DNA from: Sphingobacteriaceae bacterium
GTDB taxonomy: Bacteria > Bacteroidota > Bacteroidia > Sphingobacteriales > Sphingobacteriaceae
DNA length: 64,000 nt
NCBI GenBank assembly: GCA_029266635.1
Contig: JAQSWM010000005.1
Coordinates: 62,001-126,000 of the forward strand
Reading direction: 5' to 3'
Made by a program: the position numbers and the translations under genes. The notes below the pieces were generated by a model. That model was not told where the DNA came from and did no database searches. It was given only the letters and a program-made list of their open reading frames with translations. Within the stretch, counting starts at the first letter, position 1; each line of letters starts with the position of its first letter. Below are positions 1-64,000 of this stretch, piece by piece.

Positions 1-174
1 GAAGAGTTTGCAGATGAGATTGATGGATGGATTATTGATGAATTTAAGCGCATTGGCTTAGATACTGCAAAATCTGTTTTAAATTTATCGGCTGATGAAC
101 TTGTAAAACGTACTGATTTAGAAGAAGATACTGTACGCGAAGTTCTTGATATCCTGCGTTCTGAATTTGAATAA
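1..174 (+). CDS. nusA: Transcription termination/antitermination protein NusA, C-terminal end (partial)
   Basis: The first 57 codons are open in frame 1 and end in TAA at 172-174, so this is the 3' end of a gene that starts outside the window. The visible peptide (EEFADEIDGWIIDEFKRIG, then DLVKRTDLEEDTVREVLDIL, ending SEFE) is acidic and helical, like the C-terminal end of Bacteroidota NusA. NusA binds RNA polymerase and modulates pausing, termination and antitermination. Lying directly before infB matches the widespread nusA-infB operon. Identification rests on this tail plus context, because the S1 and KH domains are not in view. Confidence 0.8.
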   Translation, partial: EEFADEIDGWIIDEFKRIGLDTAKSVLNLSADELVKRTDLEEDTVREVLDILRSEFE

Positions 175-183
175 AAGAGCGTA

Positions 184-198
184 GCTGCTTCGGGCAGC
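184..198 (+). promoter_or_regulatory. Small UUCG-type hairpin between nusA and infB
   Basis: GCTGC at 184-188 and GCAGC at 194-198 can pair around a TTCGG loop just after the nusA stop codon. No T-run follows, so it is not a standard terminator. It may be an mRNA-stabilising or processing hairpin. The stem is only 5 bp and could be chance. Confidence 0.25.
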
Positions 199-232
199 AT
201 CAGTAAAAGCATGTAACGTCATATAAAAAACG

Positions 233-240
233 TATTTTTG
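233..240 (+). promoter_or_regulatory. Possible internal promoter -7 element before infB
   Basis: TATTTTTG matches the Bacteroidota -7 consensus TAnnTTTG and sits 28 bp before the infB start. No TTTG is present at the expected -33 distance, so promoter activity is uncertain. It could add extra infB expression within the nusA operon. Confidence 0.3.
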
Positions 241-267
241 GAAAATTTTGAGAGGTTAACTTTATAG

Positions 268-3189
268 ATGTCAGAAGGTAAAAGCACCAATTTATTAAAA
301 GCTGCAAAAGAGCTTAACATCGGTTTATCTACCGCTGTAGACTTTTTAGGCAAAAAAGGGTACAAAGTTGAACCCAAGCCTAATACGAAACTTAGCGAGG
401 ATATGTACGAAGTTCTTTTGAAAGAGTTTCAGGGGGATAAAATTGTACGGGAAGAAGCCAAGCAGATTGTTATTGGCAAAATCCGCCGCGATGATATGCC
501 GCCAGGAACTGAGCAGCCGCAAAGGCCGGAGCCGAGGCATTCAAGAGACTTTGAGCACGAAGAAATCCTGATCAAAAATACAGGTTCCTTCTCTGCTCCG
601 CCGCCTGCAGAAAAGCCAAAACCAACTCCTCCGCCTGCTCCAACTCCGGCACCAACGCCTGAACCTGAAGCGCCTAAGGCAGATGAGCCCGGCTTGAAAG
701 TTGTTGGTAAAATCAACCTTGACGAGTTAAACTCCAAAACACGCCCAGATAAAAAAGCGGAAACAGCTAAGCCTGAACCGCAGCCAGAGCCAGTGCCCGA
801 GAAAGCACAGGAAGAAAAGCCTGTTGCTGCACCTGTTGCCGAACAAGCTCCTGCAAAACCAGAAGAGGCACCTGCCGCAACGCCTGCTCCAGAAGCAAGC
901 GATGAAGGCGAAGATGTTATCCGGGCTAAAGCCGAAAGGTTAACAGGGCCGAACGTTGTAGGCCACATCACGCTTCCAACACAGCCGCCACGTCGTAAAG
1001 ACCAGCCGGTGGCGTCTTCATCCAATCTCGCAGCAAACGACAGCAAGCGGAAACGCAAGCGTAAGGATTTCCCCGGCGGCGGACAGCCACAAGGCAATGC
1101 GCAACAGGGTACTACAGGCGCCCGTCCAGGAATGCCTGGTCAAACCACAGGTGGAACTATCAACCCTAACCGTCCGGATTTCAGGAACAACGCCGCCAAC
1201 AGAGCTGCCCAGGGTAACCGTCCAGGATTTGGAAATCGCGGAGGACGTCCGGGAGATGGGCCCAAAGCTGAACCAACAGATAAGGAAATACAAGATCAGA
1301 TTAAGGCAACGCTTGCCCGTTTAAGCGGCGCCGGAAAGTCTGGTAAATTCTCACAACGTGCCAAACTTCGCCGCCAGAAACGTGACGATGTTGCGCAAAG
1401 TGCGGAGGAGGAAGCATTAGAAAGAGAACTTCAATCAAAAATATTAAAGGTTACAGAGTTTGTAACCGCAAACGAGCTCGCAAGCATGCTTGATGTTCCG
1501 GTAACGCAGGTTATTTCAACCTGTATGAGCCTGGGCATGTTCGTTTCCATCAATCAGCGCTTAGATGCAGAAACACTGAGCATCGTTGCTGATGAGTTTG
1601 GCTACGAGGTTGAGTTTGTAAAGCCCGAAGATGAAGAGACTTCCATTCTTGAAGAAGAAGATAGTCCTGAAGATTTGATCCCTAGAGCGCCAATTGTAAC
1701 GGTGATGGGCCACGTGGATCATGGTAAAACTTCGTTGCTTGACTTTGTCCGTAAGGCCAACGTAATTGCAGGTGAGGCCGGTGGTATCACGCAGCACATC
1801 GGAGCTTATGAAGTAACGCTTGAAAACGGAAATAAAATTACATTCCTTGATACTCCTGGTCACGAAGCGTTTACCGCGATGCGTGCTCGTGGTGCCAAGG
1901 TAACAGATATTGCGATCATTGTAATTGCTGCTGATGATAGTGTGATGCCTCAAACTCGTGAGGCGATCAATCACGCTCAGGCAGCGGGCGTTCCAATCGT
2001 TTTTGCGTTCAGCAAGATCGATCGTCCGGGGGCAAATGCCGATAAGATCCGTGAGCAGCTTTCTGCTATGAATATCCTGGTTGAAGACTGGGGTGGGAAA
2101 TACCAGAGCCAGGAGATTTCCGGTAAAACGGGATTAAACGTGGATCTGCTCCTCGAAAAAGTATTGCTTGAAGCCGAGTTGTTAGAACTTAAAGCTAATC
2201 CGAACAAACGTGCGGTTGGTACAGTGATAGAAGCTGCGCTTGACAAAGGAAGAGGTATCGTAACTACAGTATTGATCCAGTCGGGAACTCTTCGCGTTGG
2301 CGATCCGATTCTTGCCGGCGGATATAGTGGACGTGTAAAAGCGCTGCATAATGAGCGTGGACAAAAAGTTAATCAGGCTGGTCCTTCTACTCCGGTTCAG
2401 GTGTTGGGTATGCAGGGTGCGCCGACCGCAGGGGACAAGTTCAACGCCATGGAAAGCGAAGTTGAGGCAAGACAAATTGCCAACAAACGCCTTCAGTTGC
2501 AACGTGAACAAGGGCTTCGTACTCAGAAACATATCACACTTGATGAAATTGGACGTCGTTTAGCGATAGGAAACTTCAAAGAGCTGAATGTGATTGTGAA
2601 AGGTGACGTAGATGGTTCAATTGAGGCGTTATCCGATTCATTGCTCAAACTGTCAACTGAACAGATTCAGGTAAATATTATCCATAAATCGGTAGGACAG
2701 ATCTCTGAATCTGACGTGTTATTAGCTTCGGCATCTGATGCGATCATCATTGGTTTCCAGGTACGCCCATCATCCGGCGCACGGAAACTGGCCGAACAGG
2801 AAGAAATCGATATCCGACTATATTCCATCATCTACGATGCCATCAACGAGGTTAAAGCCGCTATGGAAGGCATGCTTGCTCCCGAGTTTGAAGAGAAAAT
2901 CACTTCAAATGTGGAAATACGCGAAGTGTTTAATATCACCAAGGTCGGCAGAATTGCGGGTTGTATGGTTTTAGACGGTAAGATAACGCGAAACAGCAAA
3001 GTACGGGTAATCCGGGATGGTGTAGTAATTTACACCGGCGAACTTGCTTCACTAAAACGTTTTAAAGACGATGTGAAAGAAGTTGGTACAAATTACGAAT
3101 GTGGTTTAAATATTCAGAACTTCAACAACATTGAGGTAGGCGATATAGTTGAATCGTACGAACAGGTAGAAGTAAAACGAAAGCTTTAA
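268..3189 (+). CDS. infB: Translation initiation factor IF-2
   Basis: This 973-residue protein is the GTPase that brings initiator tRNA to the 30S subunit and promotes subunit joining. The N-terminal 60 residues form an IF2_N-type domain ([19 protein letters not shown]). A long linker rich in Pro, Ala, Glu and Lys follows (about 85-300), then basic and Gly/Asn/Arg-rich stretches, and a second IF2_N segment near 390-450. The G domain begins near residue 476 with [12 protein letters not shown] (P-loop near 481), DTPGHEAF and SKID, followed by domains II-IV. The ATG at 268 gives the expected N-terminus. The linker makes it longer than the roughly 890-residue E. coli protein, as is usual in Bacteroidota. 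It follows nusA and ends at a strong terminator. Confidence 0.97.
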
Positions 3190-3208
3190 TCAGCATTTCA
3201 AATATTTT

Positions 3209-3243
3209 AAAGCCATCCGCCAGTAAGGCGGATGGCTTTTTTG
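3209..3243 (+). terminator. Rho-independent terminator after infB
   Basis: A GC-rich stem (AAGCCATCCGCC pairing with GGCGGATGGCTT around a 4-5 nt loop) is followed by a T-run, 20 bp after the infB stop. It should end the nusA-infB transcript and separates it from the glycan locus. Confidence 0.9.
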
Positions 3244-3299
3244 TTACAGGCAAATGCGAAACCGGATATTTTGTGTTTCTTTAATAGCCTAAACTCACA

Positions 3300-4172
3300 A
3301 TGATGCTCGCAAGGCTGAAAAAAATATATCGCTTCTTCATAAAAGCAAAACCAACCAAAGTTGTACAGATCGACAGCTTTACGCTTACTGCGCCACGTCA
3401 GCATCAAATTGAACACCTCACAAAAAAGCATAAGTATTACTCCCGGAATCTTCCACGAATTGCCAAATACATCGAGGAAAAATATCCTTCCTATAACATC
3501 ATTGATGTTGGAGCGAACATCGGGGATTCGATTGCGCTGTTCCGATTAGCGGATGTGCATCAGAAAGTTTACGCCTTCGAGGGCGAGGACTCTTTTTATG
3601 ACCTCCTAACTCAGAACCTACCGATTTTCAAGAATGTGGAAGCATTCAAAGTGTTTTTGGGAGAGGAAACTCATGTGGAGCATTTGGCTGTGGAGTCGCA
3701 GCTGGGCACTGGAAAGCTCAGCATGGGCGAAGGCAGGGCAATCCAGGTACAGAAACTAGATGATTTCCTTAAGGAACATCCGATAAGCGACATCAAGCTG
3801 CTTAAAACTGATACAGACGGCTTTGATTTCAAAATCTTGCGTGGAAGCAGAGAGTTGCTGGCACGCGATAAACCTGTTCTTTTCTTTGAGTACGATGCTG
3901 ACTACCTCGAAGCTTTAGGAGATGACGGCATCAGCTTCTTTTCCGAACTGGAAAAGCTTGGCTACTCAAAAGCTTTTTTTTACGATAACTTCGGGAAGTT
4001 TCTGATCTCTGTCGCGGTAACGCAAACAGAGATTATCAAACAACTGCATGCCTACATGCGAAAGAAAGAGGGATCATTCTACTACTACGATGTTTGTGTA
4101 TTTCATCAGGAGGACGAGGCTTTGTCAGAGGAGGTGGTTAGGAAAGAGGTGAGATTTTTTCACGTTTCATAG
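3300..4172 (+). CDS. FkbM-family SAM-dependent methyltransferase
   Basis: This 290-residue cytosolic protein has the class I methyltransferase glycine motif IIDVGANIGDSIALF (about residues 62-76), an acidic SAM-ribose position (AFEGED) and KLLKTDTDGFDFKILRGSRE near 165-185, all typical of FkbM methyltransferases. These O-methylate sugars or other small substrates and are common in polysaccharide loci. Two adjacent ATGs (3300, 3303) are possible starts. It is followed after 6 bp by a second methyltransferase, and glycosyltransferases lie just beyond on the other strand, so a cell-surface glycan substrate is likely. The real substrate cannot be read from the sequence. Confidence 0.8.
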   Translation: MMLARLKKIYRFFIKAKPTKVVQIDSFTLTAPRQHQIEHLTKKHKYYSRNLPRIAKYIEEKYPSYNIIDVGANIGDSIALFRLADVHQKVYAFEGEDSFYDLLTQNLPIFKNVEAFKVFLGEETHVEHLAVESQLGTGKLSMGEGRAIQVQKLDDFLKEHPISDIKLLKTDTDGFDFKILRGSRELLARDKPVLFFEYDADYLEALGDDGISFFSELEKLGYSKAFFYDNFGKFLISVAVTQTEIIKQLHAYMRKKEGSFYYYDVCVFHQEDEALSEEVVRKEVRFFHVS

Positions 4173-4178
4173 CTTACA

Positions 4179-4997
4179 ATGAGAAGTAAAATCACAGGAG
4201 GACCAACGCAATTTCTATTCACAGCCAAAGTGCTGGGGAAATATGACGTTAAGTATTATCAATGTAAGCAGACGGGCTTTATTCAAACGGAAGATCCTTA
4301 CTGGTTAGATGAAGCTTATTCATCAGCGATAGCCACTCTTGACCTTGGCTTGATGATGAGAAATCAGAACATGTGCAAGGATGTAGAGCGGATCATCTCA
4401 CGTGATTTTAAAGCTGATGGAAGGTTTCTTGATTATGCGGGAGGCTACGGCATATTTACGCGGATGATGAGAGATCGTGGATTTGACTTTTACCATACGG
4501 ATAAATACTGTCAGAACATCTTTTCCCAGCACTTCGACCTTAGCGATATTGAAATGAAAGCCGGTTTTGATGTACTCACGGCCTTTGAAGTGTTTGAACA
4601 TCTCGTTAATCCGCTGGCGGAAATCGAACATTTGCTCAGCTATTCTGACAATCTGATCTTTTCTACAGAAATGGTTCCGGTGGGCATCGAGTTAAAGCCA
4701 GAGAGCTGGTGGTATTTCGTGCCGGAGATCGGCCAACATATTGCGTTTTACACAGAAGAGAGCCTGCAGTTTATTGCGCAAAAGTTTAACTGTAATTTCT
4801 ACACTAATGGTTCAAACCTACACCTGATTACAAAGAGGAGGGTTGATCATAACCCGATGTTTAAAGCCAAACGGGATAAGTTTTTGGTAAGGAAGCTGAA
4901 GAAGCTGCTGGCAAGGCTTGATAAGCAGCCGAAAGCTCGGAAGCCATTGCTTGATGCTGATATCGATTATGTAAAAAGTCGGCTCACGCTTCGTTAA
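4179..4997 (+). CDS. Class I SAM-dependent methyltransferase (type 11/12-like)
   Basis: This 272-residue protein has a methyltransferase core: FLDYAGGYGIFTRMMRDRGF (SAM-binding loop, about residues 86-105), then FDVLTAFEVFEHLVNPLAEI (about 129-148), the post-I signature of Methyltransf_11/12/23 proteins. It lies 6 bp after the FkbM-type gene and is probably co-transcribed with it. The C-terminal 70 residues are basic (KRRVDH, KAKRDKFLVRKLKKLL). Its last 14 bp overlap the 3' end of the convergent gene at 4984-5946. Glycan or glycolipid methylation is inferred from the neighbours only. Confidence 0.75.
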   Translation: MRSKITGGPTQFLFTAKVLGKYDVKYYQCKQTGFIQTEDPYWLDEAYSSAIATLDLGLMMRNQNMCKDVERIISRDFKADGRFLDYAGGYGIFTRMMRDRGFDFYHTDKYCQNIFSQHFDLSDIEMKAGFDVLTAFEVFEHLVNPLAEIEHLLSYSDNLIFSTEMVPVGIELKPESWWYFVPEIGQHIAFYTEESLQFIAQKFNCNFYTNGSNLHLITKRRVDHNPMFKAKRDKFLVRKLKKLLARLDKQPKARKPLLDADIDYVKSRLTLR

Positions 4998-5946
4998 GGT
5001 ACTTAACAAGTGATTCAAAGTGCTCCTGAAAATAGAAATCGTATCCATCGCGACCCTCTGGGATCACGTTCGGAGCATTGAAGTATGTCTCCAGAATTCG
5101 CGGTCTTTTTAAACCTTCAGCCAGCGAAAAAGGAAAAGACTGATTGCCGATAAAAAACTTGCAGCCAGCAATTATTTCTGCTAATCTCAAGAAATCTGGC
5201 ACCTGCAACCAACGGAGATTTGGTATATTTTTTCTAAGCTCATTGTATTCGGATTCAATACCAACGAATTCCAAATTGTCATATTTAGCGAGGAAACTAT
5301 AATCAATCAACGAATTCTGATAGCGACTGCTTCTTGCAATAATTATTTTATCAGCGAAACTCAGGTCGGGTTTTGCCTCAATCCAAGGTGCCGTCAAATC
5401 AGCTATTCCTCCGATCAAATAACAATACCAACGTGCGATACTTCCACGGTCCAACTTAATTCCTGATGCTCGAACAAGATCAAAATCGAGCAATACTTTT
5501 TGGCCATCAAGAATAGCTGCTTCCTTAAGATATGATTGGTTCTTCAGGAGCGGCAATAGCATATCTGCCATTTTCTGGTTCAACATGACGTTGCCAAGCG
5601 GATGGGAGAATCCGAGTGGCAGGTCCAGCGGCCGATCTAATCTCAAGAAAAGGCTGATGGGCGATGAAGTTTTTTCTTCGACAGACTTCAAAGCAGCCAG
5701 GGAGTAGATGATATCTCCGGCATTTCCACTATGGCTGAAATTAGTAGAACATCCCTTCTCATGCCATTCCGTTATACGTTTTAACGTAAGCGGCTGGTTA
5801 TATTGAAGGAAGTTGTTTACTTCCTGGCTGTAGTTTTGGGTGACTTTGTAATGGTTCAGACCCTTTTTATACTCGGAGTAGCGCTTTCGGTCAGACCACT
5901 TTAGCCAGAGTTTCACAAGCAGGGGCTTCTTAGCAAATTCCATCAT
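4984..5946 (-). CDS. GT9/GT-B-like glycosyltransferase candidate
   Basis: This 320-residue protein has no clean textbook signature, but HSGNAGDIIYSLAALKSVEE (about residues 71-90) resembles the N-terminal GDIIYSLPAL motif of family 9 (heptosyltransferase-like) enzymes. The late segment DFLRLAEIIAGCKFFIGNQS (about 247-266) resembles the acceptor/NDP-sugar part of GT9 C-terminal domains. It starts inside the stop codon of the upstream GT2 gene (ATGA overlap at 5943-5946), which implies translational coupling. A role in surface glycan assembly is likely from context. The donor sugar is unknown, and it could be a degenerate or novel GT-B fold protein. Confidence 0.55.
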   Translation of the reverse strand: MMEFAKKPLLVKLWLKWSDRKRYSEYKKGLNHYKVTQNYSQEVNNFLQYNQPLTLKRITEWHEKGCSTNFSHSGNAGDIIYSLAALKSVEEKTSSPISLFLRLDRPLDLPLGFSHPLGNVMLNQKMADMLLPLLKNQSYLKEAAILDGQKVLLDFDLVRASGIKLDRGSIARWYCYLIGGIADLTAPWIEAKPDLSFADKIIIARSSRYQNSLIDYSFLAKYDNLEFVGIESEYNELRKNIPNLRWLQVPDFLRLAEIIAGCKFFIGNQSFPFSLAEGLKRPRILETYFNAPNVIPEGRDGYDFYFQEHFESLVKYLNEA

Positions 5947-6866
5947 CTGAGCAGTTCTTTCAATTTATATCCCCAAAGATACTTTAGTAGAAAATTAAAC
6001 TTGCTGATCGGAGATTTTCTTTGAATGAACAGCAGTATCTTTTTTCTTCTTAGCATGAAAAGAAAAAGCGAGAAGCAGAAGTATTGATGAAGCCGGGATG
6101 ACAGCAACTGCGAAAATCTTGCGACATCCTGATTATAAGGAACGGCAGAGGCAAAGGTGTGTACGCGGTCGGACTCTTTTTGTATATGGGTGAGGATGTC
6201 TCTCTTTTTCGAAGGGCCTGCACGCAAAATATCGGTGCTGGCTTGTGTGTGCTGGCGATACTTTACCAGCCTTCCAGGTAGGAAATCGATGGTTCCATAA
6301 CTAGCAGCTATATACGCCAGCCACCAATCGTGAAACACATTGTCGGGGAATGGAAAGAGGTGTTGCACAAGTTCCTTCTTAAACAAGCAACTGTGACCTG
6401 AAACGCAATTTTCAAGGATAAAATGCCGGTTGTCTTTTCCCCGATAAAAATTCCGAATATCAGACATATTCCGGTTCAATGCCTGTCCGTGTTCATCTAC
6501 AAATTCTGAATCATGGTATATCAGCAGGTTATCGCCAAGGGCCTTTGCCTGAAGCTCAATTTTGTTCATGTCCCAAATATCATCCTGATCTGCCAAGGCG
6601 ATAAATTCTCCCCGGCAAAGCTGTATAGCCTTTTCAAAATTCTTTACGAAGCCCAGGTTAGCAGCATTCTGATGTACGATTATCCGGGAATCGGCAACGG
6701 CGTATTGGTGTAGGATTTCAGGAGTACTGTCTGTAGAGCAGTCATCTATAATTACTATCTCCAGGTTTTTCCAGGTTTGTGTTACAATGGAATCAAGTTG
6801 TTGCTTTAGGTAAGCCGCACCGTTATACGTGCACATGGCAATTGAGAGAAGCGGCTGGCTGAACAT
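5943..6866 (-). CDS. Family 2 glycosyltransferase
   Basis: This 307-residue GT-A fold enzyme opens with LSIAMCTYNGAAYLKQQLDS, followed by IVIIDDCSTDSTPEIL (nucleotide-binding Asp pair, about residues 37-52) and ALADQDDIWD (metal-binding DxD-type motif, about 92-101). WWLAYIAASYG near 180 is typical of rhamnosyl- and related transferases. It adds sugars from an NDP donor at the cytosolic face of the membrane. It sits between an MsbA-like exporter (2 bp upstream) and the GT9-like gene (4-bp overlap), all on the minus strand, so these form an operon for lipid-linked or surface glycan. Confidence 0.88.
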   Translation of the reverse strand: MFSQPLLSIAMCTYNGAAYLKQQLDSIVTQTWKNLEIVIIDDCSTDSTPEILHQYAVADSRIIVHQNAANLGFVKNFEKAIQLCRGEFIALADQDDIWDMNKIELQAKALGDNLLIYHDSEFVDEHGQALNRNMSDIRNFYRGKDNRHFILENCVSGHSCLFKKELVQHLFPFPDNVFHDWWLAYIAASYGTIDFLPGRLVKYRQHTQASTDILRAGPSKKRDILTHIQKESDRVHTFASAVPYNQDVARFSQLLSSRLHQYFCFSLFLFMLRRKKILLFIQRKSPISKFNFLLKYLWGYKLKELLR

Positions 6867-6868
6867 AG

Positions 6869-8683
6869 CTATTCATTAAAAGCCTGCATATCAATCAGCT
6901 TTTTGTATAAGCCGTTTTGGGCAAGCAACTCCTGGTGGGTTCCGGTTTCAACAATAGTTCCGTTGTCGAGCACCACAATTTTATCTGCGTTCTGGATGGT
7001 GCTTAGCCTGTGGGCGATGATAAGAGAAGTCCGGTTTTTCATCAGGTTATTCAACGCATCCTGAACCAGCTTCTCTGATTCTGTATCCAGTGCCGAAGTC
7101 GCTTCGTCCATCAGCATGATTTCTGGGTTGTGCAGAACCGATCTGGCAATGCTGATCCGCTGCTTCTGTCCGCCCGACAGCTTCATGCCCCGATCTCCGA
7201 TATTCGTTTGATAGCCTTTGTCTGTATTCAGGATGAACTCATGAGCGTTAGCAATTCTCGCCGCAGCCTCCACTTCCTCTGCAGTAGCCTCCGGCTTTCC
7301 GAAAGCGATGTTGTTGAAAATAGTGTCGTTGAATAAAATCGATTCCTGGTTGATAATGCCCATCAAAGAGCGGACAGAATCAGTTTTAAGCGCCGAGATG
7401 CTCTTGCCGTCTATCAATATATCGCCCGAAGAAGGCTCAATAAATCGCGGCAGCAGATCCATTAAGGTAGACTTACCGCCTCCTGAAGGCCCGACCAATG
7501 CTACTGATTTCCCTTTCGGGATAAAAAGTGAAATGTTGTTGAGCACGGGCTTATCTTCATAAGCGAAACTTACATCCTTAAACTCAATGCTATCTTCAAA
7601 ACTGGTTATCGCTACAGCATTTGTGCTATCAACGATCTTCGGCTTTTCATCAATAAGCTGCAATACACGTTCGCCGGCCGCCAAACCCTGATGGATATTG
7701 CTGAAAGAATCTGTTATTGCCTTCGCCGGGCGCATTACCTGCGAAAAGATCGCGATGTAGGTGATAAAATCGGCAGCTTGTAGCTGCGAATCTGAGTGGA
7801 TGATCAAATATCCGCCGTATAGCACAATAGCCGAAACCATGATCACGCCCATTGCTTCCGACACCGGTGATGCCAATTGCTGCCTCTTGGCCATCGATCG
7901 CGTTACAGACGAATAATGCTTATTTTCATCGTGGAACTTGGCCTTGATAAAGTCTACAGCATTGAAAGCTTTTATGATTTTGATTCCCGAAAGTGCTTCA
8001 TCCAGGTAGCTGATCATCATCCCAAATGAACGCTGAGACTCATGTGCCTGCTGTTTTAAGCGCTTCACAATTCGCCCAATTATCAATCCTGAAACAGGGA
8101 TGAAAAGCAAGGCGTATATCGTGAGGGTTGGCGATATCGCGAAAAGCATAAACAAATAAGCAATCAGCTGAACCGGTTCTTTGAAGACTACCTGCAAAGT
8201 TCCGGTAACCGAAAACTGCACAGTTTGAACATCGGATGCAATTTTCGAAATTATATCGCCTTTCCGCTCATTACTGAAATATCCGAGATGGAGATCCATC
8301 ACATTGAAAAAGACGGCTTTTCGCAGATTCAGCAATGTATGCACACGCAAATTCTCCATTATCCATTGCGAAAAATACCTGAACAGGTTCGCGATGATAT
8401 TGCAAACCACGATGATTGCAACAACACGTTGTAAAGCCCCCCATCTTCCATATTCGAGAATAGCATTGGTGCTAAAAGCGTTAAACATGCCCATAATCCC
8501 CGATCCACCTTGTTGCACACCGGTATTGCAGTTATCTGTTGCAAACAATGTGTTCAGGAACGGTGCAAGAAGCGCAAAGTTCAGCGTATTGAAAAGAATA
8601 GCGACAGCAGTTACAAGCGTGTATGGAATGGCAAACTTCCCTAGTGGTTTAGCAAAAGATAAAAGGCGGAAATAAGTCTTCAT
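6869..8683 (-). CDS. ABC exporter, permease-ATPase fusion (MsbA-like)
   Basis: This 604-residue half-transporter has an N-terminal six-helix membrane domain (about 1-330) and a C-terminal ATPase: Walker A GPSGGGKSTLMDLLPRF (about 398), signature LSGGQKQRISIARS, Walker B IMLMDEATSALD, and the H-loop IIAHRLST. It works as a dimer that flips lipids or lipid-linked glycans, the role of MsbA. Flanking glycosyltransferase genes support a lipid or lipid-glycan substrate, but a drug or peptide exporter cannot be excluded by sequence. It precedes the GT2 gene by 2 bp. Confidence 0.9.
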   Translation of the reverse strand: MKTYFRLLSFAKPLGKFAIPYTLVTAVAILFNTLNFALLAPFLNTLFATDNCNTGVQQGGSGIMGMFNAFSTNAILEYGRWGALQRVVAIIVVCNIIANLFRYFSQWIMENLRVHTLLNLRKAVFFNVMDLHLGYFSNERKGDIISKIASDVQTVQFSVTGTLQVVFKEPVQLIAYLFMLFAISPTLTIYALLFIPVSGLIIGRIVKRLKQQAHESQRSFGMMISYLDEALSGIKIIKAFNAVDFIKAKFHDENKHYSSVTRSMAKRQQLASPVSEAMGVIMVSAIVLYGGYLIIHSDSQLQAADFITYIAIFSQVMRPAKAITDSFSNIHQGLAAGERVLQLIDEKPKIVDSTNAVAITSFEDSIEFKDVSFAYEDKPVLNNISLFIPKGKSVALVGPSGGGKSTLMDLLPRFIEPSSGDILIDGKSISALKTDSVRSLMGIINQESILFNDTIFNNIAFGKPEATAEEVEAAARIANAHEFILNTDKGYQTNIGDRGMKLSGGQKQRISIARSVLHNPEIMLMDEATSALDTESEKLVQDALNNLMKNRTSLIIAHRLSTIQNADKIVVLDNGTIVETGTHQELLAQNGLYKKLIDMQAFNE

Positions 8684-8720
8684 CCGAAGGAATAATCAGC
8701 AAATCTACGAAACAAGGGGC

Positions 8721-9710
8721 TCAATCTTTTAGCCATTTGATGTTTAGGCCTATCAGCATGGAGTTAAATTCTGCGTGTACATCTTTAATGCTACGCTTGC
8801 TGTGGTGTGCTGCCATCAAAGCTTTTAAGTTTTCCTTCGATGATCTGATGGCTTTGGAATTAGTAAAGAGCGCTTTATAGCTGTTGAAAATCCAATACTG
8901 ACCTGTAAAGATTTTGCTGACGATATCCGCCAGGATCTGAAAGACCCAAAATAGTTTTGGAATACCTGATAAATGGATCGCGTGTACATAAAATCGGTTC
9001 CGAAAATATATGGTTTTTACCCAGCTGCTTGTTTTATAGGTTTTGGTAGTTGCCGAGATTTGGTGCCTGCAGATAGAGTGATGCTCATAATAACATTTCC
9101 AACCCATCCGCCAGGCTCGGAACCCGAGATCCAGATCCTCTCCATAGAAGGGTGAAAATATCTCATCAAACCCACCTATCCCTTTAAGCTTTTTTGCGTC
9201 GATTAGGGCGTTGGCTCCAGACAAATACAGCGTTGGGACGTGATCTGAAGGAGTTAAGGAATAGAAAAAGTCTGTTTTAAATTTGAATCCGTTGAATTTT
9301 AAAGCTCGGGCAGTATCCTGAAGCCCGTCGCCTTCCATATCGATAATCCTGCCCATCACACCGAAAGTATCTGCTTTCTCAAAATACTTCCATTGAGCAT
9401 CAAAATAGTGAGGCAAAAGCTTTACATCCGAGTTCAGCAGAAAAATTAGGTCGTTTTTAGAAGCCTGGATGCCAGCGTTGCAGGTGTGTGAGAAACCCTT
9501 GTTCGCATCGCTTTCCACCAAAACCAAATGCGCATACTCTTGCTTTATGAAGCTGACGGAGTCGTCGGTTGAGCCATCATCAACAATGATAATTTCGTAA
9601 TCTGCAGAGCTGTTAATTGCTGCTTCAATGGTGTAAGGCAAATACTTTTCTAATAAATGCTTGCCGTTATAATTGGGTATAACAATAGAAATGCTCCGCT
9701 TATCATCCAT
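8721..9710 (-). CDS. Family 2 glycosyltransferase (rhamnosyltransferase-like)
   Basis: This 329-residue enzyme has ISIVIPNYNGKHLLEKYL at its start, IIIVDDGSTDDSVSF (about 42-56), FLLNSDVKLLP (DxD-type metal site, about 92-102) and GGFDEIFSPFYGEDLDLGFR (about 181-200), whose ED-DL motif is typical of rhamnosyl/GlcNAc-type GT2 enzymes. The C-terminal part has a hydrophobic segment (IPKLFWVFQILADIV) that may touch the membrane. The ATG at 9710 is preferred over a TTG two codons upstream. It lies 37 bp upstream of the ABC exporter on the same strand and is probably the first gene of that operon. Confidence 0.87.
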   Translation of the reverse strand: MDDKRSISIVIPNYNGKHLLEKYLPYTIEAAINSSADYEIIIVDDGSTDDSVSFIKQEYAHLVLVESDANKGFSHTCNAGIQASKNDLIFLLNSDVKLLPHYFDAQWKYFEKADTFGVMGRIIDMEGDGLQDTARALKFNGFKFKTDFFYSLTPSDHVPTLYLSGANALIDAKKLKGIGGFDEIFSPFYGEDLDLGFRAWRMGWKCYYEHHSICRHQISATTKTYKTSSWVKTIYFRNRFYVHAIHLSGIPKLFWVFQILADIVSKIFTGQYWIFNSYKALFTNSKAIRSSKENLKALMAAHHSKRSIKDVHAEFNSMLIGLNIKWLKD

Positions 9711-9781
9711 TCGCAAGTACTGCTATTTGCCCGGTAGATTGTGCAATTATTCAGTTAATTTGTACAAATATAAATTTATTG

Positions 9782-10681
9782 ATGGCTTCTGCTGCTGAAA
9801 TATTATCGGGCGTTAAAGAGGGGGATGTTAGAAGCCTGGCTCGTGCGCTCACTTTGGTTGAGAACGAATTAGCTTGCTGGCAGGAGCTATTATTGGGCTT
9901 AGAGGTTAACAGCAATTGTAAGACCATCGGAATAACCGGCCCGCCCGGAGCCGGAAAAAGCACACTTGTGAATGCCTTAATTGTCCACTTTTTATCGCTG
10001 AAGAAGCGGATTGCTGTGCTGGCAATTGATCCAACATCACCTTTTAATTTCGGGTCGCTCCTAGGAGACAGGATCAGAATGAGCAGCCATTTCAATGATG
10101 AGAATGTGTTTATCAGATCGGTGGCGACCAGAGGTTCACTTGGCGGGCTTTCTGCCAAGGCTATTGAGATGACAGATGTGCTGCGGGCAGCCAATTTTGA
10201 TTATGTGTTTGTGGAGACAGTTGGCGTTGGGCAATCAGAAGTGGAGATTGCGGGACTGGCAGATGTGACGGCTGTGGTGCTGGTGCCGGAGTCGGGCGAT
10301 GAGGTGCAGTTTATAAAGTCGGGCCTGATGGAGATAGCAGACGTGTTTGTAGTAAATAAGGCTGATCGCGATGGTGCGGATGCGTTTGTAAGTAAGTTGA
10401 ACAAGATGCTTCACCAACGAGCTACAGCAATTCAGGTCTTTAAAACAAATGCGGGTGAGGGAACTGGCGTAGGCAGCTTAGCCGAGTACCTCTCTTCAGC
10501 TATCGGGCAAACGGATGAGCGAAAGCAAGTACTGTTGGCAGAAAAAGCTTTTAAACTAATCAGCGAAAAGCGGATGGCAGATTTTAATAAGCAAAAGCTG
10601 CTGGAAGAAATAAGATCGAAGCGTGGCGCCGGTGAGTTTAACTTATACCGATTTGTTGAGGATAAGGTCAGGAATTCATGA
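9782..10681 (+). CDS. meaB: Methylmalonyl-CoA mutase-associated GTPase MeaB/ArgK family
   Basis: This 299-residue cytosolic G3E-family GTPase has Walker A GITGPPGAGKSTLVNAL (about residues 48-64), the family segment AIDPTSPFNFGSLLGDRIRM, switch motif FVETVGVGQSEVEIA and base-recognition NKAD. MeaB protects and reloads cobalamin-dependent methylmalonyl-CoA mutase. The ATG at 9782 is chosen over the TTG just before it. No mutase subunits lie nearby, so the partner is encoded elsewhere. It is divergent from the glycosyltransferase gene, and its last 14 bp overlap the end of the convergent aminopeptidase gene. Confidence 0.92.
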   Translation: MASAAEILSGVKEGDVRSLARALTLVENELACWQELLLGLEVNSNCKTIGITGPPGAGKSTLVNALIVHFLSLKKRIAVLAIDPTSPFNFGSLLGDRIRMSSHFNDENVFIRSVATRGSLGGLSAKAIEMTDVLRAANFDYVFVETVGVGQSEVEIAGLADVTAVVLVPESGDEVQFIKSGLMEIADVFVVNKADRDGADAFVSKLNKMLHQRATAIQVFKTNAGEGTGVGSLAEYLSSAIGQTDERKQVLLAEKAFKLISEKRMADFNKQKLLEEIRSKRGAGEFNLYRFVEDKVRNS

Positions 10682-11957
10682 TGTCTTCAATTTCGTCTGC
10701 TTCAAGAGGAATATCCGCCATCAGGTCGATGTTTCCATCTTCCGTTATCAGGATGTTATTTTCCAGGCGGATTCCCAAACCTTCTTCTAAAATATAGATA
10801 CCAGGTTCGCAGGTCAAAATATTTCCAGCCTTAAACGGCTCGTAGCGGCTGGCGAAATCGTGCACATCTAATCCCAGATGATGCGAAGTTCCATGCATGA
10901 AGTACTTTTTATATAGCGGCGATGAGGCGGATTGCTTTTCAACATCATGTCGATCAAGCAAGCCGAGACCGATGAGTTCTTTTTCCATCACCTTCCCCAC
11001 CTCTTCATGATAATCGTTCCATACAGTGCCGCTCACGAGCATTGACTTGGCTTCTGTCATCACACGCAGAACTGCATTATAAACATCCTTCTGTCGTTTA
11101 GTGAATTTCCCGTTAACTGGGATTGACCTGCTCATGTCGGCATTATAATTTGCGTATTCCGCACCGAAGTCGAACAAAATTACGTCGCCATCATTACAGG
11201 TTTGGTTGTTCTCAATATAATGCAGCACATTGGCGTTTTTGCCCGAGGCGATGATCGGCGTGTAGGCATGGCCTGTTGATCCCTGTCGAATAAACTCGTG
11301 GATTACCTCTGCCTCTATTTCGTATTCTTTTACACCTGGCTTTACGAATTTAAGTACGCGGATGAAGGCATCCCGTGTGATCGCACAGGCTTTCTGAGTA
11401 AGTTCGACTTCTGTGGCAGACTTCACTACCCGCAAGCTTCTCATTATTGGAGCAGAGCGTTCATATTTGTGTAAAGGGTATCTTTCCTTTATCTCCGTTA
11501 TAAATCTTAAATCTCTGTAAGGAACTTCGAAAGAGTACCTGTCGTTTTCATTGGTGTTTAAGTAAACAAATTCTGCGTAGTTGATTACAGAGTGCATAAC
11601 ATTCCAGAATTCGCTAATCCACATTATAGTTGAGATGCCGGAAACTAGCCTTGCTTCTTCCTGGGTGTACTTATGGCCCTCCCATCGGGCTATATTCTCG
11701 TTAGTCTGTCTTAAAAACAATACTTCCCTGTATAATGAATTGGGGCAATCGGGAAAGAGCAGTACGATGCTCTGCTCCTGATCTATTCCGGTTAAGTAGA
11801 ATAGATCAGCATTTTGCTTAAAAATAAATGTTTGGTCTCCACTGCGAGGTTGCTCATCGTTTGAGTTAAAAACTGCTACCGAGCTATTTTTCAGTGATTT
11901 AGCAAAGTTCTTTCTGTTATGGACAAAAAGTTCTTTATCTATAGCTGTATATCTCAT
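10668..11957 (-). CDS. pepP: Xaa-Pro aminopeptidase (aminopeptidase P family, M24B)
   Basis: This 429-residue enzyme removes an N-terminal residue preceding proline. The N-terminal AMP_N domain (about 1-140) precedes a pita-bread metallopeptidase domain. The five metal ligands of the family are visible: Asp in ILFDFGAEYANYNADMSRS (two Asp), His in MHGTSHHLGLDVHD, Glu in TCEPGIYI and Glu in IRLENNILIT. Length matches bacterial aminopeptidase P (about 430-440). No signal peptide is seen, so it is cytosolic. It is transcribed away from the ompA-like gene and convergently with meaB. Confidence 0.93.
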   Translation of the reverse strand: MRYTAIDKELFVHNRKNFAKSLKNSSVAVFNSNDEQPRSGDQTFIFKQNADLFYLTGIDQEQSIVLLFPDCPNSLYREVLFLRQTNENIARWEGHKYTQEEARLVSGISTIMWISEFWNVMHSVINYAEFVYLNTNENDRYSFEVPYRDLRFITEIKERYPLHKYERSAPIMRSLRVVKSATEVELTQKACAITRDAFIRVLKFVKPGVKEYEIEAEVIHEFIRQGSTGHAYTPIIASGKNANVLHYIENNQTCNDGDVILFDFGAEYANYNADMSRSIPVNGKFTKRQKDVYNAVLRVMTEAKSMLVSGTVWNDYHEEVGKVMEKELIGLGLLDRHDVEKQSASSPLYKKYFMHGTSHHLGLDVHDFASRYEPFKAGNILTCEPGIYILEEGLGIRLENNILITEDGNIDLMADIPLEADEIEDIMNS

Positions 11958-12038
11958 AAGATGTATGATTTTTAAAAAAAACGAAAACTTTGGATGGGGA
12001 AGTGTGTTAGAGAATTAAATTGGAACAAAAATTGATTA

Positions 12039-12069
12039 TTTGGTGGAATCAAACTTATAGTTATTTTTG
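12039..12069 (+). promoter_or_regulatory. Strong Bacteroidota-type promoter of the OmpA-family gene
   Basis: TTTG at 12039-12042, an exact 19-bp spacer, then TATTTTTG at 12062-12069 fit the TTTG-N19-TAnnTTTG consensus perfectly. The start codon is about 48 bp downstream, behind an A-rich leader (from about 12086) without a clear Shine-Dalgarno. This fits high expression of an abundant outer-membrane protein. Confidence 0.8.
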
Positions 12070-12117
12070 TATAAAATTACACAGTTAAAAAAAGTTTAAC
12101 CTTTAAAACAACACAAA

Positions 12118-13455
12118 ATGAATTATTCTACAATTAAGAAAGTTGTTGCTTTTTCTTTAGTGTCTGCCCTAGGCTTCACAGCGGCAAATGCTCAGGAAAC
12201 ATCAACAACTTCCAGCTCTGCCAAAGTGTTTGGTGGGCGTGGACAGTACAGAACATGGTCATTGGGACTTAATGCTGGGGTGTTGGCTCCGGTAGTAGTT
12301 ATTGGTGGATCTAACGATTACAATAACTGGGATGTTAACTTAGGTTATGGTGCAACTTTGCGCAAGCAATTGGGCCATGCTTTTGGATTAGAATTTGGCT
12401 TTTTACGCGGAACTTTATCAGGGAGTAACGACAAAGCTGAACCAGGTGCTGGAAGCTCAAATATGGCTTTTGACACTCGCTTAAGCTTTTCAGGATCGGT
12501 TATGGGAGTTGTTAACGTAGCAACTGCAGATTTCTTGAAAAGAGAAAATAATGTTAACTTCCTTGTTAAAGCTGGTTACGGTATCGCAGGTTATGATTAT
12601 AGCATTACTAATAGTGCTAATCAAACTATCGATGGCGGTCCTTACGGAACAGAGCTTCCAAGAACTCACGACAATATCCATGAGCAATTTTTCCCAGTTG
12701 GTGCTGGTATCAAATTCAAACTATCAGACCGCGTTAACTTTGATTTAGGATACAACATGTATTTCTTAGACGGAGATAACCTTGATGGAACTTACGCTAA
12801 AGGAACTACTAAAGACAAATGGTCTTATGGTTACGGTGGCGTTGAATTCTCTTTGGGTTCATCAGCTAAACCAAATCTTGACTGGGTTAACCCTGTTGCT
12901 TTGATGTATGATGAATTAAAAGATCCAACATTACGTCAGGAAGTTGAAGCTCTTAAAGGACGTGTATCTACTTTAGAAGGAACTGTTAACCAATTAGCTG
13001 CTGATGCTGATGGCGATGGAGTTTCTGATAAATTCGACAAATGCCCTGGAACTCCTGCTGGTACTGCAGTTGATGGTGCTGGTTGTGCAATTGTTCACCC
13101 TGAAACAACTGGTGTTGCAGTTTCTTCTGGCGCTTACTCAAACATTCAGTTTGAATTCGATAGCTCAGTATTGAGAACTTCAGCTTACCCAACTTTGGAT
13201 CAGGTATCTGCTGATATGCGTGCTAACACTGGCATGACTATCGAAGCTGATGGTTATGCTTCTGCTGAAGGTACTGACGAATACAACATGAGGTTATCAA
13301 GAGATCGTGCTAACTCAGTTAAAACTTACCTTGTAAACTCTGGTGTTGATGCAAGCCGCATCACTGTAAAGGCATTTGGCGAGAAAAACCCAATTGCATC
13401 TAACTCTACAGAAGAAGGCCGCATTCAAAACCGTCGCGTAGAATTCAGAAAATAA
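12118..13455 (+). CDS. OmpA-family outer-membrane porin with TSP type-3 linker
   Basis: This 445-residue protein starts with a signal peptide (cleavage probably after AANA, residue 25). An 8-strand-like beta-barrel region with alternating Gly/aromatic strands follows (about 35-250), then a short helical linker (LRQEVEALKGRVSTLEG), a calcium-binding thrombospondin type-3 repeat (DADGDGVSDKFDKCPGT, about 297-313) and a C-terminal OmpA domain (about 340-445). YNMRLSRDRANSVKTYL is the peptidoglycan-binding signature. It anchors the outer membrane to peptidoglycan. Codon usage looks biased to few codons, typical of very highly expressed genes. It has its own promoter and terminator. Confidence 0.93.
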   Translation: MNYSTIKKVVAFSLVSALGFTAANAQETSTTSSSAKVFGGRGQYRTWSLGLNAGVLAPVVVIGGSNDYNNWDVNLGYGATLRKQLGHAFGLEFGFLRGTLSGSNDKAEPGAGSSNMAFDTRLSFSGSVMGVVNVATADFLKRENNVNFLVKAGYGIAGYDYSITNSANQTIDGGPYGTELPRTHDNIHEQFFPVGAGIKFKLSDRVNFDLGYNMYFLDGDNLDGTYAKGTTKDKWSYGYGGVEFSLGSSAKPNLDWVNPVALMYDELKDPTLRQEVEALKGRVSTLEGTVNQLAADADGDGVSDKFDKCPGTPAGTAVDGAGCAIVHPETTGVAVSSGAYSNIQFEFDSSVLRTSAYPTLDQVSADMRANTGMTIEADGYASAEGTDEYNMRLSRDRANSVKTYLVNSGVDASRITVKAFGEKNPIASNSTEEGRIQNRRVEFRK

Positions 13456-13478
13456 TTCTGGCTTCTCAGTCATTATGA

Positions 13479-13509
13479 AAAGAGCCCCGATATCGGGGCT
13501 CTTTTTTTA
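13479..13509 (+). terminator. Rho-independent terminator after the ompA-like gene
   Basis: AGAGCCCCGAT and ATCGGGGCTCT form a perfect palindromic stem (13481-13502), followed by seven Ts. It lies 25 bp after the stop codon and should efficiently end the porin transcript. Confidence 0.93.
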
Positions 13510-13519
13510 TATTTGACTT

Positions 13520-13663
13520 ATGTATTTCTTCAGGAAAAAAGATCCTACGCGACCGAAAAGCTTTAATCTGAAAGTGATGCACTTCATAAATGCACTCGCA
13601 ATATTGCTTTTCCTGGCTGGCTTGATTTATAAACTTGTACAGTGGTTCGTAATAATTAAATAA
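13520..13663 (+). CDS. 47-residue single-pass membrane peptide coupled to ridA
   Basis: An ATG at 13520 opens a 47-codon frame with a basic N-terminus (MYFFRKKDPTRPKSFNL) and one hydrophobic segment (HFINALAILLFLAGLIYKLV, about residues 21-40). Its TAA overlaps the ATG of ridA by one base (TAATG), so the two are almost certainly co-translated. I believe this resembles a small uncharacterised Bacteroidota family (possibly DUF6728), but I cannot verify that. Function is unknown. The topology suggests an inner-membrane peptide with a cytosolic N-terminus. Confidence 0.7.
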   Translation: MYFFRKKDPTRPKSFNLKVMHFINALAILLFLAGLIYKLVQWFVIIK

Positions 13664-14043
13664 TGAAACAAATCATTACGTCAAACAATGCTCCTGCGCC
13701 AATCGGTCCCTATAGCCAGGCTGTGCAGGTCGATAACATGCTATACGTTTCCGGGCAAATACCTCTAAACCCTGTCACAAATGAAATTGTGAATACTTCG
13801 GTTACTGAAGAAACCCACCAGGTGATGAAAAACATTTCAGCTGTTTTAGACGAAGCCGGTTATACATTTGCGGATATCGTAAAAACGTCAATATTCTTAA
13901 CGAACATGAGCTTCTTCGCCGAGGTGAATGACGTATACGGTTCGTATTTTGAATCAAACTACCCTGCCCGGGAGACCATTGCTGTTAAAGGACTACCAAA
14001 AGATGTAAATGTAGAAATCTCAGTAATTGCTTATAAACCTTAG
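13663..14043 (+). CDS. ridA: RidA/YjgF/YER057c/UK114 family deaminase
   Basis: This 126-residue protein matches the family along its whole length: NAPAPIGPYSQAVQVDNMLY near the N-terminus, VSGQIPLNP, and the closing block NYPARETIAVKGLPKDVNVE with the catalytic Arg of the PAR motif (about 103-106). RidA trimers hydrolyse reactive enamine/imine intermediates released by PLP enzymes such as threonine dehydratase. Its start overlaps the stop of the small membrane peptide, and its stop shares a base with the GTG start of the next permease gene. Confidence 0.95.
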   Translation: MKQIITSNNAPAPIGPYSQAVQVDNMLYVSGQIPLNPVTNEIVNTSVTEETHQVMKNISAVLDEAGYTFADIVKTSIFLTNMSFFAEVNDVYGSYFESNYPARETIAVKGLPKDVNVEISVIAYKP

Positions 14044-14981
14044 TGGCTGAAGGAAAGTTAAGATATTACATCGCAGCCGTAAGCTCCACGATCATCTGGG
14101 GCTTTTTTTCAATTCCCTTACGTAGCCTTAGAGCTTACCCATCCGAGCAAATACTGTACTATAGGATTTTTGCATCCCTGATCATCACTTGGTTGTTGAT
14201 TGCTATTTTCAAGAAGCAGGAATTAAGGACGGACCTTAGGCGTTTCAGGGAACTCGACAATCAGTCGAAAACTAAGCTGAGGGTTCTTATTCTAGTCGCA
14301 GGAATTCTTATAACCGGAAACTGGTTCACCTTTATATATGCAGTCAATAACGTAAGCTTAAAATCCGCAGCTTTTGCATATATGGTTTGCCCCCTGATAA
14401 CTGCGGTTGGAGGTTTTCTGATATTAAAAGAAGATTTAAGCAGACTCAAATGGGTCGGAATAGGGATTGCGTTTTGTAGCATTATCATTCTTGCAAACGG
14501 CTCTCTGCACGAGGTCCTCTGGTCAGTGTTTATTGCGTCCCTGTACGCCTTCTATCTCATCATACAACGGGCAGTGCAATCTATCGACAAATTGGTGATG
14601 CTTGGCATACAGCTCCTGATCTCATCGCTGCTGATGCTTCCGCTCTTTCTTTACCACTTTCAAAGCATTCCGGTTGGTTACCACTTCTGGTTTACTATCC
14701 TGCTCATTTCCCTGGTATTTACAATCATCCCTCTTTTCCTGAGTTTATATGCTTTGATTGCAATTCCTTCTTCAACGTTAGGAATAATCATTTACATTAA
14801 TCCGATCGTAGCATTTACCGTTGCATTCATATACTTTCAAGAGGGAGTTACTGAGCTGCAGGCTGTGGCTTATGGGATGTTGCTTGCCGCAGTCGTTGTA
14901 TTTAACTGGGCAGTGATCAGAGGCTTGCTTCTGAAAAGGAACTTACCTGATAGCCCGTATATTGATGTTCCCATCGAATGA
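14043..14981 (+). CDS. rarD: EamA/RarD-type drug/metabolite permease
   Basis: This 312-residue inner-membrane protein has about ten hydrophobic segments in two EamA repeats, opening with YYIAAVSSTIIWGFFSIPLR and containing VCPLITAVGGFLILKEDLS. The organisation and the N-terminal FSIPLRSL-type motif resemble RarD permeases. The substrate is unknown. The GTG start at 14043 overlaps the ridA stop by one base, and its own stop overlaps the recG start (ATGA), so ridA, this gene and recG form one operon. The gene symbol is a family-level assignment. Confidence 0.75.
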   Translation: MAEGKLRYYIAAVSSTIIWGFFSIPLRSLRAYPSEQILYYRIFASLIITWLLIAIFKKQELRTDLRRFRELDNQSKTKLRVLILVAGILITGNWFTFIYAVNNVSLKSAAFAYMVCPLITAVGGFLILKEDLSRLKWVGIGIAFCSIIILANGSLHEVLWSVFIASLYAFYLIIQRAVQSIDKLVMLGIQLLISSLLMLPLFLYHFQSIPVGYHFWFTILLISLVFTIIPLFLSLYALIAIPSSTLGIIIYINPIVAFTVAFIYFQEGVTELQAVAYGMLLAAVVVFNWAVIRGLLLKRNLPDSPYIDVPIE

Positions 14982-17080
14982 CAGCGATACTAAATACTCC
15001 AATCGAATACCTCAAGGGCGTCGGAGTACAAAGGGCGGATGTTTTAAAAAAGGAGCTTTCAATATTTCGGTATGCTGACTTGTTGCACTACTATCCGTTT
15101 CGGTACGTTGACAGAACTCGTTTCTACAAAATCAAAGAACTTCATGCTGAACTCCCATCAATTCAGTTTTTAGGGAGGATCATCAGCAAAGAAATCCTTG
15201 GTGAAAAGCGCACTAAACGGCTCATTGCCCATGTGAAGGATGACACAGGAACACTAGAGCTTGTGTGGTTCCAAAGCCTTAAGTGGGTCGACAAGAACCT
15301 GCAGGTTGGTTCTGTTTATATCTTGTTCGGCAAACCCACAAGCTTTAACGGGAGGTTGTCCATCTCGCATCCTGAGTTCGAGCTCTACAATCCCGCAGTA
15401 AAGAACACCGGCAATTTAACACTGCAGCCAGTTTATAATTCGACAGAAAAGTTAAAGCAGTTCTCCCTTGACACCAAGGGAATTCAGCGTATACAGGCAA
15501 ATCTGTTAGAGATAGTTTTGCTCGCAATAAGTGAGACGTTGCCAGAGTACTTGCTAAGAAAGAACCAGCTGATTAGTAGAAAACAAGCATTACAGCACAT
15601 CCATTTTCCGGCAAGCCAAGAGGCATTGGATGCAGCACAAGACAGGCTCAAATTTGAAGAGCTTTTTTTTATCCAACTCAAGCTGCTGAAAAATAAACTA
15701 GTCAGGAGTGAGAAGTTTAAGGGGGCAATTTTTGAGAAAGTAGGTGATAAATTCAACGCCTTCTACTCAGAAAAGTTACCATTTGATCTTACCAACGCTC
15801 AAAAGCGTGTTCTGAAGGACATTCGGCTTGACACTCAACGCCCCGTTCAAATGAACAGGTTGTTGCAGGGGGATGTAGGCAGCGGCAAAACCGTAGTAGC
15901 TTTGATGTGTATGCTGCTGGCTATTGATAACGGATTTCAGGCCTGCCTTATGGCTCCCACAGAAATTTTAGCGCAACAGCATTTTCAGTCGATAGTTAGC
16001 TTAGTCGGAGATGGTCTTGTGCAGGTATCATTGCTGACTGGTTCGACTCCCCCGAAAAGCAGAAAAGTTATTCACGAGCAACTAAGAGATGGCTCGCTGG
16101 ACCTTCTCATTGGTACGCATGCGCTGATTGAAGATACTGTTCAGTTTAAAAATCTTGGCTTCGTAGTAATTGATGAGCAGCATCGATTTGGAGTTGAGCA
16201 AAGGGCCAAGCTTTGGAGGAAGAATGTTGTCCCTCCGCACATCCTCGTCATGACGGCTACCCCAATTCCCCGTACTCTTGCCATGACCCTTTACGGCGAT
16301 TTAGACGTTTCAGTAATAGACGAACTTCCGGTAGGAAGAAAACCTATCAAAACAGTCCATCTGTACGAAACCCAGCGGTTAAAGATGTTTGGCTTTATGC
16401 GAGACGAGATCGCCAAAGGCAGGCAAATCTATATCGTATATCCACTGATTAAAGAAAGTGAGAAGCTTGACTTACTCCACTTGGAAGCCGGCATCGAGGC
16501 CATCTCACAAGAGTTCCCTCCCCCAAAGTATCAGATCAGCATTGTGCATGGCAGGTTGAAGCCTGCGGAAAAAGATGCGGAGATGAAACGGTTTGTGAAA
16601 GGGCAAACACAGATAATGGTGGCTACTACAGTAATCGAAGTGGGTGTAAATGTGCCAAATGCCAGTGTGATGATTATAGAAAACGCTGAGCGGTTTGGTT
16701 TGTCGCAATTACATCAGCTTCGGGGGCGTGTTGGCCGAGGTGCGGAACAATCTTATTGTATTCTGATGTCAGGCAATAAGTTAAGCCGTGAAGCAAAGAT
16801 CAGGTTGGAGACAATGGTGCGGACTACAGACGGGTTTGAAATTTCTGAAATAGACATGCAGCTTCGAGGGCCTGGTAATATCGAGGGTACTCAACAAAGT
16901 GGCACCTTAGATCTTAAACTTGCAAACTTGGCGACGGATCAGAAGATTCTGATCAAAGCCCGGGAACAGGTTATTGAAATATTTGATCAGGATCCCACTC
17001 TCAGCTCACCCGAAAACATCCTGTTAAGACAGTTTTTAGAGCGATCATCCGAAGGAATATCCTGGAACAAAATATCCTGA
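14978..17080 (+). CDS. recG: ATP-dependent DNA helicase RecG
   Basis: This 700-residue helicase reverses stalled forks and branch-migrates Holliday junctions. It has an N-terminal wedge/OB-fold domain (about 1-250), Walker A LLQGDVGSGKTVVALM (about 292-307), the DEQH box VVIDEQHRFGVEQR (about 392-405), motif III MTATPIPRTLAMT, and motifs V-VI (ATTVIEVGVNVPNASVMIIE, then QLHQLRGRVGRG). The C-terminal TRG motif region follows. Length fits RecG (about 690-700). It overlaps the permease gene by 4 bp. Confidence 0.96.
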   Translation: MTAILNTPIEYLKGVGVQRADVLKKELSIFRYADLLHYYPFRYVDRTRFYKIKELHAELPSIQFLGRIISKEILGEKRTKRLIAHVKDDTGTLELVWFQSLKWVDKNLQVGSVYILFGKPTSFNGRLSISHPEFELYNPAVKNTGNLTLQPVYNSTEKLKQFSLDTKGIQRIQANLLEIVLLAISETLPEYLLRKNQLISRKQALQHIHFPASQEALDAAQDRLKFEELFFIQLKLLKNKLVRSEKFKGAIFEKVGDKFNAFYSEKLPFDLTNAQKRVLKDIRLDTQRPVQMNRLLQGDVGSGKTVVALMCMLLAIDNGFQACLMAPTEILAQQHFQSIVSLVGDGLVQVSLLTGSTPPKSRKVIHEQLRDGSLDLLIGTHALIEDTVQFKNLGFVVIDEQHRFGVEQRAKLWRKNVVPPHILVMTATPIPRTLAMTLYGDLDVSVIDELPVGRKPIKTVHLYETQRLKMFGFMRDEIAKGRQIYIVYPLIKESEKLDLLHLEAGIEAISQEFPPPKYQISIVHGRLKPAEKDAEMKRFVKGQTQIMVATTVIEVGVNVPNASVMIIENAERFGLSQLHQLRGRVGRGAEQSYCILMSGNKLSREAKIRLETMVRTTDGFEISEIDMQLRGPGNIEGTQQSGTLDLKLANLATDQKILIKAREQVIEIFDQDPTLSSPENILLRQFLERSSEGISWNKIS

Positions 17081-17106
17081 GGCATTCCAGCTTTACCCGA
17101 ATAATT

Positions 17107-17114
17107 TACATTTG
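17107..17114 (+). promoter_or_regulatory. Probable -7 element upstream of the M28 peptidase gene
   Basis: TACATTTG matches TAnnTTTG and lies 16 bp before the start codon in the short gap after recG. The -33 position (ATTC) is not a match, so the call rests on one box. Confidence 0.4.
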
Positions 17115-17130
17115 TAAAAAACCTTTTCAC

Positions 17131-18516
17131 ATGAAATTCCTCCAGACGCTGGCTGTAGCTTTGGTATTTTCTCAAGCTGTTTCTGCACAAAAGCAGGATT
17201 CGATAATGCTGCGCAAAATCTTTGATGAAGCTTTGGTAAATGGCAAAAGCTATCAGAATCTTGAGTACTTGTGCAAGAAAATAGGTCCGCGGCTAAGCGG
17301 CTCTGCAAATGCTCAAAAAGCGGTGGACTGGACTAAACAGCTGATGGATGGATACGGATTTGACAAGGTCTACCTTCAGGAAATCATGGTGCCTCACTGG
17401 GTGCGAGGCGCAAAGGAGGTTGCGAAGATTATCTCCGGAAGTAAGCAGTTCACTGTTCCAATAGCAGCTCTCGGCGGCACAGTTGCTACTCCGAAAGCGG
17501 GGCTCACCGCACAGGTGATAGAACTAAAGAGTTTAGATGAACTGAAAACATTAGGCGAGCGAGCGATAAAGGGAAAGATTGTGTTTTTTAATCGGGCATT
17601 TGACCCGAAGCCAATTGAAACCGGTACATCCTACGGGGAAGCCGGCGATCAACGCAGGAGCGGTCCGTCGGAAGCTGCCAAGTACGGAGCTGTGGGAGTA
17701 ATTGTGCGTTCGCTCACCCATGCCATAGACGATTATCCGCATACCGGCGCAACCACATTCAATCAAGGCGGACTCAACATCCCGGCAGCAGCCATCTCCA
17801 CAAAAGGAGCAAATCTGCTTAGCTCCCTGCTAAAGTCTGGTCCGGTTAAGTTCTATTTCAAACAAGATTGCCAGTGGCTTCCTGATGCAGTATCGTACAA
17901 TGTTGTGGGTGAAATTACCGGAACCGAAAAGCCGAATGAGTTTATTACCGTCGGCGGGCATTTGGACTCATGGGATTTAGCAGAAGGCGCTCATGATGAT
18001 GGAACCGGAGTAATGCAATCTATTGAGGTGCTCAGAATATTGAAGGCGCTTAATTATAAGCCGAAGCACAGTATCCGGGCGGTGATGTTCATGAATGAAG
18101 AGAATGGTACCAGAGGCGGAAAGAAATATGCCGAGCTTGCTAAGCAAAACAGCGAGAAACATATTGCCGCTATTGAAAGTGATGAAGGCGGCTTCACCCC
18201 ACGAGGCTTTAGTTTCGAGGCATCCCCTGCTCTGGTAAAAAATTTAAACACAAACTGGAAGAGCCTGTTTGAACCTTATGAAGCGGATAGGTTAACCGTG
18301 GGCGGCAGTGGAGCCGACATTGGCGCACTTGGCGATTCAATCCCGGGAGTTGTGCTGATCGGGTTCCGGCCGGATTCACAACGATACTTCGACATACATC
18401 ATACACCAAATGATGTATTTGAAAACGTGAACAAACGAGAACTCGAATTGGGCGGTGCTGCCATGGCCGGACTGGTGTATTTGATAGATCAGCACGGGCT
18501 TCCAGCCGGCAATTGA
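17131..18516 (+). CDS. Exported M28-family metallopeptidase with PA domain
   Basis: This 461-residue protein has a signal peptide (cleavage near VSA-QK, residue 20), a protease-associated insert (about 120-240) and an M28 aminopeptidase domain. Zinc ligands are visible: His277 and Asp279 in GGHLDSWD, Asp289/290 in AHDDGTG, the catalytic Glu pair 323-324 in MNEENG, Asp351 in ESDEGG and a late His in DIHHTPND. It resembles the plasma glutamate carboxypeptidase/aminopeptidase group, which releases residues from peptides outside the cytosol. It probably uses its own promoter and lies 12 bp upstream of an MFS gene. Confidence 0.92.
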   Translation: MKFLQTLAVALVFSQAVSAQKQDSIMLRKIFDEALVNGKSYQNLEYLCKKIGPRLSGSANAQKAVDWTKQLMDGYGFDKVYLQEIMVPHWVRGAKEVAKIISGSKQFTVPIAALGGTVATPKAGLTAQVIELKSLDELKTLGERAIKGKIVFFNRAFDPKPIETGTSYGEAGDQRRSGPSEAAKYGAVGVIVRSLTHAIDDYPHTGATTFNQGGLNIPAAAISTKGANLLSSLLKSGPVKFYFKQDCQWLPDAVSYNVVGEITGTEKPNEFITVGGHLDSWDLAEGAHDDGTGVMQSIEVLRILKALNYKPKHSIRAVMFMNEENGTRGGKKYAELAKQNSEKHIAAIESDEGGFTPRGFSFEASPALVKNLNTNWKSLFEPYEADRLTVGGSGADIGALGDSIPGVVLIGFRPDSQRYFDIHHTPNDVFENVNKRELELGGAAMAGLVYLIDQHGLPAGN

Positions 18517-18528
18517 CATCTGAGAATT

Positions 18529-19809
18529 TTGGAAACAGACAATACGCCAAAAGTAAAAAGCGACCCGTATGCAGCCTTAAGGTTTCCTGAGTTCAGAGCC
18601 TTTGTGGGCATGAGATTTTTTCTAACTTTTGGTTACCAGATACAGGCTGTAATTATCGGCTGGTACATCTATCATTTAACCAAAGATCCGCTTTCACTCG
18701 GCTTGATTGGCTTGGCTGAGGCGATACCTTCGATAAGTATTTCATTATACGGTGGCTATGTAGCTGATAAATCCGTCAAAACTGTTCTCCTCAGATGGAT
18801 TTTGCTTGGCTTGTTCACATGCTCCACTGTACTTCTGCTGGTCACTCTTCCCTCTGTACAAGCCACGATGGGCCAGCAAAAAATCATTTGGGCTATTTAC
18901 GCCATGATCTTCCTCATCGGGATTGGCCGGGGCTTTCTTTCACCGACTGTTTTCTCGCTGATGGCGCAGATTGTCCCTCGCGAGCACTATCCAAACTCCT
19001 CCACCTGGAACAGCACAAGCTGGCAGATTGCTTCAATTGCCGGACCTGCGGCTGGCGGTATGATTTACGCCTACGCGGGAGTAACGGTTACTTTTGCTAT
19101 TGTGATGGCGTTCATCGCTTTGTCGTTTGTGAGCCTCTTATTTATCAAAGGGCGCCCTCCCCAGTTCATCCCAAAAGAAAGTATTGTTAAAAGCCTTTCG
19201 GAAGGCATCAGGTTTGTCTTCAACAGCCGTATGCTGGTTGGAGCGCTCAGCCTTGATCTTTTTTCTGTTTTCTTTGGCGGTGCAGTTGCGCTGATTCCCG
19301 TAATCGCAAGCGAAGTTTTGCACGTAGGTGCCGAGCAATTTGGTATGATGCGGGCGGCTCCCGCCATTGGCGCTGTGCTTACAATGGTCCTGATGTCGCG
19401 GCACTCGCCGATGAACAAACCCTGGCGGAACCTGCTCTTCGCCATCACAGGCTTTGGGCTGAGCATTATTGGTTACGGGCTATCGCGGAATTTTTATTTA
19501 ACTCTTTTCTTCCTGTTCTTCGAAGGAGCCTTCGACAGTGTGAGCGTGATTATTCGCTCGACGATAGTACAGTTGCTTACGCCCGACGAAATGCGTGGGC
19601 GGGTATCGGCTGTTAACTCGATGTTTATTGGTTCCTCGAACGAGATTGGGGCTTTTGAATCCGGGCTTACCGCTCGGCTGATGGGAACTGTTCCGGCTGT
19701 GGTGTTTGGCGGATGTATGACGTTGATCGTGGTGTCAACTACTTATCTGAAGACTAAAAAACTAGTTCCATTGGGGCTGAATGAGATACATCCCCCAGCA
19801 AAGGAGTAA
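18529..19809 (+). CDS. MFS permease, EntS/enterobactin-exporter-like
   Basis: This 426-residue integral membrane protein has 12 predicted helices. The N-terminal segment (ALRFPEFRAFVGMRFFLTFG) and the loop after helix 2 (LYGGYVADKSVKTVLL) match MFS_3/EntS-type exporters. PDEMRGRVSAVNSMFIGSSN, late in the protein, is a strong family signature. The start is taken as TTG at 18529, 12 bp after the peptidase stop, since the next in-frame ATG (codon 28) lies within the first helix region. The substrate is unknown and no siderophore genes are nearby. Confidence 0.85.
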   Translation: METDNTPKVKSDPYAALRFPEFRAFVGMRFFLTFGYQIQAVIIGWYIYHLTKDPLSLGLIGLAEAIPSISISLYGGYVADKSVKTVLLRWILLGLFTCSTVLLLVTLPSVQATMGQQKIIWAIYAMIFLIGIGRGFLSPTVFSLMAQIVPREHYPNSSTWNSTSWQIASIAGPAAGGMIYAYAGVTVTFAIVMAFIALSFVSLLFIKGRPPQFIPKESIVKSLSEGIRFVFNSRMLVGALSLDLFSVFFGGAVALIPVIASEVLHVGAEQFGMMRAAPAIGAVLTMVLMSRHSPMNKPWRNLLFAITGFGLSIIGYGLSRNFYLTLFFLFFEGAFDSVSVIIRSTIVQLLTPDEMRGRVSAVNSMFIGSSNEIGAFESGLTARLMGTVPAVVFGGCMTLIVVSTTYLKTKKLVPLGLNEIHPPAKE

Positions 19810-19810
19810 C

Positions 19811-20047
19811 TTATTTGGCAAGGTTCGGAACCTTTTGGTTCTTTCCTATTAGCAGATAAATCAACGAGCCTAATACTGGTGCCAAAATCACAATCAAAAC
19901 CCAGAGGAGTTTAGTAGTGCTGTCCTTAAAGTCGGAGCGTACAATATCTATCAGGCATACTACCACGAACGCGAGTGGTACAAGTCCTGTTATCAACAAG
20001 ATAATGATCTCCGGTGTGCCGAGATTTAGAAATAGTAAACTTTGCAT
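19811..20047 (-). CDS. Small membrane protein with PLDc_N domain
   Basis: This 78-residue protein has two hydrophobic helices (about 10-33 and 45-66) separated by the polar loop DIVRSDFKDSTTKLLWVLIV, the layout of the phospholipase D nuclease N-terminal (PLDc_N) family of short membrane proteins. It ends in a charged tail (GKNQKVPNLAK). It has no phospholipase active site. The gene converges on the MFS gene with 1 bp between stops, and it lies upstream (17 bp apart at the far end) of nothing obviously related. Function is unknown. Confidence 0.8.
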   Translation of the reverse strand: MQSLLFLNLGTPEIIILLITGLVPLAFVVVCLIDIVRSDFKDSTTKLLWVLIVILAPVLGSLIYLLIGKNQKVPNLAK

Positions 20048-20063
20048 AACTAAAGATATGCAA

Positions 20064-21815
20064 TTAATATTCTAAAACCCGCTCCCCAATCTGCTGTCTC
20101 CACATCGCGTAATAGAGTCCTTTCTCTTCCAACAGTTCATGATGACGGCCGGACTCCACAATGTTTCCCTTTTCGAGAACGAAGATCCTATCGGCATGCA
20201 TGATTGTCGACAAACGGTGGGCAATCAGGATGGTGATATGCTCGTCCATATCCGAAACGTCACGAATAGTTCTGGTAATTTCTTCTTCGGTAATTGAGTC
20301 CAGCGATGAAGTTGCTTCATCGAACACTAAAATATTCGGCTTTCGCAAAAGCGCCCTGGCAATAGAAAGCCTTTGCTTTTCCCCGCCCGAAACCTTTACG
20401 CCACCTTCGCCGATTACGGTATCTAATCCGTTTTCAGCCCGTGCCAAAAGCGTGTGGCAGGCAGCCTTCCTGAGCACGTCCATGCATTCTTCATCAGTAG
20501 CAGCGGGACGAACAAAAAGTAAGTTTTCCCGGATTGTGCCCGAGAATAGCTGTGTATCCTGCGTGACAAAGCCAATTTTTTCTCTCAACTGATCCAGATC
20601 AATGTGCTGAGAGGAAACCCCGTTGTATAAAACTTCTCCGCTCATCGGCTGGTACAGGCCAACCAACAGTTTTACAAGGGTGGTCTTGCCCGAGCCGGAT
20701 GGGCCAACAAATGCGACGGTCTGGCCCTTGCTCGTTTCAAAGGAAATGTTGTTCAACGCATTTCTGTTAGCCGACTGATGTTTAAACGTAACATCAGCAA
20801 ACCTCATGTTTGTGATCCAATCTATATGAACAGGATTTTCGGGCTTCTTTTCTTTCGGAGTGCTTAAAATGCTGCTGAAATTCTCAAGTGACACTTCAGT
20901 TTCCCGATAGATATTGATGATATTTCCCAGCTCCTGCAAAGGGCCGAAAATGAAGAAGGAATAGATAAACAATGAAAAGAACTCGCCGATGCTGATTTTT
21001 CCTGCATAAATTAGATAAAGCATCAGCAGCAGAATACCGTTTCTTAACAGGTTCACCAACGTTCCCTGGATAAAGCTGAGGCTTCTTACATATTTTACTT
21101 TTTTTAGCTCCAGCTTCAGAATTTTATCGGTGGTGGTATTTAAGCGGTTTATTTCCTGAGCAGAAAGTCCGAGGCTTTTCACCAACTCGATATTCCGCAA
21201 CGATTCTGTAGTTGAACCGGCTAGTGCGGTAGTTTCCTTAACAATGGTTTTTTGAATTCTCTTGATCCGCTTGCTCAGAGCCGAGCTGATAAAACCCAGC
21301 ACAGGTATCACTGAGAGGTAAACTACGGCGATAGACCAGTGAATATTTATGGCGTAAATAAATACGAAAGTTATTCCAACGACAGAAGTGAAAAGGATGT
21401 TAACAAATGCGGTGATTAGCTTTTCTGTGTCAGTGCGCACTTTCTGTAAAATCCCCAGCGTCTCGCCGCTGCGCTGATCTTCAAAGACAGAATAAGGCAG
21501 CTCGAGCGAGTGCGCAAGCCCATCAGAATAGATTTGAGCACCCAATCGCTGGGTAATAACATTTACATAATAATCCTGGAAGTTCTTAGCTATACGCGAT
21601 ACCATCGCAACACCCATTGCCGCAAGTATAAGCATGCCCGCACCTTTAAAAAATTCACTGGTGGTGTAATCCTTGTAATGGGTTACATAAGTGTCAATGA
21701 TCTTGCGAAATATCCAGGGATCAAGCAATGAAAATATCTGGTTAATAGCTGCCAGTACGAGTGCAAGCGCCAGCAAGGCTTTATACCTCTTTAAGTACTC
21801 TGATAATATTTTCAT
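20064..21815 (-). CDS. ABC exporter, permease-ATPase fusion
   Basis: This 583-residue half-transporter has a six-helix membrane domain (about 1-310) and an ATPase with Walker A GPSGSGKTTLVKLLVGL (about 364), Q-loop IGFVTQDTQLFSG, signature VSGGEKQRLSIARALL, Walker B ILVFDEATSSLDS and AHRLST. It is distinct from the MsbA-like gene at 6869-8683. The ATG at 21815 is preferred over a TTG three codons upstream. The gene stands alone after the frr terminator. The substrate (lipid, peptide or drug) cannot be told from sequence. Confidence 0.9.
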   Translation of the reverse strand: MKILSEYLKRYKALLALALVLAAINQIFSLLDPWIFRKIIDTYVTHYKDYTTSEFFKGAGMLILAAMGVAMVSRIAKNFQDYYVNVITQRLGAQIYSDGLAHSLELPYSVFEDQRSGETLGILQKVRTDTEKLITAFVNILFTSVVGITFVFIYAINIHWSIAVVYLSVIPVLGFISSALSKRIKRIQKTIVKETTALAGSTTESLRNIELVKSLGLSAQEINRLNTTTDKILKLELKKVKYVRSLSFIQGTLVNLLRNGILLLMLYLIYAGKISIGEFFSLFIYSFFIFGPLQELGNIINIYRETEVSLENFSSILSTPKEKKPENPVHIDWITNMRFADVTFKHQSANRNALNNISFETSKGQTVAFVGPSGSGKTTLVKLLVGLYQPMSGEVLYNGVSSQHIDLDQLREKIGFVTQDTQLFSGTIRENLLFVRPAATDEECMDVLRKAACHTLLARAENGLDTVIGEGGVKVSGGEKQRLSIARALLRKPNILVFDEATSSLDSITEEEITRTIRDVSDMDEHITILIAHRLSTIMHADRIFVLEKGNIVESGRHHELLEEKGLYYAMWRQQIGERVLEY

Positions 21816-21828
21816 GTGCAACAAAAAT

Positions 21829-21866
21829 AAAAAAGGGAATGAGTTAACGTACTCATTCCCTTTTAA
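21829..21866 (-). terminator. Rho-independent terminator after frr
   Basis: A perfect 14-bp stem (21831-21844 with 21851-21864) encloses a 6-nt loop. On the minus strand the stem is followed by a T-rich run. It lies between the frr stop and the ABC exporter start. The mirrored A/T flanks could let it work in both directions. Confidence 0.92.
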
Positions 21867-21882
21867 TTGACAAAATCTTAAC

Positions 21883-22446
21883 TTAAACTGTCATGATATC
21901 TTTTTCCTTCACTTCAGCCAGCTTGTCTATCTTGATGATATAGCTGTCTGTAAGTTTCTGCACTTCGCCTTCGCCCATTTTTATCTCGTCTTCTGATATG
22001 CCTTCAGATTTCAGGCGCTTGATCTTTTCGTTTGCGTCTTTCCGGATGTTACGAATGGAAACCCGCCCTCGCTCAGCTTCTTCTTTCACTTTCTTAACCA
22101 AATCCCGACGGCGCTCCTCTGTTAGCGGTGGCACGTTGAGGCGGATCTGAATGCCGTCATTCTGTGGGTTCAATCCGATATTGGCTTCCATGATCGCCCG
22201 TTCTATTGGGATAAGCAGGCTTTTTTCCCAGGGCTGAACCACAATTGTCCGGGCATCCGGCGTATTCACAGTCCCAACCTGGGTAAGTGGCGTAGCAGTA
22301 CCGTAATAATCTACAACTATCCCATCCAGCATAGAAGGCATTGCCTTTCCAGCCCGTATTTTTACTAATTCAGCGTCACAATGGTCAACAGCCTTGTCCA
22401 TATGTGTTTGTGCGTCATTTAATTGCTTTTTTATAAGGTCATTCAT
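21883..22446 (-). CDS. frr: Ribosome recycling factor
   Basis: This 187-residue protein splits post-termination ribosomes together with EF-G. The full family pattern is present: MDKAVDHCDAELVKIRAGKA near the start, TPLTQVGTVNTPDARTIVVQ, GLNPQNDGIQIRLNVPPLTE, and the basic helix RRDLVKKVKEEAERGRVSIR followed by NIRKDANEKIKRL. Length is typical (about 185). It lies 43 bp after pyrH, as in most bacteria, and is the last gene of the translation cluster. Confidence 0.97.
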   Translation of the reverse strand: MNDLIKKQLNDAQTHMDKAVDHCDAELVKIRAGKAMPSMLDGIVVDYYGTATPLTQVGTVNTPDARTIVVQPWEKSLLIPIERAIMEANIGLNPQNDGIQIRLNVPPLTEERRRDLVKKVKEEAERGRVSIRNIRKDANEKIKRLKSEGISEDEIKMGEGEVQKLTDSYIIKIDKLAEVKEKDIMTV

Positions 22447-22489
22447 AGCCGAATTGCTTTTTCAATGCAAAACTAATATCTTTTTCGAA

Positions 22490-23197
22490 TTATCCTTTTA
22501 CCAGCGTACCGATGGAATCGCCGTCGGCCAGCTTCATGAAATTGCCTTTTTTATTCATGTCGAAAACGATGATGGGCAAATTATTTTCCTGGCAAAGAGT
22601 AATAGCCGTCATATCCATAACGCTTAGGCCTTTGTCGTAAACTTCCTGGAACGAAATCTCATCGAAGCGGGTGGCAGATGAATCTTTTTCAGGATCCGCA
22701 GTGTAAATTCCATCAACACGAGTGCCTTTCAAAACAACATCCGCATTGATCTCGATAGCCCTTAATGATGCAGCAGTGTCTGTGGTGAAATATGGATTTC
22801 CCGTACCTGCACCGAATATCACAATCCGTTCTTTTTCTAAATGACGTACCGCTCTGCGGCGGATGAATGGCTCACAGATTTGTTCCATCTTTATAGCCGT
22901 CATCAAACGTGTGCGGATTCCCAGCTTCTCAATTGCATCCTGCAAAGCCATGCTGTTGATCACGGTAGCTAACATGCCCATGTAATCTGCCTGCACTCTG
23001 TCCATCCCTGATTTCTCTGCGCTAAGCCCTCTGAAGATATTGCCGCCGCCAATCACGATGGCTATTTGTACGCCTTTAGCATGTACTTCCTTGATGTCGT
23101 TGGCGTATTGCGCAACACGTTCGCCGTCAATTCCATACTGCTTTTCGCCCATTAAGGATTCACCGCTGAGTTTGAGAAGGATTCTTTTATATTTCAT
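22490..23197 (-). CDS. pyrH: Uridylate kinase (UMP kinase)
   Basis: This 235-residue cytosolic amino-acid-kinase-fold enzyme phosphorylates UMP to UDP. Seen: [15 protein letters not shown] at the start, [13 protein letters not shown] (phosphate loop, about 46-58), [20 protein letters not shown] and [20 protein letters not shown], all standard for PyrH. The ATG at 23197 gives the usual N-terminus; a TTG nine codons upstream adds unrelated residues. It follows nagA by 39 bp and precedes frr by 43 bp. Confidence 0.97.
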
Positions 23198-23236
23198 GGG
23201 AAGGGATTTTTCAAAAATATTCAATAAATGCGATTG

Positions 23237-24346
23237 TTAAAATTCTGAGCCGTTAAATGTTTTAACCTTCATGCTGAACTCAGAATCGAAAGCCGTCAGA
23301 TTGGCTTTGAAGCCTTTGGCAATACGGCCGGTTTGCTTGTCGGATTTTATCAGTCGAGCAGGATACAAAGACGCCATGTTCACTGCCTCCGCCAAAGGAA
23401 TTCCTGCATTTTCGGTACAATTTTGCACAGCTTTCAGCATGGTTAAGGCTGAGCCGGATAACGTGCCGTCGGGCATGGTGTAGCGGTCGCCGGTGAACAC
23501 GTGGGGATAAATTCCTTCGCTCGTTGATGTAACGGCATCAGTTATCAGGAAGAGCCGATCGCCGAGTTCGCGTTTGGCAAGTTCGATCATCGGATAGCTT
23601 ACATGTATGCCATCGGCAACGATGCTGGTGTATGGTTTTTGTTTGAAGATTGCAGGGACGAGCCCGGGCTCGCGATGGTGGATAGGCGGCATGGCATTGT
23701 ACAGATGTGTTGCTGCTTGCACTTTGCTGAAGAAACCAGAAGCTTCCTCGTATGTCGCGTTGCTGTGCCCGCATGAAATTACGATTCCTTGTTGGTTCAA
23801 GTAGTCGATCAACTCCTCATCCTGAAGTTCCGGAGCGATGGTCATTATCCTGATCTCGCCCTCAGCCTGCTCAACCCAGCTCTTGATCTCTGTCAACGTC
23901 CCTTTCTTAATAAGCTCCGCAGGATGTGCGCCTTTTCTAACAGGATTGAGATATGGACCTTCCAGGTGAAGCCCCAGGAAATTTCCTTTTGCTTTTTTAC
24001 GGTAAGCTTTTGCGGCAGCTATCGCTTGCTCAACAATTTGCGGAGTGTTAGTTGCAACCGCAGCAAGAAAGCCGGTCGTGCCTTGCGCAAGCAAATCGTT
24101 TTCCATCTGCTCAAGGGCTTCAACGCTCGGACTTCCGCCGAAAAGCTTTCCACCGCTTCCGTAGATCTGGAGATCTATAAAGCCGGGGGCAAGGTAAGCG
24201 CCTCCAAGGTCTGTAACTTCGACATCCACAGGAACGTCAGATATCGCAACGACATCAGCAATGATATCATTTTCGATCAATACAGCTTTGCCGGATTGTT
24301 CTGTACCGTCGCTCAGGATTATGCAGTTTACAAAGGCTTTTAGCAT
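23237..24346 (-). CDS. nagA: N-acetylglucosamine-6-phosphate deacetylase
   Basis: This 369-residue amidohydrolase converts GlcNAc-6-P to glucosamine-6-P and acetate, recycling amino sugars from peptidoglycan or chitin. Visible: LAPGFIDLQIYGSGGKLFGG (about 51-70), metal-ligand Glu in FLGLHLEGPYLNP, His in SCGHSNATYEE, ATHLYNAM, and catalytic Asp in LFLITDAVTST. The ATG at 24346 is preferred over a TTG three codons earlier. The first motif has Q in place of the usual H of the HxH pair (DLQIYG), as in many NagA proteins with one metal. It sits inside the tsf-pyrH-frr order, and no nagB is nearby. Confidence 0.93.
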   Translation of the reverse strand: MLKAFVNCIILSDGTEQSGKAVLIENDIIADVVAISDVPVDVEVTDLGGAYLAPGFIDLQIYGSGGKLFGGSPSVEALEQMENDLLAQGTTGFLAAVATNTPQIVEQAIAAAKAYRKKAKGNFLGLHLEGPYLNPVRKGAHPAELIKKGTLTEIKSWVEQAEGEIRIMTIAPELQDEELIDYLNQQGIVISCGHSNATYEEASGFFSKVQAATHLYNAMPPIHHREPGLVPAIFKQKPYTSIVADGIHVSYPMIELAKRELGDRLFLITDAVTSTSEGIYPHVFTGDRYTMPDGTLSGSALTMLKAVQNCTENAGIPLAEAVNMASLYPARLIKSDKQTGRIAKGFKANLTAFDSEFSMKVKTFNGSEF

Positions 24347-24360
24347 CTTAGGCAACTTAG

Positions 24361-24418
24361 GCCACCCTGAGGTTCTCGAAGGGCTTTATACCTTATGCTT
24401 CGAGTGCCTCAGCATGAC
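24361..24418. repeat. Imperfect inverted repeat of dispersed (REP-like) type
   Basis: The left arm has ACCCTGAGGTTCTCGAAGGG and the right arm TGCTTCGAGTGCCTCAGCAT, which pair with roughly 70% identity around a short AT-rich centre. Sequences built on CTGAG...TCGAAG are, as I recall, frequent extragenic palindromes in Bacteroidota genomes. Only one copy is visible here. It lies between nagA and the tsf terminator. Confidence 0.55.
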
Positions 24419-24440
24419 TACATTGTAGTTTTTAAAAGGC

Positions 24441-24474
24441 AAAAAAAATCCCCTCCGATTTGGAGAGGATTTTA
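24441..24474 (-). terminator. Rho-independent terminator after tsf
   Basis: On the minus strand an AATCCTCTCC/GGAGGGGATT stem with a short loop is followed by eight Ts, starting about 5 bp after the tsf stop. It closes the rplM-rpsI-rpsB-tsf transcript before nagA. Confidence 0.88.
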
Positions 24475-24478
24475 AGAA

Positions 24479-25318
24479 TTAAGCTCCTAACTGAACCCGC
24501 TTAAATGCGGTAACTGTTAGTCCCTTGCTCACTGTGTCAAGGAATTGTGCAACCGTTTTAGACGAGTCTTTCACAAACTCCTGATTGAGCAGGGTAGAAT
24601 CTTTATAGTATTTGTTCAGCTTTCCGGCAGCGATTTTCTCAACCATTGCTTCTGGCTTGCCTTCTGCACGTATTTGCTCTTTTGCAATTTCAAGCTCACG
24701 CTCAATAGTTTGAGAATCTACTCCGTCTTTATCAATTGCAACCGGGTTCATAGCAGCAATTTGCATTGATACGTCTTTACCTGCTTCATCAGCTCCGGCA
24801 ACATCGGCGCTCAAAGCGACTAACACGCCTAAACGGTAGTTTCCGTGGATGTAGGAAATAACCTTTTCGCCGCTAACGGTTTCAAATTTAGAAACGCCAA
24901 TTTTCTCGCCGATTTTGCCTGTTTGATCAATAATCTGATCAGCAACCTTGGTTCCGTTCAAATCATAAGAAGTAAGTTCTTCCACAGAAGACGGATTCTT
25001 TTCAACCGCAAGCTCAGCAATGCTGTTCGCGAAAGCGATGAAATCAGCATTCTTAGCTACGAAGTCAGTTTCGCAGTTCACTTCTACAATGATACCACGT
25101 TTGCCATCTGCGCTGGTTTTTGCAATAACAACACCTTCGTTACTATCACGATCCTGGCGGCTGGCAGCTACCTTAGCGCCTTTTTTGCGCAGGTAATCAA
25201 TAGCGGCTTCAAAATCTCCGTTTGCCTCAGTCAACGCTTTTTTGCAATCCATCATACCGGCTCCGGTTTGCTGGCGCAGTTTATTTACGTCTGATGCAGA
25301 AATTTGTACTGTTGACAT
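24479..25318 (-). CDS. tsf: Elongation factor Ts
   Basis: This 279-residue nucleotide-exchange factor for EF-Tu has the UBA-like N-terminus with VNKLRQQTGAGMMDCKKALT (about 11-30), the second signature VEVNCETDFVAKNADF (about 77-92), and dimerisation-core elements such as VISYIHGNYRLGVLVAL and QIAAMNP. Length is typical. It follows rpsB with a 93-bp gap that holds a long imperfect inverted repeat, and ends at its own terminator. Confidence 0.97.
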   Translation of the reverse strand: MSTVQISASDVNKLRQQTGAGMMDCKKALTEANGDFEAAIDYLRKKGAKVAASRQDRDSNEGVVIAKTSADGKRGIIVEVNCETDFVAKNADFIAFANSIAELAVEKNPSSVEELTSYDLNGTKVADQIIDQTGKIGEKIGVSKFETVSGEKVISYIHGNYRLGVLVALSADVAGADEAGKDVSMQIAAMNPVAIDKDGVDSQTIERELEIAKEQIRAEGKPEAMVEKIAAGKLNKYYKDSTLLNQEFVKDSSKTVAQFLDTVSKGLTVTAFKRVQLGA

Positions 25319-25345
25319 TTTATGTTTCTTTATATGTTTTAAATA

Positions 25346-25407
25346 GCTGTGGGTTGTGAGTTATGAGTTCCGGGATCGCCCGTAACCAACAACCCTCAAC
25401 CCACAAC
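25346..25407. repeat. Long imperfect inverted repeat between rpsB and tsf (GTTGTGGGTTG type)
   Basis: Arms of about 29 bp (25346-25374 and 25379-25407) match at roughly 22 of 29 positions when one is reverse-complemented, and close on a 4-nt loop beside GGG/CCC. The arms are built from GTGGGTTGTGAGTT and CAACCCTCAACCCACAAC words. Similar words occur in the helicase gene (33861-33957) and near 55015-55092. In the rpsB-tsf mRNA it would fold as a strong hairpin. No T-run follows. Confidence 0.7.
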
Positions 25408-25411
25408 AAAA

Positions 25412-26275
25412 TTATTCCTCTGTTTTGCCTGGCTCTTCTGTAGCAGCTTCGGCAGTTACTTTACGAGTGCGTTCGCGTTTTGCAGGAGCTTCGCCACCTT
25501 CAGCAGGAGCAGCTTCTGTTGCAGCAGGACGGTCAAGCTGAGCTTTTGCAGCTGCAGCTTCTTTCTCTGCTTCATCTTCTTTTTCGCGTTTACGCTCATC
25601 TAAACCTTCCTGAATCGCTTTGATGATGATTTCAGTGATCAATGAAATTGATTTGGTAGCATCATCGTTAGATGGGATTGGGAAATCGATGTTTGATGGA
25701 TCTGAGTTTGTATCCACCATTGCGAAAGTTGGGATATTCAATTTCAACGCTTCAGAAACAGCGATGTGCTCTTTCTTAACGTCGATCAAGAATAACGCAG
25801 CCGGTAAACGGTTCAAATCAGCAATACCGCCTAATAGGCTTTCTAATTTGATACGCTCACGCTGTATCATCAGCTTTTCTTTCTTAGACAATACATCGTA
25901 AGTTCCGTCTTTAGTCATCTTGTCGATGTTAGACATCTTCTTGATAGACTTACGTACAGTTTGAAAGTTAGTTAACATACCACCTAACCAACGCTCGGTT
26001 ACATAAGGCATGTTTACACTGCGTGCCTGTTCAGCAACAATGTCTTTCGCTTGTTTTTTAGTAGAAACAAAAAGAACCTTGCGGCCAGATTTTACAATCT
26101 GTTTGATTGCTGCAGCAGCTTCTTCAAGTTTTGTTAAAGTTTTATTTAAATCGATAATATGGATTCCGTTACGTTCCATGAAGATGTACGGAGCCATTTT
26201 TGGATCCCATTTGCGGGTAAGGTGGCCAAAGTGTACACCTGCATCCAATAAATCCTGATATGTTGTTCTTGCCAT
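25412..26275 (-). CDS. rpsB: 30S ribosomal protein S2
   Basis: This 287-residue protein belongs to the small subunit and is needed for S1 binding. Family blocks: LLDAGVHFGHLTRKWDPKMA (about 7-26), ERNGIHIIDLNKT, VLFVSTKKQAKDIV, RWLGGMLTNFQTVRKSI and IPTFAMVDTNSDPSNIDFPI. After the S2 fold it has a charged Ala/Glu-rich tail of about 60 residues (about 225-287), absent from the 241-residue E. coli protein; such tails are common in Bacteroidota S2. It lies 18 bp after rpsI. Confidence 0.97.
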   Translation of the reverse strand: MARTTYQDLLDAGVHFGHLTRKWDPKMAPYIFMERNGIHIIDLNKTLTKLEEAAAAIKQIVKSGRKVLFVSTKKQAKDIVAEQARSVNMPYVTERWLGGMLTNFQTVRKSIKKMSNIDKMTKDGTYDVLSKKEKLMIQRERIKLESLLGGIADLNRLPAALFLIDVKKEHIAVSEALKLNIPTFAMVDTNSDPSNIDFPIPSNDDATKSISLITEIIIKAIQEGLDERKREKEDEAEKEAAAAKAQLDRPAATEAAPAEGGEAPAKRERTRKVTAEAATEEPGKTEE

Positions 26276-26293
26276 TGTAGTATCCTCCTGAGA

Positions 26294-26680
26294 TTAACGT
26301 TTGCTAAATTGAAATTTCTTACGGGCCTTTTTGCGGCCTGGTTTCTTACGCTCAACCATACGGTCATCTCGAGTCATAAGCCCTTTAGCTCTCAATGAAG
26401 GTTTTCTCTCTGGATCAAGCTCAACAATAGCTTTTGCAATTGCTAAACGAACGGCTTCTGCCTGTCCTTTTACACCGCCACCTGCAACATTCACCTTTAC
26501 ATCAAATTTTCCGGTTTGACCAGAAACTTCTGTAGATTGGGTTACAATGTATTGCAAAGGCAATGTTGGAAAATACTCCTTGTAATCTTTACCGTTAACG
26601 GTAATAGCGCCATTGCCATCTGTTAAATAGATACGGGCAACTGCTGTTTTTCTTCTTCCTGAAGTGTTTGTAGTTGACAT
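26294..26680 (-). CDS. rpsI: 30S ribosomal protein S9
   Basis: This 128-residue protein has GRRKTAVARIYLTDGNG at the start, the signature GGGVKGQAEAVRLAIAKAI (about 68-86), and the basic C-terminus ending KKFQFSKR, whose last residues reach the ribosomal P site. Length is normal. It follows rplM by 13 bp, the near-universal rplM-rpsI pair. Confidence 0.97.
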   Translation of the reverse strand: MSTTNTSGRRKTAVARIYLTDGNGAITVNGKDYKEYFPTLPLQYIVTQSTEVSGQTGKFDVKVNVAGGGVKGQAEAVRLAIAKAIVELDPERKPSLRAKGLMTRDDRMVERKKPGRKKARKKFQFSKR

Positions 26681-26693
26681 TTCTTTCTCTTAA

Positions 26694-27137
26694 TTAAGGT
26701 TTAATGGTTTTTGGCGATTGCGCTTCGTGCGGATGCTCTGCACCTGCATAAACAAACAGATTCTTGTAAAGCGCACGGCCCAAACGGTTCTTAGGCAACA
26801 TACCGCGAACGGCTTTCTCAACAACGCGTGTTGGGTGCTTTGCCATTAACTCTTTTGGAGAAATAAACTTCTGACCGCCTGGGTAGCCTGTGTAAGAAAC
26901 ATATTGCTTTTCGGCAAATTTGTTCCCGGTCAATTTCACCTTGTCCGCATTGATAACAATTACATTATCGCCGCAGTCTACGTGTGGGGTGTACGATGGC
27001 TTGTTTTTTCCTCTGATGATCATTGCGATCTTAGAAGACAAGCGCCCCAAAATCTCGCCCTGAGCGTCAACAACTACCCATTGTTTGTCGACAGTCGCTT
27101 TGTTAGCAGAGACAGTTTTGTAACTTAACGTATTCAC
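26694..27137 (-). CDS. rplM: 50S ribosomal protein L13
   Basis: This 147-residue large-subunit protein has WVVVDAQGEILGRLSSKIA (about 21-39), YTPHVDCGDNVIVINADKV, KLTGNKFAEKQYVSYTGYPG, and AVRGMLPKNRLGRALYKNL, all family blocks. The start is GTG at 27137, giving MNTLSYKTVSANK, the N-terminus usual in this lineage. No upstream ATG fits. It is the first gene of rplM-rpsI-rpsB-tsf, with a promoter at 27192-27222. Confidence 0.96.
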   Translation of the reverse strand: MNTLSYKTVSANKATVDKQWVVVDAQGEILGRLSSKIAMIIRGKNKPSYTPHVDCGDNVIVINADKVKLTGNKFAEKQYVSYTGYPGGQKFISPKELMAKHPTRVVEKAVRGMLPKNRLGRALYKNLFVYAGAEHPHEAQSPKTIKP

Positions 27138-27172
27138 TTGCTTGAATTTAAATTAATTAAAGATTACTATTA

Positions 27173-27187
27173 CCCCTAAAATTAGGG
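27173..27187 (-). promoter_or_regulatory. Hairpin in the rplM leader
   Basis: CCCCTAAAATTAGGG (27173-27187; palindromic core 27174-27187) lies in the leader just downstream of the predicted start site and about 36 nt before the GTG. It could fold into a 6-bp hairpin in the mRNA. Ribosomal operons are often controlled by a product binding the leader, but nothing here proves that, and the hairpin is short. Confidence 0.35.
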
Positions 27188-27191
27188 ACTG

Positions 27192-27222
27192 CAAAGATAG
27201 AGATAATTATTTATTTGACAAG
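27192..27222 (-). promoter_or_regulatory. Promoter of the rplM-rpsI-rpsB-tsf operon
   Basis: On the minus strand: CTTG at 27222-27219 (one mismatch to TTTG), an exact 19-bp spacer, then TATCTTTG at 27199-27192, which matches TAnnTTTG. The predicted start lies about 48 bp before the rplM GTG. Confidence 0.7.
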
Positions 27223-27614
27223 CCGTGGGAGAGAAATTTGAGGCTTGAGGTGTAACGTTGAAGGAATAAGGTGCGAGGCAGGCAAAAGGATTTTTGAAAA
27301 ACAGAAGACTGTGGTACTTGGGGTAGGTTAGCCCCCGCTGTATTCTATAGCCCTCGTGCCTCGGGGCTGCCGTTTCCATCGGGTAACAGCGCAGCCTCGG
27401 CTTTAGCAGCATCTGTTTGCGATAAAAGCAGACCATAATTGTAGTATAACATTGGAAAACTAAAATCAGTTCATCTAATCAATTCTAAATGATAGGAGTC
27501 ATTCTAAGGGTTGATATTTTATCATTCGCAGATTCAATGGCTAAGTAACATTTCGCTGTTTTTTGAAGGGAAATTCCCGGGGCACACGTTTCTGTCCTTG
27601 TGATAAGTTAGAAT
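27223..27614. other. Gene-poor intergenic region with a GC-rich block
   Basis: Between the rplM promoter and the convex end of the next gene I see no convincing CDS. The 84-codon open frame on the minus strand has no recognisable protein features. The segment 27326-27430 is clearly richer in G+C than its surroundings and contains GCCTCGGGGCTGCCG and GCGCAGCCTCGGC, which can pair imperfectly as a hairpin. It may be a dispersed repeat or a structured RNA. The rest is AT-rich and featureless to me. Confidence 0.4.
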
Positions 27615-28010
27615 TCAATTCGACCTGGTATAAATTTTTAGATAAGCCAATGAAGCAAACGCCATCGTAAATAGCAGTCTAAAGAGCATTGCATCAATGG
27701 TTTTAAATTGATACAGCCCTCCTGTAGTGATGTGGAATATCAATCCTCCAAAGGTGACAATCAACAGAATGAAGGCACAAAGGATTAATAGAGCACTCCA
27801 CCTTTTTGCATTCCAGAAGCCATACGCAGTGATGATATAAATGAAACCGCATATAAAATTGGTGAAAACAACAAAAGGGACGAAATTTCCTTCTTTTTCC
27901 CGTAAGCCAAAAAGATCGAAGACGACGGCTCCCCCAATAAATACGGTCACCATACCAAATAACACGAGTATAATTGCTGCTACCTTAAGTATTTTGGCGT
28001 CCGATGACAT
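27615..28010 (-). CDS. Hypothetical four-helix membrane protein
   Basis: This 131-residue protein has four hydrophobic segments: about 10-33 (VAAIILVLFGMVTVFIGGAV), 45-65 (FVVFTNFICGFIYIITAYGF), 72-95 (ALLILCAFILLIVTFGGLIF) and 108-126. The pattern is that of small integral membrane proteins of unknown function common in Bacteroidota. No catalytic motif is seen. It stands alone between the rplM leader region and pdhC. Coding status is supported by the continuous hydrophobic pattern rather than by a recognised family. Confidence 0.65.
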   Translation of the reverse strand: MSSDAKILKVAAIILVLFGMVTVFIGGAVVFDLFGLREKEGNFVPFVVFTNFICGFIYIITAYGFWNAKRWSALLILCAFILLIVTFGGLIFHITTGGLYQFKTIDAMLFRLLFTMAFASLAYLKIYTRSN

Positions 28011-28120
28011 ACAAATTTCTAAACGCGGTTTGGAGTAATACCTTAATTAATCGCTTGCAAAGTTAATAAACGATAAATATATCCGTTATTATTTCATTGA
28101 TTGCAGAGTATGCATAATCC

Positions 28121-28156
28121 AATAAAAAAGGCCATCAGCATTGCTGATGGCCTTTA
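28121..28156 (-). terminator. Rho-independent terminator after pdhC
   Basis: AAAGGCCATCAGCA and TGCTGATGGCCTTT pair as a long near-perfect stem (28127-28155), with a T-run on the minus-strand 3' side. It lies about 20 bp after the pdhC stop. Confidence 0.92.
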
Positions 28157-28175
28157 CTACCTGAGTAATAAATCT

Positions 28176-29870
28176 TTATACCAACAATCTCACTGGTTCT
28201 TCCAGCAATGATTTAAAGGTTTGAAGGAAAGCAGATCCGGTTGCGCCATCCACCACACGGTGATCACAGCTCAGCGTTACTTTCATAACGTTGCCCGGAA
28301 CCACGGCGCCATTTTTAACAACAGGAACCTGCTGGATTCCACCAATTGCAAGGATACAAGCGTCTGGTGGATTGATGATAGCTGTAAATTCGTCTATACC
28401 GAACATGCCCAGGTTAGAGATGGTGAAAGTAGAACCTTCCCAATCCGCAGGCTGAAGTTTTTTGCTTTTTGCACGCTGTGCGAAATCTTTCACTTCAGCA
28501 GAGATGTGCGACAATGTCTTTCCATCCGCGAAGCGCACAACCGGAACGAGCAAGCCATCTTCCACAGCCACTGCAACGCCGATGTTTACGTGTTCATTGT
28601 AACGGATTTTATCGCCCAGCCAGGATGAGTTTACGTTTGGATGCTGTTTCAAAGCAACTGCAACAGCTTTGATCACCATGTCGTTAAACGAGATCTTAAC
28701 TGGTGCAAACTCGTTGATTTTTGCACGGGCAACCATGGCGCTATCCATATCTATGCTCATAGTGAGATAGAAGTGCGGAGCGGTGAACAGGCTCTCTGAA
28801 AGGCGCTTGGCAATCACCTTGCGCATCTGAGAAACTGGTTTCTCTGTATATTTTTCCTCGCCGATAAACTGCGGGATAGTTACTGTTTGTGCTGGTTTGG
28901 CTTCGCCCCGAGCAGCGGCTTGCGGTGCTGCCGCTTGCGCACTTGCAGGTTTAGCCGAAGGAGTGAAGTTCTCTACATCTTTTTTAACGATGCGGCCGCC
29001 TTCTGCGCTTCCTTTAACTTGAGTAATATCGATGCCTTTGTCTTTGGCAATTTTCTTGGCCAGAGGCGATGCCTTCACACGCGATTCGTCGCCGGAAGCT
29101 TGTTCCTGCGCCTCTTGTTCTGCTGGCTTGGATTCGGCTTGTTGTTGTGGGGCTTGTTGCTGAGGTGCCTGAGCTGGAGCTTCGGCTGATTTCTCAGCAG
29201 CGGGAGCAGAGCTTTGGTTTAATAAAGGCGTTACGTCTGTTCCTGGCTTGCCAACAATAGCAATAATGTCATTTACTTTAGCAGCCTTACCTTTTTCAAC
29301 GCCTACATACAAAAGTGTTCCTTCCGCATAAGCAGTAACTTCCATTGTAGCTTTATCGGTTTCCACATCAGCAAGCGTATCATCGCTCTTGATGGTATCA
29401 CCAACTTTCTTGTGCCACTCCGCGATAACGCCTTCGGTCATGGTATCGCTCAAAAGCGGCATCCGGATAACGGTTGCACCCAAAGATTCCGGGGTTACGG
29501 CCGGACCCGATTGTGCAGCAGGCTTAGAATCGGCTGCGGGCTTTGCTTCTTCTGCTTTCGGTTCTTCTTTCTTTTCTGCAGCTGGTGCAGCTCCTGCAGA
29601 AGCGCCTTCAAGAGCAGCTTTGTAATCTTCTCCTTCGGCTCCTAAAACGGCAATAACGCTGTCAACCGGTACAGCTTCACCTTCCTGAGCGCCAATATAT
29701 AATAGTGTGCCTTCCTGAAAAGACTCGAAATCCATCGTAGCTTTATCAGTTTCAACCTCCGCAACTACATCGCCTGTTTTAACCTTGTCGCCAACTTTCT
29801 TATGCCATTTAGCAATAACACCTTCGGTCATGGTGTCACTCATCTTGGGCATTTTTACTACTTCAGCCAT
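28176..29870 (-). CDS. pdhC: Pyruvate dehydrogenase E2, dihydrolipoamide acetyltransferase
   Basis: This 564-residue E2 carries two lipoyl domains (about 1-80 and 132-212), each with a lipoylated Lys in an ETDKATM motif, joined by Ala/Pro/Glu/Gln-rich linkers. The E1/E3-binding domain is at about 262-300 (VKASPLAKKIAKDKGIDI), and the catalytic acyltransferase domain follows (about 335-564) with the C-terminal SCDHRVVDGATGSAFL active site (His and Asp). It transfers acetyl from lipoamide to CoA and forms the core of the complex. It lies 14 bp after pdhA. No pdhB is present, so the E1 beta subunit must be encoded elsewhere. Confidence 0.95.
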   Translation of the reverse strand: MAEVVKMPKMSDTMTEGVIAKWHKKVGDKVKTGDVVAEVETDKATMDFESFQEGTLLYIGAQEGEAVPVDSVIAVLGAEGEDYKAALEGASAGAAPAAEKKEEPKAEEAKPAADSKPAAQSGPAVTPESLGATVIRMPLLSDTMTEGVIAEWHKKVGDTIKSDDTLADVETDKATMEVTAYAEGTLLYVGVEKGKAAKVNDIIAIVGKPGTDVTPLLNQSSAPAAEKSAEAPAQAPQQQAPQQQAESKPAEQEAQEQASGDESRVKASPLAKKIAKDKGIDITQVKGSAEGGRIVKKDVENFTPSAKPASAQAAAPQAAARGEAKPAQTVTIPQFIGEEKYTEKPVSQMRKVIAKRLSESLFTAPHFYLTMSIDMDSAMVARAKINEFAPVKISFNDMVIKAVAVALKQHPNVNSSWLGDKIRYNEHVNIGVAVAVEDGLLVPVVRFADGKTLSHISAEVKDFAQRAKSKKLQPADWEGSTFTISNLGMFGIDEFTAIINPPDACILAIGGIQQVPVVKNGAVVPGNVMKVTLSCDHRVVDGATGSAFLQTFKSLLEEPVRLLV

Positions 29871-29884
29871 GTTTTTAATTCAGA

Positions 29885-30880
29885 TTAGCTACGGATAAAA
29901 GGATAATCTTGTTGTGTGTAAACGTCTTTGTATAATTCTTCAGGCTCCGGCCACGGCGATTCTTCAGAAAATTTCACTGATTCATCAACTATCTCTTTCA
30001 CCTTCTTATCCATCTCCTCAAACCACGCCTCATCAGCATACTTGTTTTCAAGAATCGCCTGTTTGGTGATTTCAATCGGGTCTTTTGCTTTGTATTCTTC
30101 AACCTCTTCTTTGCTGCGGTATTTAGCAGGGTCTGACATGGAGTGGCCTTTGTAGCGATAAGTACGCATTTCCAAAAACGTTGGGCCTTCGCCGTTACGG
30201 GCACGTGTTACTGCCTCGTCCATTGCGTTGTGAACCGCAACCGGATCCATGCCATCAACTGGTGCACAAGGCATATCGAAGCCCAATCCTATTTTATAGA
30301 TATCAACCATGTTGGTGGTACGGGCTACAGATGTTCCCATCGCATACCCATTGTTCTCGCAAACAAAAACTACTGGAAGCTTCCACAGCATAGCCATGTT
30401 GAAGGTTTCGTTCAGGGCTCCCTGGCGAACAGCGCCATCGCCCATGTAGCAAACGTTCACATTCTTAGTGCCGAGGTATTTCTCCGCGAAAGCGACACCA
30501 GCACCTAAAGGTATTTGCCCGCCCACAATGCCATGCCCGCCGAAAAACTTGTGCTCTTTGCTGAACATGTGCATGGAACCGCCTTTGCCTTTAGAGCAGC
30601 CTGTTGCTTTTCCATAAAGCTCAGCCATTATTTCATTGGCACCCATTCCGCGTGCCAGCGCATGTGCGTGATCGCGATAAGCAGTTATCATAGAATCGCC
30701 AGGGCCTAACACCGACATTGCGCCAGCTAACACAGCTTCCTGACCGATATATAAATGGCAAAATCCTCTTATTTTCTGCTGGCCATAAAGTTGGCCGGAT
30801 TTCTCCTCGAATCTGCGCATAAGCAGCATAGATTCGTACCAGTTTAAATAAGTATCTTTTGTAATTTCTACAGAATTCAT
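29885..30880 (-). CDS. pdhA: Pyruvate dehydrogenase E1 component, alpha subunit
   Basis: This 331-residue subunit binds thiamine diphosphate with its beta partner and decarboxylates pyruvate. Visible: MRRFEEKSGQLYGQQKIRGF, HLYIGQEAVLAGAM, KGKGGSMHMFSKEHKFFGGH, and the TPP motif GDGAVRQGALNETFNMAMLW, followed by FVCENNGYAMGT. MRTYRYKGHSMSDPAKYRSK is the regulatory-loop region. The ATG at 30880 fits. It is first in the pdhA-pdhC pair, an arrangement known in Bacteroidota where pdhB is separate. Confidence 0.96.
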   Translation of the reverse strand: MNSVEITKDTYLNWYESMLLMRRFEEKSGQLYGQQKIRGFCHLYIGQEAVLAGAMSVLGPGDSMITAYRDHAHALARGMGANEIMAELYGKATGCSKGKGGSMHMFSKEHKFFGGHGIVGGQIPLGAGVAFAEKYLGTKNVNVCYMGDGAVRQGALNETFNMAMLWKLPVVFVCENNGYAMGTSVARTTNMVDIYKIGLGFDMPCAPVDGMDPVAVHNAMDEAVTRARNGEGPTFLEMRTYRYKGHSMSDPAKYRSKEEVEEYKAKDPIEITKQAILENKYADEAWFEEMDKKVKEIVDESVKFSEESPWPEPEELYKDVYTQQDYPFIRS

Positions 30881-30908
30881 TCGATATTATCGTTATTTTT
30901 TGGGAAGG

Positions 30909-30916
30909 CAAATCTA
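30909..30916 (-). promoter_or_regulatory. Probable -7 element upstream of pdhA
   Basis: On the minus strand this reads TAGATTTG, a match to TAnnTTTG, 29 bp before the pdhA start. A -33 TTTG at the standard distance is not evident. Confidence 0.4.
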
Positions 30917-31017
30917 ATTATAAAAGCCTTAAAAAAAGAAATTCAGAATTTATTGTTATAGCTGCAACTTTTTACAAAACTCCACGTTTAAGGATTATTT
31001 TCTTGTGCAATTTGGGG

Positions 31018-31048
31018 TTGTCGGGGAAATTTATTTGATATACTTTTG
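31018..31048 (+). promoter_or_regulatory. Probable promoter of the NlpC/P60 gene
   Basis: TTG at 31018-31020 and TACTTTTG at 31041-31048 are separated by 20 bp, close to the Bacteroidota consensus. The start codon follows about 70 bp downstream, leaving a leader of about 65 nt. Confidence 0.55.
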
Positions 31049-31119
31049 CAGCGATTCGAAAGGAAATCTGAAAAGGGATATTAATAGTCTAGTTAACTGT
31101 TAATAAGAGTTAAGAAATT

Positions 31120-31677
31120 ATGGGGAAAAAACTACTAATAGCAGTATTGCTGCTTGTAAGTTCTTTTGCGTCAGTTCAGGCGCAAACAGCAAACAAAGGT
31201 TCTAAAGCAGAAATTGCAGACCCGGATAACCTCGCAAAAGATTATTTTTCTCAAATCATGGGCGTTGCAGTTTCGGCAACCTCAAACATTAAGCTTTATC
31301 AATTTATTTACGACTGGATCGGTACTCCTTATAAGTTAGGGGGAGGAAGCAAGAGCGGTGTTGATTGCTCTGGTTTTGCCAATCAGTTATATAATAAGGT
31401 ATTCAATACTGTTATCGCCAACAACTCGAGGAATATTTTCAATATGGTTAACCCAATTGATAAAGAAGAACTGAGAGAAGGCGATTTAGTGTTCTTTAAA
31501 ATAAACAGCAGTGCCATTTCGCACATTGGCGTGTACATCGGTGCTAATAAGTTTGCCCATGCTTCAAGCAGCCGCGGCGTAATGATCAGCAACCTGAACG
31601 AGCCTTACTGGCGAAAATATTACTACAAGGGCGGGCGCCTGCTCCAGTCAATTCAAGACCAGCTCGATGACAACTAA
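31120..31677 (+). CDS. Exported C40-family (NlpC/P60) cell-wall hydrolase
   Basis: This 185-residue protein has a signal peptide (cleavage near VQA-QT, residue 21-22) and an NlpC/P60 domain (about 60-180). The catalytic Cys83 is in SGVDCSGFANQLY, His135 in SHIGVYIG, and a third polar residue follows (His147 region, KFAHASS). Such enzymes cut D-glutamyl-diaminopimelate bonds in peptidoglycan stem peptides. There is no separate SH3 or LysM domain. It is a single gene with its own promoter and terminator. Confidence 0.92.
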   Translation: MGKKLLIAVLLLVSSFASVQAQTANKGSKAEIADPDNLAKDYFSQIMGVAVSATSNIKLYQFIYDWIGTPYKLGGGSKSGVDCSGFANQLYNKVFNTVIANNSRNIFNMVNPIDKEELREGDLVFFKINSSAISHIGVYIGANKFAHASSSRGVMISNLNEPYWRKYYYKGGRLLQSIQDQLDDN

Positions 31678-31693
31678 GTAGCTGAAAGATTTT

Positions 31694-31724
31694 AAGCCGT
31701 TCCTCACCAGAACGGCTTTTTTTA
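31694..31724. terminator. Rho-independent terminator shared by convergent genes
   Basis: AAGCCGTTC and GAACGGCTT pair around a TCTCACC-type loop, followed by seven Ts on the plus strand. It lies 17 bp after the NlpC/P60 stop and touches the stop of the convergent small membrane gene. Confidence 0.88.
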
Positions 31725-31913
31725 TATCTTGGCTACGTCTTGTGTGTTTCTCACCAAGCCAATTCCGGTCAGGAAAAACAACAGTCCGAGGATACCATAA
31801 ACAATAAGTGCCTTGGTGTTTTCAGTGCCTTGTACGAAGCCAACAGCTGCGTAGATCAAGCCAACGATACCTAGTATTGTTAAGATCAATCCGAATGTTC
31901 TTTTTAAGTTCAT
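31722..31913 (-). CDS. Small two-helix membrane protein
   Basis: This 63-residue protein has two hydrophobic segments (about 7-27, FGLILTILGIVGLIYAAVGF; and about 34-54, ALIVYGILGLLFFLTGIGLV) around a short polar loop and a charged C-terminus. It resembles small uncharacterised Bacteroidota membrane proteins. Its stop lies within the shared terminator. Function is unknown; the clean amphipathic pattern supports a real gene. Confidence 0.65.
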   Translation of the reverse strand: MNLKRTFGLILTILGIVGLIYAAVGFVQGTENTKALIVYGILGLLFFLTGIGLVRNTQDVAKI

Positions 31914-31960
31914 GTCAAGTTTTTTCGGTTTAAATGCAAGAAGCTTGCCAAAAGCTGGTG

Positions 31961-34504
31961 CTACATCTGCTCGTAGCGTGCGGTCATTTTTGCCACCCGC
32001 TCTTCCATCGATTCGGTGGTTATCCGCTCCCTTCCCAGCCGGTCAACCATAATTGGGAAGGAGAATGGCGTGGGGCGTTCGCTCGACGTTATTATTATCT
32101 TGAGGTTTTGGATACGTTGCAAAGATGCTCTCAACCTGTATTCTTCCAACTGAAATTGCAAAGCCTCCTGATAAGCCTGCCGCACCAGCACATTGTCTTT
32201 TTCGTATTCACTGAACACCTCGAACAGAAGCGAGGTTGAAGCCTGAAGATGTTTGTTCTTCATGCCCTTTCCGGGGAAGCCGGTAAATATCAGCCCGGCG
32301 ATGTGTGCGATGTCCCTGAACCGCCGCCTTGCCATTTCATTCGCATTTAAGCTATGCTGAATATCTTCAAGCAGATTATCTATGCTAAACAAATCATTTG
32401 CAATGGCTTCTTCGAGCGGCATTTCTTCATCAGTGAGCAGCTCAAAGCCGTAGTCATTCATTGCTATCGAAAACGTTGAGCGTTTGATCTTTGAAATGCG
32501 ATAAGCAAAGAGGGAAGCCATCCCTTCATGGACCAGTCTTCCATCAAATGGATAGAAGTAGAGATGATGGCCATCCCGCGAGGTGAACTTTTCAATCAGG
32601 AATTCGTCCTGCATGGGCAGGTGCGAGAGCTCTGCCTGCAGATCGAACAAGGGGCGGAGGGTACGTACTTCAATGTCCTCCTCAACTCCCATCGCCACTT
32701 CGTCAAGCTTTACCCGGAACATAGCCGAAAGCTGCGACGAGAGCGGCATCCGCCCACCCATCCAGCTTGGAATTTGCCCTTTCAGCTTTCCCGACTTCCG
32801 CACGTAAGCCGTCATGTCTTTAATCTTTACAAGTTCAAGCGGCCGGCCCGCAAACCAGAAAGTATCTCCAACTTTTAGCCGTGAAATAAATGATTCCTCA
32901 ATAGTGCCGAGGAAACCGCCGCTCATGAACTTAATACGGATGTTTACGTCGCTTACAATCGTTCCCATCGTGAGCCTGTGGCGCATGGCAACGCGACGGC
33001 TGTTAACTTTATAAACTCCATTTTCAATTTCCACTTTGAGGAATTCGTCATAAGCGGAGAGCGTTTTGCCTCCTTTCGTGATAAACTCTAGGATCTGGTT
33101 GTAGTCCTTACGTTCCAAATCCGCGTAGGCGTAGGTGGTTTTAAGCTCTTCGAAAATTTCGTCCGGCCTAAAGCCGTCAGAGACCGCAAGCGTAACGAGG
33201 TATTGCATCAGCACATCCATGGCAAGTAGGATCGGGTCGCGGCTCTCGAAAACCTCTTCTTTGATGGCTTGCTTCAGGGCAGCTCCCTCCAGAAGTTCAA
33301 GCGAATGCGTTGGGACAAACCACGCTTTTGAAGTTGCGCCGGGATGATGGCCGCTTCGCCCCGCCCGCTGCATAAAGCGTGCAACGCCTTTGGGGCTGCC
33401 AATCTGGATCACCGTGTCCACCGGCCTGAAATCCACCCCAAGGTCAAGGCTTGAAGTGCAGACAACCAGCCTCAGCATTTCATTATGCAGAGCCTCCTCA
33501 ACCCAGCTCCGCAACTCATTATCAAGCGAACCGTGGTGCATTGCCATCACGCCCGCATATTCCGGATACTTATCCAAAATTGCCATGTACCAGATCTCAG
33601 ACTGAGATCGTGTGTTTGTGAAAATAAGTGTGGTTTTGCTTTTGGCGACGATCTCCATCACCTCGGGTAAAAGCTTGATCCCAAGGTGCCCCGCCCATGA
33701 GAATTTCTCAATATTCTCGGGGATGATGGATTCGATGACGAGCTTTTTCTCCAGGTTAGCCCGGATGAGCTTTATCTTTTCAGGAGGATAGCTGTTGCCG
33801 AGAAGAACTTCCGCGGCTTGTTCAAGATTGCCGATGGTTGCTGAAATGCCCCAGATGCGTAGTGTTGTGGGTTGCGGGGTGTGAGTATTGGGTTGGGAGT
33901 TGTGGGTTGCGAGTTGGGAGCCTTGGCTTTCCGCTTTCCGCTCTTCGCTTTCCGCTAACAACGCTTTCAGCCGAGACAATCCCAGCTCCAACTGGACTCC
34001 TCGCTTAGTACCCAAAAGCTCATGCCATTCATCCGCAACTACAAGATCCAGCTTTTCAAAAAGCTTTGGGTAGTCTTTAGTGGCGAGCATGAGGTGCAGG
34101 CTTTCTGGCGTTGTGAGTAGAACCTGGGGGAGATTTTTCTTCAAGTCCTGTTTTTCCTTTGCCGGTGTGTCGCCAGTACGGGAAGCAATCTTCCACGGAA
34201 TTTCCAGATCATCCACAACAGTTTGCATCGCTTTGCGGATATCATTTGTGAGCGCCCGCAGCGGTGTGATCCAAAGCATCCTCAACCCTTTACTCTGGAC
34301 AGTTTTATAATCTTCAGGATGGCTGTTAATGTACGATGCAACAAAGGGCAGAAAGAGAGCGAAGGTTTTGCCGCTGCCAGTTGGAGCGTTCAATAATCCG
34401 GAGAAGCCATGTAAATAAGCCTCTTCCATCTCTTTTTGAAAAGGAAACTGCTCCCACCTTTTTGTGCGGAACCACTCAGATATTACTTCCTGGCCTTTGG
34501 TCAT
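31961..34504 (-). CDS. Ligase-associated DNA damage response DEXH-box helicase (Lhr-like)
   Basis: This 847-residue SF2 helicase has a Q-motif region, Walker A LLNAPTGSGKTFALFLPF, TTPESLHLML, a DEWH box (VVADEWHELLG), WGISATIGNLEQ (motif III), RLVVCTSSLDLGVDFRPVD and motif VI FMQRAGRSGHHPG, then the Lhr-type winged-helix/core C-terminus. It matches the ligase-associated family that works with an ATP-dependent DNA ligase, an exonuclease and PdeM phosphoesterase; none of these are in the window. The ATG at 34504 is chosen over a TTG 11 codons upstream that lies in a terminator. Residues about 183-215 are a low-complexity insert (see repeat). Confidence 0.92.
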   Translation of the reverse strand: MTKGQEVISEWFRTKRWEQFPFQKEMEEAYLHGFSGLLNAPTGSGKTFALFLPFVASYINSHPEDYKTVQSKGLRMLWITPLRALTNDIRKAMQTVVDDLEIPWKIASRTGDTPAKEKQDLKKNLPQVLLTTPESLHLMLATKDYPKLFEKLDLVVADEWHELLGTKRGVQLELGLSRLKALLAESEERKAESQGSQLATHNSQPNTHTPQPTTLRIWGISATIGNLEQAAEVLLGNSYPPEKIKLIRANLEKKLVIESIIPENIEKFSWAGHLGIKLLPEVMEIVAKSKTTLIFTNTRSQSEIWYMAILDKYPEYAGVMAMHHGSLDNELRSWVEEALHNEMLRLVVCTSSLDLGVDFRPVDTVIQIGSPKGVARFMQRAGRSGHHPGATSKAWFVPTHSLELLEGAALKQAIKEEVFESRDPILLAMDVLMQYLVTLAVSDGFRPDEIFEELKTTYAYADLERKDYNQILEFITKGGKTLSAYDEFLKVEIENGVYKVNSRRVAMRHRLTMGTIVSDVNIRIKFMSGGFLGTIEESFISRLKVGDTFWFAGRPLELVKIKDMTAYVRKSGKLKGQIPSWMGGRMPLSSQLSAMFRVKLDEVAMGVEEDIEVRTLRPLFDLQAELSHLPMQDEFLIEKFTSRDGHHLYFYPFDGRLVHEGMASLFAYRISKIKRSTFSIAMNDYGFELLTDEEMPLEEAIANDLFSIDNLLEDIQHSLNANEMARRRFRDIAHIAGLIFTGFPGKGMKNKHLQASTSLLFEVFSEYEKDNVLVRQAYQEALQFQLEEYRLRASLQRIQNLKIIITSSERPTPFSFPIMVDRLGRERITTESMEERVAKMTARYEQM
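33861..33957 (-). repeat. In-frame low-complexity insert in the helicase gene
   Basis: On the coding strand this reads as repeated GCGGAAAGC units followed by CAACTCGCAACCCACAACTC-like words. It encodes a hydrophilic stretch (SEERKAESQGSQLATHNSQP onward) between the DEWH box and the SATIG motif, where the helicase core normally has a short loop. The CAACCCACAAC words are shared with the intergenic repeat at 25346-25407 and resemble those at 55015-55092. Confidence 0.7.
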
Positions 34505-34513
34505 CTTAAACAA

Positions 34514-34543
34514 AAAACCCGGAATGAATTTAATCAAACCGGG
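34514..34543 (-). terminator. Terminator after the beta-barrel gene
   Basis: On the minus strand ACCCGG pairs with CCGGGT around a loop of about 17 nt and is followed by TTTTTTG. It lies about 26 bp after the stop of the gene at 34569 and just before the helicase start, separating the two units. The stem is only 6 bp with a large loop. Confidence 0.55.
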
Positions 34544-34568
34544 TAAATGAATGAATTTGTTCTACAGC

Positions 34569-35171
34569 TTAAAGAATTTTATACCCGAGGCTCAAATGCC
34601 ACAGGTTAGATTTTTGCTCGTACTTATCGCTTTTGCTCACGTTTGTTAGACCCGCTTCGTAGCGTAAGTCAATTGAAAGTTTGGAAATATCAATACCCGC
34701 ACCGGCTTGTAATCCCAATGCATTGTTTTTGTAATTATGGAAATCGGTGATGCTTTGATAAGCACCCGAAGTTGGATTTTCTTTATCAAGGATGAAAGAA
34801 ACTACCGGCCCGCCCATAAAACGCACGTTTAGGTTACTAACGCCTATCTTGGTTCCCACCAATACAGGGAGATCAAGCGTAGTGAAGCTCACTTTTTCTT
34901 CCTGGCTTACTTCAGTACCATTTTGTTGTACGATGCTTGTAAAATTACTTCCCTTGCTTCCGAGGTAAAGCTCCGGTTGTACATAAAAACCCACTGCTCC
35001 GATCCGGGCCCACGCCCCCACCTGAAAGCCCAGCCGGTTTTCTTCGGAAGTTAAGTTGCTCTGAAGCTTTGCGAGGTTTAAACCTCCTTTGATCCCCAGA
35101 TTAAATGATTGGGCGAAAGCTGCTGTTACTCCAAGGGTCAACAACAGCGCTATAAGGGTAATTTTTTTCAT
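34569..35171 (-). CDS. Outer-membrane beta-barrel protein (porin-like, OMP_b-brl_2 type)
   Basis: This 200-residue protein has a signal peptide (MKKITLIALLLTLGVTAAFA, cleaved near residue 20) and a small beta-barrel: FNLGIKGGLNLAKLQSN opens the barrel, VGAWARIGAVGFYVQPELYL and LNVRFMGGPVVSFIL follow, and it ends LWHLSLGYKIL with a terminal hydrophobic strand. This is the pattern of PF13568-type barrels common in Bacteroidota. The ATG at 35171 gives the signal peptide; the frame runs 12 codons further upstream without a better start. Ligand is unknown. Confidence 0.88.
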   Translation of the reverse strand: MKKITLIALLLTLGVTAAFAQSFNLGIKGGLNLAKLQSNLTSEENRLGFQVGAWARIGAVGFYVQPELYLGSKGSNFTSIVQQNGTEVSQEEKVSFTTLDLPVLVGTKIGVSNLNVRFMGGPVVSFILDKENPTSGAYQSITDFHNYKNNALGLQAGAGIDISKLSIDLRYEAGLTNVSKSDKYEQKSNLWHLSLGYKIL

Positions 35172-35204
35172 GATTTTTTCTATTATATAGTTTGATATAC
35201 GCTC

Positions 35205-35235
35205 CAAACTTACGCAATAACATATTTCTGATAAA
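35205..35235 (-). promoter_or_regulatory. Promoter of the beta-barrel gene
   Basis: On the minus strand: TTTA at 35235-35232 (one mismatch to TTTG), a 19-bp spacer and TAAGTTTG at 35212-35205, which matches TAnnTTTG. It is 34 bp before the start codon and divergent from the CsbD-like gene promoter. Confidence 0.6.
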
Positions 35236-35256
35236 TAGGTTTATTTTTTAGTTTTG
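35227..35256 (+). promoter_or_regulatory. Promoter of the CsbD-like gene
   Basis: TAGTTTTG at 35249-35256 matches TAnnTTTG and lies 16 bp before the ATG. TCTG at 35227-35230, 18 bp upstream, is a weak -33 candidate. Confidence 0.45.
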
Positions 35257-35272
35257 TTTCCAAAATATAACG

Positions 35273-35488
35273 ATGGCAGAGATCAGCATCAGCAAGGCAG
35301 ACTGGGAACGTTTAAAACTCAAGATCCAGCGTAAATACAACCATCTTACCGACGAGGATCTTGCATTTGAGCCCGGACAAGAAGATCAGCTGATTGAGCA
35401 CTTGATGTCACGCCTGAAACGTAAACGTGAGTATGTTGTATTTACGTTGAAAAAAGGGCTGGCATTTATTGATACCAATCGCTTATAA
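35273..35488 (+). CDS. CsbD-like small stress-associated protein
   Basis: This 71-residue, hydrophilic, helical protein has a CsbD-like pattern: WERLKLKIQRKYNHLTDEDL (about 11-30) then EPGQEDQLIEHLMSRL (about 33-48). CsbD proteins are small stress-induced proteins of unknown biochemical role. It has its own promoter. The C-terminal 20 residues (KREYVVFTLKKGLAFIDTNR) are less typical. Assignment is to family level only. Confidence 0.65.
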   Translation: MAEISISKADWERLKLKIQRKYNHLTDEDLAFEPGQEDQLIEHLMSRLKRKREYVVFTLKKGLAFIDTNRL

Positions 35489-35612
35489 TCTCCTCAACAT
35501 TATTGCGTTATAGGCTACATTGTTCCCGCTGTGGCAGGGCATAGCTATCAAAAGCATTACAAAACAATTGGGTATTTTTTGTAATTTCAATTAATAATTC
35601 TATTCCGAGAAG

Positions 35613-37334
35613 ATGATGATGAAGCGCAAACTCGTTTCCCTGAAAAAAGTTGTTTTGGTTGGTTGCCTGATTGTGGCCGGGGGCTCTTTTGCTTTCCGCG
35701 ATGATCTGTTTCAGGTATCTAAAAACCTGGAGATATTCACCTCAGTATTCAAGGAACTGAACATAAACTACGTGGATGAGATCAACTCGTCCAAGTTCAT
35801 GAAAACCGGTATCGATGCTATGCTTGACGGTTTGGACCCGTACACAGAATTTGTGCCAGAATCAGACATTGAGGATTACCGAATGAAGTACGTGAGCACG
35901 CAGTACGGCGGAGTAGGAGCAACAATCTTTAATCGTGATGGAAGAGTATTTGTATCTGAGCCTTACCAGGGATTCCCGGCTGCAAAAGCTGATGTGCGGG
36001 CTGGCGATGAAATAATTTCCATCAACGGCATTTCGCTTAAGGGAAAAACGAACGATCAGGTTAGCCTGCTGCTGAAAGGCCCGAAAGGCACTCCGATCAA
36101 ACTGGTTCTGGGACGAGTTGGCGAGGCTAAACCTGTAGAAAAAAACCTGGTCCGCGAGGAGATAGTTCAGGTAAATGTTCCGTATTACGGGATGCTGGAG
36201 AATAACATTGGCTATATTAAGTTGGATAAATTTCTGGAGAATTCAGCTCAGGAGGTAAAGGATGCTTTGGTCGAGTTAAGGAAAAGCAACCCAACCGGTA
36301 TTGTGCTGGATCTAAGAAATAATGGCGGCGGCATCCTGCAGGAATCTGTTAAAATTGTGAACCTTTTTGTTCCAAAAGATGTGAAGGTTGTTATGCAGAA
36401 AGGGCGCAACGCAGAAAAAACCGTCACATATAAAACCTTTGCTGATCCGATTGAGCCTAATTTGCCGCTGGTGGTTTTGGTAAACAACCGTTCTGCATCG
36501 GCATCTGAAATTGTTGCCGGGTCTTTACAGGATCTGGACCGGGCTGTGATCATTGGTCAGCGGAGTTATGGAAAGGGGCTTGTGCAGCAAACGTTCAACC
36601 TGCCTTACAATAGCTTAGTTAAGCTGACAGTTGCTAAATATTACACACCGTCGGGCAGGTGCATACAGGCGCTTGATTATACTCATCGTACTGCGGAAGG
36701 CAATGTTATAAAGGTTGCTGATTCTCTGATTACCGAATATAAAACTAAAGATGGACGTTCGGTTTATGACGGCAGCGGGATTTTCCCGGACATGTTTGTC
36801 AAGCCTGTAGAATACAGTCCCATCACAAAAACACTGGCTGCAAAATCATTCATTTTCGATTACGCTACAAAGTATCGAAACTCAAAGCCAACCATCACTG
36901 ATCCGAAGAAGTTTAGCTTAAGCGATACTGAGTATGCAGATTTTGTGAATTATCTATCCGACAAAGACTATAACTACAGCACCCGTACAGAAAAACTGCT
37001 AAACGACCTGAAAGTTGAAGCCGAAAAGGACAAAAAGCTGAATGATATCAAAGCTGAGTACGATGCGTTGAAAAGCAAGGTATCCTACAGCAAGAAAAAG
37101 GATTTAACGCAATTTAAAGACGAAATAAAACAGGTGTTAGAATCCGAAATTGTATCCAGGTACTATTTTCAAAAAGGTCGCACTGAGTATAGCTTTAAAA
37201 ACGACGACGAGATCAGGGGAGCTTATAAAGTTATAGCAGACAAGTCTATGCTGGCGTCTATCTTAAAAGGCGAGGGCAGCTATAAAACCATTGGTAAGCC
37301 GGGGCAGGATTTTACTGCGAGTGCGGGGAAGTAA
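35613..37334 (+). CDS. S41-family C-terminal processing peptidase (CtpA-like)
   Basis: This 573-residue periplasmic protease starts with a signal-anchor segment (VVLVGCLIVAGGSFAF, about 13-28), followed by a PDZ domain (about 85-180; VGATIFNRDGRVFVSEPYQG) and a tail-specific protease domain. The catalytic Ser is in NNRSASASEIVAG and the Lys in RSYGKGLVQQTF. A helical C-terminal extension (about 440-560) is rich in Lys and Asp. It cuts proteins from the C-terminus. The first of three tandem ATGs (35613) is used, though the later two are equally possible. It is followed by a bidirectional terminator. Confidence 0.94.
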   Translation: MMMKRKLVSLKKVVLVGCLIVAGGSFAFRDDLFQVSKNLEIFTSVFKELNINYVDEINSSKFMKTGIDAMLDGLDPYTEFVPESDIEDYRMKYVSTQYGGVGATIFNRDGRVFVSEPYQGFPAAKADVRAGDEIISINGISLKGKTNDQVSLLLKGPKGTPIKLVLGRVGEAKPVEKNLVREEIVQVNVPYYGMLENNIGYIKLDKFLENSAQEVKDALVELRKSNPTGIVLDLRNNGGGILQESVKIVNLFVPKDVKVVMQKGRNAEKTVTYKTFADPIEPNLPLVVLVNNRSASASEIVAGSLQDLDRAVIIGQRSYGKGLVQQTFNLPYNSLVKLTVAKYYTPSGRCIQALDYTHRTAEGNVIKVADSLITEYKTKDGRSVYDGSGIFPDMFVKPVEYSPITKTLAAKSFIFDYATKYRNSKPTITDPKKFSLSDTEYADFVNYLSDKDYNYSTRTEKLLNDLKVEAEKDKKLNDIKAEYDALKSKVSYSKKKDLTQFKDEIKQVLESEIVSRYYFQKGRTEYSFKNDDEIRGAYKVIADKSMLASILKGEGSYKTIGKPGQDFTASAGK

Positions 37335-37359
37335 ATATTATAAATCTCATTATACCATG

Positions 37360-37386
37360 AAGCCCGTTTTACGGGCTTTGTTGTTT
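37360..37386. terminator. Terminator between convergent S41 and KDG kinase genes
   Basis: AAGCCCGT and ACGGGCTT pair around a TTT loop (37360-37378) and are followed by a T-rich tail. It lies between two converging genes and may serve both. Confidence 0.8.
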
Positions 37387-37389
37387 AAC

Positions 37390-38403
37390 TTACCTCTGCA
37401 CGCTTCCCGAGCCGCCACCCCTCACCAATTCCATCACCTCTGCTACACTAACGTGATTTAAGTCGCCGGGAATAGTGTGTTTCAAAGCAGAAGCTGCAAC
37501 CCCCAACTCCGTAGCCTCACCCAGTGCCATTCCGCTTACCAGGCCATAAATGAAGCCGCTGGCAAAAGAATCGCCACCGCCTACACGGTCAACAATCCGA
37601 ACCTCGTACTGCTTAGCCCGGTAAAACTCCTTTCCATCATACGCAATAGCTGACAAGCCATTGTCCGACGCACTGTGGCTTTGCCTCAACGTAGAAACCA
37701 CATATTTGAAGTTGAACTTCTCCATCATCTGCCCGAACACATCTTTGTATCCATCTTCGGTCAGGTAGCCCGTGGCTTCATTCATGTGCTTGCTTGTGAA
37801 CCCCAGAGTTGTATCCGCTCCCAGGCACACATCCACATACCGGCACAAATCCGACATCACTTCCCGGGCTTTTTCTTTGCTCCACAACTTTTTACGGTAG
37901 TTGAGGTCCATGCTGGTGGTGATGCCCTTCGCCTTGGCAGCCTTTAAGGCAGCGAGCGTAAGTTCGGCAGATTTATCGCTTAAAGCAGGAGTAATCCCGC
38001 TCGTATGAAACCAGGATGCACCTTCAAGTATCGCATCAAAATCAAACTCAGAAGCATCAGCTTCAGCCATCGAAGAATTTGCACGGTCATAAATAACCTG
38101 CGAAGCCCGCATTGAAGCTCCTGTTTCCAGGAAATAAATGCCCAGCCTTTCGCCTCCGCGGATCACATGTTGCGTGTCAACGCCGTACCGGCGCAAGTGG
38201 TTTATCGCCGACTGACCAAGCTGGTTGTCGGGAACTTTGCTCACAAAAAAGCCGTTCAAACCATAGTTGCACAAGGCTGCTGCCACATTGGCTTCGCCGC
38301 CACCATAGGTAACGTCGAAGGTTTCTGCCTGAACAATCCGCCTAAAATCGGCAGGTGAAAGCCGTAGCATGATCTCTCCGAGCGTTACAATTTTTTGAGG
38401 CAT
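37390..38403 (-). CDS. kdgK: PfkB-family sugar kinase, probable 2-keto-3-deoxygluconate kinase
   Basis: This 337-residue ribokinase-fold enzyme opens with TLGEIMLRLSP, has VTYGGGEANVAAALCNYGLN (about 29-48), NYRKKLWS, and the C-terminal anion-hole/catalytic motif VDRVGGGDSFASGFIYGLV (catalytic Asp in GGGDS, about 273-291). It phosphorylates KDG to KDPG with ATP. KDG specificity rests on its divergent neighbour, a KDPG aldolase, and a hexuronate permease, since the motifs are shared by all PfkB kinases. Confidence 0.88.
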   Translation of the reverse strand: MPQKIVTLGEIMLRLSPADFRRIVQAETFDVTYGGGEANVAAALCNYGLNGFFVSKVPDNQLGQSAINHLRRYGVDTQHVIRGGERLGIYFLETGASMRASQVIYDRANSSMAEADASEFDFDAILEGASWFHTSGITPALSDKSAELTLAALKAAKAKGITTSMDLNYRKKLWSKEKAREVMSDLCRYVDVCLGADTTLGFTSKHMNEATGYLTEDGYKDVFGQMMEKFNFKYVVSTLRQSHSASDNGLSAIAYDGKEFYRAKQYEVRIVDRVGGGDSFASGFIYGLVSGMALGEATELGVAASALKHTIPGDLNHVSVAEVMELVRGGGSGSVQR

Positions 38404-38435
38404 GGTGTGAATCGGTTACTTGTTCGATATGCAAT

Positions 38436-38443
38436 CAAAAGTA
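38436..38443 (-). promoter_or_regulatory. Probable -7 element upstream of kdgK
   Basis: On the minus strand this reads TACTTTTG, matching TAnnTTTG, 33 bp before the start codon. No clear TTTG at -33. The 187-bp divergent region may hold an operator shared with the aldolase operon, but I cannot recognise one. Confidence 0.35.
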
Positions 38444-38590
38444 CATTTCTAGACCTATAAAAGAACTCCTGCAGCCAAAAATCACCGGGAACGTTTGCAT
38501 AAATTTATACAGCTAAACGGTAAGATTTACCAGCCTGACTGGTTCAAGTTAGCTCTAATTCTATACATTAGCATCGCGGCAGCCAATATC

Positions 38591-39268
38591 ATGGACAAAA
38601 AATCAGCAATCATTACGCTTATTCAGGAGCAGGGAATTTTACCCCTGTATTTTCATCCTGATCAACAGGTGAGCATTGATCTGTTGCGGGCTTTGTACTC
38701 AGCAGGCATCAGAACCGTAGAATACACCAATCGCGGAGAGCAAGCTTTGGCGAATTTTAAGGCGATGAAGAAAGTCTGTGACTCTGAATTGCAGGATATG
38801 CTGATGGGAGTTGGCACAATCAAAAATGCCGACACGGCAAAGGCTTTTATCGATGCTGGGGCGGCTTACCTCATCAGCCCCGGCTTAGTGGAAGATGTAA
38901 CAAAGGTTGCAGATGAGCACAACATGCTTTGGGTACCCGGATGCATGACGGCAACTGAAATTATCAGGGCAGAACAGCTCGGCGCAAAATTCGTGAAACT
39001 GTTCCCCGGAAATATTTTAGGGCCGGGATTTATGTCGGCGATTAAGGAGCTTTTCCCTGATGTTTTATTTATGCCTACCGGAGGTGTTGAATTAGAAAAA
39101 AATAACATTGCCGGCTGGTTTAAGGCTGGTGTTTGCGCAGTTGGGATGGGAAGTAAACTGGTAAGCAAAGATGTTATGGAACATAAAAAGTATGATGAAC
39201 TGGTTGCCGCCACTAAGGAAGTGCTGGCAATTGTGAAGTCGTGTAAACAGAACCAACCCATACATTGA
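38591..39268 (+). CDS. eda: 2-dehydro-3-deoxyphosphogluconate (KDPG) aldolase
   Basis: This 225-residue class I aldolase splits KDPG to pyruvate and glyceraldehyde-3-phosphate. TVEYTNRGE near 40-48 holds the catalytic Glu, and FVKLFPGNILGPGFM holds the Schiff-base Lys; VGTIKNADTAKAFIDAGA and PTGGVELEKNNIAGWFKAG are further family blocks. The ATG at 38591 fits; an upstream TTG adds 32 unrelated residues. It heads the operon aldolase - permease - dehydrogenase, divergent from kdgK. Confidence 0.94.
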   Translation: MDKKSAIITLIQEQGILPLYFHPDQQVSIDLLRALYSAGIRTVEYTNRGEQALANFKAMKKVCDSELQDMLMGVGTIKNADTAKAFIDAGAAYLISPGLVEDVTKVADEHNMLWVPGCMTATEIIRAEQLGAKFVKLFPGNILGPGFMSAIKELFPDVLFMPTGGVELEKNNIAGWFKAGVCAVGMGSKLVSKDVMEHKKYDELVAATKEVLAIVKSCKQNQPIH

Positions 39269-39274
39269 CCAATA

Positions 39275-40639
39275 ATGGATAAACCTAAAATTGGAAATTA
39301 TCGGTGGACAATTTGTGCCCTGATCTTTTTCGCTACGACGATAAACTACCTGGACCGGCAGGTATTGAGTTTATTACAGCCCCGGCTGGCTGAAGAATTT
39401 GGCTGGTCAAATACTGATTATGCTAACATCACAGCAGCATTTCAATTTGTATATGCTGTTTCTATGCTGTTTGCAGGACGGATTATTGATCGTCTTGGAA
39501 CAAAGTGGGGTTATGCGATTGCACTTATTATCTGGTCGCTGGGAGCCGTGATGCACGCCTATTCGGAGAGTGTAGGTGAGTTGTTTTTACCGGTAGCTAC
39601 CGCAATAGGATTTGCAGGGGCATCGGTTTCGGTGGTGGGCTTTATGTTGTCTAGGGCGGTGCTGGGCTTTGGCGAGTCGGGGAACTTTCCGGCAGCCATC
39701 AAAGCTACGGCGGAGTATTTCCCTAAAAAAGAACGCTCATTTGCTACGGGTATATTCAATTCCGGATCTAACGTAGGCGCTATTCTGGCCCCCGTCACGG
39801 TGCCGCTGATTGCAAGTGCCTGGGGTTGGGAAACGGCTTTCTGGTTCATAGGAGCGTTCGGTTTTTTCTGGCTGATATTTTGGTTCATATTTTACGAAGT
39901 GCCTTCGCGGCAGAAGCGCCTGAGCAAAGCCGAGAGCGATTATATCCACAGCGATGTGGAACAGGTGCTCGAAGTGGATTCCACAACCGCAGCGGCAAAA
40001 GTTTCCTGGTTCAAGCTTCTTGGCTACAAGCAGACCTGGTCATTTGCCTTTGGTAAATTCATGACCGATGGCGTTTGGTGGTTTTTCCTCTTCTGGCTTC
40101 CCGCTTACCTGAAAGCTCAATATGGAATGCAGGGAACAGCAGTTATTTTGCCACTGGCTGTCCTTTACAGCATGACCATGTTTGGCAGCATTGGCGGCGG
40201 GTACTTCCCAACTTACTTTATCAATAAAGGCTATAAACCGTATGACGGAAGGATGCGTGCCATGTTCATTATCGCCCTAATTCCGCTCCTGGTGCTGGCG
40301 GCACAACCGCTGGGGCACATTAGTTTCTGGTTCCCGGTGATATTGATCGGCATTGGAGCATCTGCCCACCAGGCGTGGTCTGCTAATATTTTTACAACTG
40401 TTTCTGACATGTTCCCGAAGAAAACCGTAGCATCTGTTACCGGCATCGGCGGGATGGCTGGAGGCTTTGGCGGCGTGTTTATGACCAAGCTGGGCGGATT
40501 TATTTTTGATAAATACACTGCTTTGGGGCAGATAGAAACCGGTTATACTATTATGTTTGCAATTTGTGCGGTAGCATACATTATTGCCTGGTCGGTAATG
40601 AAATTATTGGTGCCGAAAATGAAAGCAGTAGAAATTTAA
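39275..40639 (+). CDS. MFS hexuronate permease (ExuT/anion:cation symporter type)
   Basis: This 454-residue inner-membrane protein has 12 predicted helices. NYLDRQVLSLLQPRLAEEFG (about 24-43), GRIIDRLGTKWGYAIALIIW, SRAVLGFGESGNFPAAIKAT (about 128-147) and AEYFPKKERSFATGIFNSGS are signatures of the anion:cation symporter family, which includes ExuT. Lying 6 bp after the KDPG aldolase supports a hexuronate (glucuronate or galacturonate) substrate. It differs from the EntS-like MFS gene at 18529. Confidence 0.9.
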   Translation: MDKPKIGNYRWTICALIFFATTINYLDRQVLSLLQPRLAEEFGWSNTDYANITAAFQFVYAVSMLFAGRIIDRLGTKWGYAIALIIWSLGAVMHAYSESVGELFLPVATAIGFAGASVSVVGFMLSRAVLGFGESGNFPAAIKATAEYFPKKERSFATGIFNSGSNVGAILAPVTVPLIASAWGWETAFWFIGAFGFFWLIFWFIFYEVPSRQKRLSKAESDYIHSDVEQVLEVDSTTAAAKVSWFKLLGYKQTWSFAFGKFMTDGVWWFFLFWLPAYLKAQYGMQGTAVILPLAVLYSMTMFGSIGGGYFPTYFINKGYKPYDGRMRAMFIIALIPLLVLAAQPLGHISFWFPVILIGIGASAHQAWSANIFTTVSDMFPKKTVASVTGIGGMAGGFGGVFMTKLGGFIFDKYTALGQIETGYTIMFAICAVAYIIAWSVMKLLVPKMKAVEI

Positions 40640-40651
40640 TTTAAAACGAAA

Positions 40652-42277
40652 ATGCCTGAAGCAGAGCAATTAACATCCATTTTCGTAGCAGAAAACCAAA
40701 TTCCTGAGGAATTTCTGCTCAAGGATGTAATCCATCAGAAGGAATATCTTTCTAATGGCGAAATGAAAAAGTGGGATGGGCCGGTTAGCGAAGTGCTGTC
40801 GCCCGTTTGCATCAAAACTCCCGAAGGATTGAAGCGAAAACTCATTGGAAGTTTCCCGGTTTGTACCGAAAAAGAAGCCATGGAAGCACTTGATGCTGCC
40901 GTTGCCGCTTACAATAACGGTCGCGGAGAATGGCCGACCATGAGCGTTCAGGACCGGATTGCCTGCGTGGAGAATTTCACTAAGAAGATGCTTGAGCAAA
41001 AAGAAATTGTTGCTAAGCTGATCATGTGGGAGATTGGGAAATCGTATGCCGATTCTGTAAAGGAATTTGACCGTACGGTAGAATATATTTATGCAACAAT
41101 TGATGCGCTGAAGGATATAGATCGTGATTCATCGCGATTCCAGATTGAACAAGGTATTGTGGCGCAGATTAGGCGGTCGCCATTGGGAGTTGTGTTGTGC
41201 ATGGGACCGTTCAACTATCCGCTTAATGAAACTTTTACTACGCTGATACCAGCGCTGATCATGGGCAATACGCTCTTGTTCAAACCACCGAAACACGGAA
41301 CCTTATTGCATTACCCCTTGCTTGAGGCATTCCGAAGCTCCTTCCCAAAAGGTGTTGTAAATACAATTTACGGCCGCGGGCACACTATCGTTCCTGCTTT
41401 GATGAAGAGCGGAAAAATAAATGTGCTTACACTGATTGGATCGAGCAAGGTTGCAAATGAGCTGAAGAAACTGCATCCGAAAGTAAACCGCCTGAGAGCA
41501 ATTTTGGGATTAGATGCTAAGAATGCTGCCATCATCACCAAAGATGCCGATATGAAACTGGCGGTTGAAGAAACCGTTTTGGGATCGTTATCGTTCAATG
41601 GACAGCGCTGTACGGCGATAAAGATAGTTTTTGTGCATCGCAGTATTGCACAGGCATTCCTGAAGAACCTCGATGAAGCCGTAGCCAAGCTAAAGGTCGG
41701 AATGCCGTGGGAGAAAGGCGTAAATCTCACTCCTCTTCCCGAGCCTCACAAGCCTGCTTACCTGAAAGAAGTAATAGACGATGCCATTGCGAACGGTGCT
41801 AAAGTCATCAATGAAAACGGGGGCTTGACGGAGGAAACTTTTGTGTATCCGGCAATTGTTTACCCGATCAACAGCAAAATGAAGCTATATCGCGAAGAGC
41901 AGTTTGGACCAGTTATTCCGGTAATTCCGTTCGATGATCTGGAAGAACCAATTGAGTATTTGATCGAGTCCACCCACGGTCAGCAGGTGAGTGTGTTTAG
42001 CAATAATCCTGATGTAATTGCCTCATTAATAGATCCGCTTGTGAACCAGGTTAGCCGCGTGAATATCAACTGCCAGTGCCAGCGTGGGCCAGATGTTTTT
42101 CCTTTCACAGGAAGAAAGGACAGCGCCGAAGGTACCTTATCAGTAGTTGATGCACTGCGTTCATTCTCTATCCGTTCGCTGGTTGCTACCAAACTGAACG
42201 AAAACAACAAACATCTCCTCAACGAGATCATAGAAGATAACAACTCTAATTTCCTGAGCACTAAGTACATCTTCTAA
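40652..42277 (+). CDS. GapN-like NADP-dependent glyceraldehyde-3-phosphate dehydrogenase
   Basis: This 541-residue aldehyde dehydrogenase has the catalytic Cys320 in SFNGQRCTAIKI and the oxyanion Asn188 in CMGPFNYPLN. Family similarity is to non-phosphorylating GAPDH, which oxidises glyceraldehyde-3-P to 3-phosphoglycerate with NADP. It is about 60 residues longer than a classical GapN (about 475). The Glu general base normally in an ELGGK motif is not in place: the segment is LRAILGLDAK, with Gly286 where Glu is usual and Asp288 two residues on. Adjacent KDPG aldolase makes G3P, its predicted substrate. It ends at a terminator. Confidence 0.85.
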   Translation: MPEAEQLTSIFVAENQIPEEFLLKDVIHQKEYLSNGEMKKWDGPVSEVLSPVCIKTPEGLKRKLIGSFPVCTEKEAMEALDAAVAAYNNGRGEWPTMSVQDRIACVENFTKKMLEQKEIVAKLIMWEIGKSYADSVKEFDRTVEYIYATIDALKDIDRDSSRFQIEQGIVAQIRRSPLGVVLCMGPFNYPLNETFTTLIPALIMGNTLLFKPPKHGTLLHYPLLEAFRSSFPKGVVNTIYGRGHTIVPALMKSGKINVLTLIGSSKVANELKKLHPKVNRLRAILGLDAKNAAIITKDADMKLAVEETVLGSLSFNGQRCTAIKIVFVHRSIAQAFLKNLDEAVAKLKVGMPWEKGVNLTPLPEPHKPAYLKEVIDDAIANGAKVINENGGLTEETFVYPAIVYPINSKMKLYREEQFGPVIPVIPFDDLEEPIEYLIESTHGQQVSVFSNNPDVIASLIDPLVNQVSRVNINCQCQRGPDVFPFTGRKDSAEGTLSVVDALRSFSIRSLVATKLNENNKHLLNEIIEDNNSNFLSTKYIF

Positions 42278-42295
42278 GTACGTCTTCTAAAAGAT

Positions 42296-42333
42296 AAAGC
42301 GGCCGACACGTAAATGCGTCAGCCGCTTTTATT
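42296..42333 (+). terminator. Rho-independent terminator after the GapN-like gene
   Basis: AAGCGGCCGAC and GTCAGCCGCTT form a GC-rich stem with one wobble, followed by a T-run, about 20 bp after the stop. It closes the eda - permease - gapN-like operon. Confidence 0.88.
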
Positions 42334-42537
42334 TCTCTTATCCTACCTGTTCTTCTTTATGGATCCTGAAGTTTTTCAAAATTTTAGGGATACAAGCCTT
42401 TTTGAAGTTTAAAGGCGTGTTTTCCATGCGTTTACAATTTTGTTACTTCTCGCTACATTTTTTGTAACGGATATAATACTTCTTGCAGACCTTGTATCTG
42501 CGAAACCTAACCAGTTTTTTACCTAAAACACCTACCT

Positions 42538-44256
42538 ATGAAAAACATGTCCATGTCCGCCCTGGGCGCCTTATGCTTTTTTCCAAGAAAAGCAGCCTTT
42601 TCTTCATTCTGTCTTGGAGTTTTCTTCTGTCTTTTCAGCTGCAAAAAGCTAGTTAATGATGATGGCACCTTAACTGCAGCAGGGCAGAAAGGCATTTCTA
42701 AGAATTCAGCACTTACCGGTAAACCCAATGTATTGCTTATCGTGGTGGACGACCTGAGATATTGGTCTATAAACCGCCTCTACGAAGATGCTGCAAATGA
42801 GCCTTCAGACCCCACTCATGGAAATCGTGGGGGGCTGAACAACATGGTTCCAAAAACGCCAAACATTGATGCTCTTATTGATGGAGGAAATGCGGTAACA
42901 TTTACAAACGCCCATAGTGCAGCAGTAGAGTGCTGCCCATCGCGTACCGCATTTCTGTTCGGAAAGTACCCGCATCAGAGCGGCGTTTACAGAAATGGAA
43001 ATCATTGGTGGACAGCAGTAACAGACGCTAACGCACTAACAAAACAGTTTGTCCAGGATTCAAGATATAAGGTGTATGGGGCAGGAAAAATATTTCACGG
43101 CAACCCAGATGGGCAAGGCAAGTTCTTCAATGCTGCAAGTTCAACAACCTATGGCAACTTTATGGAAACCACGTCCGGAATTGGTACCGGAGGATATACA
43201 ACCGTATCGCCAGCAATCAATAAAGTTGGATATGAGTTCCAGATCATCGACATAAATGCTGGTAAAAGTGATTTCAGCCTTAATATGGCAGATAATGTTA
43301 CCGAAGATGCCAAGGCAGTTACCTTCTGCATCAACAAAATGAAATCCGTAGCAGACGCAAATGCCGGGCTTACGGAAGCTAATAAGTCCGCATTCTTTGT
43401 GGCTTGTGGCATCAGGCGGCCGCACTCACCTTTGATAGTGCCCGACACGTATTTTAATTCAACCAATGCGGCAGTTACGCCCAAAGTGCTGCCGGCAGAT
43501 ACTAACTCGCTACCCGCAAGAGCTCAATTCCTGATTAATAATAATCCCAACATTCCGCCGGATCAGTTGCGAACAAGCTACCAGAACGATTGGAACAATT
43601 ACTTGAAAGCCTATTCTGCTGCAGTAAGTTATACTGATGCCCAGGTGGGCAGGCTAATAAACTACATCGATTCTGATCCTGAACTTAAGTTCAACACCAT
43701 TATCATCCTGGTAAGCGATCATGGTTTCCATTTGGGAGATAAGCACCATACTAAGAAAACCACTTTGTATGAAGAGACAACGAGAATACCGATGGTTTGG
43801 CGAGTGCCCGGACAAGGTACAGGCAATCCGAAGTTCTGCAGAGTTCCGGTCGATCTAATGTCTATTTATCCAACTCTGATGGACTATTGCAATATAAGCA
43901 ACTACCCGGCTATCTCGGGCCGTAATATCAGAGATTTGATAACAAACCCGGCAACTGCGCCAAGTACCGATCTAACCAGTCCGGATTTAGCTCTTACAGT
44001 TATGGACCAGAAATCCTCAACGATCCGGACTGTAAACTATCGCTTCATCCAATACAATGATGGGGGCTCTACAGGTCAGGATTCGGACAAAGAAGAAGTT
44101 TACAACCATGCCGGCACTGCCTATTCCTTTGATCCATGGGAGGCGAGAAACCTTCGCAGCCAAAATCCAACCTTTTTGACGGGGCTCCGTAACAAGAGAG
44201 AAGCTCGAATACAAACCTGGACTCCGATGATTGCGGGAACGCCATCAGATGAATAG
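42538..44256 (+). CDS. Exported sulfatase (iduronate-2-sulfatase-like), lipoprotein
   Basis: This 572-residue enzyme has a lipobox-like signal (CLFSC, Cys35) and a sulfatase fold. NVLLIVVDDLRYW gives the Asp71-Asp72 metal ligands, and CCPSR (132-136) is the formylglycine motif, with Cys132 the residue converted. HGFHLGDKHHTK gives the later His/Lys pair. It removes sulfate from glycans; the DDLR start is typical of iduronate-2-sulfatase-like members. It needs a maturase, which is not in the window. A 30-residue insert follows DDLR. No promoter was identified in the 200-bp leader. Confidence 0.9.
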   Translation: MKNMSMSALGALCFFPRKAAFSSFCLGVFFCLFSCKKLVNDDGTLTAAGQKGISKNSALTGKPNVLLIVVDDLRYWSINRLYEDAANEPSDPTHGNRGGLNNMVPKTPNIDALIDGGNAVTFTNAHSAAVECCPSRTAFLFGKYPHQSGVYRNGNHWWTAVTDANALTKQFVQDSRYKVYGAGKIFHGNPDGQGKFFNAASSTTYGNFMETTSGIGTGGYTTVSPAINKVGYEFQIIDINAGKSDFSLNMADNVTEDAKAVTFCINKMKSVADANAGLTEANKSAFFVACGIRRPHSPLIVPDTYFNSTNAAVTPKVLPADTNSLPARAQFLINNNPNIPPDQLRTSYQNDWNNYLKAYSAAVSYTDAQVGRLINYIDSDPELKFNTIIILVSDHGFHLGDKHHTKKTTLYEETTRIPMVWRVPGQGTGNPKFCRVPVDLMSIYPTLMDYCNISNYPAISGRNIRDLITNPATAPSTDLTSPDLALTVMDQKSSTIRTVNYRFIQYNDGGSTGQDSDKEEVYNHAGTAYSFDPWEARNLRSQNPTFLTGLRNKREARIQTWTPMIAGTPSDE

Positions 44257-44312
44257 ATAGCAGCATCGATTCCTGAGTGCTCTGCACAAACTACCACTAA
44301 CCTAATGATACC

Positions 44313-45974
44313 ATGAAAAAAAAACTCGCTATCTGCGGCTTCGCCGCATCGGTGCTTCTGTCTTGTACAAAGGCACCTGTCGAGACCTCGGAGGCAATCT
44401 CGGGATCAGACAAAAACACCGCCACCACCTCGGCCATCTACACTGCCGGGTTAGGAACGCAAGAAACAATCCTTTTAAATGCCTGTGGTTACAATCCCCG
44501 CAACTATATGCTGGAGGAGCCCTATTCGCAGCCACACGATCCGGATCTGCAGCTCGGGCTTGTAAGTGCCAAGGCTAACTGCATCCGTTATCCGGGAGGA
44601 ACCTTCGCGAACTATTGGGATTACAATAATGATCGTATGTTCCAGAAGGCTTCGACACACGATGCCGGCGGTTGGGTGACACTGGATAAGGTAAGCACAG
44701 ACTTGAACGACAGTTTTAGAAAAAGGATAGATGCAGGTTTAGGAGCGTCGGACGGCATACTTAAAAACTCTGTAAATGACCTAAAGTATGCCGCAAAAGG
44801 TGGCACATCAGGCCAGGAGCTCAACGTGGTATTCCACATGAATATGGTTACGCCTGGAAAAGAGTTTTATGAGTCAGCTCAGGGTTGGAACCGGGCTGTT
44901 AACGGAACAGTTGGTTCGGCGGACTGGTATAAAATGCTTGATGACCGGTATGACCGGTTTAAGGGAATGTTGATGCGAGCAAAATCGGGGACAGATGCAA
45001 TCCCAATCCGTTTCATAGAGCTCGGCAACGAATATTATTTCGATATAACTTATGTTGTTGAAGCGTTTCCAAATGGAGCTGCACACGGAACAGCAGCAAA
45101 TTATATTGCTAATAAGCTTAAGACTGATACTGACCTGAATCTTTCCAGCAATATCAGAATTGCGGCTACCGCGAATTGTGTAACGGGTGGCGATACCAGA
45201 AGGCAGAACTGGAACAACTCACTGGCTTCTACGCTCGATAGGTCTAAAGTAGGCTTTGTAACCATGCACTCATATGAGGCATACAGCGAACCCGGTACTT
45301 ATACCGAGTCGAGCTTTCAGAATGCTCTTGTAAACTGGTACCAAAGTGTGAACAGCAAGTTTGTGAACAGCGGTGCCGACGATAACTTCATTAAGGCTGC
45401 CAATCCGTGGCGTATTTGGTACACCGAAACCAACGCGAACTGGAACGGAGGTTTTGATGGCGACCCTTCGGGGGAAAAAGAATGGGGACAATCTTTGATC
45501 GAAGCCTATTCTGTAGTGCACCATTATGATCGTGGCAACGCTACTATTTATCTCCAGTTCCAGTTCAACAATCAAGTGAAACCAGATGCGGAGATAGTAG
45601 GCGGACGCCGGCTGTATAATCGGGCACTTGCGTTAAAACCGTTCATGGAAGCTACAAAAGATGCTACATCAGGAACGCGAATTGACTTCGGAGGCACCGG
45701 GATGCCGAAGTTGCCAGACAACACTAAAGCTGTAGTACAAGGCTATGTATTCAAAACTTCGGCAGGGGTGCCGCATGCTGTGCTCATCAACCTCTCAGGT
45801 ACCGACAAACATGTAAACCTGGCTGCCAACATCTTTACATCGGCGGGTACACTCAATAAGGTTGGCTATAAAAACTCCCTTGGCTCAATAGATCCTGCAA
45901 TTATCATAAACACTACCGATACCCGTGGCGATGTCACTCTGCCACCATATTCAGTAATTCATTTCTATCAATAA
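44313..45974 (+). CDS. Clan GH-A-like glycoside hydrolase lipoprotein (family unassigned)
   Basis: This 553-residue protein has a lipobox (LLSC, Cys18) and a TIM-barrel-like pattern. CIRYPGGTFANYWDY (about 90-104) resembles the sugar-binding beta-alpha start of GH51/GH79 enzymes, FIELGNEYY has the Asn-Glu pair (Asn239-Glu240, acid/base), and RIWYTETNANW holds Glu372, a candidate nucleophile. A C-terminal beta-sandwich (about 450-553) follows, as in GH51/79. It may cut uronic-acid or arabinose linkages. I cannot place it in a family. It lies between a sulfatase and a GH43-like gene on one strand. Confidence 0.65.
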   Translation: MKKKLAICGFAASVLLSCTKAPVETSEAISGSDKNTATTSAIYTAGLGTQETILLNACGYNPRNYMLEEPYSQPHDPDLQLGLVSAKANCIRYPGGTFANYWDYNNDRMFQKASTHDAGGWVTLDKVSTDLNDSFRKRIDAGLGASDGILKNSVNDLKYAAKGGTSGQELNVVFHMNMVTPGKEFYESAQGWNRAVNGTVGSADWYKMLDDRYDRFKGMLMRAKSGTDAIPIRFIELGNEYYFDITYVVEAFPNGAAHGTAANYIANKLKTDTDLNLSSNIRIAATANCVTGGDTRRQNWNNSLASTLDRSKVGFVTMHSYEAYSEPGTYTESSFQNALVNWYQSVNSKFVNSGADDNFIKAANPWRIWYTETNANWNGGFDGDPSGEKEWGQSLIEAYSVVHHYDRGNATIYLQFQFNNQVKPDAEIVGGRRLYNRALALKPFMEATKDATSGTRIDFGGTGMPKLPDNTKAVVQGYVFKTSAGVPHAVLINLSGTDKHVNLAANIFTSAGTLNKVGYKNSLGSIDPAIIINTTDTRGDVTLPPYSVIHFYQ

Positions 45975-46026
45975 CTAATGGTAACAATCCGGGCAAACCG
46001 GAGAATTAAACATCTAAGACTTAAGT

Positions 46027-47079
46027 ATGAAAACAAAAATGTTAGGGCTTGTAGCCTGTGCCCTGCTGTTTCAGAACTGCAGCAAAGTGGGCGAAAATGT
46101 ATCGGACGTGAATGGCGCCGGGAAGCAGACAGCCAGTGCTTTGGCCAGTTGTTACACAAATCCTTTGGACACCTCTTCTTTAGGCACCGGCGGCGACCCG
46201 TTTTGTATGAAGTACAATGGGACGTATTATATGTACCGCCCGCTTGATAACACCGTGGTTTACAATACCTCTACAGATCTGATCAACTGGACCGCTACGC
46301 AGACAGTGAGCTTCGCTAACGGTCCGTCGAGTGGGATATGGGCTCCGGAGGTACATCAGATCGGCTCTACGTTTTATCTGGTTTACGCAAACCCAAATGG
46401 TGTTAGCGGCGGCCGCGATATTATGGTTTGTAAAATGTCGAGCCCAACCAGTTGCGGAACGAACTCTCCTGTTAACATTGTCGGCAGCAACACTGCAGAG
46501 ATATGTATTGATCCATCCGTTTACGAAGAAAATGGCCATTATTACCTGATCTGGAAAAATGTTGGCACCGGCACCGGCGACCATTCACGTATCCGGATCA
46601 GAGAGCTGAATGCTGCTAATGCAACCCAGTTCGCAAGTGGCTCTTCTCAATCAGTAATATTTCCGGACATTTCTACCAATCCGCTTAACAAAGAGCATCC
46701 TTTTATCCTGAGAGAAGGTTACACTTCTGGCGGAGTTAACAAGTTCCGTTACTATTTATTCTTTGATTCAGGTCAGGGAGATACCCAGGACTACAAAGTT
46801 GAGTATGCTACGTCAAGCTCGCTGTTAGGAACCTACACTTACAAAGGGACGCTGATGTCTAAAAACACCAACCGAGGCATTTACAGCATTGGCGGCCACT
46901 CTGTTGTAAGAGACGGAAGCAATTACCGCTGGATGGTATACCGGGGCAAGAGCGCACCTGATGATGGTTGGGATGGCCGCCGCCCACGCATTGACAGGTT
47001 GAGAATTGATGCTCTTAATAACACTGCTGACTGTGAGGCTACAACAACCCAGTCGGCATATTGCCCAGCCCCCTTATAA
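46027..47079 (+). CDS. GH43-like glycoside hydrolase lipoprotein
   Basis: This 350-residue protein has a lipoprotein signal (FQNC, Cys18) and a five-bladed propeller pattern. Candidate acids match the GH43 triad: Asp57 in GGDPFCMKYNGTYYMY, Asp162 in ICIDPSVYEENGHYYLIW, and Glu223 in NKEHPFILRE. GH43 enzymes are mostly exo-arabinofuranosidases, xylosidases or galactosidases. It is 52 bp after the GH-A-like gene and is last in the sulfatase operon, which a terminator closes. Confidence 0.82.
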   Translation: MKTKMLGLVACALLFQNCSKVGENVSDVNGAGKQTASALASCYTNPLDTSSLGTGGDPFCMKYNGTYYMYRPLDNTVVYNTSTDLINWTATQTVSFANGPSSGIWAPEVHQIGSTFYLVYANPNGVSGGRDIMVCKMSSPTSCGTNSPVNIVGSNTAEICIDPSVYEENGHYYLIWKNVGTGTGDHSRIRIRELNAANATQFASGSSQSVIFPDISTNPLNKEHPFILREGYTSGGVNKFRYYLFFDSGQGDTQDYKVEYATSSSLLGTYTYKGTLMSKNTNRGIYSIGGHSVVRDGSNYRWMVYRGKSAPDDGWDGRRPRIDRLRIDALNNTADCEATTTQSAYCPAPL

Positions 47080-47102
47080 CAATTACTATCTACCTATAAA
47101 GC

Positions 47103-47136
47103 AGAAAGCCCTGGCATGTGCCGGGGCTTTCTTGTT
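47103..47136. terminator. Terminator between convergent GH43-like and esterase genes
   Basis: AGAAAGCCCTGGCA and TGCCGGGGCTTTCT form a long stem (47103-47132) with one G-T pair, followed by T-rich sequence. It lies between two converging stops and may act on both strands. Confidence 0.85.
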
Positions 47137-47154
47137 CTTATTTGTAAATAACTT

Positions 47155-48570
47155 CTACTTTTTAGCCTCTGCTGGCATCCAGTCGTCTGTGCGGAAAGGC
47201 GTGAGCGGCAGGCCGTCAGTTCCGTAAACATTAGCCTGGACCCAATCTGTAAAAGCGTATCGCACAGCAACAGGGTTCTTCACTTCAGGAGAAATCACCC
47301 GAATACCTGTGCTTGTGAAAGTTGCTTTAGCGGGATGAAATATTTTATCGCTGCCCGCCACTTCGAAGCCCACAGCGTCTCCGTTGGAATAAAACCCGGA
47401 TGGTGCATCGTTGAATTTCAGCTCTGCTGTATCACTCTTAAACGTAACTGATTTAAATGTTGGGCTTTTGTAAGCCAGTCCCTTTTTTCCATACGTGTTT
47501 CCGAGTGCCCAATAAGCCAGCCTCTTTGCGATAGAAGTTTTATCGGGCGGGTGAATTGTTGCAGGGCTGCCTGCATCAGCACTTACAGCCATTCCCGAGT
47601 TCGGGATTTTAGCCATCGCCTTGTACTGTGCTTCCTGCAAAAATGGAACTAACTCCTTCCCGGCTGGATATTTAAACGGAGCTATTTGAACATAATAAAA
47701 AGGGAATTCGCCCACTTTCCAGAGCTTACGCCACTCAGAAACCATGTTCGCCATTAAGGCATCGTACTCAAATGGCTTATTACGGTTAGCCTCACCCTGG
47801 TACCACAAAGCACCCTTTATCCTGTAATTGAGCAGCGGGTTGATCATTGCATTGAACAACATAGTTGGGGCAGAGGCTTTAGCTTTGGTATCATTTTCAT
47901 CAGGAACTTTATAGTCCGGAAAATCTGCAAGACTGGCTTTATCCATCCAGCTGATGATATTTGTGCCGCCCCAGTTTGATTCAATCATCCCGACAGGAAC
48001 ATGCAACTGCTGCTGCAGGATCTTTGCAAACTGATATCCAACGGCACTAAATTCCTTAACACTTTCGGCAGTGCTTTTCTCCCATGTTGCATCAGCATTG
48101 GCCAGAGGTTTGGCAGATGCAGCTCGTTTAACACGGAACAAGCGGATCGGGTAATTTTCCGCATCAAGGAGCAAATCGTTCGAGTTAAATATCGGCTGAT
48201 TCAAATATCCTTTCACAGGAATTTCCATATTCGACTGGCCCGAGCAGAGCCATACTTCCCCGATCAGCACATCTTTCAGCACAAGCTTTTCGCCATCGCT
48301 GAAAGTGATTTGGTAAGGGCCACCCGCTGAAGGCGTTTTCACCATCGCGGTAAACTCGCCGGATGCGTTTGAGTAAACCGTATATTTTTTATTATCCCAC
48401 GATGTAGTGATGGTCAACGGGACAGTCTTTTTAGCGGTTCCCCACAACCTGACATCAGATTTTTGCTGGAGAACCATTCCGCTGTTGAGGATGTTTGGCA
48501 GTATAACTTTTGAGGACGCCTGCAAGGCTGTACACAGGATAGCCAGGAGCAGAAAGTAAGTTTTCTTCAT
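47155..48570 (-). CDS. Exported sialate O-acetylesterase-like (SASA/SGNH) enzyme
   Basis: This 471-residue protein has a signal peptide (cleaved near ALQASS, residue 19-20), an Ig-like beta domain (about 30-105) and an SGNH/SASA hydrolase domain. The catalytic Ser113 is in LCSGQSNMEIPV (block I); GALWYQGEANR is a later block with conserved Gly and Glu. SASA enzymes remove acetyl from sialic acid, xylan or pectic sugars. Here it faces the sulfatase operon across a shared terminator, so glycan deacetylation is likely, but sialic acid need not be the substrate. Confidence 0.9.
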   Translation of the reverse strand: MKKTYFLLLAILCTALQASSKVILPNILNSGMVLQQKSDVRLWGTAKKTVPLTITTSWDNKKYTVYSNASGEFTAMVKTPSAGGPYQITFSDGEKLVLKDVLIGEVWLCSGQSNMEIPVKGYLNQPIFNSNDLLLDAENYPIRLFRVKRAASAKPLANADATWEKSTAESVKEFSAVGYQFAKILQQQLHVPVGMIESNWGGTNIISWMDKASLADFPDYKVPDENDTKAKASAPTMLFNAMINPLLNYRIKGALWYQGEANRNKPFEYDALMANMVSEWRKLWKVGEFPFYYVQIAPFKYPAGKELVPFLQEAQYKAMAKIPNSGMAVSADAGSPATIHPPDKTSIAKRLAYWALGNTYGKKGLAYKSPTFKSVTFKSDTAELKFNDAPSGFYSNGDAVGFEVAGSDKIFHPAKATFTSTGIRVISPEVKNPVAVRYAFTDWVQANVYGTDGLPLTPFRTDDWMPAEAKK

Positions 48571-48634
48571 GATTAGGATTATAAAAGCCGAATATAATTA
48601 GATTTAAAGATCTATAGTTAATCAGAGAATTGCT

Positions 48635-48665
48635 TTTGTGGCTTCGCTGATTACATTTATTCTTG
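48635..48665 (+). promoter_or_regulatory. Promoter of the GH172 gene
   Basis: TTTG at 48635-48638, an exact 19-bp spacer, then TATTCTTG at 48658-48665 (one mismatch to TAnnTTTG). The start codon is 28 bp downstream. The spacing supports a real promoter. Confidence 0.65.
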
Positions 48666-48693
48666 TAACACCAATCGCTGTAAACTTAACATC

Positions 48694-49884
48694 ATGAAAA
48701 AAGCCCTGCTTTCCATTGGCTCGCTTTTACTAGTATTTAGTTCGTTCGCACAACAGCCCGGCACGTTTAACGGGTTAGATATGAATCTTGGCAATCTGTC
48801 CAGGTTATCTGATGCGCAAAGCCGCTCCATAAGCCCCGAGAACTTTACAGGAGAAAAAGGAAAGGGCGGGATGGCTGATCCGGTAAAAGACAAGGACAAG
48901 AAAAACGCCGCCAACGCTTCTAACGCCGCCCGCGATCTCGGCTTGGGTTGGAAGGTTAATCCATACATCAATATCAGTGCAGGCGAAACTATCACGATAG
49001 CCGAAATGGCTGGTCCCGGTGCCGTTCAGCACATCTGGATGACTCCCACCGGCAACTGGAGAAATTCAATTATCCGCTTTTATTGGGATGACGAGAAAGA
49101 GCCATCTATTGAATCGCCGGTAGGAGCTTTTTTCGGAATGGGCTGGAATGCTTATGCTCCATTGAATTCGCTGGCAGTTACCGTAAATCCGGGAAGTGCG
49201 TTTAATTGTTACTGGAAAATGCCTTTCAGGAAGAGATGCCGCATCACCATGGAAAACATAGATGAAACACCAATGCGCCTGTATTATCAGGTTGATTATA
49301 CGCTTACTTCAATCGGTGAAGATGAAGCTTACTTCCACGCACAGTATCGCCGGTCAAACCCGACTGAAGGCTCCATACACACTATTTTAGATGGGGTAAA
49401 AGGTAAAGGGCAGTACGTGGGTGTGTACATGGGTTTTGGCGCTCATAATAACGGCTGGTGGGGAGAAGGCGAAATCAAGTTCTTCATGGATGGCGATACC
49501 AAATTCCCGACAATCATCGGCACTGGAACAGAAGATTATTTCTGCGGCTCGTATGATTTCGACACGAAAAAGAAGAATGCGGCCGGCGTTGAGGAAGTGA
49601 ATTATACAGAGTATTCAACTGCGTATGCAGGTTTGCATCAGGTAATCAGGGGCGATCAGCATTACCAGGTGATGCAACGTTTTGGCATGTACCGCTGGCA
49701 TATCCTGGATCCGATCCGTTTCGATAAAGATTTGAAAATAACCATTCAGGATCTGGGCTGGCGTGCGGGAAAGCGCTACTTGCCACAGAGATCAGACATT
49801 TTCACAGTAGCCTACTGGTATCAGCGGGAGCCGCATGCCCGTTTCCCGAAGATGCTGACAAGAGACGAGCTGGAGATAAATTAA
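48694..49884 (+). CDS. GH172 (DUF2961) glycoside hydrolase, exported
   Basis: This 396-residue protein has a signal peptide (cleaved near SSFA-QQ) and matches DUF2961, now family GH172: GPGAVQHIWMTPTGNW (about 108-122), WGEGEIKFFMDGD (about 256-267; Glu258/260) and GTGTEDYFCGSYDF (Glu280) are family blocks with likely catalytic acids. Characterised members act on difructose dianhydride or alpha-D-arabinofuranosides. It has its own promoter and is divergent from the esterase gene. The substrate here is not known. Confidence 0.9.
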   Translation: MKKALLSIGSLLLVFSSFAQQPGTFNGLDMNLGNLSRLSDAQSRSISPENFTGEKGKGGMADPVKDKDKKNAANASNAARDLGLGWKVNPYINISAGETITIAEMAGPGAVQHIWMTPTGNWRNSIIRFYWDDEKEPSIESPVGAFFGMGWNAYAPLNSLAVTVNPGSAFNCYWKMPFRKRCRITMENIDETPMRLYYQVDYTLTSIGEDEAYFHAQYRRSNPTEGSIHTILDGVKGKGQYVGVYMGFGAHNNGWWGEGEIKFFMDGDTKFPTIIGTGTEDYFCGSYDFDTKKKNAAGVEEVNYTEYSTAYAGLHQVIRGDQHYQVMQRFGMYRWHILDPIRFDKDLKITIQDLGWRAGKRYLPQRSDIFTVAYWYQREPHARFPKMLTRDELEIN

Positions 49885-49963
49885 ACTTTAATAATCTTAC
49901 CGGTTACCGGACATTGCGAGAATGGAGAAATCAGTATCTTTATTGTACTAACCTTATAAACAG

Positions 49964-50410
49964 ATGAAAACAACTCTCCTTTCAATTATCCTGCTGCTTG
50001 CAATTCCGGTTGTAAGTTCTGCTCAGTCGAACATGGCAAAGCAGAAAATTCAGCGCTCTGGACAGGATAATACTTCACGAAAAAACGCCCAAACGCCTGA
50101 AGAGCGGGCAGCCAAACTCACCACAATGTTGGGTGAACGATTGAATCTAACAGACGATCAAAAAGACAAGATTTATGAGATAAGCCTGGTGGACGCCCGG
50201 CGCTTTGAAGAAGAGCAAAAACATGCCGGAAAGAAGTCGGATGACAAACCGGTTTTTGAAAGCAGCGATGCTGCGATTATGGATGTGCTAACAGAGAAGC
50301 AAAAAGAGAAATATAAAAAGGTGGATGCCCGAAAAGACCAGGAACGAAATGATTCCAAGCAGGAGAAAAACGTATTCGACAGGTCGCAGGAGAAAAGGCG
50401 GAAGTTGTAG
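49964..50410 (+). CDS. Exported Spy/CpxP-like helical protein
   Basis: This 148-residue protein has a signal peptide (cleaved near SSA-QS, residue 20) and a charged helical body. ERAAKLTTMLGERLNLTDDQ and KDKIYEISLVDARRFEEEQK (about 45-84) resemble the LTxxQ repeats of Spy/CpxP-type periplasmic chaperones. The C-terminus is Lys/Glu-rich. It lies 40 bp before a TlpA-like gene on the same strand. Function by resemblance only. Confidence 0.7.
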   Translation: MKTTLLSIILLLAIPVVSSAQSNMAKQKIQRSGQDNTSRKNAQTPEERAAKLTTMLGERLNLTDDQKDKIYEISLVDARRFEEEQKHAGKKSDDKPVFESSDAAIMDVLTEKQKEKYKKVDARKDQERNDSKQEKNVFDRSQEKRRKL

Positions 50411-50450
50411 GGCCCTCCGCACTCTACTAATAGTAAACCACCATTCATTT

Positions 50451-51812
50451 ATGAAACAAATCTGTCTTTTCATTCTACTGATAATTGGGAATACTGCAGT
50501 CTCCCAAACCACGGCGATCCGACCGACATCGCCTAAAAGCGTAATTATAGCAATGGCGACCCTTCCCGGATTTGGTCCCGCAGGCGATCATAACTTCGGA
50601 ATTGGAGATCTTAGTCAAACGAGTACAGATGAATTGATTGGTTACCCTTCCTCACGGAATGCTCCTGTATTATCGAAATCGAAGGAGTATTACTTTGTAC
50701 TTGACCCATTTCAACTTGCATACCAAAATTGTCGAGCTGGAATTTCTTCCAAAGAATATTTTCTCAAAAGAGCTAATACGTGGAACTGGAATTTATCTGA
50801 TACAGTGTATTTATCAAAAAAGCCAATCAAGGTCGGGTTTCACATTTTGGCGGGCTTAGATTCTTTAAATCGGTTTGTTTATTGTGCTGACGCTAACAAC
50901 AATAACGACTATTCGGACGACGCGATATTACCACTTCTTCCAAAGGGACGTTACGCTGACGCAATTGTCTCGACTTCTGTGCCGGTCGCTTTCGATTATT
51001 ATTTGGGTGGCGAGATTCATAATGAGAAGTTACTGTGCAACATTTCGGGAAGTTCCAGTTCAAATATTAGCTTTGGCTTTCCGCAGTTCAGATACCACAA
51101 GTTTAAGGTCGATGGCGAATCGTATTTGCTTGCTGCTGAAATTGATCCAAACGGAAAAATGATATACCTTGTTCCGGACCAACCTAATTTTTCGTCGATG
51201 GGTTTAAACAAAGCCATAAAGCTCAATCAGCACCTAACTATTAACGGCAAGGACTTTATTTTCAAATCATCACGTGGGCTGGGCAACCAAATCGTGTTGG
51301 AAGGACAGGATATCGATGGTTACGAACCTGTGATTGTCAAATCCCCAAAAGCCGCTTCAGTAAAATCGAACAATACTGTGTCGGCTCAGACTGGGTTCAG
51401 AGCACCCGAAATAAAGGGTAAACTCATCAATGGCAAGACCGGAGGCGAAATGCTATCCCTCTCTCAACTTAAAGGAAAGTATGTTTTTGTGGATTTTTGG
51501 AGTACTACTTGCATTCCTTGCATTGCAGAGTTTCCCAATATCAAGAAAGCCTATGGCATGTTCGGAAGGGATAAGTTCGAAATAATCGGCGTTGTTGATG
51601 AGCGGCAAACTGGAAAGACGGTTGCATTAATATCTAAACATAATGCAAACTGGCCAACAATGCTGGTTGGTGCAGGTACGGTGACCACAGGCTACAATAT
51701 ATACAGCTATCCAACTTCGTTCCTGATAGATCCAGATGGCTATATTGTTGCTCAGGATCTTAGAGGGGAAGAGCTCGTTAATTTTTTATCTGCTAAAATA
51801 GTGGGCAAATAA
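50451..51812 (+). CDS. Exported TlpA-like thiol-disulfide oxidoreductase
   Basis: This 453-residue protein has a signal peptide (MKQICLFILLIIGNTAVSQ), an N-terminal region of about 290 residues with no motif I recognise, and a C-terminal thioredoxin-like domain (about 320-453) with a Cys-X-X-Cys active site in FWSTTCIPCIAEFP. TlpA-type proteins reduce disulfides in the periplasm. The ATG at 50451 gives the signal peptide; the frame is open upstream into the previous gene, which I reject as a start. The large unknown N-terminal domain is common in Bacteroidota TlpA proteins. Confidence 0.85.
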   Translation: MKQICLFILLIIGNTAVSQTTAIRPTSPKSVIIAMATLPGFGPAGDHNFGIGDLSQTSTDELIGYPSSRNAPVLSKSKEYYFVLDPFQLAYQNCRAGISSKEYFLKRANTWNWNLSDTVYLSKKPIKVGFHILAGLDSLNRFVYCADANNNNDYSDDAILPLLPKGRYADAIVSTSVPVAFDYYLGGEIHNEKLLCNISGSSSSNISFGFPQFRYHKFKVDGESYLLAAEIDPNGKMIYLVPDQPNFSSMGLNKAIKLNQHLTINGKDFIFKSSRGLGNQIVLEGQDIDGYEPVIVKSPKAASVKSNNTVSAQTGFRAPEIKGKLINGKTGGEMLSLSQLKGKYVFVDFWSTTCIPCIAEFPNIKKAYGMFGRDKFEIIGVVDERQTGKTVALISKHNANWPTMLVGAGTVTTGYNIYSYPTSFLIDPDGYIVAQDLRGEELVNFLSAKIVGK

Positions 51813-51829
51813 GCTAGGTTTAGTCATCG

Positions 51830-51884
51830 CTGTTCGACATGTTCCGACGGGCATGCCGAACAACAGATAGAGGATTTGCAATCC
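51830..51884. repeat. Palindromic intergenic element after the TlpA-like gene
   Basis: CTGTTCGACATG and CATGCCGAACAACAG pair with gaps (51830-51866), followed by the palindrome GGATTTGCAATCC (51872-51884). This looks like a degraded dispersed element. I see no transposase remnant. The rest of the 190-bp gap to gldH holds nothing I recognise. Confidence 0.35.
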
Positions 51885-52003
51885 AGTTAACGCCCTGAAA
51901 ATGCTGCTATAAAAGTGGCTTGCATATCGCATTAAGGATCAACACGGGCAGCACTTCACATGCACGGTACATCAATGGGCAGATGTTTCACGAGAGACTA
52001 ACT

Positions 52004-52474
52004 CTATTCCATCGCCTCAACCCTCATCCCCACATCACTGATCTCCTGCAAAGGATTGTCACGCATGTTTTGTTCAAAAGAAAAGGTGTAGGTGCCCGTA
52101 GCGGGGAACTTGTAATTCTCTTTGAAAGGCAATTGGTAGGTATATAAATCTCCTGAGCCTTTGCCCAGCCATTCGCCGTCGGGATAGGCAAGTTGAAATT
52201 CCTTTCGGATGGTTTCCGGTTTCATGCCCGGCCCGCTTTGGTGAATAAGAACGAAGATGTTGGAATACTTGTAATCCGCCGTGTGCCGGAGGTTTAAAAA
52301 CAGCTTGTAGGCTTTAGAATTATCCTCAATCTTAACCGGTATTTTGATCTTGTTGATGTAGCTCCATTTATAGCCGCTTACAACCTGGTTTGTGTCCACC
52401 ACAGCATTGTCGTTGCAGGAAGCGATTAACAATGCCAGCGCTACAAAGCCGTATTTAACCAAATGCTTCAACAT
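52004..52474 (-). CDS. gldH: Gliding motility lipoprotein GldH
   Basis: This 156-residue lipoprotein (lipobox ALLIASC, Cys20) matches GldH: WSYINKIKIPVKIEDNSKAY and HTADYKYSNIFVLIHQSGPG, and the end QNMRDNPLQEISDVGMRVE. GldH is one of the Gld proteins needed for gliding and for the type IX secretion-linked machinery in Flavobacterium. Its ATG overlaps the stop of ricT (TAATG), so it is translationally coupled. Non-gliding Bacteroidota also carry gldH-like genes, so motility is not proven. Confidence 0.9.
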   Translation of the reverse strand: MLKHLVKYGFVALALLIASCNDNAVVDTNQVVSGYKWSYINKIKIPVKIEDNSKAYKLFLNLRHTADYKYSNIFVLIHQSGPGMKPETIRKEFQLAYPDGEWLGKGSGDLYTYQLPFKENYKFPATGTYTFSFEQNMRDNPLQEISDVGMRVEAME

Positions 52475-53847
52475 TATTCGGTCGGCTTTGGGCGGTTAGG
52501 TTTAAACCTGCGGTTATTTCTGTTCCTGTTCGGATTGTTGTTTCCTTGTGGAGCCTGAGCATTTCCCTCTGCTTGCTGTTTATTTGGCTGCGCTTGCCCT
52601 TGCTGTTTATCAGCGTTAGGATTTTGAGGCCGTGGCTGCTGCTGAGGGCGGGGTCCGGCGTTTTGCGGCTTTTGAGGCTGACCCTGATTCTGCTGTCCAC
52701 CGCCTTGCTGCCGGTTTTTATTGCGGTTTTTGTTGTTATTCTTGTTGCGGTTACGATCGTCGAGGCGGGTGAGGCTATCCTGCCCAACTACATTTTCGTA
52801 ATCCAAAACCTTTTCAGCTTCTTTCGTAGCCAGGTCTTCGGCGAGTTCACGTAAATTATCAGGCCTTACGCCTTCCCTGTTCATTTTCTGGATTTCTTTT
52901 ACCCGGTTCACCGGTAGCGGTATCCAGTTTTCATCGCCAGGATAGGCAAACCACATCATTTTTTTGAAAATATCAGTTTTAAGCAACCGGGCCGTCCCAA
53001 CAACCGTTTCAAGCCGGTCTACATTGTCTGGAATGTCTTTCAAGGCATCCATGTACGTATCCAGCTCGTAGTTGAGGCAGCACTTCAGTTTACCACATTG
53101 CCCAGCGAGTTTCAGGGTGTTTAGAGAAAGGTTTTGATAGCGTGCTGCTGATGTAGATACAGTTTTAAAATCCGTAAGCCAGGTTGAGCAGCACAGTTCA
53201 CGTCCGCAGGAGCCAATCCCGCCCAGGCGGCTCGCTTCCTGGCGCATACCGATCTGCCGCATCTCAATCCGGATGCGGAAATCAGAAGCCATTCGCTTGA
53301 TCAGCTCCCTGAAATCCACACGGCCTTCGGCAGTGTAGTAAAATGTTGCTTTGGTTTTATCGCCCTGGTAATCTACATCGCTCAGCTTCATCGACAAGCC
53401 AAGTTCTATGGCTAGTTTGCGTGCCCGGTGCATGGTCTCCCATTCCGCATCTTTGGCAGCTTTCCATTTGTCAACATCGGCTGGTGTTGCCCTGCGATAA
53501 ATCTTCTTGGTAATATCTTCCAGTTTGAGATGCTTCTTTTTGATCTGCATCCTCACCAGCTCTCCGGTAAGAGAAATATGGCCAATATCGTAGCCCCCGG
53601 TAGTGGTTTCTACCGCGACTAATTCTCCGTTTTCAAGGTAAAGGTGTTCGTGGTTGATGTAAAAATCCTTCCGTGAACCTTTAAATTTTACCTCCACAAT
53701 ATTGAAGGCTTTATAGTTGGATGGCATGTCCATATTCGACAGCCAGTCGTAAACATCTAATTTGCTGCAGCCATTGGTAAGGCAAGAGCCATTACTTTTA
53801 CAGCCCGCAGGGGCACAACCGCCTGTTGAGCAACTTCCACATCCCAT
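52474..53847 (-). CDS. ricT: PSP1-domain protein, RicT/YaaT-like
   Basis: This 457-residue protein has an unusual Cys-rich N-terminus (Cys at about 3, 6, 11, 16, 22, 27), a PSP1 domain (about 45-300; GRELCCSTWLTDFKTVSTS and GKLKCCLNYELDTYMDALKD hold further conserved Cys) and a long tail rich in Gln, Asn, Pro and Arg (about 365-457). RicT binds iron-sulfur clusters with RicA/RicF in Bacillus and affects RNA processing by RNase Y. Its ATG overlaps the holB stop, and its stop overlaps the gldH start. The ricT-holB order is widely conserved. Confidence 0.9.
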   Translation of the reverse strand: MGCGSCSTGGCAPAGCKSNGSCLTNGCSKLDVYDWLSNMDMPSNYKAFNIVEVKFKGSRKDFYINHEHLYLENGELVAVETTTGGYDIGHISLTGELVRMQIKKKHLKLEDITKKIYRRATPADVDKWKAAKDAEWETMHRARKLAIELGLSMKLSDVDYQGDKTKATFYYTAEGRVDFRELIKRMASDFRIRIEMRQIGMRQEASRLGGIGSCGRELCCSTWLTDFKTVSTSAARYQNLSLNTLKLAGQCGKLKCCLNYELDTYMDALKDIPDNVDRLETVVGTARLLKTDIFKKMMWFAYPGDENWIPLPVNRVKEIQKMNREGVRPDNLRELAEDLATKEAEKVLDYENVVGQDSLTRLDDRNRNKNNNKNRNKNRQQGGGQQNQGQPQKPQNAGPRPQQQPRPQNPNADKQQGQAQPNKQQAEGNAQAPQGNNNPNRNRNNRRFKPNRPKPTE

Positions 53848-54995
53848 TAATTTATATATTGAGTCCCGTTGGTTAGCGGGAGCGTATTAAACTTTAAAAT
53901 TTTTATAAACTGTAAAGATACATCTAAAAATAAAATCCGCGGATTGGCATTCCGTTCCACGTGATAATGTGACTTTTCCATTTCATTGGCCAGCGCTTCG
54001 GCTTTCGCCAAATCTATAGTTGCGCTAAACTTCCTGATAAATTCTGCTTCGGCAGTTTGCAAATGCACTAATTGGTTTGCGCCGCTAAGTACCATGAGGC
54101 TTTCCCGGATCAATTTTATGCCGTAGCGCAGCAGGTTTTTTTGGTTCTCTCGGCCGAGCTTTGCTAATGTATCAACAAAATCGATTACTTGTATCACCTG
54201 ATTGCCAAAACACATGCGCATCCAGTTCACAAACAGCTCAAAGTTGTTGTTAATCTCGCCGGCGAGGATGGTTTGAGCCGCTTGCAAATTGCCTTCGCTT
54301 AAGTAGGCAATCTGCGCTGCCCTGGCTTCGTCTAAATGATGGCTTTCCATCAAAAAAGATTTCACTTCTTGATCAGCAAGCCTGCCGATTTTCACCAGTT
54401 GCGTTCGCGAGAGAATGGTGTTCAGTATCTGATCCTGATTTTGCGCTACGAGCAGGAACAAGGTTTTTTGTTGCGGTTCCTCGATGACTTTCAAGAGCGT
54501 ATTGCCTTCTTTGTCGAGATACTCGGGGAGCCACATGATGAGCACTTTGTACTCGGCCTCAAAAGGCTTAAGGCTTAGTTTCTGAATAATCTGATGGCAT
54601 TCGGCGATGTTGATGTTTGCCTGTTTATTTTCAGCTTCGAGTTGGTTGCGCCATTCATCAAGGTTTAGGTACGGATTGGCTAAAAATGCTTCCCGCCACT
54701 CGGCAGCAAAAGTGGTCGCGGTATCTTCTTTGTGCTTGGCGAAGAAAGGGTAGGAAAAATGCAGATCGGGATGGATGAGCTTTTGGTACTTGCGGCAGGA
54801 AGAGCATTCGCCGCAACTGTCGTTGGGCTGCTTGTCCTGACAGGAAATGTACTGAGCATAAGCCAGCGCAAGTGGCAAACTACCCGAGCCTTCCGGTCCT
54901 AAAAAAAGCTGCGCATGGCTAACGCGGCTTTCTTTTACAGTTTGAATAAGATGTTGTTTTACGCTTTCCTGCCCGATTATATCCCTGAATTGCAT
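53847..54995 (-). CDS. holB: DNA polymerase III subunit delta-prime
   Basis: This 382-residue clamp-loader subunit has FRDIIGQESVKQHLIQ at the start, a degenerate P-loop (LGPEGSGSLPLA, lacking the usual Lys, as expected for a subunit that does not hydrolyse ATP), a zinc-binding group (CGECSSCRKYQ) and the sensor-like segment LLKVIEEPQQKTLFLLVAQN. The Arg finger region SRTQLV follows. The ATG at 54995 fits; the frame runs 26 codons upstream into the intergenic repeat. It heads the holB-ricT-gldH operon. Confidence 0.92.
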   Translation of the reverse strand: MQFRDIIGQESVKQHLIQTVKESRVSHAQLFLGPEGSGSLPLALAYAQYISCQDKQPNDSCGECSSCRKYQKLIHPDLHFSYPFFAKHKEDTATTFAAEWREAFLANPYLNLDEWRNQLEAENKQANINIAECHQIIQKLSLKPFEAEYKVLIMWLPEYLDKEGNTLLKVIEEPQQKTLFLLVAQNQDQILNTILSRTQLVKIGRLADQEVKSFLMESHHLDEARAAQIAYLSEGNLQAAQTILAGEINNNFELFVNWMRMCFGNQVIQVIDFVDTLAKLGRENQKNLLRYGIKLIRESLMVLSGANQLVHLQTAEAEFIRKFSATIDLAKAEALANEMEKSHYHVERNANPRILFLDVSLQFIKILKFNTLPLTNGTQYIN

Positions 54996-55014
54996 GGTGC
55001 AAAATAAGTAATTA

Positions 55015-55092
55015 GTAGTAGGTATTGAGTATTGGGATGATACCTTAACTTTGACAAATGTCCCACTACCCACATCTCAATACCCAATACTC
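55015..55092. repeat. Inverted low-complexity repeat between holB and ruvX
   Basis: Left arm GTAGGTATTGAGTATTGGG (55018-55036) and right arm CCCACATCTCAATACCCAAT (55070-55089, with CCCACTACC just before) are rough inverted copies around about 30 bp. The words are of the same style as the repeats at 25346-25407 and 33861-33957. It fills the divergent promoter region of holB and ruvX. Confidence 0.5.
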
Positions 55093-55095
55093 GCC

Positions 55096-55512
55096 ATGCC
55101 TCGCTTAATGGCTTTCGATTACGGCACGAAGCGCATTGGCATTGCGGTTACGGATCCATTGCAGATTATTGCTACGGGTCTGGAAACCGTACATCCGAAA
55201 GATATTATTGAATATCTGAAGAAGTATATGCTTGCTGAGCCGGTGGAAATGTTCATCGTGGGCGAGCCCAGGCAGATGGACGGGAGCGAATCGCAGTCGG
55301 CGGCGCATGTGCGGGGCTTTATCACCATCCTGAAAAAGAACTTCCCACAAATCCCTGTTGAAACCATCGACGAGCGGTTTACTTCAAAAATGGCTTCAGC
55401 TACAATCGCTCAAAGCGGATTCAAAAAATCGGACCGGCAAAACAAGGAGCGGGTTGATACAATTTCGGCAACAATCATCCTCCAATCTCACATGGAAAGA
55501 AGATCATTATAA
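55096..55512 (+). CDS. ruvX: RuvX/YqgF-type Holliday-junction resolvase family
   Basis: This 138-residue RNase H-fold nuclease has MAFDYGTKRIGIAVTDP (catalytic Asp near residue 7), FIVGEPRQMDGSES, VETIDERFTSKMA (Glu) and a late Asp in RVDTISATIIL. YqgF/RuvX processes the 5' end of pre-16S rRNA and may act on DNA junctions. The ATG at 55096 is chosen; the frame continues 15 codons upstream through the repeat. It is divergent from holB. Confidence 0.93.
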   Translation: MPRLMAFDYGTKRIGIAVTDPLQIIATGLETVHPKDIIEYLKKYMLAEPVEMFIVGEPRQMDGSESQSAAHVRGFITILKKNFPQIPVETIDERFTSKMASATIAQSGFKKSDRQNKERVDTISATIILQSHMERRSL

Positions 55513-55578
55513 GTTGATCCTCAGGATATTGCCTTAGCTCTTGACCCATCAAAATCAAATTGCCTATCTTTGCCGCCC

Positions 55579-56214
55579 ATGGAAATGATAAGCGATGCAA
55601 TTCAGGCTTACCTGGAGCAACATTGTGATCAGGAGCCACCACTGCTCAGCCATATAAACCGGCAAACCCACCTCAAGGTGCCCATGCCCCGAATGCTTTC
55701 AGGACATTATCAGGGGCGGGTTTTAAGCATGCTGAGCAAAATGCTTCAACCTAACCGCATACTTGAGGTTGGTACTTATACCGGGTACGCCACAATCTGC
55801 CTCGCAGAAGGCCTTCAGGTTAATGGGCTTATTCACACCATCGATATCAACGAAGAACTTGCGGAACGGGTTAAAACCTTTTTTGCAGAATCTCAGTATA
55901 AGGACCAGATTAAATTTCACATTGGAAGTGGTGAAAACATCATCCCGCAAATAGACGAGGTTTTCGACCTTGTTTTTATTGATGCGGATAAGAAGAATAA
56001 TGAGATTTATTACGACCTTGTTTTTGATAAGGTTAGACAGGGGGGATTGATAATAGTTGATAACGTGCTCTGGAGCGGCAAAGTTGTGGCCGAAGAGAAC
56101 GATAAAGACACTGTTGTTATTCGAAATTTTAATGAGAAGATAATTAACGACCATCGGGTGGAGAAACTTATCCTGCCCATTCGGGATGGTTTATTGCTAA
56201 TTCTTAAAATTTGA
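55579..56214 (+). CDS. Class I SAM-dependent O-methyltransferase (COMT-like)
   Basis: This 211-residue protein matches the bacterial O-methyltransferase 3 family: RILEVGTYTGYATICLAEGL (SAM loop, about 55-74), LVFIDADKKNNEIYYDLVFD (metal-binding Asp, about 134-153) and GGLIIVDNVLWSGKV (second Asp, Asn). Such enzymes methylate catechol-like or other hydroxyl groups with Mg. The ATG at 55579 is used; the frame starts with TTG nine bases earlier. It is one base from the next gene, a glucosaminidase. Confidence 0.9.
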   Translation: MEMISDAIQAYLEQHCDQEPPLLSHINRQTHLKVPMPRMLSGHYQGRVLSMLSKMLQPNRILEVGTYTGYATICLAEGLQVNGLIHTIDINEELAERVKTFFAESQYKDQIKFHIGSGENIIPQIDEVFDLVFIDADKKNNEIYYDLVFDKVRQGGLIIVDNVLWSGKVVAEENDKDTVVIRNFNEKIINDHRVEKLILPIRDGLLLILKI

Positions 56215-56215
56215 T

Positions 56216-56887
56216 ATGCTAAAACGATTGATCACAGTATGCCTGATTTGCATGTCGGGAGCAGCATTTGGGCAGTCGGCAGCTTCAAAGTACATTGAAA
56301 AGTACAAGGAAGAAGCCATCAAAAAAATGAATGAGTATGGTGTTCCAGCCAGCGTTATTTTGGGGGTTGCCATTCACGAGTCGGGCAGCGGCACCAGCAA
56401 AATTGCCAAGTATCTGAATAATCATTTTGGCAAAAAGGGTAAAAACGACAGCAAAGAGATCAAATCTGCTTACAAGGGTTATGATAGTGTGGAAGAATCG
56501 TACGATGATTTCATCACTACTCTGAAAAGCCATGCCCAGTTTAACAAGCTGTTTGATAAATATGCAGTTTACGATTATAAAAACTGGGCACTAGGGATTC
56601 AGCGGGGTGGGTACGCGGCAAGCAAAACGTGGGCAAGCCAGGTGCTGGCCATCATAAATTATTATCATTTATACCAGTATGATAAACCGAAGCCAGTAGA
56701 TAAACTCGCTTACATAAAGCCTGTAGGTTCTCAGACTGATGGTGAAGAAAATGTCGTTTACAAGGTAAAAAAAGGCGATACCCTGAACGCAATCGCCAAG
56801 AAGTTTAACACTACGGTAAATTCCATCCGGGATAAAAACGAAATCACAGGCAGCAACCTGAGCATCGGGCAACAGTTAAAGTTATAA
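56216..56887 (+). CDS. Exported glucosaminidase (FlgJ/GH73-like) with LysM
   Basis: This 223-residue protein has a signal peptide (cleaved near AFG-QS, residue 20), a glucosaminidase domain (about 28-160) with catalytic Glu in GVAIHESGSGTSKIAKYLNN, and a C-terminal LysM (about 178-223, VYKVKKGDTLNAIAKKFN). It cuts glycan strands of peptidoglycan. The next gene is a longer paralogue, one base after its stop, so the two are tandem duplicates. Confidence 0.9.
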   Translation: MLKRLITVCLICMSGAAFGQSAASKYIEKYKEEAIKKMNEYGVPASVILGVAIHESGSGTSKIAKYLNNHFGKKGKNDSKEIKSAYKGYDSVEESYDDFITTLKSHAQFNKLFDKYAVYDYKNWALGIQRGGYAASKTWASQVLAIINYYHLYQYDKPKPVDKLAYIKPVGSQTDGEENVVYKVKKGDTLNAIAKKFNTTVNSIRDKNEITGSNLSIGQQLKL

Positions 56888-57742
56888 ATGAGAATAAAAA
56901 ACTACCTGCTACTACTTTCTTGTGTTACCCTGCTTGCATCTTGCAGCAAAAAGATTATCCAGCAAAAAACATCGCCGCCGACAAAAACCACTGAGCAGCC
57001 AAAACCCGCGACCCAGGCAAAACCTCAGGTTATCACTGATAATGTGCTGGTAAAGAAATATACTGCACTGGATTACATTGACCGGTTTAAAGACATTTCC
57101 ATCTCCGAGATGAATCAGTACGGCATTCCCGCCAGCATTACCCTGGCACAAGGGCTGCTTGAATCCGGCAACGGAAATGGCTCGCTCGCCCGCGAGGCAA
57201 ATAATCACTTCGGCATAAAATGCAACGTGGATTGGAAGGGCAAAACCATCCTGAAGGATGATGACATGAAGGATGATTGTTTCAGGGTTTACAACTCTCC
57301 GGAAGAATCCTTCCGCGACCACTCTGAATTTTTGAAAAGGAAACGATATTCAGCTTTGTTCGAGCTTGATAAAAACGATTATAAGGGTTGGGCTTACGGC
57401 TTGAAGCAGGCTGGCTATGCCACAAATCCGCAATACGCTGAGTTATTAATCAGCATCATTGATCGCTACGATTTAACTCAGTACGATAAAGGCGAACGGA
57501 AGATCGAAAAGATTAAGCGGGAAGACAAAGTACTTGCTGAAATCACAAAAGAAATCCCACAGGAGGCTAAAAAAGAAGAGGCAAAGGCGCCGGTAGCCAT
57601 GAAAATCTACGAGGTTAAGCAAGGCGATACACTTTACTCCATCAGCAAGCGTTTTGCTATTACTACCAACGATTTAAGGATATTGAACAACATTCAGGGA
57701 GACGATGTAAAACTTGGACAGTTGCTCTTGGTATCTAAATAA
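56888..57742 (+). CDS. Exported glucosaminidase lipoprotein with LysM (paralogue)
   Basis: This 284-residue protein has a lipoprotein signal (LLASC, Cys19), a Thr/Pro/Lys-rich linker, the same glucosaminidase domain (about 55-200) with ITLAQGLLESGNGNGSLARE holding the catalytic Glu and ANNHFGIKC, and a LysM at about 238-282 (IYEVKQGDTLYSISKRFA). It starts directly after the stop of the preceding paralogue. Membrane anchoring, versus a free form for the first copy, may separate their roles. Confidence 0.9.
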   Translation: MRIKNYLLLLSCVTLLASCSKKIIQQKTSPPTKTTEQPKPATQAKPQVITDNVLVKKYTALDYIDRFKDISISEMNQYGIPASITLAQGLLESGNGNGSLAREANNHFGIKCNVDWKGKTILKDDDMKDDCFRVYNSPEESFRDHSEFLKRKRYSALFELDKNDYKGWAYGLKQAGYATNPQYAELLISIIDRYDLTQYDKGERKIEKIKREDKVLAEITKEIPQEAKKEEAKAPVAMKIYEVKQGDTLYSISKRFAITTNDLRILNNIQGDDVKLGQLLLVSK

Positions 57743-57816
57743 CCCGAGTTAAAAAAGGTTAAAAGCCCCAAACACCGCCCTTGCTTTCGTTCCTATAATT
57801 TAAATTGGGCCGTATA

Positions 57817-58578
57817 ATGCATAACCTTTTGAAAACAGCTCTTGCCATTGTCTTTTTTATTGCCTGCTTTCTTCCCAGGCTCTTCGCTCAGCAAACCGTG
57901 CAGGGAGTAGTATTTGATCGCGATAGCAAACAGCGGCTCACGAGGGTTTACATTTACAACACCCGCACTCATAAAGGTTTTTATAACAATAGCCGGGGCG
58001 AGTTCTTTACTGACGCAGCCAAAGGCGACACGCTGGTTGCGGCGCTTCAGGGATATCATGTGGACACCGCAACGGTCAAGTCGGAAAGCTCGGTGGTTAT
58101 TTATCTGAAGAGGAGCAGTATCGTGCTGAAAGATGTGAGCGTGACAGACACCACGAGATCGCCAAGGTCAGTGCTGGAGAATAACAAAAAGGAGTACGAT
58201 GAAATCTACCGGAAGGGCAATGACAAGGACCTGTTAAAAATTGGCGGAGGCAATAATGTCGGCGTAGGCTTGAGCATTGATGCGCTTTGGAGCCTGTTCA
58301 GCCGCGAAGGGAAAAATGCACGCTATTTACAGCAAATCCTGGAGCGTGACTATCGTGAGGCTATGATAGATTATCGCTATACCAAAACACTTGTAGGCAA
58401 AACTACTTCTTTAACCGGCAAGGCGCTGGAGGATTTTATGCATCAATACAGGCCAAGCTATTACTTCATCGTGGAGGCAAATGATTACATGCTGATCAAC
58501 TTCATCCGTTCCAGCTACCAGAAATATCTGCAAAACCCAGCTGCCCGCCGGCTTCCTTCCCTCGGTACACCGCGATGA
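57817..58578 (+). CDS. Exported CarboxypepD-regulatory-like protein
   Basis: This 253-residue protein has a signal peptide (cleaved near LFA-QQ, about residue 25) and an N-terminal carboxypeptidase-regulatory-like beta fold (about 26-100; VQGVVFDRDSKQRLTRVYIY). It continues to a C-terminal region without recognisable motif (about 110-253). The ATG at 57817 is used over a TTG four codons upstream. Its stop overlaps the start of the next gene by 4 bp (ATGA). Function is unknown. Confidence 0.75.
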   Translation: MHNLLKTALAIVFFIACFLPRLFAQQTVQGVVFDRDSKQRLTRVYIYNTRTHKGFYNNSRGEFFTDAAKGDTLVAALQGYHVDTATVKSESSVVIYLKRSSIVLKDVSVTDTTRSPRSVLENNKKEYDEIYRKGNDKDLLKIGGGNNVGVGLSIDALWSLFSREGKNARYLQQILERDYREAMIDYRYTKTLVGKTTSLTGKALEDFMHQYRPSYYFIVEANDYMLINFIRSSYQKYLQNPAARRLPSLGTPR

Positions 58579-58898
58579 AATTCCCAATTGTACATTTTCC
58601 GAGGCTCAAGGTAAATGGCATGGCTTTGTTCCCTTTTATTCTCGTAGGCAGTAGGGAGTCTAAAAAGGATGCCGTGCTCATTAACCACGAAAAGATCCAT
58701 CTATGGCAGCAGATTGAGCTCTTAATATTGCCATTTTATCTTCTTTATGCTCTCAACTACCTGTACAACCGTTTCAGGTTTAAAGATCATTATTCTGCTT
58801 ATATGAACATCGTTTTTGAAAAAGAAGCTTACGCTCATGAGGCAGATTTAAGCTATTTGTCACAAAGAAAATTCATGGGCTGGATTGGTTTCCTTTAG
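58575..58898 (+). CDS. Putative small membrane-associated zinc protein with HEKIH motif
   Basis: This 107-residue protein has NHEKIHLWQQIE (His38-Glu39-Lys-Ile-His42), a match to the HExxH zinc motif, followed by a hydrophobic helix (LLILPFYLLYALNYL, about 49-63) and FEKEAYAHEADL (82, 84 and 88-89), which could supply the third ligand of a gluzincin-like fold. There is no signal peptide. It overlaps the preceding gene by 4 bp. I do not recognise the family, and a structural role for the motif is possible. Confidence 0.65.
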   Translation: MKFPIVHFPRLKVNGMALFPFILVGSRESKKDAVLINHEKIHLWQQIELLILPFYLLYALNYLYNRFRFKDHYSAYMNIVFEKEAYAHEADLSYLSQRKFMGWIGFL

Positions 58899-58933
58899 CT
58901 AACGGGCTATTTTTGCGTTTCTTTGTACGTGCT

Positions 58934-59938
58934 ATGGCAATAACGCGGCTTGCGCTTCTATTTATTTTCACCTGGTTCTTTTTTCCAGCTCTTGCCCAGG
59001 ATAGAGATGCTGATACTGTTAAAAGAGAATACGAGGTACTCTATCCACATGCAGATACTGTGCTGGTTTCTTCGCGTTCGAACCCTCGCATGCGGCCAGT
59101 GAAAGTCCCTGGGATTGGCATTGTCAAGAAGGCAAATTACTGGCGCACCTGGCTGTCTTTCGGCGTTAATGTTAATCAGGGGGCATTTAGCAATAACTGG
59201 AGCGGGGGTGGAGTAAACTCATTAGCCCTTGGCGGGATTTTCAATTATAAAACTGATTACACAAGAGACGATAAGAATTATGTTACGGAGATAATTCTTC
59301 AGTATGGGAAGCTGAAGAACAAAGATCAGCTGGAGCGAAAAACCACTGACCGTATATTCTGGGACCACAAAGTGGGGCTTAAGCTATCAAAAAGCTGGAA
59401 CTTCTTTGGTTCATTAAACTTTGAGTCGCAGTTCGACAAAGGTTACTCGTATAGCAAAAACAAGGCTGGCGATGAGGTGAGGACTTTAATATCGAGGTTT
59501 ATGTCGCCTGGGTATCTGACTGAATCGCTTGGATTTGAGTACAAGCCAAATAAATCTTTTTGGTTGCGGATAGGCACTGGCACAGCCCGGCAAACCTTCG
59601 TTTTGGATACAGCTCTTCAAAAACCAAACAACAAAAATTTTGGGGTCCCGAAAGGCAATCACTTCAGGAACGAGCTGGCTTTTCAGCTAGTAACAAATCT
59701 CGAAAGAGAAATTATGCCCAACCTTGGTCTAAAAAGCCGCTACACAATGTTTGCGAATTATGAGAAGCTTGGCAATATCGATCAACGTTTAGATCTTACA
59801 TTAAATGCTAAAGTGAATAAGCTCATCAACGTAAGCTTATCAGGCATAGCTATTTACGATGATGACGCCAGCAACAAAATCCAGGCGAGCCAGTCGCTTG
59901 CTCTCGGCATCATGTTTAAAATTGCTCCCACAAAATAA
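58934..59938 (+). CDS. DUF3078 outer-membrane-like protein
   Basis: This 334-residue protein has a signal peptide (cleaved near PALA-QD, about residue 22) and the DUF3078 pattern: WLSFGVNVNQGAFSNNWSGG (about 73-92), NYVTEIILQYGKLKNKDQLE, FWDHKVGLKLSKSWNFFGSL, and terminal strand VSLSGIAIYDDDASN. It is probably a beta-barrel in the outer membrane. The ATG at 58934 gives the signal peptide; the upstream TTG adds seven residues. Function is unknown. Confidence 0.85.
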   Translation: MAITRLALLFIFTWFFFPALAQDRDADTVKREYEVLYPHADTVLVSSRSNPRMRPVKVPGIGIVKKANYWRTWLSFGVNVNQGAFSNNWSGGGVNSLALGGIFNYKTDYTRDDKNYVTEIILQYGKLKNKDQLERKTTDRIFWDHKVGLKLSKSWNFFGSLNFESQFDKGYSYSKNKAGDEVRTLISRFMSPGYLTESLGFEYKPNKSFWLRIGTGTARQTFVLDTALQKPNNKNFGVPKGNHFRNELAFQLVTNLEREIMPNLGLKSRYTMFANYEKLGNIDQRLDLTLNAKVNKLINVSLSGIAIYDDDASNKIQASQSLALGIMFKIAPTK

Positions 59939-60090
59939 AAAGCCGCCTTTGTGGGGCAGCTCCTATTATTATTAATCATTTTTTGTTAAGAGATATTTCA
60001 GATGAAGGTGTATGAAGCCTTTTGCACTGAATAAAGAACGCTTATCTTTCTCTCAACAGATACAACGATAAGTTTGTAAATCTTGAATTG

Positions 60091-62520
60091 CTAACGCGAT
60101 GGTTGTTTCTTTTTTAATTGCAGATAATCCAGGTAGTACAGCACTTTGAACGACAGACTGTTGTTTTGAGGCGAATTCAGGATCTCGTCGAGGTTTTGGC
60201 GATATCCCGGATGTGCCTGCGTGGCACTTACAAATGAGGCGTCTTTCCAGGCTATGCTGAACTCGCTGCCGGGAGAAAATTGCCACTTGTAAACCATATC
60301 AATGTTGAATGTATTTAGGTTCCTGTCGGCATTGGCGATGGTAGTAGTGGTTGGTGCCAGGCTTCCGTCCGCCTGAAGATTATAGAAATCCTTGTTCTTG
60401 CGGCTTGACCAATAATGCCTCGCGACCAGCGTGATGCCCATCCTTGTGTTGAACGTGTAATTAGCATCTAAAGAGTTCTCTATCGTGTGGCGATCGAACC
60501 TTGAGAAAATTACCTGGTTTCCCGATTTGCCCGCCCAGCCTGCGGAATTGTAGTCTGGGCTGTAGGATACATCGTTGCCAATTTTGAACTTGTTGCTGAT
60601 TCTTAGATTCTGATAAAAGCCTACATCAAAGCCATTCCCATTGAAGCGTCTGGATTCACCATAGTACGAATACACGCCGACACTATATCGTTTGGTATGG
60701 TTTGAATTGATTTCGACGCCTGCACTCCATTGTGATAAGTCTTTGTAAATTGAACCATTTCTCGCCTCATAAAAATCGTTTGACGAAGGCCTGAGTTCCG
60801 TATTGGCATTGATTGACCACAAGTTTTTAAATTGAACGTATAGGCCATTATATATCCCAAAACTTTGATAAGTCATAGGTTTAAGGCGTTGCGAATAGCG
60901 CACCTGCATATAAGTGTGAAACTCATTGAAGTGTTTACCTTTATAAAGGTTCATCTCCGCGAATACAGAGTTGTTAAAGAAGTTCCGTTCGTTCATGATG
61001 CTGAGATCATTATCGTTGTACTTCGTATCAGTTAATACTTGCAGATAATTGTACACGAACTTTCCACTCTGTTTCCCGAACTTCAAATCATAACTATAAC
61101 CTGTTTGGCCTGGTGTTAAAACATTCCCCGACAGGTTGCTCACTCTGCCTGTTCCTTTGATGTTCCAGATATTTTTCTTGTCACTCACGTCAAACTGCAC
61201 AGCCGACACGTTGGCGTCGTAAGCCGATCCCTGACGTAGCACGTTTGTATTGATAAAGCTGACGGAAGAGTTGTTCTTCAAAGACTGATCAAATACAACG
61301 ATGTTATAATTGGTGAGAGGCTGATTTTCCACCAGCCGCTCGTTTCCCTGGGCATCCCGCACGATAGCATTCATGCGATTTGTAACGGCATTGAATACCC
61401 CTATCCCAAGCCCTTTGGCTGTACGGCCAGATACCTTAGTGGCGTTTAAGAGTTTTCCCTCTGTTGGCGCTTCGATTACGGTTTCTCCAGGCTGGAGCGC
61501 CAGGTTGTTAAAATATGCTGGATTTGATCCAACCCGACGAGAGTAGAATAAGTTTCCTTTGCTAAATAGCTCAGTTCCTTCAGTAAAAAACTGGCGGTTT
61601 TCATTGTATTGCACTTCAAATGGCGACAGGTTTAGCACCTGCCTGTCAGACTGCACCTGCCCAAAGTCAGGGACAAGTGTCATGTCCAGCGTAAAGCTTT
61701 GATTGATTCCGTACTTAATGTCCATTCCGCCGTTGAATGTGCCTGTTGTGTTCTTTACTCCGGGAAGGTTGTATGGATAGTTGTTCACGTAGCTTGAGAT
61801 GTAAGGAGAAACCGACAGCCGCAGAGGCGACTCAATGTTCTGGATGTTAGTCAGCTCTCCACCTTGATTGATGAAACCGTTTTGTGTTGGGTCGAGCGGG
61901 TTCCAAAAGGATTGTTGCTGAGTTTTGAACCGCTTCCTGATAAAGTTAACTCCCCAGGTTTGAATGTCTTTGCTGGAGAAGCGAAGGGCTGAATATGGAA
62001 TTCTAAATTCAGCCGACCATCCATCATTGTTTATTTTAACGTTGCTGAACCAAACGGCATCCCAGTTATCATCCTCACCGCCAACCTGCGAATACTTTGC
62101 GTCAAACTGCGAGCCGGCTGCTGTGATAAAGAAGCCGTTTCCGTTGATCTTATCCAGATACGGATCGAAAACAACCCCGAAAAAGTCAGCGTTTCCAACT
62201 TGGTCACGTGGCACAATTTCTCTTGCTATGCTGTCAGGATTAGCCTCGTGCATGTATGCAGCTACGTAAATTGCGGTGTTATCATATAGAACACGCACTT
62301 CCGTTTGCTGTCCTGGTGCCTCTTTCCTGCCGGGAGCAGGCCTAAGTTCCGTAAAGTCTGTAGCAACTTCAGCACTTTTCCATGCTTCATCGTTTAGATC
62401 TCCGTCTATTTTTATGTTCAGGTCAGTGCGGATAGCCCTTAATTGCCTGACCGGTTTTTGCGCATATGTGGTTAAACTTAGCCCCGCTAAGCTTAATATA
62501 GTGAGTAAATAAGTCTTCAT
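60091..62520 (-). CDS. DUF5916 outer-membrane protein with CBM9-like domain
   Basis: This 809-residue protein has a signal peptide (cleaved near TTYA-QK), an N-terminal CBM9-like domain (about 30-220; LNIKIDGDLNDEAWKSAEVA, FFGVVFDPYLDKINGNGFFI) and a large C-terminal domain (about 230-809) with beta-barrel-like alternating strands: FTLDMTLVPDFGQVQSDRQV, EVQYNENRQFFTEGTELFSK. This is the DUF5916 layout common in Bacteroidota. It may bind or import a glycan but no substrate is known. It is a single gene, convergent with the DUF3078 gene. Confidence 0.88.
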   Translation of the reverse strand: MKTYLLTILSLAGLSLTTYAQKPVRQLRAIRTDLNIKIDGDLNDEAWKSAEVATDFTELRPAPGRKEAPGQQTEVRVLYDNTAIYVAAYMHEANPDSIAREIVPRDQVGNADFFGVVFDPYLDKINGNGFFITAAGSQFDAKYSQVGGEDDNWDAVWFSNVKINNDGWSAEFRIPYSALRFSSKDIQTWGVNFIRKRFKTQQQSFWNPLDPTQNGFINQGGELTNIQNIESPLRLSVSPYISSYVNNYPYNLPGVKNTTGTFNGGMDIKYGINQSFTLDMTLVPDFGQVQSDRQVLNLSPFEVQYNENRQFFTEGTELFSKGNLFYSRRVGSNPAYFNNLALQPGETVIEAPTEGKLLNATKVSGRTAKGLGIGVFNAVTNRMNAIVRDAQGNERLVENQPLTNYNIVVFDQSLKNNSSVSFINTNVLRQGSAYDANVSAVQFDVSDKKNIWNIKGTGRVSNLSGNVLTPGQTGYSYDLKFGKQSGKFVYNYLQVLTDTKYNDNDLSIMNERNFFNNSVFAEMNLYKGKHFNEFHTYMQVRYSQRLKPMTYQSFGIYNGLYVQFKNLWSINANTELRPSSNDFYEARNGSIYKDLSQWSAGVEINSNHTKRYSVGVYSYYGESRRFNGNGFDVGFYQNLRISNKFKIGNDVSYSPDYNSAGWAGKSGNQVIFSRFDRHTIENSLDANYTFNTRMGITLVARHYWSSRKNKDFYNLQADGSLAPTTTTIANADRNLNTFNIDMVYKWQFSPGSEFSIAWKDASFVSATQAHPGYRQNLDEILNSPQNNSLSFKVLYYLDYLQLKKKQPSR

Positions 62521-62622
62521 ACCTTTTGCATATGACGCATTGTATTTGGTTTGGTTACACAGTTTTTGATTATTTCGGGCCGCGGGCTGCCAGAATTTTT
62601 AAAGCTTTAAGCTTTAAAATCA

Positions 62623-62630
62623 TAAATTTG
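62623..62630 (+). promoter_or_regulatory. Probable -7 element upstream of ffh
   Basis: TAAATTTG matches TAnnTTTG and is 23 bp before the ffh start. No TTTG at the expected -33 distance is seen. Confidence 0.4.
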
Positions 62631-62653
62631 CGCCTTAAAAGCTGATTATTACG

Positions 62654-63997
62654 ATGTTTGAGAATTTACAGGATAAACTTGACAGGGCGTTTAAAGTATT
62701 AAAAGGGCAGGGTACAATCACTGAGATCAACGTGGCTGAAACCATGAAAGAGATCAGGAAAGCGCTGCTGGATGCCGACGTAAATTATAAGACTGCAAAG
62801 GCTTTTACGGATGATGTAAAGGAGAAAGCGCTCGGGGAAAACGTTCTTACAGCAGTTTCGCCGGGGCAGTTGCTTACCAAAATCATGAACGATGAGCTGG
62901 CTGCGCTGATGGGCGGTACAGCTACTGAAGTTTCACTTTCTGCTAATCCAACTATAATCCTGATTGCGGGCTTAAACGGTGCGGGTAAAACCACCTTCTC
63001 CGGTAAGCTTGCCAACTTCATAAAAACCCAAAAAGGTCGCAAGCCTCTGTTGGTTGCCGGGGATGTTTACAGGCCTGCTGCGATAGACCAGTTGCAGGTA
63101 CTCGGAGGTCAGATCGGCGTTCCGGTGTATGCAAATCTTGAGTCAAAAGATCCTATCGCGATAGCAAATGAAGGTATCGCAGAAGCAAAAAGGAATGGCA
63201 ATAATGTTGTGATCATTGACACTGCCGGTCGTCTCGCTATTGACGAGGAAATGATGAACGAGATTTCTGCTGTAAAAGCCAGCACCAATCCCGATGAAAT
63301 TTTGTTCGTTGTTGATGCAATGACAGGTCAGGATGCAGTAAACACGGCCAAAGCCTTCAATGATCGTCTGGACTTTACCGGCGTTGTGCTCACCAAGCTT
63401 GATGGCGATACTCGTGGTGGTGCTGCGTTATCCATCAAATCTGTAGTAAACAAGCCTATCAAATTTATTGGTACCGGCGAGAAGATGGAAGCGCTGGATG
63501 TTTTCTATCCCGACAGGATGGCTTCCCGGATTTTGGGTATGGGCGATGTGGTTTCGTTGGTGGAGCGTGCGCAAATGCAGTTCGACGAGAAAGAAGCAGC
63601 CGAGCTACAAAAGAAAATCCGAAAGAATAAATTCGACTTCAACGACTTCATTGGTCAGATTCAGCAGATCAAAAAGATGGGGAACATGAAAGATTTGATG
63701 GGGATGATCCCGGGCGTTGGGAAGGCAATAAAAGACATTGATATTGACGACAATGCCTTCAAGCCAATTGAGTCTATCATCCGTTCTATGACTCCTCATG
63801 AACGTGAAAATCCCGACGTAATAAATCAAAGCCGCCGCGTGCGCATTGCCAAAGGCTCTGGCTGCGATATTACAGAAGTGAATAAGCTCATCAAGCAGTT
63901 CGATGATATGCGGAAAGTAATGAAGCAGTTTTCTAACCCAATGGCTGCCGCGAAGATGATGAAAGGCATGCCAAAAGTACCGTTCGGAAAAAGGTAA
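62654..63997 (+). CDS. ffh: Signal recognition particle protein Ffh
   Basis: This 447-residue GTPase targets nascent membrane proteins to the translocon. The N domain (about 1-85) is followed by the G domain with LIAGLNGAGKTTFSGKLANF (P-loop, about 103-122), GDVYRPAAIDQL, DTAGRLAIDEEM, and TKLDGDTRGGAALSI. The Met-rich M domain (about 300-447; SNPMAAAKMMKGMPKVPFGK) binds 4.5S RNA. Length is normal. It is complete, ending 3 bp before the window end, and is divergent from the DUF5916 gene. Confidence 0.97.
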   Translation: MFENLQDKLDRAFKVLKGQGTITEINVAETMKEIRKALLDADVNYKTAKAFTDDVKEKALGENVLTAVSPGQLLTKIMNDELAALMGGTATEVSLSANPTIILIAGLNGAGKTTFSGKLANFIKTQKGRKPLLVAGDVYRPAAIDQLQVLGGQIGVPVYANLESKDPIAIANEGIAEAKRNGNNVVIIDTAGRLAIDEEMMNEISAVKASTNPDEILFVVDAMTGQDAVNTAKAFNDRLDFTGVVLTKLDGDTRGGAALSIKSVVNKPIKFIGTGEKMEALDVFYPDRMASRILGMGDVVSLVERAQMQFDEKEAAELQKKIRKNKFDFNDFIGQIQQIKKMGNMKDLMGMIPGVGKAIKDIDIDDNAFKPIESIIRSMTPHERENPDVINQSRRVRIAKGSGCDITEVNKLIKQFDDMRKVMKQFSNPMAAAKMMKGMPKVPFGKR

Positions 63998-64000
63998 CTC

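Follow-up and report, generated by a model that had tools for sequence, protein, structure and literature searches.

Heptanucleotide-repeat arrays of changing class at one in-frame loop of a DEXH box helicase in a Sphingobacteriaceae bacterium and its relatives

We report that the gene for a helicase of the DNA damage response in a Sphingobacteriaceae bacterium (genome G000 below) carries, within its reading frame, an array of heptanucleotide repeats, and that the same loop in related helicases is occupied by arrays of other repeat classes. The period of these arrays is seven nucleotides, they are nearly absent outside a single helicase clade, their class has changed repeatedly at this one point, and the frame is open in the parsed loci. 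We posit, with a probability of roughly 55%, that the insert belongs to the heptanucleotide-repeat arrays which these Bacteroidota carry preferentially in their intergenic gaps, and that it arises and is rewritten in place. The loop looks like a site where heptamer repeats keep growing and being replaced while the protein remains unbroken. Throughout, the window is the whole stretch of 64,000 nucleotides that was analysed.

The array and its host gene

The features concerned, in window coordinates, are:

31961-34537, minus strand: 858-codon ORF that harbours the insert and codes for an Lhr-like, ligase-associated DNA damage response DEXH box helicase (TIGR04121)
33861-33957, minus strand: in-frame heptamer array at approximately residues 194-226 of the ORF, supported by TRF, lag-7 runs, the loop comparison and the structural model
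33926-33956, minus strand: purine-rich half of the array, (GCGGAAA)-like units x4, coding for a charged stretch modelled as a continuation of helix 177-205
33864-33920, minus strand: CAACYCN half of the array, coding for a Q/T/N/P-rich segment with very low model confidence
25346-25407, no strand assigned: hairpin of the rpsB-tsf gap formed by an inverted pair of related heptamers, a comparison feature outside the helicase, recognized by its CAACCCACAAC match and its fold

In a profile search, the product of the host ORF scores 1081.3 bits against the curated TIGR04121 cut-off of 850, and it displays the Lhr-type set of DEAD, Helicase_C, WH_Lhr and DEAD_assoc domains. In its AlphaFold model (mean pLDDT 77.4; 31 sequences), the helix after motif II is prolonged to residue 205 (helix 177-205) and the strand of motif III follows the loop; residues 204-223, ahead of that strand, have a pLDDT below 50, as do seven further stretches of the model. 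The sequence-only reading had described the enzyme as essential-looking, a description for which we find no support: a strong match (E 1e-100 or better) was recovered from 49 of 100 genomes, the own genome counted, and the helicase therefore looks dispensable in the group.

Read on the minus strand, the insert consists of four (GCGGAAA)-like units followed by about seven (CAACYCN)-like units, and is situated inside the open frame between the DEWH and SATIG motifs. TRF reports periods of 7 and 14 at this position, and the only lag-7 runs scoring at least 12 in the 64 kb window are 33864-33920 and 33926-33956, with a score of 16 each against a top score of 12 in 60 simulated Markov-1 windows. 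Together with the 858-codon frame, these results uphold the earlier placement of a repeat run in the coding frame at the DEWH-SATIG loop. The accompanying claim that its length preserves the frame also held: the loop measures 105 nt here, and in L079, which of all array-free rows is nearest on the tree presented below, it measures 30 nt; the reading frame is therefore kept. The further claim, that the words of the insert are shared with intergenic DNA of the window, stands for one word and not for the other. With at most one mismatch, CAACCCACAAC has 6 sites in the window versus 0.89 expected, 2 of them inside the insert, and is encountered again in the rpsB-tsf gap; GCGGAAAGC has 5 sites versus 0.83 expected, 3 of them inside the insert, but its other sites, at 35691 and 51076, fall within ORFs. 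The RNA of the insert stretch folds no better than its shuffles (z 0.13; 106 of 200 as good). The insert is likewise non-palindromic, 32 of 60 shuffles being equally good, and hence hairpin switching is not visible in the window's copy.

One loop across the helicase clade

Loops were obtained from 104 of 110 helicase loci, L204 being excluded on account of a stop and L087, L197, L223, L236 and L242 being unparsed; as an open frame was required for parsing, the intact frames are partly a selection effect. L204, which comes from a metagenome-assembled genome, has an AGCTTTT-type array in its loop with an in-frame stop that breaks the helicase frame. Seven loci identical over the compared stretch were removed before the tree and the periodicity counts, and both L182 and L212, which have the same loop, were kept. 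The helicase clade comprises 62 loci with 61 different loops, mostly from Mucilaginibacter, Pedobacter, Daejeonella and Arcticibacter. It is a clade of helicases and not a family of organisms: L082, L083, L084, L088 and L089, which are among the 35 loci outside it, belong to the window's own family and are only 54-58% identical.

In 39 of the 62 clade loci, the lag-7 periodicity exceeds that of all 200 shuffles (40 of the 62 when the test was repeated), with lags 4-6 and 8-11 doing so in 0-1 of the same loci. Outside the clade, arrays are present in 2 of 35 loci (L235 and L243), a count that the repeated test also gave, and the loop is 18 nt long in 25 of the 35. Clade loops range from 30 to 618 nt, 13 of the 62 being just 30-54 nt. 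Large length variation is confined to this site of the helicase, which follows the post-motif-II helix and precedes the motif III strand, and reaches up to 199 residues in the clade as against 12 at the next site. These results support a reading in which the in-frame DNA is particular to a lineage, occupies a tolerant loop and is mostly missing from helicases outside the clade. Protein-level conservation of the segment in distant homologs, which had been named as the contrary evidence, was sought in the relatives and not found, and the loop comparison across helicase loci rules out the segment as a conserved part of the protein.

An ordinary fast-evolving linker, whose period would be a by-product of amino acid composition, might account for the variability of the loop and for the very low confidence of its model, but it is scarcely credible for a period of 7 nt, which is no multiple of 3, when lag 7 alone stands out. 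Selection of the array for a function in RNA or protein, such as translation pausing, an mRNA hairpin or an adaptive linker, would be in keeping with the high occupancy of the clade (39/62) and with the recurrence, by eye, of inverted repeats of changing sequence in the rpsB-tsf gap. Nevertheless, we consider such a function improbable, as 13 of the 62 clade loops are of only 30-54 nt, the window's mRNA stretch folds like its shuffles, and the encoded peptides differ among the classes.

Four heptamer classes were named by eye: A, for CAACTGC; B, for AGACTTN; C, for CAACYCN; and D, for CCCGAACC. A quick tree of 72 rows, from which the loop was left out, was marked with these four and with three further labels ('none', 'other' and DUF559). 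With these by-eye labels, the 72 rows require 28 changes for all seven labels (43.1 on average after shuffling, with none of 200 shuffles reaching so few), and the tree still needs 28 when the doubtful label D of L181 is changed or removed. Taken singly, class A requires 11 changes, 10 of them forced by starred branches, and class B requires 9, with 8 so forced; A versus B alone requires 9 across 28 rows. Relative to shuffled labels, class A shows no clustering beyond chance (99 of 500 as low) and class B is clustered (0 of 500). The heptamer class differs between close relatives and has thus been replaced repeatedly at one site, in the manner of the Nostoc P6b stem-loop discussed below. The classes intergrade in some loops (e.g., L072 and L186), and so one label may pass into another by degrees.

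In L216 and L217, the same helicase loop houses a DUF559 (PF04480) cassette with GAGAGGG-type palindromes. Its presence amounts to wholesale replacement, in that L216, with the cassette, and L177, with an array, are 88% identical in nucleotides across the next 1200 nt. The DUF559 nuclease ORFs of L216, L217 and L253 are flanked by short palindromes of the GGAGAGGG or CCCCCTAAAGGGGG type and are in frame with the neighbouring gene; that of L253 directly precedes, in frame, what we take from its peptide to be a hisF-like sequence. These palindrome-framed ORFs are a possible family of mobile cassettes.

Among 48 different loops of 60-320 nt (the own loop, L235 and L243 included), 30 are inverted beyond all 60 shuffles. 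The arms within one locus match no better than arms across species, the own arm being the best in 7 of the 48 loops, and templating of arms within a locus is hence inseparable from the sharing of classes. The inverted loops, along with the palindrome-flanked DUF559 cassettes in the loops of L216 and L217, could be taken to suggest that a transposable palindromic element (REP/RAYT-type, a MITE or one like the Rickettsia palindromic elements) lands in the loop, with the heptamers as its degenerate form. We give this little credence: by eye, the loops have no common ends, length or consensus, the window's insert is non-palindromic, and no CAAC-class lag-7 run (score of at least 11) is found in approximately 2 kb around seven Y1_Tnp matches of G000. 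The arrangement of REP/RAYT systems, namely repeats flanking a Y1 transposase gene, was not found around these seven matches, several of which are weak and perhaps not true RAYTs, and a RAYT link is unsupported there. One GGAAAGA-like run is located near Y1_Tnp matches, in L272, and a 14-nt match near the Y1_Tnp match on C16 is at chance level (E 3.81). Two RAYT-like genes of G000 (L268 and L270) adjoin short palindromes unlike the heptamers.

Heptamers across the genomes and the origin of the array

A sample of 1.6 Mb, consisting of 400 kb of G000 and 100 kb from each of 12 relatives, yielded 38 lag-7 segments, 10 in G000 and 28 in the relatives, compared with at most 4 at each of the control lags from 3 to 15 except lag 14, which gave 19. 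By an ORF mask under which the intergenic share is about 13%, 34 of the 38 arrays are intergenic. At least one array was observed in 9 of the 13 sampled genomes, and none in the samples of G001, G043, G095 and G038. These repeats are STRR-like in their 7-nt tandem unit and in their many copies per genome with an intergenic preference.

In line with the sequence-only reading, the repeat class of the insert occurs elsewhere in its genome: the class C pattern has 58 matches in G000 versus 7 for a reversed control. Among 31 genomes, with the own copy excluded and kinship ignored, enrichment of a loop's own class outside the helicase has a p of 0.024 for A, 0.022 for B and 0.095 for C. G114, the genome of L191, contains 295 class C matches as against 38 for the control, many more than any of the other 30 genomes, and the L191 loop is of class D.

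Two loci outside the helicase are of particular interest. The rpsB-tsf gap forms a strong hairpin (fold z-score -7.56), and many of the orthologous gaps from 30 genomes, own included (L321-L350), contain, by eye, inverted repeats of changing sequence, with heptameric arms in some gaps (L321, L328) and palindromes of unrelated sequence in other gaps (L325, L345). In hisS of G000 (L103 14356-14390), a heptamer array occupies a segment of 37 residues, which is its usual length (counted on the sequence directly, several hisS loci being left out of the comparison); weaker periodicity is seen there in two relatives, L282 and L291. As the array adds no length, an insertion in hisS is ruled out. Elsewhere, the arrays at 2151-2202 and 4446-4475 of L107 each stand just ahead of a gene, both presumably ATP-synthase-like from their peptides, and at L100 6375-6516 there is a 169-codon open frame made up largely of a repeated xNYE/SLE peptide.

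A less probable alternative, in keeping with the spread proposed by the sequence-only reading, is that the loop received a copy of some other heptamer array in its genome by gene conversion, microhomology template switching or insertion. With the insert as a query in 100 genomes (the first 9 candidates being scored in several of these), the best non-self match among those listed is in G000 itself (63.5 bits, to the CAACYCN half); this result, the excess of class C in G000 and the greater abundance of classes A and B in those genomes whose loops carry them (p ~0.02 each, under the same exclusion of the own copy and disregard of kinship) all argue for copying. On the other hand, the next-best genome among the matches listed is of another genus (G036, 54.5 bits, CAACYCN half), followed by G020 (48.2 bits, GCGGAAA half). 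Within the GCGGAAA half, GCGGAAAGCGGAAAGC is matched exactly nowhere else in G000, and at two mismatches it has 7 further places there versus 4 for the reversed control. Agreement in the order of the units is weak, being equalled in 52 and 30 of 2000 shuffles (p ~0.015-0.026), and the C8 array was not retained as a donor on this weak support. Moreover, the phase of class B arrays continues into the border codons. The suggestion of repeat spread is weak: it draws strength from the best listed match lying in the own genome, and loses it to the weak unit order, the GCGGAAA half with no other exact match in G000 and the continuity of phase in class B.

We favor growth in place over copying since the phase of the class B array enters the border codons and the hisS array changed no length. 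At the class B border, the Leu codon is CTN in 14 of 14 loops versus 5 of 13 array-free loops (p 0.0006), and the variable left codon is GTC in 7 of 14 versus 0 of 25 class A and array-free loops (p 0.0002), both tests having been picked after viewing the sequences, ignoring shared ancestry and being clear for class B only. This continuity is better fitted by growth in place than by spread, and the lack of a second exact GCGGAAAGCGGAAAGC in G000 is counted on the same side, as are the 30 inverted loops, the low model confidence at residues 204-223 and the stop-bearing array of L204. Counted on the other are the non-palindromic insert of the window, the lack of better-matched arms within a locus, the further low-confidence stretches of the model, the tracking of genome-wide class abundance by the loop class, the best listed match in the own genome, the wholesale replacement between L216 and L177, and the nearest relative, G001, whose loop is class-C-like but whose 100 kb sample is free of arrays, with only 3 class C matches versus 6 for the control.

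Under growth in place, the array would arise by 7-nt slippage during replication, seeding on, and then spreading into, the gene's own codons, and hairpin-mediated template switching would copy arms and their neighbours. Purifying selection would retain only the stop-free and frame-preserving outcomes, the peptide probably having no required sequence. The repeat 'dialects' of genomes would stem either from a mutational bias common to the loci or from one locus being copied to another now and then. A rule of a 4-nt core with three variable bases was also considered: a first test gave 31 of 47 arrays at p <0.05 but counted variant units twice, and a stricter one gave 12 of 43 (Fisher 1.7e-5), with the window's array at p 0.5 and the arrays sharing descent. 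We do not rely on this rule.

Relation to known repeats and significance

Among the longer simple repeats, heptamers are described as outnumbering all others in many bacterial genomes, slippage linked to the polymerase active-site footprint being only proposed, as a hypothesis cited for the G-rich heptamers of Xanthomonas and Nostoc (PMC4679880, PMC4692102). Those G-rich repeats resemble ours in lying between the same genes with extensive variation of length and sequence, and in being inverted in some cases (PMC4692102). In Nostoc, the trnL (tRNA-Leu UAA) intron has a P6b stem-loop with heptanucleotide repeats of the classes TDNGATT and NNTGAGT, which shares with the present arrays a degenerate 7-nt unit, a stem-loop arrangement and the repeated turnover of classes at a single site; unlike that RNA intron stem, the loop studied here is in-frame and protein-coding, has other unit sequences and, in the window's copy, no stem (PMC4476775). 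Two complementary arms of the P6b kind are absent from the own insert, given the 32 of 60 shuffles as good, and present in 30 of the 48 loops from relatives and own. Direct repeats of the heptamer TAACTGA, reported from Beggiatoaceae, Cyanobacteria and five Bacteroidetes (MacGregor 2015), likewise have a 7-nt unit, an intergenic preference and some copies in ORFs, and their indels between two Cyanothece strains are mostly in 7-nt steps (PMC4679880). In contrast to our arrays, TAACTGA is one fixed heptamer whose forward repeats have stops in all frames, and its ORF copies are mostly at protein ends and not in a central loop between helicase motifs (PMC4679880).

The Rickettsia palindromic elements offer a parallel for in-frame repeat DNA tolerated within proteins, but constitute families of ~150-bp elements, whereas no fixed element is present here (PMC10969869, PMC6649704); a palindromic, family-wide sequence was not found across the loops. 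The tandem repeats of archaeal Borg elements are similarly reported to make disordered protein segments when within genes, and differ in host, unit and context (PMC9879509).

Published work on cyanobacteria, Xanthomonas, Beggiatoaceae and several Bacteroidetes already covers the heptamer class as such, its bias towards intergenic DNA, its inverted copies and the replacement of classes at one site (PMC4679880, PMC4692102, PMC4476775). The units found here, CAACYCN and GCGGAAA, do not match those described there (TAACTGA, the Nostoc classes and GGGAATC). Among the titles and opening lines of abstracts in the open-access literature, we found no account of heptamer arrays as in-frame, class-switching inserts in the loop of a conserved enzyme.

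A bolder proposition, which we rate as rather unlikely, is that some active process of the Bacteroidota, a polymerase or repair system with a 7-nt register, writes and rewrites DNA in 7-nt steps, with the loop as its in-gene recorder; if so, the loop of each lineage would show the repeat dialect then written, as passed by a stop-codon filter. More generally, heptamer repeats can create new, probably disordered, protein segments. One loop, with differing frame-constrained arrays in dozens of species, provides a comparative system in which slippage in place, copying between loci and dedicated machinery can be set against one another.
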